Below are positions 1-12,322 of a DNA stretch of 12,322 nt, one piece after another. The position numbers and the translations under genes are program-made. The notes beneath the pieces were generated by a model that ran no database searches, was not told the origin of the DNA, and saw only the letters and a list, made by a program, of their open reading frames with translations. Each line of letters opens with the position of its first letter. Positions within the stretch are counted from its first letter, which is position 1. Source of the DNA: Clostridia bacterium (GTDB taxonomy: Bacteria; Bacillota_A; Clostridia; Oscillospirales; CAG-272); the NCBI GenBank assembly GCA_017632155.1, contig JAGBRZ010000245.1, forward strand, positions 1-12,322, written 5' to 3'.

Positions 1-1412
1 AAAGAAGAGAGACGGTCAGCACCCATAAACTCATCTGCACGGTTGGCAAACACACTTGCCTCAAAGGTAAATCTTGAGTAAATATCACAAATGATTTGGC
101 ATGCATCCATAAGCTCGCTTTCAATCAGGGCAAGCTTTTCTTCCTTATCGACAGCTTCTTTGATTGCCGTTGACATTACGAGAACCTCGTTAAAGGTCGA
201 TGCCGTTTCGGCAACGGGCATAGAATAATCCTGATTCAAAATCGAGTTTTTGAATACTCAACTGTCATGGAAGGAGTGACCGAGCTCGTGTGCCAGCGTT
301 ACCACATCGCTGAAGGAGCCGTCAAAGTTTGTCAGCACGCGGCTCTGTTTTGCAGAGGGTACTCCACAGTCAAACGCTCCGCCAACCTTGCCTTCTCTGG
401 GGTAGAAATCGATCCAAGCATTATCAAATGCAGATTTAACCATTTCGTATAACTCGGCGTCGAATTTTTGGAAGATGTTCAAAAGGTAGTTTTTCGCATC
501 CTCTGTTGAGTATTCCTTGTCGTTCTTGCCCATGGGCGCAAAGAGATCGTACCAGGGGAGTGCACCCTCGTGACCGAGAGCCTTTGCCTTTGCCTTCAGA
601 TATTTTCTGAACACGGGCATATATTCTTCCATTGCCGACAGGAGCGCATCAAGCGTCTCCTTCTTCATTCTTGAGGTGTAGAGCGTTTTTGCAAGAGGAC
701 TTTCGTAGCCTCTCATCTCGCACTCGTTCAGTACCTGTAGCTTTATGCTATTGAGAGCGAATGCGACCGAGTCCTTGATCTTGTCGTAGCATGCAAGCTC
801 TGCCTCGTACGCCTTTTTTCTCGTTTCGGGGTCGGGCGAGTAGGCGAGATTGCGTGCTGAGGATAGGGGAATTTCCTTGCCGTCGAAGTTTACGGTAACC
901 GAGCTTGTCAAGCTGCTTTGCAAGTCACTCCAAGCGCCGGCTCCCGAAATATTCATTTTAGCAAACAGCTCCTCCTCTTTGTCAGAGAGCAGATGCTTGC
1001 TGTCACGCTGAATGTTGTTCAGCATATATTTGTATTCGTTTAGTGCAGGGTTTTGGGCAATGATAGCATCCATGTTGCTAATTTGTGCAATAGCCTGCGA
1101 GATTTTTGTCGACGGTGCTGCCGTTGCACTTAACAGACCCATAAGTCTGCCGAGTGCCGATGCCGCCTCGGAGTCCTTGGTGTTTGCCGAGTACTTGAGG
1201 TTTGCAAAAATGCCAAGCTTGCTTGCAAGAAGATTTAAGTTTTCGCTGATTGCAATATATTCGCCAACAAGCTTTTCCTCTTCAATGTTTGAAATGTCAC
1301 TCGAGAGAGCATTGAGTGCTTCAATTTCCTTTGTCAAAAGCTCGGTGTCCTCGCTGTATTTCGGGTCGTCAAAGCCCGAATAGAGAATATCCAAATTCCA
1401 TTCCTTGTTCAT
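1..1412 (-). CDS. pepF: Oligoendopeptidase F (M3 metallopeptidase), partial, with in-frame TGA
   Basis: Cytoplasmic zinc endopeptidase that degrades short peptides (family M3B). The start at 1412 (MNKEWNLDILYSGF) is 5 bases behind a GGAGGG ribosome binding site. The first 384 residues are typical of the family and reach the zinc motif HELGH (residues 375-379). At 258-260 there is a TGA stop. Reading on in the same frame gives VFKNSILNQDYSMPVAETAS, then STFNE and further on IYSRFTFEASVF, all hallmarks of the family, with no further stop up to the window edge. The expected third zinc ligand, the Glu of AETAS, lies after the TGA, so the 384-residue product should be inactive. The full family length is about 590 residues and the rest lies outside the window. 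Other genes here use TGA as a normal stop. A recent nonsense mutation, a sequence error or recoding (for example selenocysteine) are all possible. The family assignment is secure; the state of the gene is not. Confidence 0.9.
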
Positions 1413-1436
1413 AAGTCCCTCCGTTGGTTTTTTATT

Positions 1437-1465
1437 ATTATATCACAACCATGAGAAAAAGTAAA
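1437..1465 (-). promoter_or_regulatory. Promoter of pepF
   Basis: On the minus strand TTTACT (1460-1465) and TATAAT (1437-1442) are separated by 17 bases, with a TGA extension (TGn) directly before the -10 box. This places the transcription start about 18-25 bases before the ribosome binding site of pepF. The match is good at -10 and moderate at -35. Confidence 0.65.
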
Positions 1466-1573
1466 TAGATTTGCTAATAATCATAACACAATCTGCATAG
1501 CAGATACATTAAATACATTCCTAAAAAAGTGTAAGATATGGCATTTGAAGAGATGTGCAAGAAAAACAAAAAG

Positions 1574-1615
1574 AAAAACGGGGCAGTCCATCAAATTGGA
1601 CACATCCCCGTTTTT
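1574..1615. terminator. Bidirectional intrinsic terminator
   Basis: Inverted arms AAAAACGGGG (1574-1583) and CCCCGTTTTT (1606-1615) enclose an inner pairing GTCCA/TGGAC. On either strand a GC stem is followed by a T run, so it can stop transcription from both sides. It separates pepF from the region to its right. Confidence 0.7.
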
Positions 1616-1648
1616 GTGTTAAGTAGTAGAAAATGATAGAAAATAACA

Positions 1649-1703
1649 GGGGGGTGCAAATTGGCACTTGAGGGGGGTGCAAATTGCTTAAAAGGGGGTG
1701 CAA
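1649..1703. repeat. Three short direct repeats of GGGGGTGCAA
   Basis: GGGGGGTGCAAATTG occurs at 1649-1663 and 1672-1686, and a shorter copy GGGGGTGCAA at 1694-1703, with spacings of 23 and 21 bases (about two helical turns). The stretch has no convincing gene. The regular spacing would fit protein-binding sites or the end of a transposable element. Nothing in the window shows which. Confidence 0.6.
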
Positions 1704-1766
1704 CACCTAAAAAAGTGTTTTTTATAAAGTAATTCGCTTTGCATCGCTCCCCGTAGGGAAAACGAG

Positions 1767-1802
1767 AAAGCCGCTTACATCCATAACGGAGTAGGCGGCT
1801 TT
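1767..1802 (-). terminator. Terminator hairpin behind the DUF6809-like gene
   Basis: Arms AAAGCCGCTTAC and GTAGGCGGCTTT pair over 12 positions with one wobble, around a 12-base loop. The hairpin starts 10 bases after the stop codon of the 1813-2091 gene. The T run behind it on the minus strand is short and broken (CTCGTTTT), so efficiency is uncertain. Confidence 0.65.
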
Positions 1803-1812
1803 GCTGTTTGAT

Positions 1813-2091
1813 TTAAGTACTGTAATCTGGGGAGAGAACTTCGATGGCGATTCTCGCACCGAGCCGGAACGCATACACGAATATTTCGCGCTCGTTTATA
1901 TCCGTTAGCTCGGCGTAGCAATCGTCGAACTTTTCGAGAATCTCCTTTTGCTTGTCCGTAAGCGTTGCCTGCAGATTGTCGTGGTGGTCTGCGATGTACT
2001 TCATAAGCTGTTTGGCTTCAGGAGTCAATTCGCGGCATCCCCCATTCGGACAAACATTTCCGTACCACAATTCTTCAAGTATACTTCTCAT
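1813..2091 (-). CDS. DUF6809-like small protein
   Basis: A 92-residue protein starting MRSILEELWYGNVCPNG, a beginning I recognise from the DUF6809 family of small Firmicutes proteins. These are often found on integrative elements and have no known function. The C-terminal part (EREIFVYAFRLGARIAIEVL) fits the usual ending of that family. No signal peptide or membrane segment is visible. The start at 2091 is preferred over an upstream ATG at 2115 because a perfect AAGGAGGT lies at 2098-2105, inside the longer reading frame. It has its own terminator and a possible promoter, so it seems to be a single gene rather than the tail of the defence operon. It could be a passenger of a mobile element. 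The family call is from memory of the pattern. Confidence 0.8.
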   Translation of the reverse strand: MRSILEELWYGNVCPNGGCRELTPEAKQLMKYIADHHDNLQATLTDKQKEILEKFDDCYAELTDINEREIFVYAFRLGARIAIEVLSPDYST

Positions 2092-2115
2092 AAGCGCACC
2101 TCCTTGTAGCACCAT

Positions 2116-2144
2116 ACATTACCACAAGTCGGGGCATAAGTCCA
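2116..2144 (-). promoter_or_regulatory. Possible promoter of the DUF6809-like gene
   Basis: TGGACT (2139-2144) and TAATGT (2116-2121), spaced 17 bases, with TGG directly before the -10 box. Both boxes deviate from consensus. The short distance to the ribosome binding site is still possible. Weak evidence. Confidence 0.35.
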
Positions 2145-2189
2145 GATAACTTTTTGTGAACGAAAGTGTGGCCCAAGGGCACAATGATA

Positions 2190-3179
2190 TTAAGCCATTA
2201 CTGGTTGAGCGATGGTTTTTACATCCGTATCGTATTCTGTATCGGTAATATCAGACCGTGTATATCGCTCGTCCAATAGGTCTATCAATCTTTCGACCTC
2301 GGCATATGTTTTTATAACTATTTTATTTGTCGTTTCATCAATGCAGAACTTGTCCTTCCACCGTTCTACTGTTTGAATTTTGTGTAACAGTTCGTTTGCA
2401 TCTAATGATAACACCTTTGATGCTGCAATGCGCATCATTTTCTTTGCATATTTGGGCTTTCCTCTGCTGATATATTCAGTGAGCTTGTCCGTATTACTCA
2501 ACAAATTTGTTGAGGCAATACTGGTAATAGTTTGTTGCGCAGCTTGATAAATATATGTTTGGAATCCAAAATTGTTTTGCAAAAGAGAAGTGTTGGCTGT
2601 TATCAAAGAATCATTGATTATTAATATATCAATTTTTCTAGCTATTGTTAGAAGACTTTCACTTTGTTCTTCAAATACAGTTTGATTCTCAAAGCCGTTA
2701 AGTCGTGCCATTATGTTATTCTTTTTTCGGTTAGGAACCATTATGCTCCATAAATGCTGATAACACCAAATTATCTGTTCTCCTTTTCGCAATTTGAAGG
2801 CAAGACCGGCGGAATTGCTTAGATCATCTTCTGAAAAAGGGGATATCGCATCTGTATTGTTTAAAAACGAAAATGGCACAAAATCGCCGCTTTGCGGTAT
2901 TATCAAAAATTTATGCTGATCGTCAGCCAAGCTTGTACCGTCAACATATTCTGCTTCTTCGGAAATGTAGTTATCGTTTATAACTGAGAAAAGCATATTT
3001 TTCAAGACAGTGCGAAGGGTATCACCCTCGTTGTTTGTTTTCTCCGACAATGATATTCTTTTGAGCATTGGTGCATTTTTCATAACAACAAACACATCCA
3101 ATCCACATTGATTACTATTTGAGTGAAAATCAGTTAAAAGTGCCTTTATGGTTGTTTGGGTTAATGCGTTCTCGGACAT
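2190..3179 (-). CDS. kwaB: Kiwa defence protein KwaB (DUF4868 family)
   Basis: A 329-residue soluble protein, close to the usual KwaB length of about 315. The basis for the call is a central region typical of DUF4868 (FKLRKGEQIIWCYQHLW, then a hydrophobic IDILIINDSLI strand followed by an aromatic FGFQTYIYQAA segment). The helical C-terminus with LLDERYTRSDITDTEY also fits. The strongest support is the four-helix membrane protein directly upstream, as in the two-gene Kiwa system. In Kiwa, KwaA is the membrane component and KwaB the cytoplasmic partner that acts against phage DNA processes. The start at 3179 has GGAGGG 7 bases upstream and lies 18 bases after the kwaA stop, so the two are co-transcribed. 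It is the last gene of the six-gene operon. A weak hairpin at 2168-2182 is the only terminator candidate behind it. The family call is by recognition, not by a profile search. Confidence 0.75.
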   Translation of the reverse strand: MSENALTQTTIKALLTDFHSNSNQCGLDVFVVMKNAPMLKRISLSEKTNNEGDTLRTVLKNMLFSVINDNYISEEAEYVDGTSLADDQHKFLIIPQSGDFVPFSFLNNTDAISPFSEDDLSNSAGLAFKLRKGEQIIWCYQHLWSIMVPNRKKNNIMARLNGFENQTVFEEQSESLLTIARKIDILIINDSLITANTSLLQNNFGFQTYIYQAAQQTITSIASTNLLSNTDKLTEYISRGKPKYAKKMMRIAASKVLSLDANELLHKIQTVERWKDKFCIDETTNKIVIKTYAEVERLIDLLDERYTRSDITDTEYDTDVKTIAQPVMA

Positions 3180-3197
3180 TTTGATCCCTCCGTTCTT

Positions 3198-3842
3198 TTA
3201 GTCATTATAAATTAGAAAAACACCATCAGTTATATATTTTCGTCTAATAGTTGCCTCTTCCGAAATACCTTTACCGTATGTTATGGCAACATACTCTTTA
3301 TTTGCGTCTTCAATATCATCTGCAGGATTAACAAATTTAAAAGTATATGTTTTATATTGAAGCAACGAAAGTATGGGGTTGTTATAAAAATTTTTGGAAT
3401 GAATTAAAAGCATAACTATCATGAAGAGAAGAGCAATAAAAACAAGAAAACTTCTCCAATTATTGATGTCATCCATTAGTAGGGGTAGAATATATGTCAC
3501 TAAGAATATTGCACCGCCGTCGGTCTCTTTTTCTGCAACTATGATTTGCTCGCCTGCGGCTGTGAATCCATTGTTTTGTATGCCTCTAAATCCACACGCG
3601 ATAAAAATCGTTACAATTAGCCAAGCTATACTTATAGAAAAAACAATCATCTCCCAGAAAGACGGATGTTGAATTGTAGAAGCAATAGTTTCCCAAAAGT
3701 TATTCTTTATTTTATCAAAAAACTTGCAAATAAGATTGCAGTATGCGCAGATATGCGAATACTTGATGGCTAACAACAGAAACAGCGGTGCGAATGATTG
3801 AATGATCAAACTACGCTTGACTTTTAAATTTTCGTGCTTCAT
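3198..3842 (-). CDS. kwaA: Kiwa defence membrane protein KwaA
   Basis: A 214-residue protein with four hydrophobic segments at about 11-28, 63-84, 109-123 and 131-148, followed by a soluble tail with NPILSLLQYKTYTF. This layout, and the position directly before a DUF4868-like gene, fit KwaA, the membrane component of Kiwa. An upstream TTG at 3884 would extend the protein by 14 residues, but ATG at 3842 is preferred because GAGGA lies 7 bases before it. With this start the gene begins 28 bases after the DUF262/HNH gene and does not overlap it. The region GFTAAGEQIIVAEKETDGGAIF between helices 2 and 3 looks like a soluble loop. The hydrophobic pattern is plain in the sequence; the name rests mainly on the pair. 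Confidence 0.72.
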   Translation of the reverse strand: MKHENLKVKRSLIIQSFAPLFLLLAIKYSHICAYCNLICKFFDKIKNNFWETIASTIQHPSFWEMIVFSISIAWLIVTIFIACGFRGIQNNGFTAAGEQIIVAEKETDGGAIFLVTYILPLLMDDINNWRSFLVFIALLFMIVMLLIHSKNFYNNPILSLLQYKTYTFKFVNPADDIEDANKEYVAITYGKGISEEATIRRKYITDGVFLIYND

Positions 3843-3870
3843 TTTTTGTTCCTCGAAATAAGATTTCTTG

Positions 3871-6078
3871 TTATGTGCGCACAAGACGCTTTTTTACCCA
3901 CGGCACAAGACGTTTACGGTCGTGTTCAAACCATTGGCTACAAACATAAAGTGCTTGTCCGTTGTAATGAATGGGTGTAGTCCAGTAGCGTTTTTGTCCT
4001 ACATCGTCTGTAACCTCGTCTTCAGAATAAACAAACAACGGGAATGCACAGCCTAGGTGCTCCATACTGTAGTCTTTGCTCTTCAAATGCTCAAAATCAT
4101 CGTCCGTCAGCAACCCCTGGGTTACAAGATATTCAATAGATTTTTTTGCAACTATTCCAATTTTTTCAAGTCTAAAGAAATCATCGGTGAAAGTTTCAAG
4201 CGAAACAGCCGCCTCCGCTACCGGAGTAATTGCCGTTGTATCATCAGCCGAGAAACCAAGTGCTGTCAAGAATTTTTGTTTGATGGTAATGCATCTAGCT
4301 TGTAAGTATTCAAAATACTCTTCTCGCAATGTTGCAAAATCTCCTGCTTGATATGGGAGATCCATCCACTCCAGCATCGTCACCTCGGTGAAGCTGTACT
4401 TTTCTTCTATGTATTGGAGCGTGCATTTTGCCTTTGCCAAATATCCGGTATCTTGATAGAAGTTGAGATCTTGCTTTGTACGGTTGATTCCTTCAGGTAA
4501 ATAGCATATGTTTGCAATGTGAGAAATAGGCAAACCAGTACCCTTACATTTTTTAATCAAGCCCTTCATTTGGCTCTTGGTAGCAATGTGCTCTACATCA
4601 AAGGCATCCAATGATAACTGATCCATAGCCGTGAACAACGATAGATATATGGTATTGAGGATAACATAGTCCTTTTCATTGGGGTTATGAACATTCTTGG
4701 CTTCCTCGATGTTGTTGCAGTATTCAACGTAGTTATCAAACGCCGTGGAGAACATTCCCCTGGTGAGAGGAGAAAGATATCTCTTGTCACCGTTGGCAGA
4801 GTGGATTTTCGTAGTGCCGCCTTCAGCCCAGTGCTTTGAGAGAATATCATATACGTAATATTTCCAAAAGTTATCTTTCAGCGTGACGGCACTATTTTTC
4901 CAAGAATCCTTCTCCTCCAGGTCGGCATCAAACATTTCTCGGAAGGTAAAGGAGATCATTGATAAAATTTGGAACTGCGAATGCATAATTTTAATCGTGT
5001 GTCTCGTGTTACCTTTGAATCTAATGATGGGAGCGATAGCACTGTCCACAAACTCAATGGCTTTAATAAGGCAACTTTCAAGAACATCAATTTTGTCTTT
5101 ATACAGCAGAACCGAACTATAAACATCCTTTACCCGGTTATGGCTTGAATTAAAGCAGGCGTTCAGCAACAAGAAAGCAACGGGGTTTGTCTCATCCGCA
5201 GATAGATTCGTTTGGAAAGCAAGTATTGGGTATTTTGTTGTAATATATTTTGACAATCCGAACACATACTCAAACGCACTCAAATTCTTGCTCTTTCGGA
5301 TGGCGTCTCTATCGTAACCGTGAACCTCGTATCCGTCATCGTTTAAGCAATCATATTTTTTGAGTACATAATCTACGATTGCATCATTAGAGACGTGGAA
5401 CTTTTGCGAGGGCCATGAAGCCGCATAAATTTCGTAATCCGTCAGAGGAGTACCCTGTGAATTCATCAATGTGAAGATGTCTGCAAGAGTTTCTTCCTCG
5501 CCGGAATATACGATAGCCGGGATTTGAGAACGGCTCAAATCGTTATATTCATCTTTAATACTCTGGAATACCGGTTTCACAAGAGCGGTAAACTGCTTCA
5601 GTTTTGCTCCTACAATAGGATATTTATCCGCAAGTTCAGTAAACAGCTCGGCGATTTCAAAGGTATCAAAAGAAGCAAGTTGATGCACATATTCCATTAT
5701 AATGGCATCAATATCGGCGTATTCCTCGGCAGGGGCTTCGGTAAGTGCATAGATTGAGGATAGCACGTCCGCAGGGATTTGCTCAATCTTAAAGAAGTGC
5801 GTGGGGTTGGACAAATACTTCTTTATCGCCGTGCCTCGCTGCAATCCATCAATAAGCGTATAAATCTGCTGATCGTTTTTCGTGGTTTTATAAAACAGCA
5901 ACGTGCCTATAGGGTAACTCTTCTTCAAAGATTCGATAAAAGACTCTTGCTGCTTGGAAGACCACCGCTTTCCGCGCTGAAACATAGGGATAACAATCTT
6001 CTTATCCCCATTGTAACCCTTTGATAATGATTGATATATTTCTTTTAGTGTCCATAATTCAGGAATGCATTTTGACAT
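3871..6078 (-). CDS. DUF262/HNH protein, GmrSD-like type IV restriction candidate
   Basis: A 735-residue protein. The N-terminal DUF262 domain shows IPMFQRGKRW (30-39) and DGLQRG (77-82), the ParB-like nucleotide-binding signature of the GmrS half of GmrSD. NSQGTPLTDYEIYAA (207-220) also belongs to it. Residues 490-540 show DVEHIATKS, then NICYLP and NRTK, matching the HNH nuclease fold of DUF1524 (GmrD half), with His497 as likely catalytic residue. A further C-terminal domain (about 620-735) with RYWTTPIHYNGQALYVCSQW is not part of basic GmrSD; I think it is a winged-helix-like or substrate domain. Known relatives are NTP-dependent nucleases that cut DNA with modified cytosines, such as glucosylated hydroxymethylcytosine. 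ATG at 6078 is chosen over 6084 because GGAG lies 8 bases before it. It starts 22 bases after the endonuclease gene and belongs to the same operon. Confidence 0.82.
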   Translation of the reverse strand: MSKCIPELWTLKEIYQSLSKGYNGDKKIVIPMFQRGKRWSSKQQESFIESLKKSYPIGTLLFYKTTKNDQQIYTLIDGLQRGTAIKKYLSNPTHFFKIEQIPADVLSSIYALTEAPAEEYADIDAIIMEYVHQLASFDTFEIAELFTELADKYPIVGAKLKQFTALVKPVFQSIKDEYNDLSRSQIPAIVYSGEEETLADIFTLMNSQGTPLTDYEIYAASWPSQKFHVSNDAIVDYVLKKYDCLNDDGYEVHGYDRDAIRKSKNLSAFEYVFGLSKYITTKYPILAFQTNLSADETNPVAFLLLNACFNSSHNRVKDVYSSVLLYKDKIDVLESCLIKAIEFVDSAIAPIIRFKGNTRHTIKIMHSQFQILSMISFTFREMFDADLEEKDSWKNSAVTLKDNFWKYYVYDILSKHWAEGGTTKIHSANGDKRYLSPLTRGMFSTAFDNYVEYCNNIEEAKNVHNPNEKDYVILNTIYLSLFTAMDQLSLDAFDVEHIATKSQMKGLIKKCKGTGLPISHIANICYLPEGINRTKQDLNFYQDTGYLAKAKCTLQYIEEKYSFTEVTMLEWMDLPYQAGDFATLREEYFEYLQARCITIKQKFLTALGFSADDTTAITPVAEAAVSLETFTDDFFRLEKIGIVAKKSIEYLVTQGLLTDDDFEHLKSKDYSMEHLGCAFPLFVYSEDEVTDDVGQKRYWTTPIHYNGQALYVCSQWFEHDRKRLVPWVKKRLVRT

Positions 6079-6100
6079 GACCATATCTCCATTCTTTCAA

Positions 6101-7336
6101 TCAAAGTTCGGGCAATGAACAAACTTCAGTAATTTTTCGCCATTGAATATTATATTTTTTATCCATAAGCCCAAGTGATTGCCATAAGATTTTTTCGTAT
6201 TTCAGAAAACCTGTTTTCGATGCATCGCCTGCAACTCTATTGGGGTTTCTTTTGATATATCCTTTGAGCTCATAGTCTGTTTCCATAATTGCAAGAACTT
6301 CATCGATATCTTTATCGGGATGCTTTTTGGAAGTGGAGTCAATGTCAAGCAACAAATCCAAATGGTGACCAACAGTGAGAACTTCTCTGGTAAAATAATC
6401 AGCAAACACCTTACTGGTGGGACCGTTTGAAAGACCTATATGATACAGCTTAAAGCCAGAATCGGTTAAACTACCTTCAGAGTCAATCACCTGTATATGT
6501 TTCAAAAAAGTGACATAATTCTTTTTGATAGAGTTGTAATAGTTGTCACCAACAAAGGTGGTGTCAATATCTTGGGAAATAATTGCTGCCCAGTGCTCCT
6601 GTGGTATTTTTTTACGCATAGCCGCCACTTTCTTTTCCAAGAAAGTAAGGGGCTTTCCAGTTTGAAGTGTACCGATTACATTGCCTGCGATATCCTTTAC
6701 AGGCGCTGTACGGAAATCTGTCAAAATGCTTATTGGAATAATCTTTTCTTTCCAGCACGCGGCAAAAGCATCCCCTTCCACAATGCCCACTTTTTTTAAA
6801 TAGTAATAGTGTAAAAGTAGATGAAACATTGCAATCGGCAGGTCTTGATGCTTTGCCCAAAATCGATCAGCTGTCGGCTTGTGAGCATAATCTGTATCGG
6901 TTGAAAGAGTGGTAACATTATGGGCTAAAGTTAAATTGTTGGGGTTGTTATTATCATAGACAATAAGACCAACAGGGATTTTATCTCCGATTTGTGCGTT
7001 GTACAAATCTGTAAGGAAATTTCCCATATTAAAGCCATCAATTATTTGAGGCGAAATGAGGTATGCCAAGTCACAACTTTTGAGATACGCGATGCTTTGT
7101 CCAACACCAGTAAGCATACCTCTTTTAGTTTCTGTTGCAGGTTTGAACTCAAAAGAAGCAAGCTTTTTGTTTGTCGGATCATAAAAAGCGGCATCAGGAG
7201 ATGGAAAATCTGCACTTGTGCCAACTCTATAGAAATCAGCTCCCCAGCTTCCGTTATACTGCCATGTGGCAGTTTTAAAGTTTTGTAAAATCGCATCGGT
7301 TGTTGCTTTAGCAAGAACATGATGATTTAATGCCAC
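6101..7336 (-). CDS. Type II restriction endonuclease, PD-(D/E)XK fold
   Basis: A 411-residue protein I cannot place in a named enzyme family. Near the N-terminus it shows a clear nuclease core: PD at 47-48 in SADFPSPDAAF, then E63 and K65 in SFEFK, followed by GVGQSIAYL (77-85), a helix common behind this core. D48, E63 and K65 are the likely metal-binding and catalytic residues. The position directly behind a double cytosine methyltransferase makes it the partner that cuts the site which that enzyme protects. Translation starts with GTG at 7336, only 3 bases after the methyltransferase stop. Its ribosome binding site (GAGGAGGAA) is made by the last codons of the methyltransferase, so the two are translationally linked. 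The recognition site cannot be read from the sequence. The C-terminal two thirds, probably target recognition, show no motif I know. Confidence 0.78.
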   Translation of the reverse strand: MALNHHVLAKATTDAILQNFKTATWQYNGSWGADFYRVGTSADFPSPDAAFYDPTNKKLASFEFKPATETKRGMLTGVGQSIAYLKSCDLAYLISPQIIDGFNMGNFLTDLYNAQIGDKIPVGLIVYDNNNPNNLTLAHNVTTLSTDTDYAHKPTADRFWAKHQDLPIAMFHLLLHYYYLKKVGIVEGDAFAACWKEKIIPISILTDFRTAPVKDIAGNVIGTLQTGKPLTFLEKKVAAMRKKIPQEHWAAIISQDIDTTFVGDNYYNSIKKNYVTFLKHIQVIDSEGSLTDSGFKLYHIGLSNGPTSKVFADYFTREVLTVGHHLDLLLDIDSTSKKHPDKDIDEVLAIMETDYELKGYIKRNPNRVAGDASKTGFLKYEKILWQSLGLMDKKYNIQWRKITEVCSLPEL

Positions 7337-7339
7337 GGT

Positions 7340-9544
7340 TTATTCCTCCTCCAACATAGATTTCTTTGCGAGATGTGTTGCAGAGTCGATGCTCCACTCT
7401 TTGTTAACAACAGTTCTTAATCTTTCACCAAATGTTTGAGCTACAATACAAGGGAATGCATTGCCTACCTGTAGGCACTGGTTAATAATAGGCCCAACAA
7501 ACTCAAAATCGTCTGGGAAGGTTTGGATACGTGCAGCTTCTCTAACAGTAAGTGTTCTGTTTAATGTAGGATGAACCGGAAGTGCGTTGTGTCCAGGAAC
7601 AATTGTACAAGAAGGTTTTTTACGGTCAAGTCGTGCAAATACATGACTAAAATTGGCAACCGGTTTACCCGTTTTAGTACCCAACTTCAGATGTTCAGGC
7701 AATGCATCAACATCCATCTTCCCACCTTCGGTAATATAGGAAAAACGTTCTGCTACCACTTTTGAGTGGCTGGGGGCACGATGATTTTTCAGCTTGCCTA
7801 ATGTAGATTCATCCGCAAGATCCGTCAGTACCTCCTCAACTGTTCTATAAGGATGTTGCCAGGATTCTGGATTCTCAAAATATTTCGCCTTCGGGAACGG
7901 AAACGCCAAATCCGTTTTTGTACCAATCAAAATAAAACGACGACGCAACTGCGGCGCACCATAATCGGCGGCGTTAATCACTCTGTGTTCAGTACGGTAA
8001 CCGTGTTCTCTAAAATACTGCTCAATGGTACTAACATACTCACCATTGTGTGCAGAAAGGATGCCAGGAACATTTTCCATAATAAACCAAGGCGTTTCTG
8101 ATCGCACAACAATATTGGCAAATGCATAAACTAAATTGTTTCTCTGGTCTTTAGTTAAATCGTGATTTTTGGTGTTTACAAATCTACGATTCCCAAACAT
8201 AGAAAACCCTTGACACGGAGGACCTCCAACAACGAGATCAACCTTGGCACGTTTCAATTTTTCTGCTACCAAAATTTGATTTTCTTCAACAGAGAGATCA
8301 ATTTGCAAACATTCATGAGTAAAATTCTTTCTATATGCCTCAACAGCATAATCGTTGAATTCTGCTCCAAGTACGCATTCCAAGCCTGCTTGCTCTAATC
8401 CTTGTGTAAATCCACCTGCTCCACAGAACAAGTCACCAAACTTCAGCGTTGCACGTTTAGCCTTGCGTTCTTTGCGAAGGGTAACTCCAAGATCTGTTTT
8501 TGCATAAAAAGAGTTATCAGGCATAAGTCCAGAATATTTTTCTCCTTCAATAAAACTACGAACACAATCTGCAATTTTAGCTGCCATAAGAGGAGGTACA
8601 GCGTTTCCTACCTGAATGCACTGAGATCTACGGTCTCCGCTAAAAATATATGAGTCCGGGAAAGTTTGGATACGCGCACCCTCTCGAGGAGTCAAACTAC
8701 GATCGAGTACAGGATGCACCGGAAGTGCATTATTACCGGGGACTATGGTAGAAGAGACTTCCTGACGATGCAAACGAGTGTAAGTATTTCCAAAATTCTT
8801 GCGTCTAATATCCTCTGGAAGATCCTCGGGTTTAGGAAGTTTTCCGCCCTCGGGAATAAGTTGATATCTCCGAACAACGATATCAGAATGATTAAGTGCA
8901 ATATGATTAGGAATTTCTTCACCCTTATCCATAAGGTCATTTATCGCCTCACCGACATTCTTAAAAGCTTTAATACTACCATAAGACTCAGAACTGTGCA
9001 CAGGGAAAAGAAATTGCTCTTCCGATGTTGTTCCGACGATAAATACACGCTCTCGTTTTTGAGGCACGCCATAATTGGAGGTATCAATCATTGAATAATG
9101 CAAATTGTAGCCGATAGCCATAAATGCATTAACCACTTGTTCAAAACATCTACCCTCAAACATAGTGAATAAGCCTTTTACATTTTCAAAAACAAAGCAT
9201 TTAGGACGAATAGCGTCAACTATTTTAACATAGCTTTCAAAAAGCGTGTTTCTGGGATCGGCAGAGTTTTTGTTTCCCATATTGGAAAAACCTTGACAGG
9301 GAGGACCACCAATAATCACGTCGATCTTTTTATCACCGATATATGTTTTAATTTTGGAAATAGATAATTTTCTTATGTCTTCCAACAAGTATGGCTCTTC
9401 AGGAAAGTTGAGAGAAAAAGAGTCTCTTGCTTGCGGCATTATATCACTCGCCAACAGACCTTCAAATCCAGCTTCTTTGAAACCAATATCTAAGCCACCT
9501 GCACCTGTAAAAAGAGAAATGTAATAGTACTTATTATCAATCAT
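7340..9544 (-). CDS. Fused double C5-cytosine DNA methyltransferase
   Basis: A 734-residue protein holding two complete DNA (cytosine-5) methyltransferases, each about 350 residues, against a family norm of 300-450 for one. Copy 1: SAM-binding FTGAGGL (12-18), catalytic PPCQGF with Cys83, ENV (120-122), QKRERVF (162-168), ARIQTFPD and QVGNA (about 290-315). Copy 2: FCGAGGF (373-379), PPCQGF with Cys444, ENV (490-492), QLRRRF (532-537), ARIQTFPD and QVGNA (about 671-695). All catalytic residues are present in both. The target-recognition regions resemble each other (EGGK, LPE, TIVPG, NALPVHP). Two linked enzymes usually methylate the two strands of an asymmetric site; here the targets may be related. 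The start at 9544 has GGAGG 8 bases upstream and overlaps the end of the regulator gene by 8 bases (ATGATTGA). It protects host DNA from the endonuclease downstream. Confidence 0.93.
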   Translation of the reverse strand: MIDNKYYYISLFTGAGGLDIGFKEAGFEGLLASDIMPQARDSFSLNFPEEPYLLEDIRKLSISKIKTYIGDKKIDVIIGGPPCQGFSNMGNKNSADPRNTLFESYVKIVDAIRPKCFVFENVKGLFTMFEGRCFEQVVNAFMAIGYNLHYSMIDTSNYGVPQKRERVFIVGTTSEEQFLFPVHSSESYGSIKAFKNVGEAINDLMDKGEEIPNHIALNHSDIVVRRYQLIPEGGKLPKPEDLPEDIRRKNFGNTYTRLHRQEVSSTIVPGNNALPVHPVLDRSLTPREGARIQTFPDSYIFSGDRRSQCIQVGNAVPPLMAAKIADCVRSFIEGEKYSGLMPDNSFYAKTDLGVTLRKERKAKRATLKFGDLFCGAGGFTQGLEQAGLECVLGAEFNDYAVEAYRKNFTHECLQIDLSVEENQILVAEKLKRAKVDLVVGGPPCQGFSMFGNRRFVNTKNHDLTKDQRNNLVYAFANIVVRSETPWFIMENVPGILSAHNGEYVSTIEQYFREHGYRTEHRVINAADYGAPQLRRRFILIGTKTDLAFPFPKAKYFENPESWQHPYRTVEEVLTDLADESTLGKLKNHRAPSHSKVVAERFSYITEGGKMDVDALPEHLKLGTKTGKPVANFSHVFARLDRKKPSCTIVPGHNALPVHPTLNRTLTVREAARIQTFPDDFEFVGPIINQCLQVGNAFPCIVAQTFGERLRTVVNKEWSIDSATHLAKKSMLEEE

Positions 9545-9761
9545 TACTCTTTCCTCCCAAACACTCGATGCTAATATCAAAATCTATACCACTTTTCTTG
9601 CAATAGTCATCAAGCAATTTCATGGTTTTATATGTAGGTTTCGTTTTTCCTGATTCCCATCTATTAACTGTTGCAAATGAAACTCCGAGTTCCTTTGCAA
9701 AAGCTTCTTGACTCAAGAATTGTTGATGTCTAATAAGTTTGATTTTTTCCGGGAAATTCAT
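9537..9761 (-). CDS. XRE-family regulator, likely restriction-modification controller (C) protein
   Basis: A 74-residue protein made up almost entirely of a Cro/C1-type helix-turn-helix (about residues 10-45, SQEAFAKELGVSFATVNRWE). Its size and its place at the head of a restriction-modification operon match controller proteins, which set the timing of methyltransferase and nuclease expression. An upstream TTG at 9779 would add six residues, but ATG at 9761 has an AGAGGTG ribosome binding site at the right distance. The gene overlaps the methyltransferase by 8 bases, suggesting coupled translation. A long inverted repeat over the -10 box of its own promoter is the likely binding site. In many known systems the controller precedes the nuclease; here it precedes the methyltransferase and the whole operon, so plain autorepression is as likely as activation. 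Confidence 0.85.
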   Translation of the reverse strand: MNFPEKIKLIRHQQFLSQEAFAKELGVSFATVNRWESGKTKPTYKTMKLLDDYCKKSGIDFDISIECLGGKSND

Positions 9762-9778
9762 AAGGCACCTCTCACACA

Positions 9779-9805
9779 ATATGTTATAACATCATTATAA
9801 CATAT
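9779..9805. promoter_or_regulatory. Operator-like inverted repeat over the operon promoter
   Basis: Arms ATATGTTATAA (9779-9789) and TTATAACATAT (9795-9805) are perfect inverted copies with a 5-base spacer. Inside lies a second perfect palindrome, ATGTTATAACAT (9781-9792). The repeat covers the -10 box and the expected transcription start, which fits repression by the XRE protein encoded just downstream. Confidence 0.75.
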
Positions 9806-9822
9806 TTATAGCTTTTCTTCAA
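9794..9822 (-). promoter_or_regulatory. Promoter of the defence operon
   Basis: TTGAAG (9817-9822) and a perfect TATAAT (9794-9799) with 17-base spacing. The transcription start is expected near 9787, about 25 bases before the start codon of the regulator. A second possible start is a TGG-extended TATAAT at 9881-9886 farther upstream, without a clear -35 box. Confidence 0.7.
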
Positions 9823-9835
9823 TAGAAAAACAAAA

Positions 9836-9852
9836 ATATTTTCTGAAAATAT
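9836..9852. repeat. Upstream dyad ATATTTTC-N-GAAAATAT
   Basis: A perfect 8-bp inverted repeat with a 1-base centre, about 14 bases upstream of the -35 box of the operon promoter. Its position would fit a second regulator site, but the area is AT-rich and its sequence differs from the main operator. Confidence 0.4.
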
Positions 9853-9901
9853 CGAAAATAATTATTTCAAGTATAGTTTTATTATACCACAAAAACCTCG
9901 T

Positions 9902-9980
9902 TTGCTACCTCTTACATTTTCGCAAAAATCACTTACATTTTGGAATAATTGCTGTATGGTGATCTCGTAAGAGGTAGCAA
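9902..9980. repeat. 14-bp inverted repeat around the broken end of the recombinase
   Basis: TTGCTACCTCTTAC (9902-9915) and GTAAGAGGTAGCAA (9967-9980) are exact inverted copies, 51 bases apart. The right arm is recombinase coding sequence (CYLLR on the minus strand); the left arm lies beyond its stop. Between them CTTACATTTT occurs twice in direct orientation (9911-9920 and 9932-9941). The structure marks the place where the recombinase departs from its family's normal sequence. Confidence 0.75.
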
Positions 9981-10795
9981 TCACGCTCCCCTCGATTTGG
10001 GATTTGTTTACCCGTAAAATAATCGGCGATGTATGTTTTCTGCAAGCATACATCGCCGTAATATTTTTCATTATTCAAAATCTTTCGGATGGTTTCAATA
10101 CCCCACGCTTTGCCACCACGTGGAGCAGGGATCTTCATATCCATCAACTCTTTTGCGATGGCGCGCAGGGAAGAGCCTTCTTCTCTCCAAGTGAAAATCA
10201 TAATGACAACGGCGGCTTCGGCGGGGACGATTTCCAAAGTTCCGTCAGAAGATTGCCTGTATCCATAGCAGGGGCGGTTATAAAACTTTGAGTTGCCGTT
10301 CTTAAATCGCACAAGGTGGCCCCAACGGACACCGTAACTTTTTGTCTCGCTTTCGTTCTGATAAACGCTTGCATACAGCGTGAGCATACGGACAGCCTGT
10401 GGGTCATTGATATGAAGCTTTTCGACCTCAAAATACACGTCAATGTTGAGGGCGTTCAGCTCATCGCAGACTTGTAAGAATTGCAAGGTGTTGCGCCCAA
10501 GGCGGCTGATGGATTTTACGATAATAAAATCTATTTTACCGGAACGGCAATCGTCCATCATACGCTGAAATTCTTTCATTTTGACATTGTGTCTCCCAGA
10601 TGCTTGTTCGGCATAAACGCCGACGAAGATCCAATTCAGTTTGGAATCAATATACTTTTCAAAGTGTTTCCGTTGGGCTTCCAAACTGTGGTACTGCATC
10701 TCCTGGGGAGTACTGACACGGCAATATGCGGCAACACGGTAAGGGCGGGGAATATTAAAAACCGGATTCGCGGGGATAATTTTTACTTTACTCAT
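9929..10795 (-). pseudogene. Large serine recombinase, C-terminally truncated
   Basis: A 288-residue protein with the catalytic resolvase domain (about 18-155: YCRVST with the nucleophile Ser28, SISRLGRN at 95-102) and the following recombinase domain (about 165-270: YGYR, a WREEGSSLRAIAKEL helix, RKILNNEKYYGD). Such enzymes cut and rejoin DNA at specific sites to insert or excise mobile elements and are normally 450-550 residues long. Here the sequence follows the family as far as DHHTAIIP and then ends with KCK and a stop, losing the zinc-ribbon and coiled-coil part that selects attachment sites. An inverted repeat and a direct repeat lie at the break. The start at 10795 has GGAGG about 13 bases upstream. 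The catalytic residues remain, so it might still act as a small invertase, but it is most likely inactive as an integrase. Confidence 0.85.
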
Positions 10796-10874
10796 AACAA
10801 TATCGCCTCCGTTGCTTTTTGTGGTTCATATTACCATAAAAATTCTGCATACGGAAGCGATATTGAAATAGTTA

Positions 10875-11186
10875 TCACTTTGTTTTCAATTCCTGGACTT
10901 TGTCGAAAACGTCTTGGGAGATCAGAGGCGGATATTCTTCAGAACCCAAGTAGTGAGGGTTGGAGAGAATATTAGAGAGGGTTTGCTTTCCCCAAGTTGG
11001 CTTGTTTTGTGGGGAGGGAAGTCCCATTCCTTCGAGGATGCCCTTGATTTCAGAAAGACTTTTTCCTTCAGCGTAATAGTTAAATATGAGCTTAACACAG
11101 GCAGCTTGCCCCTCGTTGATAACGATCTTATTTCCGTCACGATTGTACCCGAAAGCGATTCTTTTTTGTGCGGATGCCGGATTCAT
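10875..11186 (-). CDS. Stand-alone recombinase-domain protein
   Basis: A 103-residue protein resembling the middle 'recombinase' domain of large serine recombinases (FGYNRDGNKIVINEGQAA, a YYAEGKSLSEIKGIL helix, TLSNILSNPHYLG, then ISQDVFDKVQEL) without a catalytic resolvase domain. Short proteins of this kind are commonly encoded before serine recombinases on Firmicutes elements and may help bind attachment-site DNA; their role is not established. ATG at 11186 is chosen over one at 11216 because a perfect AAGGAGGTG lies 5 bases before it. It is the first gene behind a strong promoter, and the truncated recombinase follows 79 bases later. It starts cleanly with its own binding site, so I do not regard it as a broken fragment. 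Confidence 0.82.
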   Translation of the reverse strand: MNPASAQKRIAFGYNRDGNKIVINEGQAACVKLIFNYYAEGKSLSEIKGILEGMGLPSPQNKPTWGKQTLSNILSNPHYLGSEEYPPLISQDVFDKVQELKTK

Positions 11187-11222
11187 AAATACACCTCCTT
11201 GGCTTAAAGTCTTCACACTTAT

Positions 11223-11251
11223 ATTATATCACACGCGTCAAAACGGGTCAA
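11223..11251 (-). promoter_or_regulatory. Promoter of the recombinase genes
   Basis: TTGACC (11246-11251) and TATAAT (11223-11228) with 17-base spacing and a TGA extension before the -10 box: a very strong match. A second TTGAC (11236-11240) inside the spacer, on the same strand, could be part of a regulator site. Confidence 0.8.
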
Positions 11252-11365
11252 TAGCGCTAACTTCATCAACTTCATAAAATGGAGAAAAAATTTTCAACAA
11301 AAATAAAAAAAGAAAGCACAAACGCTGTCGACGTATATACCAAATTAGTCGGGGAGTGAGGGCAA

Positions 11366-11406
11366 AAAATAAGTGGGCAAACACCGAAGTGCTGTCCACT
11401 TATTTT
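11366..11406 (-). terminator. Terminator with UUCG tetraloop behind the tRNA-Pro fragment
   Basis: Perfect 11-bp arms AAAATAAGTGG (11366-11376) and CCACTTATTTT (11396-11406), with an inner CAC-TTCG-GTG hairpin on the minus strand. The UUCG tetraloop and the T run that follows show that the minus-strand RNA is the functional one. It lies directly behind the tRNA 3' end, as expected for a native tRNA terminator. Confidence 0.75.
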
Positions 11407-11450
11407 GGTCTGAGTGACAAGACTTGAACTTGCGGCCTCTACCACCCCAA
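11406..11450 (-). other. tRNA-Pro 3' half (probable attachment-site remnant)
   Basis: Read on the minus strand this ends in CCA with A73 and a 3' acceptor strand CACTCAG. Before that come a T arm (GCAAG, loop TTCAAGT, CTTGT), a short variable loop and an anticodon loop TTGGGGT, which by position gives anticodon GGG. C1-G72 pairing with A73 is typical of tRNA-Pro. Upstream of the anticodon loop the similarity stops: the 5' anticodon strand does not pair and the expected CACTCAG complement of the acceptor (plus strand, around 11480) is missing. The tRNA cannot be functional. A 3' half beginning at the anticodon loop is the usual footprint of tyrosine-integrase elements. Confidence 0.75.
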
Positions 11451-11506
11451 GAATGCCAAAAAGTGACGAAAAAATGGGCACAAACGACCAGCATGTGCGG
11501 TAGCAA

Positions 11507-11618
11507 GGTCAGGGGCGATACCTCGCGGTGGAGATTTTCTTTCTCGCTCCGGTATTGAATTTTGGATTACCGCTGACCACCGGAGCGAGGAAGAAAATAC
11601 AACCGCTTGCCCTTGACC
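11507..11618. repeat. 112-base imperfect hairpin
   Basis: Inner arms of 20 bases (11534-11553 and 11579-11598, CTCGCTCCGGT / ACCGGAGCGAG) pair with one mismatch around a 25-base loop. Outside them GCGGT/ACCGC and GGTCAGGGGCGA/TTGCCCTTGACC (10 of 12) extend the pairing. No protein is encoded. It is more GC-rich than its surroundings. It could be a structured RNA, a transfer origin or a miniature transposon; I do not recognise the family. Confidence 0.7.
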
Positions 11619-11651
11619 GCCGCGCGGAGTTTTTGCCCATAATTGAAGACC

Positions 11652-11687
11652 GAGGGAATCTCAAAGACCAGTCTTTGGGATTCCCTC
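11652..11687 (-). terminator. Terminator hairpin behind the XRE gene
   Basis: Arms GAGGGAATCTCAAAGAC (11652-11668) and GTCTTTGGGATTCCCTC (11671-11687) pair over 17 positions with one wobble. The hairpin begins 11 bases after the stop codon of the XRE gene. No clear T run follows on the minus strand, so it may also serve as an RNA-stabilising or bidirectional structure. Confidence 0.65.
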
Positions 11688-11698
11688 TTGATTACCAG

Positions 11699-12124
11699 TT
11701 ATTTTTTCTTGGATGCTTTAAGTGATTTAAGGGTATAGCCGTTTACCATCGGTTCTTCGTTTTCTTCAAAGAAAGGTTTTCTCTTGTTATGCCATCCCGA
11801 AATCCAGTCCAAAGATACGTTGTAAAAGATAGCGATTAGCGCAAGAATAGTCATGTTAACGGAGTAGCCCTCTTGCTCGTATCGCCAATACTCTCTCTGT
11901 GATACATCAAGCACGTTTGCAAGGTCGTTTTGAGTGAGACCGTTTTCTTTTCTCAACTCTTTGATACGTCGATTGACCATCGCAGAGCCATTCTCAACGT
12001 CTATGAGTGGTAGTTGCAAGATAGCCTCTTCAATTCCAAAAAGGTCTCTTGTGCGTTCGAAAGATTCCCATTGGTCGGGAGTCAATTCTTCTTTTAAGAT
12101 GCTTTCAGTTAGAATTTTTCTCAT
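11699..12124 (-). CDS. XRE-family transcriptional repressor
   Basis: A 141-residue protein. After an N-terminal stretch of about 50 residues (MRKILTESILKEELTPDQWE) comes a Cro/C1-type helix-turn-helix at about 55-110 (RRIKELRKENGLTQNDLANVLDVSQREYWRYEQEG), then the usual NVSLDWISG end of such domains and a lysine-rich tail. These proteins bind DNA as dimers and often keep an integrative element or prophage silent. The frame is open back to 12274, but that part overlaps the promoter region. ATG at 12124 has GAGGG 5 bases before it, so the shorter form is chosen. The upstream region carries repeated TGACA/TGTCA sites over a promoter pointing the other way, a divergent layout typical of element control regions. 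The DNA-binding role is secure; which genes it controls to the right is unknown. Confidence 0.85.
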   Translation of the reverse strand: MRKILTESILKEELTPDQWESFERTRDLFGIEEAILQLPLIDVENGSAMVNRRIKELRKENGLTQNDLANVLDVSQREYWRYEQEGYSVNMTILALIAIFYNVSLDWISGWHNKRKPFFEENEEPMVNGYTLKSLKASKKK

Positions 12125-12152
12125 ATTTCCCTCAAAAATTTCCAAAAAGGTA

Positions 12153-12181
12153 TTGACAAAATGACAAATGTGTCGTATAAT
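12153..12181 (+). promoter_or_regulatory. Perfect consensus promoter pointing right
   Basis: TTGACA (12153-12158) and TATAAT (12176-12181) with exactly 17 bases between them, on the plus strand, divergent from the XRE gene. Whatever it drives starts at or beyond the right edge; no convincing start codon with a long frame is visible in 12182-12322. Confidence 0.8.
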
Positions 12182-12207
12182 GGTGTTAAAAATGACAGAT
12201 GTGTCAT
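12161..12207. promoter_or_regulatory. Paired operator sites TGACA-N4-TGTCA
   Basis: ATGACA-GATG-TGTCAT (12192-12207) is a perfect 6-bp inverted repeat with a 4-base spacer. A near copy, ATGACA-AATG-TGTCGT (12161-12176), lies in the spacer of the plus-strand promoter. The centres are 31 bases apart. Single TGACA half-sites also occur at 12154, 12221 and 12230. This fits repression by the XRE protein encoded next to it. Confidence 0.7.
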
Positions 12208-12322
12208 AAAAGAAAGGATATGACACTTTTGACATAATTATTCTACCACAAAAAGTGGAGGTTGTCAAGCCCAAAAGGTAAAAAAGAGAGGTCTTGGAGT
12301 TCTGCCGAGGGGGGCGTGGGGG

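Follow-up and report, generated by a model that had tools for sequence, protein, structure and literature searches.

The window, that is the whole stretch of 12,322 nucleotides of DNA that was analysed, contains on its minus strand a run of six intact genes, which reads from position 9761 down to position 2190 and has 0 internal stops. In gene order these encode an XRE regulator (C), a double m5C methyltransferase, a PaqCI-like nuclease, a DUF262 protein, KwaA and KwaB, with gaps of -8, 3, 22, 28 and 18 bases between them. The features are listed from the head of the run to its end:

9794 to 9822, minus strand: sigma-70-type promoter TTGAAG-17-TATAAT (consensus scan, 10/12, TG before the -10 box)
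9783 to 9801, minus strand: operator dyad GTTATAATGATGTTATAAC over the -10 box (exact dyad GTTATAA-N5-TTATAAC)
9537 to 9761, minus strand: C, XRE regulator (HTH_3) of 74 amino acids (PF01381, 2.1e-12)
7340 to 9544, minus strand: fused double m5C DNA methyltransferase of 734 amino acids (PF00145, 6.2e-139, two stretches)
6101 to 7336, minus strand: PD-(D/E)xK restriction endonuclease of 411 amino acids with GTG start (PADLOC REase_II, 6.7e-6)
3871 to 6078, minus strand: DUF262-HNH (GmrSD/BrxU-type) protein of 735 amino acids (PF03235, 3.1e-25)
3198 to 3842, minus strand: KwaA, Kiwa membrane protein of 214 amino acids (PADLOC, 1.3e-72; hydrophobic segments)
2190 to 3179, minus strand: KwaB, Kiwa DUF4868 protein of 329 amino acids (PF16162, 1.1e-44; PADLOC, 7.8e-119)
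2096 to 2160, minus strand: backbone sequence, 30 bases past KwaB (blastn 76%, E 9.4e-6, to positions 15802-15866 of locus L033)

Reading frames, motifs and matches to Pfam and PADLOC confirmed the gene identities, the order and the spacing given in the original prediction, and the promoter with an operator that it had placed at the head of the run was found as well. The window contains no Rfam matches and no tRNA genes.

The regulator has what is expected of a C protein, a small XRE protein with an operator near its own promoter, and its match to the PADLOC Control_protein reached only 8.8e-4. A second, imperfect copy of the dyad at 9794-9812 overlaps the first one and no further match is present in the window at up to 2 mismatches; these 2 observed matches compare with 0.03 expected. 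Comparison by eye with locus L020, whose C protein is 72% identical, revealed a similar promoter layout upstream of the C gene and the sequence GCTATAATAATGTTATAAC over its own -10 box. C-protein controllers activate their own gene and delay the nuclease behind the methyltransferase. Such a delay is not supported here because methyltransferase and nuclease lie in one run, and since the operator covers the -10 box simple autorepression fits better. The proposal that Kiwa would come under restriction-modification timing found no support for the same two reasons. From the position of the dyad we infer that C autorepresses the promoter of the operon.

The start codon of the methyltransferase (ATG at 9544) lies within the C gene, with an overlap of 8 bases, and each half of the enzyme contains the motifs PPCQGFS, ENV and QVGNA. 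The protein is 88% identical to that of L020 and 91% identical to that of L025 over the part of the methyltransferase present there. A DNA methyltransferase with intact catalytic motifs and an adjacent nuclease with an intact catalytic site, as found here, characterize a type II (IIS) system. The nuclease matched no Pfam family; its PD..ExK motif is located at residues 47-65, and P47, D48, E63 and K65 are invariant in 31 aligned sequences. A structure model of this protein (pLDDT 85, pTM 0.61) matched PaqCI in Foldseek with 2.5e-12, a probability of 1.00 and a TM of 0.46 by query length. Because the methyltransferase is a fused double enzyme and the predicted fold of the nuclease is PaqCI-like, both may share one asymmetric site with cleavage outside it.

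The next protein carries a DUF262 domain with the FQR and DG.QR motifs of GmrSD (FQRGKRW and DGLQR) and a C-terminal extension of about 110 amino acids. The residues F35 Q36 R37, D79-R83, D496, E498, H499, N525 and N534, numbered after a version of 737 amino acids with its start at 6084, are invariant in 23 aligned sequences. These include the D.EH, N and NR positions of the putative C-terminal HNH (DUF1524) region, for which there was no match to Pfam DUF1524. Foldseek identified BrxU as the nearest solved fold (1.3e-6, whole-chain TM 0.27), and SspE was matched with 1.5e-4 (whole-chain TM 0.24).

KwaA and KwaB are encoded side by side, as is typical of Kiwa. Compared by sequence with the solved proteins, KwaA gave 4e-5 (phmmer) and KwaB only 0.01. 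Both stay below the NCBIfam equivalog cut-offs (74.8 of 100 bits for KwaA, 123.7 of 200 bits for KwaB), and we therefore regard the pair as a divergent branch and call it Kiwa-type. An association of Kiwa with m5C systems was considered and rejected, as 0/7 Kiwa loci had an m5C system within 3 kb; this count leaves out L030-L032, which are beyond the reach of the KwaB profile.

The six genes are likely to form one transcription unit, a conclusion which we infer from the spacing and do not place among the direct observations. By eye, the gaps of 22 and 28 bases contain ribosome-binding-like sequence, and they are too short for a promoter that would lie outside the coding regions. A scan of positions 1600-11300 revealed 29 promoter-like sites (25.8 +/- 5.6 by chance) and 9 terminator-like sites (7.7 +/- 2.5 by chance); as these counts are at chance overall, internal promoters and terminators in the run are neither shown nor excluded by them. 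Intragenic promoter-like sites in chance number, some of them potentially functional, speak against co-transcription; one at 4269-4240, upstream of KwaA and inside coding sequence, could work. No clear terminator was found 3' of KwaB, which is a further counter-point. A hairpin at this place was rejected as terminator because it is weak and a longer stretch folds otherwise.

Among the readable loci, the closest relative of the DUF262 protein (81%) is encoded on the viral-collection contig UViG_3300032167_006174 (L033). The order there is XRE, m5C methyltransferase, MutH/Sau3AI-like protein, a protein of 274 amino acids, m5C methyltransferase, DUF262, HamA and HamB. Thus both neighbours of the DUF262 gene are replaced, the upstream one by Sau3AI-like restriction genes and the downstream one by Hachiman, and the backbone sequence resumes about 310 bases past HamB. 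In L020 the genes for C, methyltransferase and nuclease are followed by another DUF262 protein and a HEPN, PD-T4-2/NsnA-like part, and L002 has the order XRE, methyltransferase, methyltransferase, NOV_C protein and DUF262. DNA homology is likewise confined to blocks. The methyltransferase-nuclease block extends over 6101-9537 with L029 and over 6107-9841 with L020, from the nuclease stop to the methyltransferase or the promoter; the DUF262 gene is shared with L033 at 4078-6097 and 3892-3948, and both types of block stop at or near module borders. A Kiwa block at 2202-3611, shared with L059, comprises KwaB and part of KwaA. The recurring units are the methyltransferase-nuclease pair, which stands alone (on two Acinetobacter plasmids) or is followed by different tails, the DUF262 gene in the vicinity of m5C methyltransferases, and Kiwa in other settings.

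The order of all six genes, which the original prediction had proposed to look for in other genomes, was not seen again: it occurs in 0/25 DUF262, 0/6 nuclease and 0/10 Kiwa loci, these being the readable ones, several with short flanks, and metagenome contigs standing outside the count. KwaA or KwaB was present in 0/25 DUF262 loci and 0/6 nuclease loci, the nuclease in 1/25 DUF262 loci (L017), and the DUF262 family or the nuclease of the operon in 0/10 Kiwa loci. In the search for the full order, a single-protein scan of genome contigs yielded no relative, and a profile scan yielded 19 loci. The nuclease was found in 1/9 genomes behind the examined loci, in 1/394 genomes of the G001 order and in 1/113 of the G002 order (the L017 genome), and furthermore at 2 loci in viral contigs and in 4 plasmid records, all from Acinetobacter, 2/4 of which were examined. 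The available text of the Acinetobacter NEB 394 paper (PMC9122589) holds nothing useful on the restriction genes of the plasmid. The methyltransferase gave 16 loci in viral contigs, where L020 is close and the others are at most 35% identical, and 4757 plasmid records, where among the best 12 identities above 50% occur in Acinetobacter only. The KwaB family was detected in 3/394 genomes and the KwaB profile in 7/392 genomes of the G009 order. The DUF262 profile matched in 14/160, 15/245 and 13/196 genomes, mostly weakly or partially; of the new strong loci L085 and L087 were examined and L090 was left out. Viral contigs contained no match to the KwaB profile and 0 and 0 exact junction patterns. 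The DUF262 protein likewise had no match in plasmids or phages, KwaB and the operon DNA had none in plasmids, and the nuclease had none in phages. The alignments A1, A2, A3 and A4 comprise 32, 30, 22 and 32 homologues, taken from the best 120 per search (482, 337 and 355 found).

The blocks recur, and L033 follows the same plan with swapped neighbours, which points to a modular defence cassette, probably with one transcript. We consider it probable, with some reserve, that the locus is a mobile defence cassette of three exchangeable blocks which is read from one autorepressed promoter. The first block would consist of C, the double m5C methyltransferase, which would protect both strands of the asymmetric site, and the PaqCI-like type IIS nuclease, which would cut unmodified invading DNA. 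The second block, the GmrSD/BrxU-type DUF262-HNH nuclease, would most likely be directed against phage DNA with modifications that block the first one, and it would have to spare DNA that carries the m5C of the operon to which it belongs. Kiwa as the third block would add a membrane-based block on injected DNA, a mechanism outlined in the review PMC12904381. By binding the dyad C would limit expression of the whole run. The substrate of the second block, the division of labour and the activities of all parts are predictions. If there is one transcript, nature has here stacked three layers (sequence-specific, modification-dependent and membrane-based) in a single operon, which is testable gene by gene.

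It is rather unlikely, in our opinion, that the locus consists of plain neighbours in a defence island, that is three independent systems which are separately expressed and have no functional or regulatory link. Each block is also met in loci that lack the others (methyltransferase-nuclease on the Acinetobacter plasmids, DUF262 in L003, L012 and L016 with no m5C methyltransferase in the stretch read, Kiwa in 10/10 loci with neither this DUF262 family nor the nuclease), and the full order was not seen again in the loci read. However, the short gaps before DUF262 and KwaA argue against this explanation, and L033 repeats the series of restriction genes, DUF262 and a two-gene system with different partners.

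Two further explanations concern the DUF262 protein. Its family lies within 1.5 kb of an m5C methyltransferase in 9/25 loci; 16/25 loci, several with short flanks, have none (L003, L012 and L016, for example, in the stretch read). The partners are Sau3AI-like (L033), LlaJI-like (L015), NOV_C (L002) and Mza-like (L005) systems, XRE-methyltransferases (L010, L035, L036) and a convergent PaqCI-like system (L017). The 5/18 loci near an m5C methyltransferase compare with 0.11 predicted by random placement, a null which overstates the link because defence genes cluster anyway; with the Kiwa loci (0/7) as controls the link is not significant (p = 0.15). BrxU cuts 5mC DNA according to PMC8565348, and BrxU-like activity would therefore be self-harm in an m5C-making operon unless the DUF262 family differs here. 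How a GmrSD-type nuclease coexists with m5C methyltransferases is thus a sharp question. Speculatively, and with little probability in our view, the DUF262-HNH protein could be the constant element around which an integrated three-layer system is built. The protein would be m5C-linked, m5C-blind and active on other cytosine modifications, the exchangeable third block (Kiwa or Hachiman) would deal with whatever DNA or infection states the first two layers leave behind, and one repressor would set all of them. It is likewise improbable that the protein is a working part of the m5C restriction rather than type IV, e.g. a backup upon blocked restriction or lost methylation. The anticodon nuclease PrrC is such a backup beside a type I system. 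The variety of m5C partners and the hazard of a BrxU-like 5mC cutter next to them would fit this role, but the fold and the motifs are nearest to the nucleases BrxU and SspE, and most loci of the family are those without an m5C methyltransferase nearby.

A metagenome assembly chimera joined at the block borders is hardly credible: the blocks differ in their nearest relatives and in GC3 (0.45 for DUF262, 0.31-0.34 for methyltransferase and nuclease, 0.32-0.35 for Kwa), but start and stop codons mark the borders or are close to them, the sequence shared with L033 resumes past the tail block in both loci, and 3 contigs are listed for each of the 90% clusters to which the DUF262 protein and KwaB of the window belong.

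Compared with known systems, the modular cassette combines familiar parts. The nuclease resembles type IIS PaqCI in its predicted fold and PD-(D/E)xK catalytic domain; it differs by an identity of only 13-14% and by its length, as PaqCI has 510 amino acids (as given in PMC10201449). The kwaA-kwaB pair agrees with Kiwa in its two genes and has close PADLOC matches, but it falls under the equivalog cut-offs and forms the last part of a restriction operon. Elsewhere KwaAB lies behind hsdM-hsdS (L031), and Kiwa of S. thermophilus is described in a defence island together with R/M systems (PMC11514479). The placing of a GmrSD-type gene in a BREX or restriction operon has precedents in BrxU (PMC8565348) and in TgvAB, which belongs to the type I restriction operon of VPI-2 (PMC11411939); RloF lies between hsdS and hsdR (PMC4619093). 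TgvAB and RloF share with our locus a GmrSD-type DUF262 gene in a restriction-modification operon and a proposed cover against modified phages, whereas their operons are type I instead of m5C type II and TgvAB is a two-protein system; the accessible portions of these two reports describe no Kiwa or Hachiman block beside them. On pEFER, BREX and BrxU likewise bring a system against unmodified DNA and a DUF262-DUF1524 enzyme together at a single defence locus. There the first system is BREX and not type II, and BrxU cuts 5mC, whereas the DUF262 protein here must tolerate m5C; the sections of PMC8565348 at hand mention no Kiwa beside it. L033 agrees with the operon in the plan of XRE, m5C restriction genes, DUF262, two-gene antiphage system and common backbone. 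It differs in its restriction genes, in Hachiman instead of Kiwa and in a gap of about 160 bases between DUF262 and HamA, which makes co-transcription less obvious there. The blocks are exchangeable, as Hachiman in the position of Kiwa and the other restriction genes upstream indicate, and the comparison suggests a rule of growth for defence cassettes, by which a restriction operon acquires an entire small system at its rear and exchanges blocks. That restriction operons can include GmrSD-type genes has been published before; the new variation is that such a gene is followed by Kiwa or Hachiman.

The six-gene run on the minus strand was confirmed as the original prediction had described it, in gene order and gaps, and all six genes are intact. 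The gaps of -8, 3, 22, 28 and 18 bases are correct, the first being read directly off the sequence and the others computed, and in a comparison by eye the start of KwaA at 3842 agreed with the relative at locus L059.

Features of the run and its upstream flank
9929-10795 and 10875-11216: large serine recombinase genes, both truncated, located shortly upstream of the operon
9822-9794, minus: promoter-like site TTGAAG-17-TATAAT at the head of the operon
9783-9801, minus: perfect dyad GTTATAA-N5-TTATAAC, overlying the -10 box of the head promoter
9537-9761, minus: C/XRE, intact gene
7340-9544, minus: fused double m5C methyltransferase, intact, catalytic motifs kept in both halves
6101-7336, minus: nuclease of 411 aa, intact, PD..ExK kept
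3871-6078, minus: DUF262 protein of 735 aa, intact gene
3198-3842, minus: KwaA, intact gene
2190-3179, minus: KwaB, intact gene

The first recombinase gene stops some 100 bases short of the promoter and lacks the zinc-ribbon part of its full-length kin. An M3 oligoendopeptidase gene (258-1412) carries an in-frame stop shortly past its HELGH motif, and the frame is then open to the end of the window.

The nuclease matched no Pfam family, and its catalytic residues are invariant across 31 aligned sequences. PaqCI was the top match in a profile search of solved structures, at a weak score (0.005), and comparison of the AlphaFold2 model (pLDDT 85, pTM 0.61) with PaqCI gave an E value of 2.5e-12, a probability of 1.00 and a TM of 0.46. 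For a type IIS enzyme whose site is asymmetric, both strands need protection, and the double methyltransferase fits this need. The DUF262 protein matched PF03235 (3.1e-25), and its FQR, DGLQR and HNH-type residues show no variation in an alignment of 23 sequences. Pfam found no DUF1524 in it, so it was assigned as HNH from the conserved D.EH...N...NR pattern. Its model (pLDDT 83, pTM 0.64) matched BrxU (1.3e-6) and SspE (1.5e-4) with low whole-chain TM. The C-terminal extension of about 110 residues (3871-4227) had no Pfam match; it recurs at the ends of other proteins (L074:988-1986, L092:421-1815, L097:775-1755), and one protein sharing it carries an HSDR_N_2 nuclease domain.

A scan of the whole window for the dyad with up to 2 mismatches returned only the site at 9783-9801 and one overlapping copy (0.03 expected). 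In L020, where the C protein shows 72% identity, a comparison by eye found a near-identical dyad over the -10 box of the C gene. Its position over the -10 box fits a C protein that would repress the operon. The proposed restriction-modification timing was not supported, because methyltransferase and nuclease share one run and the operator thus offers no way to delay one behind the other. Promoter-like and terminator-like sites inside the run occur at chance level, and a single regulated operon of six genes is plausible but unproven.

Comparison of the window with six relatives by blastn matched the restriction block to L029 (6101-9537, 76%) and L020 (6107-9841, 73%), and the DUF262 gene to the viral-collection contig L033 (4078-6097, 75%; 3892-3948, 79%). 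All four of these matches stop where the restriction block or the DUF262 gene begins or ends, or close by. Kiwa matches (2202-3611 with L059; KwaAB parts with L060, about 65%) stop within KwaA, and L002 gave three pieces inside DUF262. GC3 is unequal between the blocks.

The neighbors of each block vary. On two small Acinetobacter plasmids the methyltransferase-nuclease pair occurs without the other blocks. The pair is followed by a HAD-like protein (under the Pfam cut-off), an unnamed protein and an ASCH protein in L029, by a PD-T4-2/NsnA-like DUF262 and HEPN pair in L020, and by genes on the opposite strand in L021. L017, the only counted locus with both the DUF262 family and the nuclease, has the pair tail to tail with the DUF262 gene, about 75 bases apart. 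In this Fibrobacter locus (L017:11940-18234) the PaqCI-like system adjoins a protein that on inspection by eye resembles Sau3AI and is accompanied by an m5C methyltransferase.

In L033 the DUF262 gene (81% identity) is preceded by XRE, m5C methyltransferase, MutH/Sau3AI-like protein, a 274-aa protein and a second m5C methyltransferase, and followed by the Hachiman genes HamA (PADLOC 1.6e-100) and HamB (4e-267). The plan of restriction genes, DUF262 and a complete two-gene system therefore occurs twice, with partners swapped. The gap from DUF262 to HamA is about 160 bases, versus 28 bases to KwaA in the window. One frame of this gap (L033:12206-12366) resembles by eye a methyltransferase 3' end (GNSIVVPVI...) and may be what an exchange of blocks left behind. 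The segment 2096-2160 also matches L033 (76%), lying 30 bases after KwaB here and about 310 bases after HamB there.

The full gene order was seen at no other counted locus: KwaA/KwaB never occurred with this DUF262 family or nuclease in the 25 DUF262, 6 nuclease and 10 Kiwa loci counted (102 checked). In L031:1557-6026 KwaA and KwaB directly follow hsdM- and hsdS-type genes, which places Kiwa at the tail of a type I-like operon. L061 has an EcoRII-type nuclease some 2.6 kb ahead of KwaA, and a serine recombinase separates the two. Closer relatives of the DUF262 protein (89%) and KwaB (90%) are metagenome proteins. Of the protein clusters P0001 and P0241, the one with the window's KwaB is listed with a longest contig of 46,141 bases and the one with its DUF262 protein with 13,798; a close KwaB may lie on a contig that lacks this DUF262 gene.

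An m5C methyltransferase lies within 1.5 kb of the DUF262 family in 9/25 loci (L002, L005, L010, L015, L017, L019, L033, L035, L036), a count in which L009 and L010 are one genome and several flanks are short. Within 18 whole genomes 5 such cases were seen against 0.11 predicted by random placement, a null that overstates the link because defence genes cluster; none of seven control Kiwa loci was near an m5C methyltransferase (p = 0.15). Other neighbors include an LlaJI-like gene set (L015), NOV_C (L002) and Mza-like genes (L001, L005), and L010 has a Vsr gene near its m5C methyltransferase. BrxU cleaves 5mC DNA (PMC8565348). A protein of BrxU-fold type near m5C methyltransferases at ten loci (nine plus the window) would have to tolerate 5mC or act otherwise. 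This question of 5mC tolerance is the most useful test arising from the locus.

Published work places GmrSD-type genes inside restriction or BREX operons, as with BrxU (PMC8565348), TgvAB and RloF (PMC11411939, PMC4619093), and GmrSD-like genes embedded in Hma clusters are cited there too. Kiwa is a membrane complex binding injected DNA, according to a review (PMC12904381). Full-text literature searches that reached few subscription papers turned up no account of Kiwa placed behind a restriction/GmrSD operon, nor of Kiwa, Hachiman and DUF262 together. The best description of the locus is a modular cassette adjoining truncated serine recombinase genes, a variant on the familiar pattern of nesting one defence system inside another.
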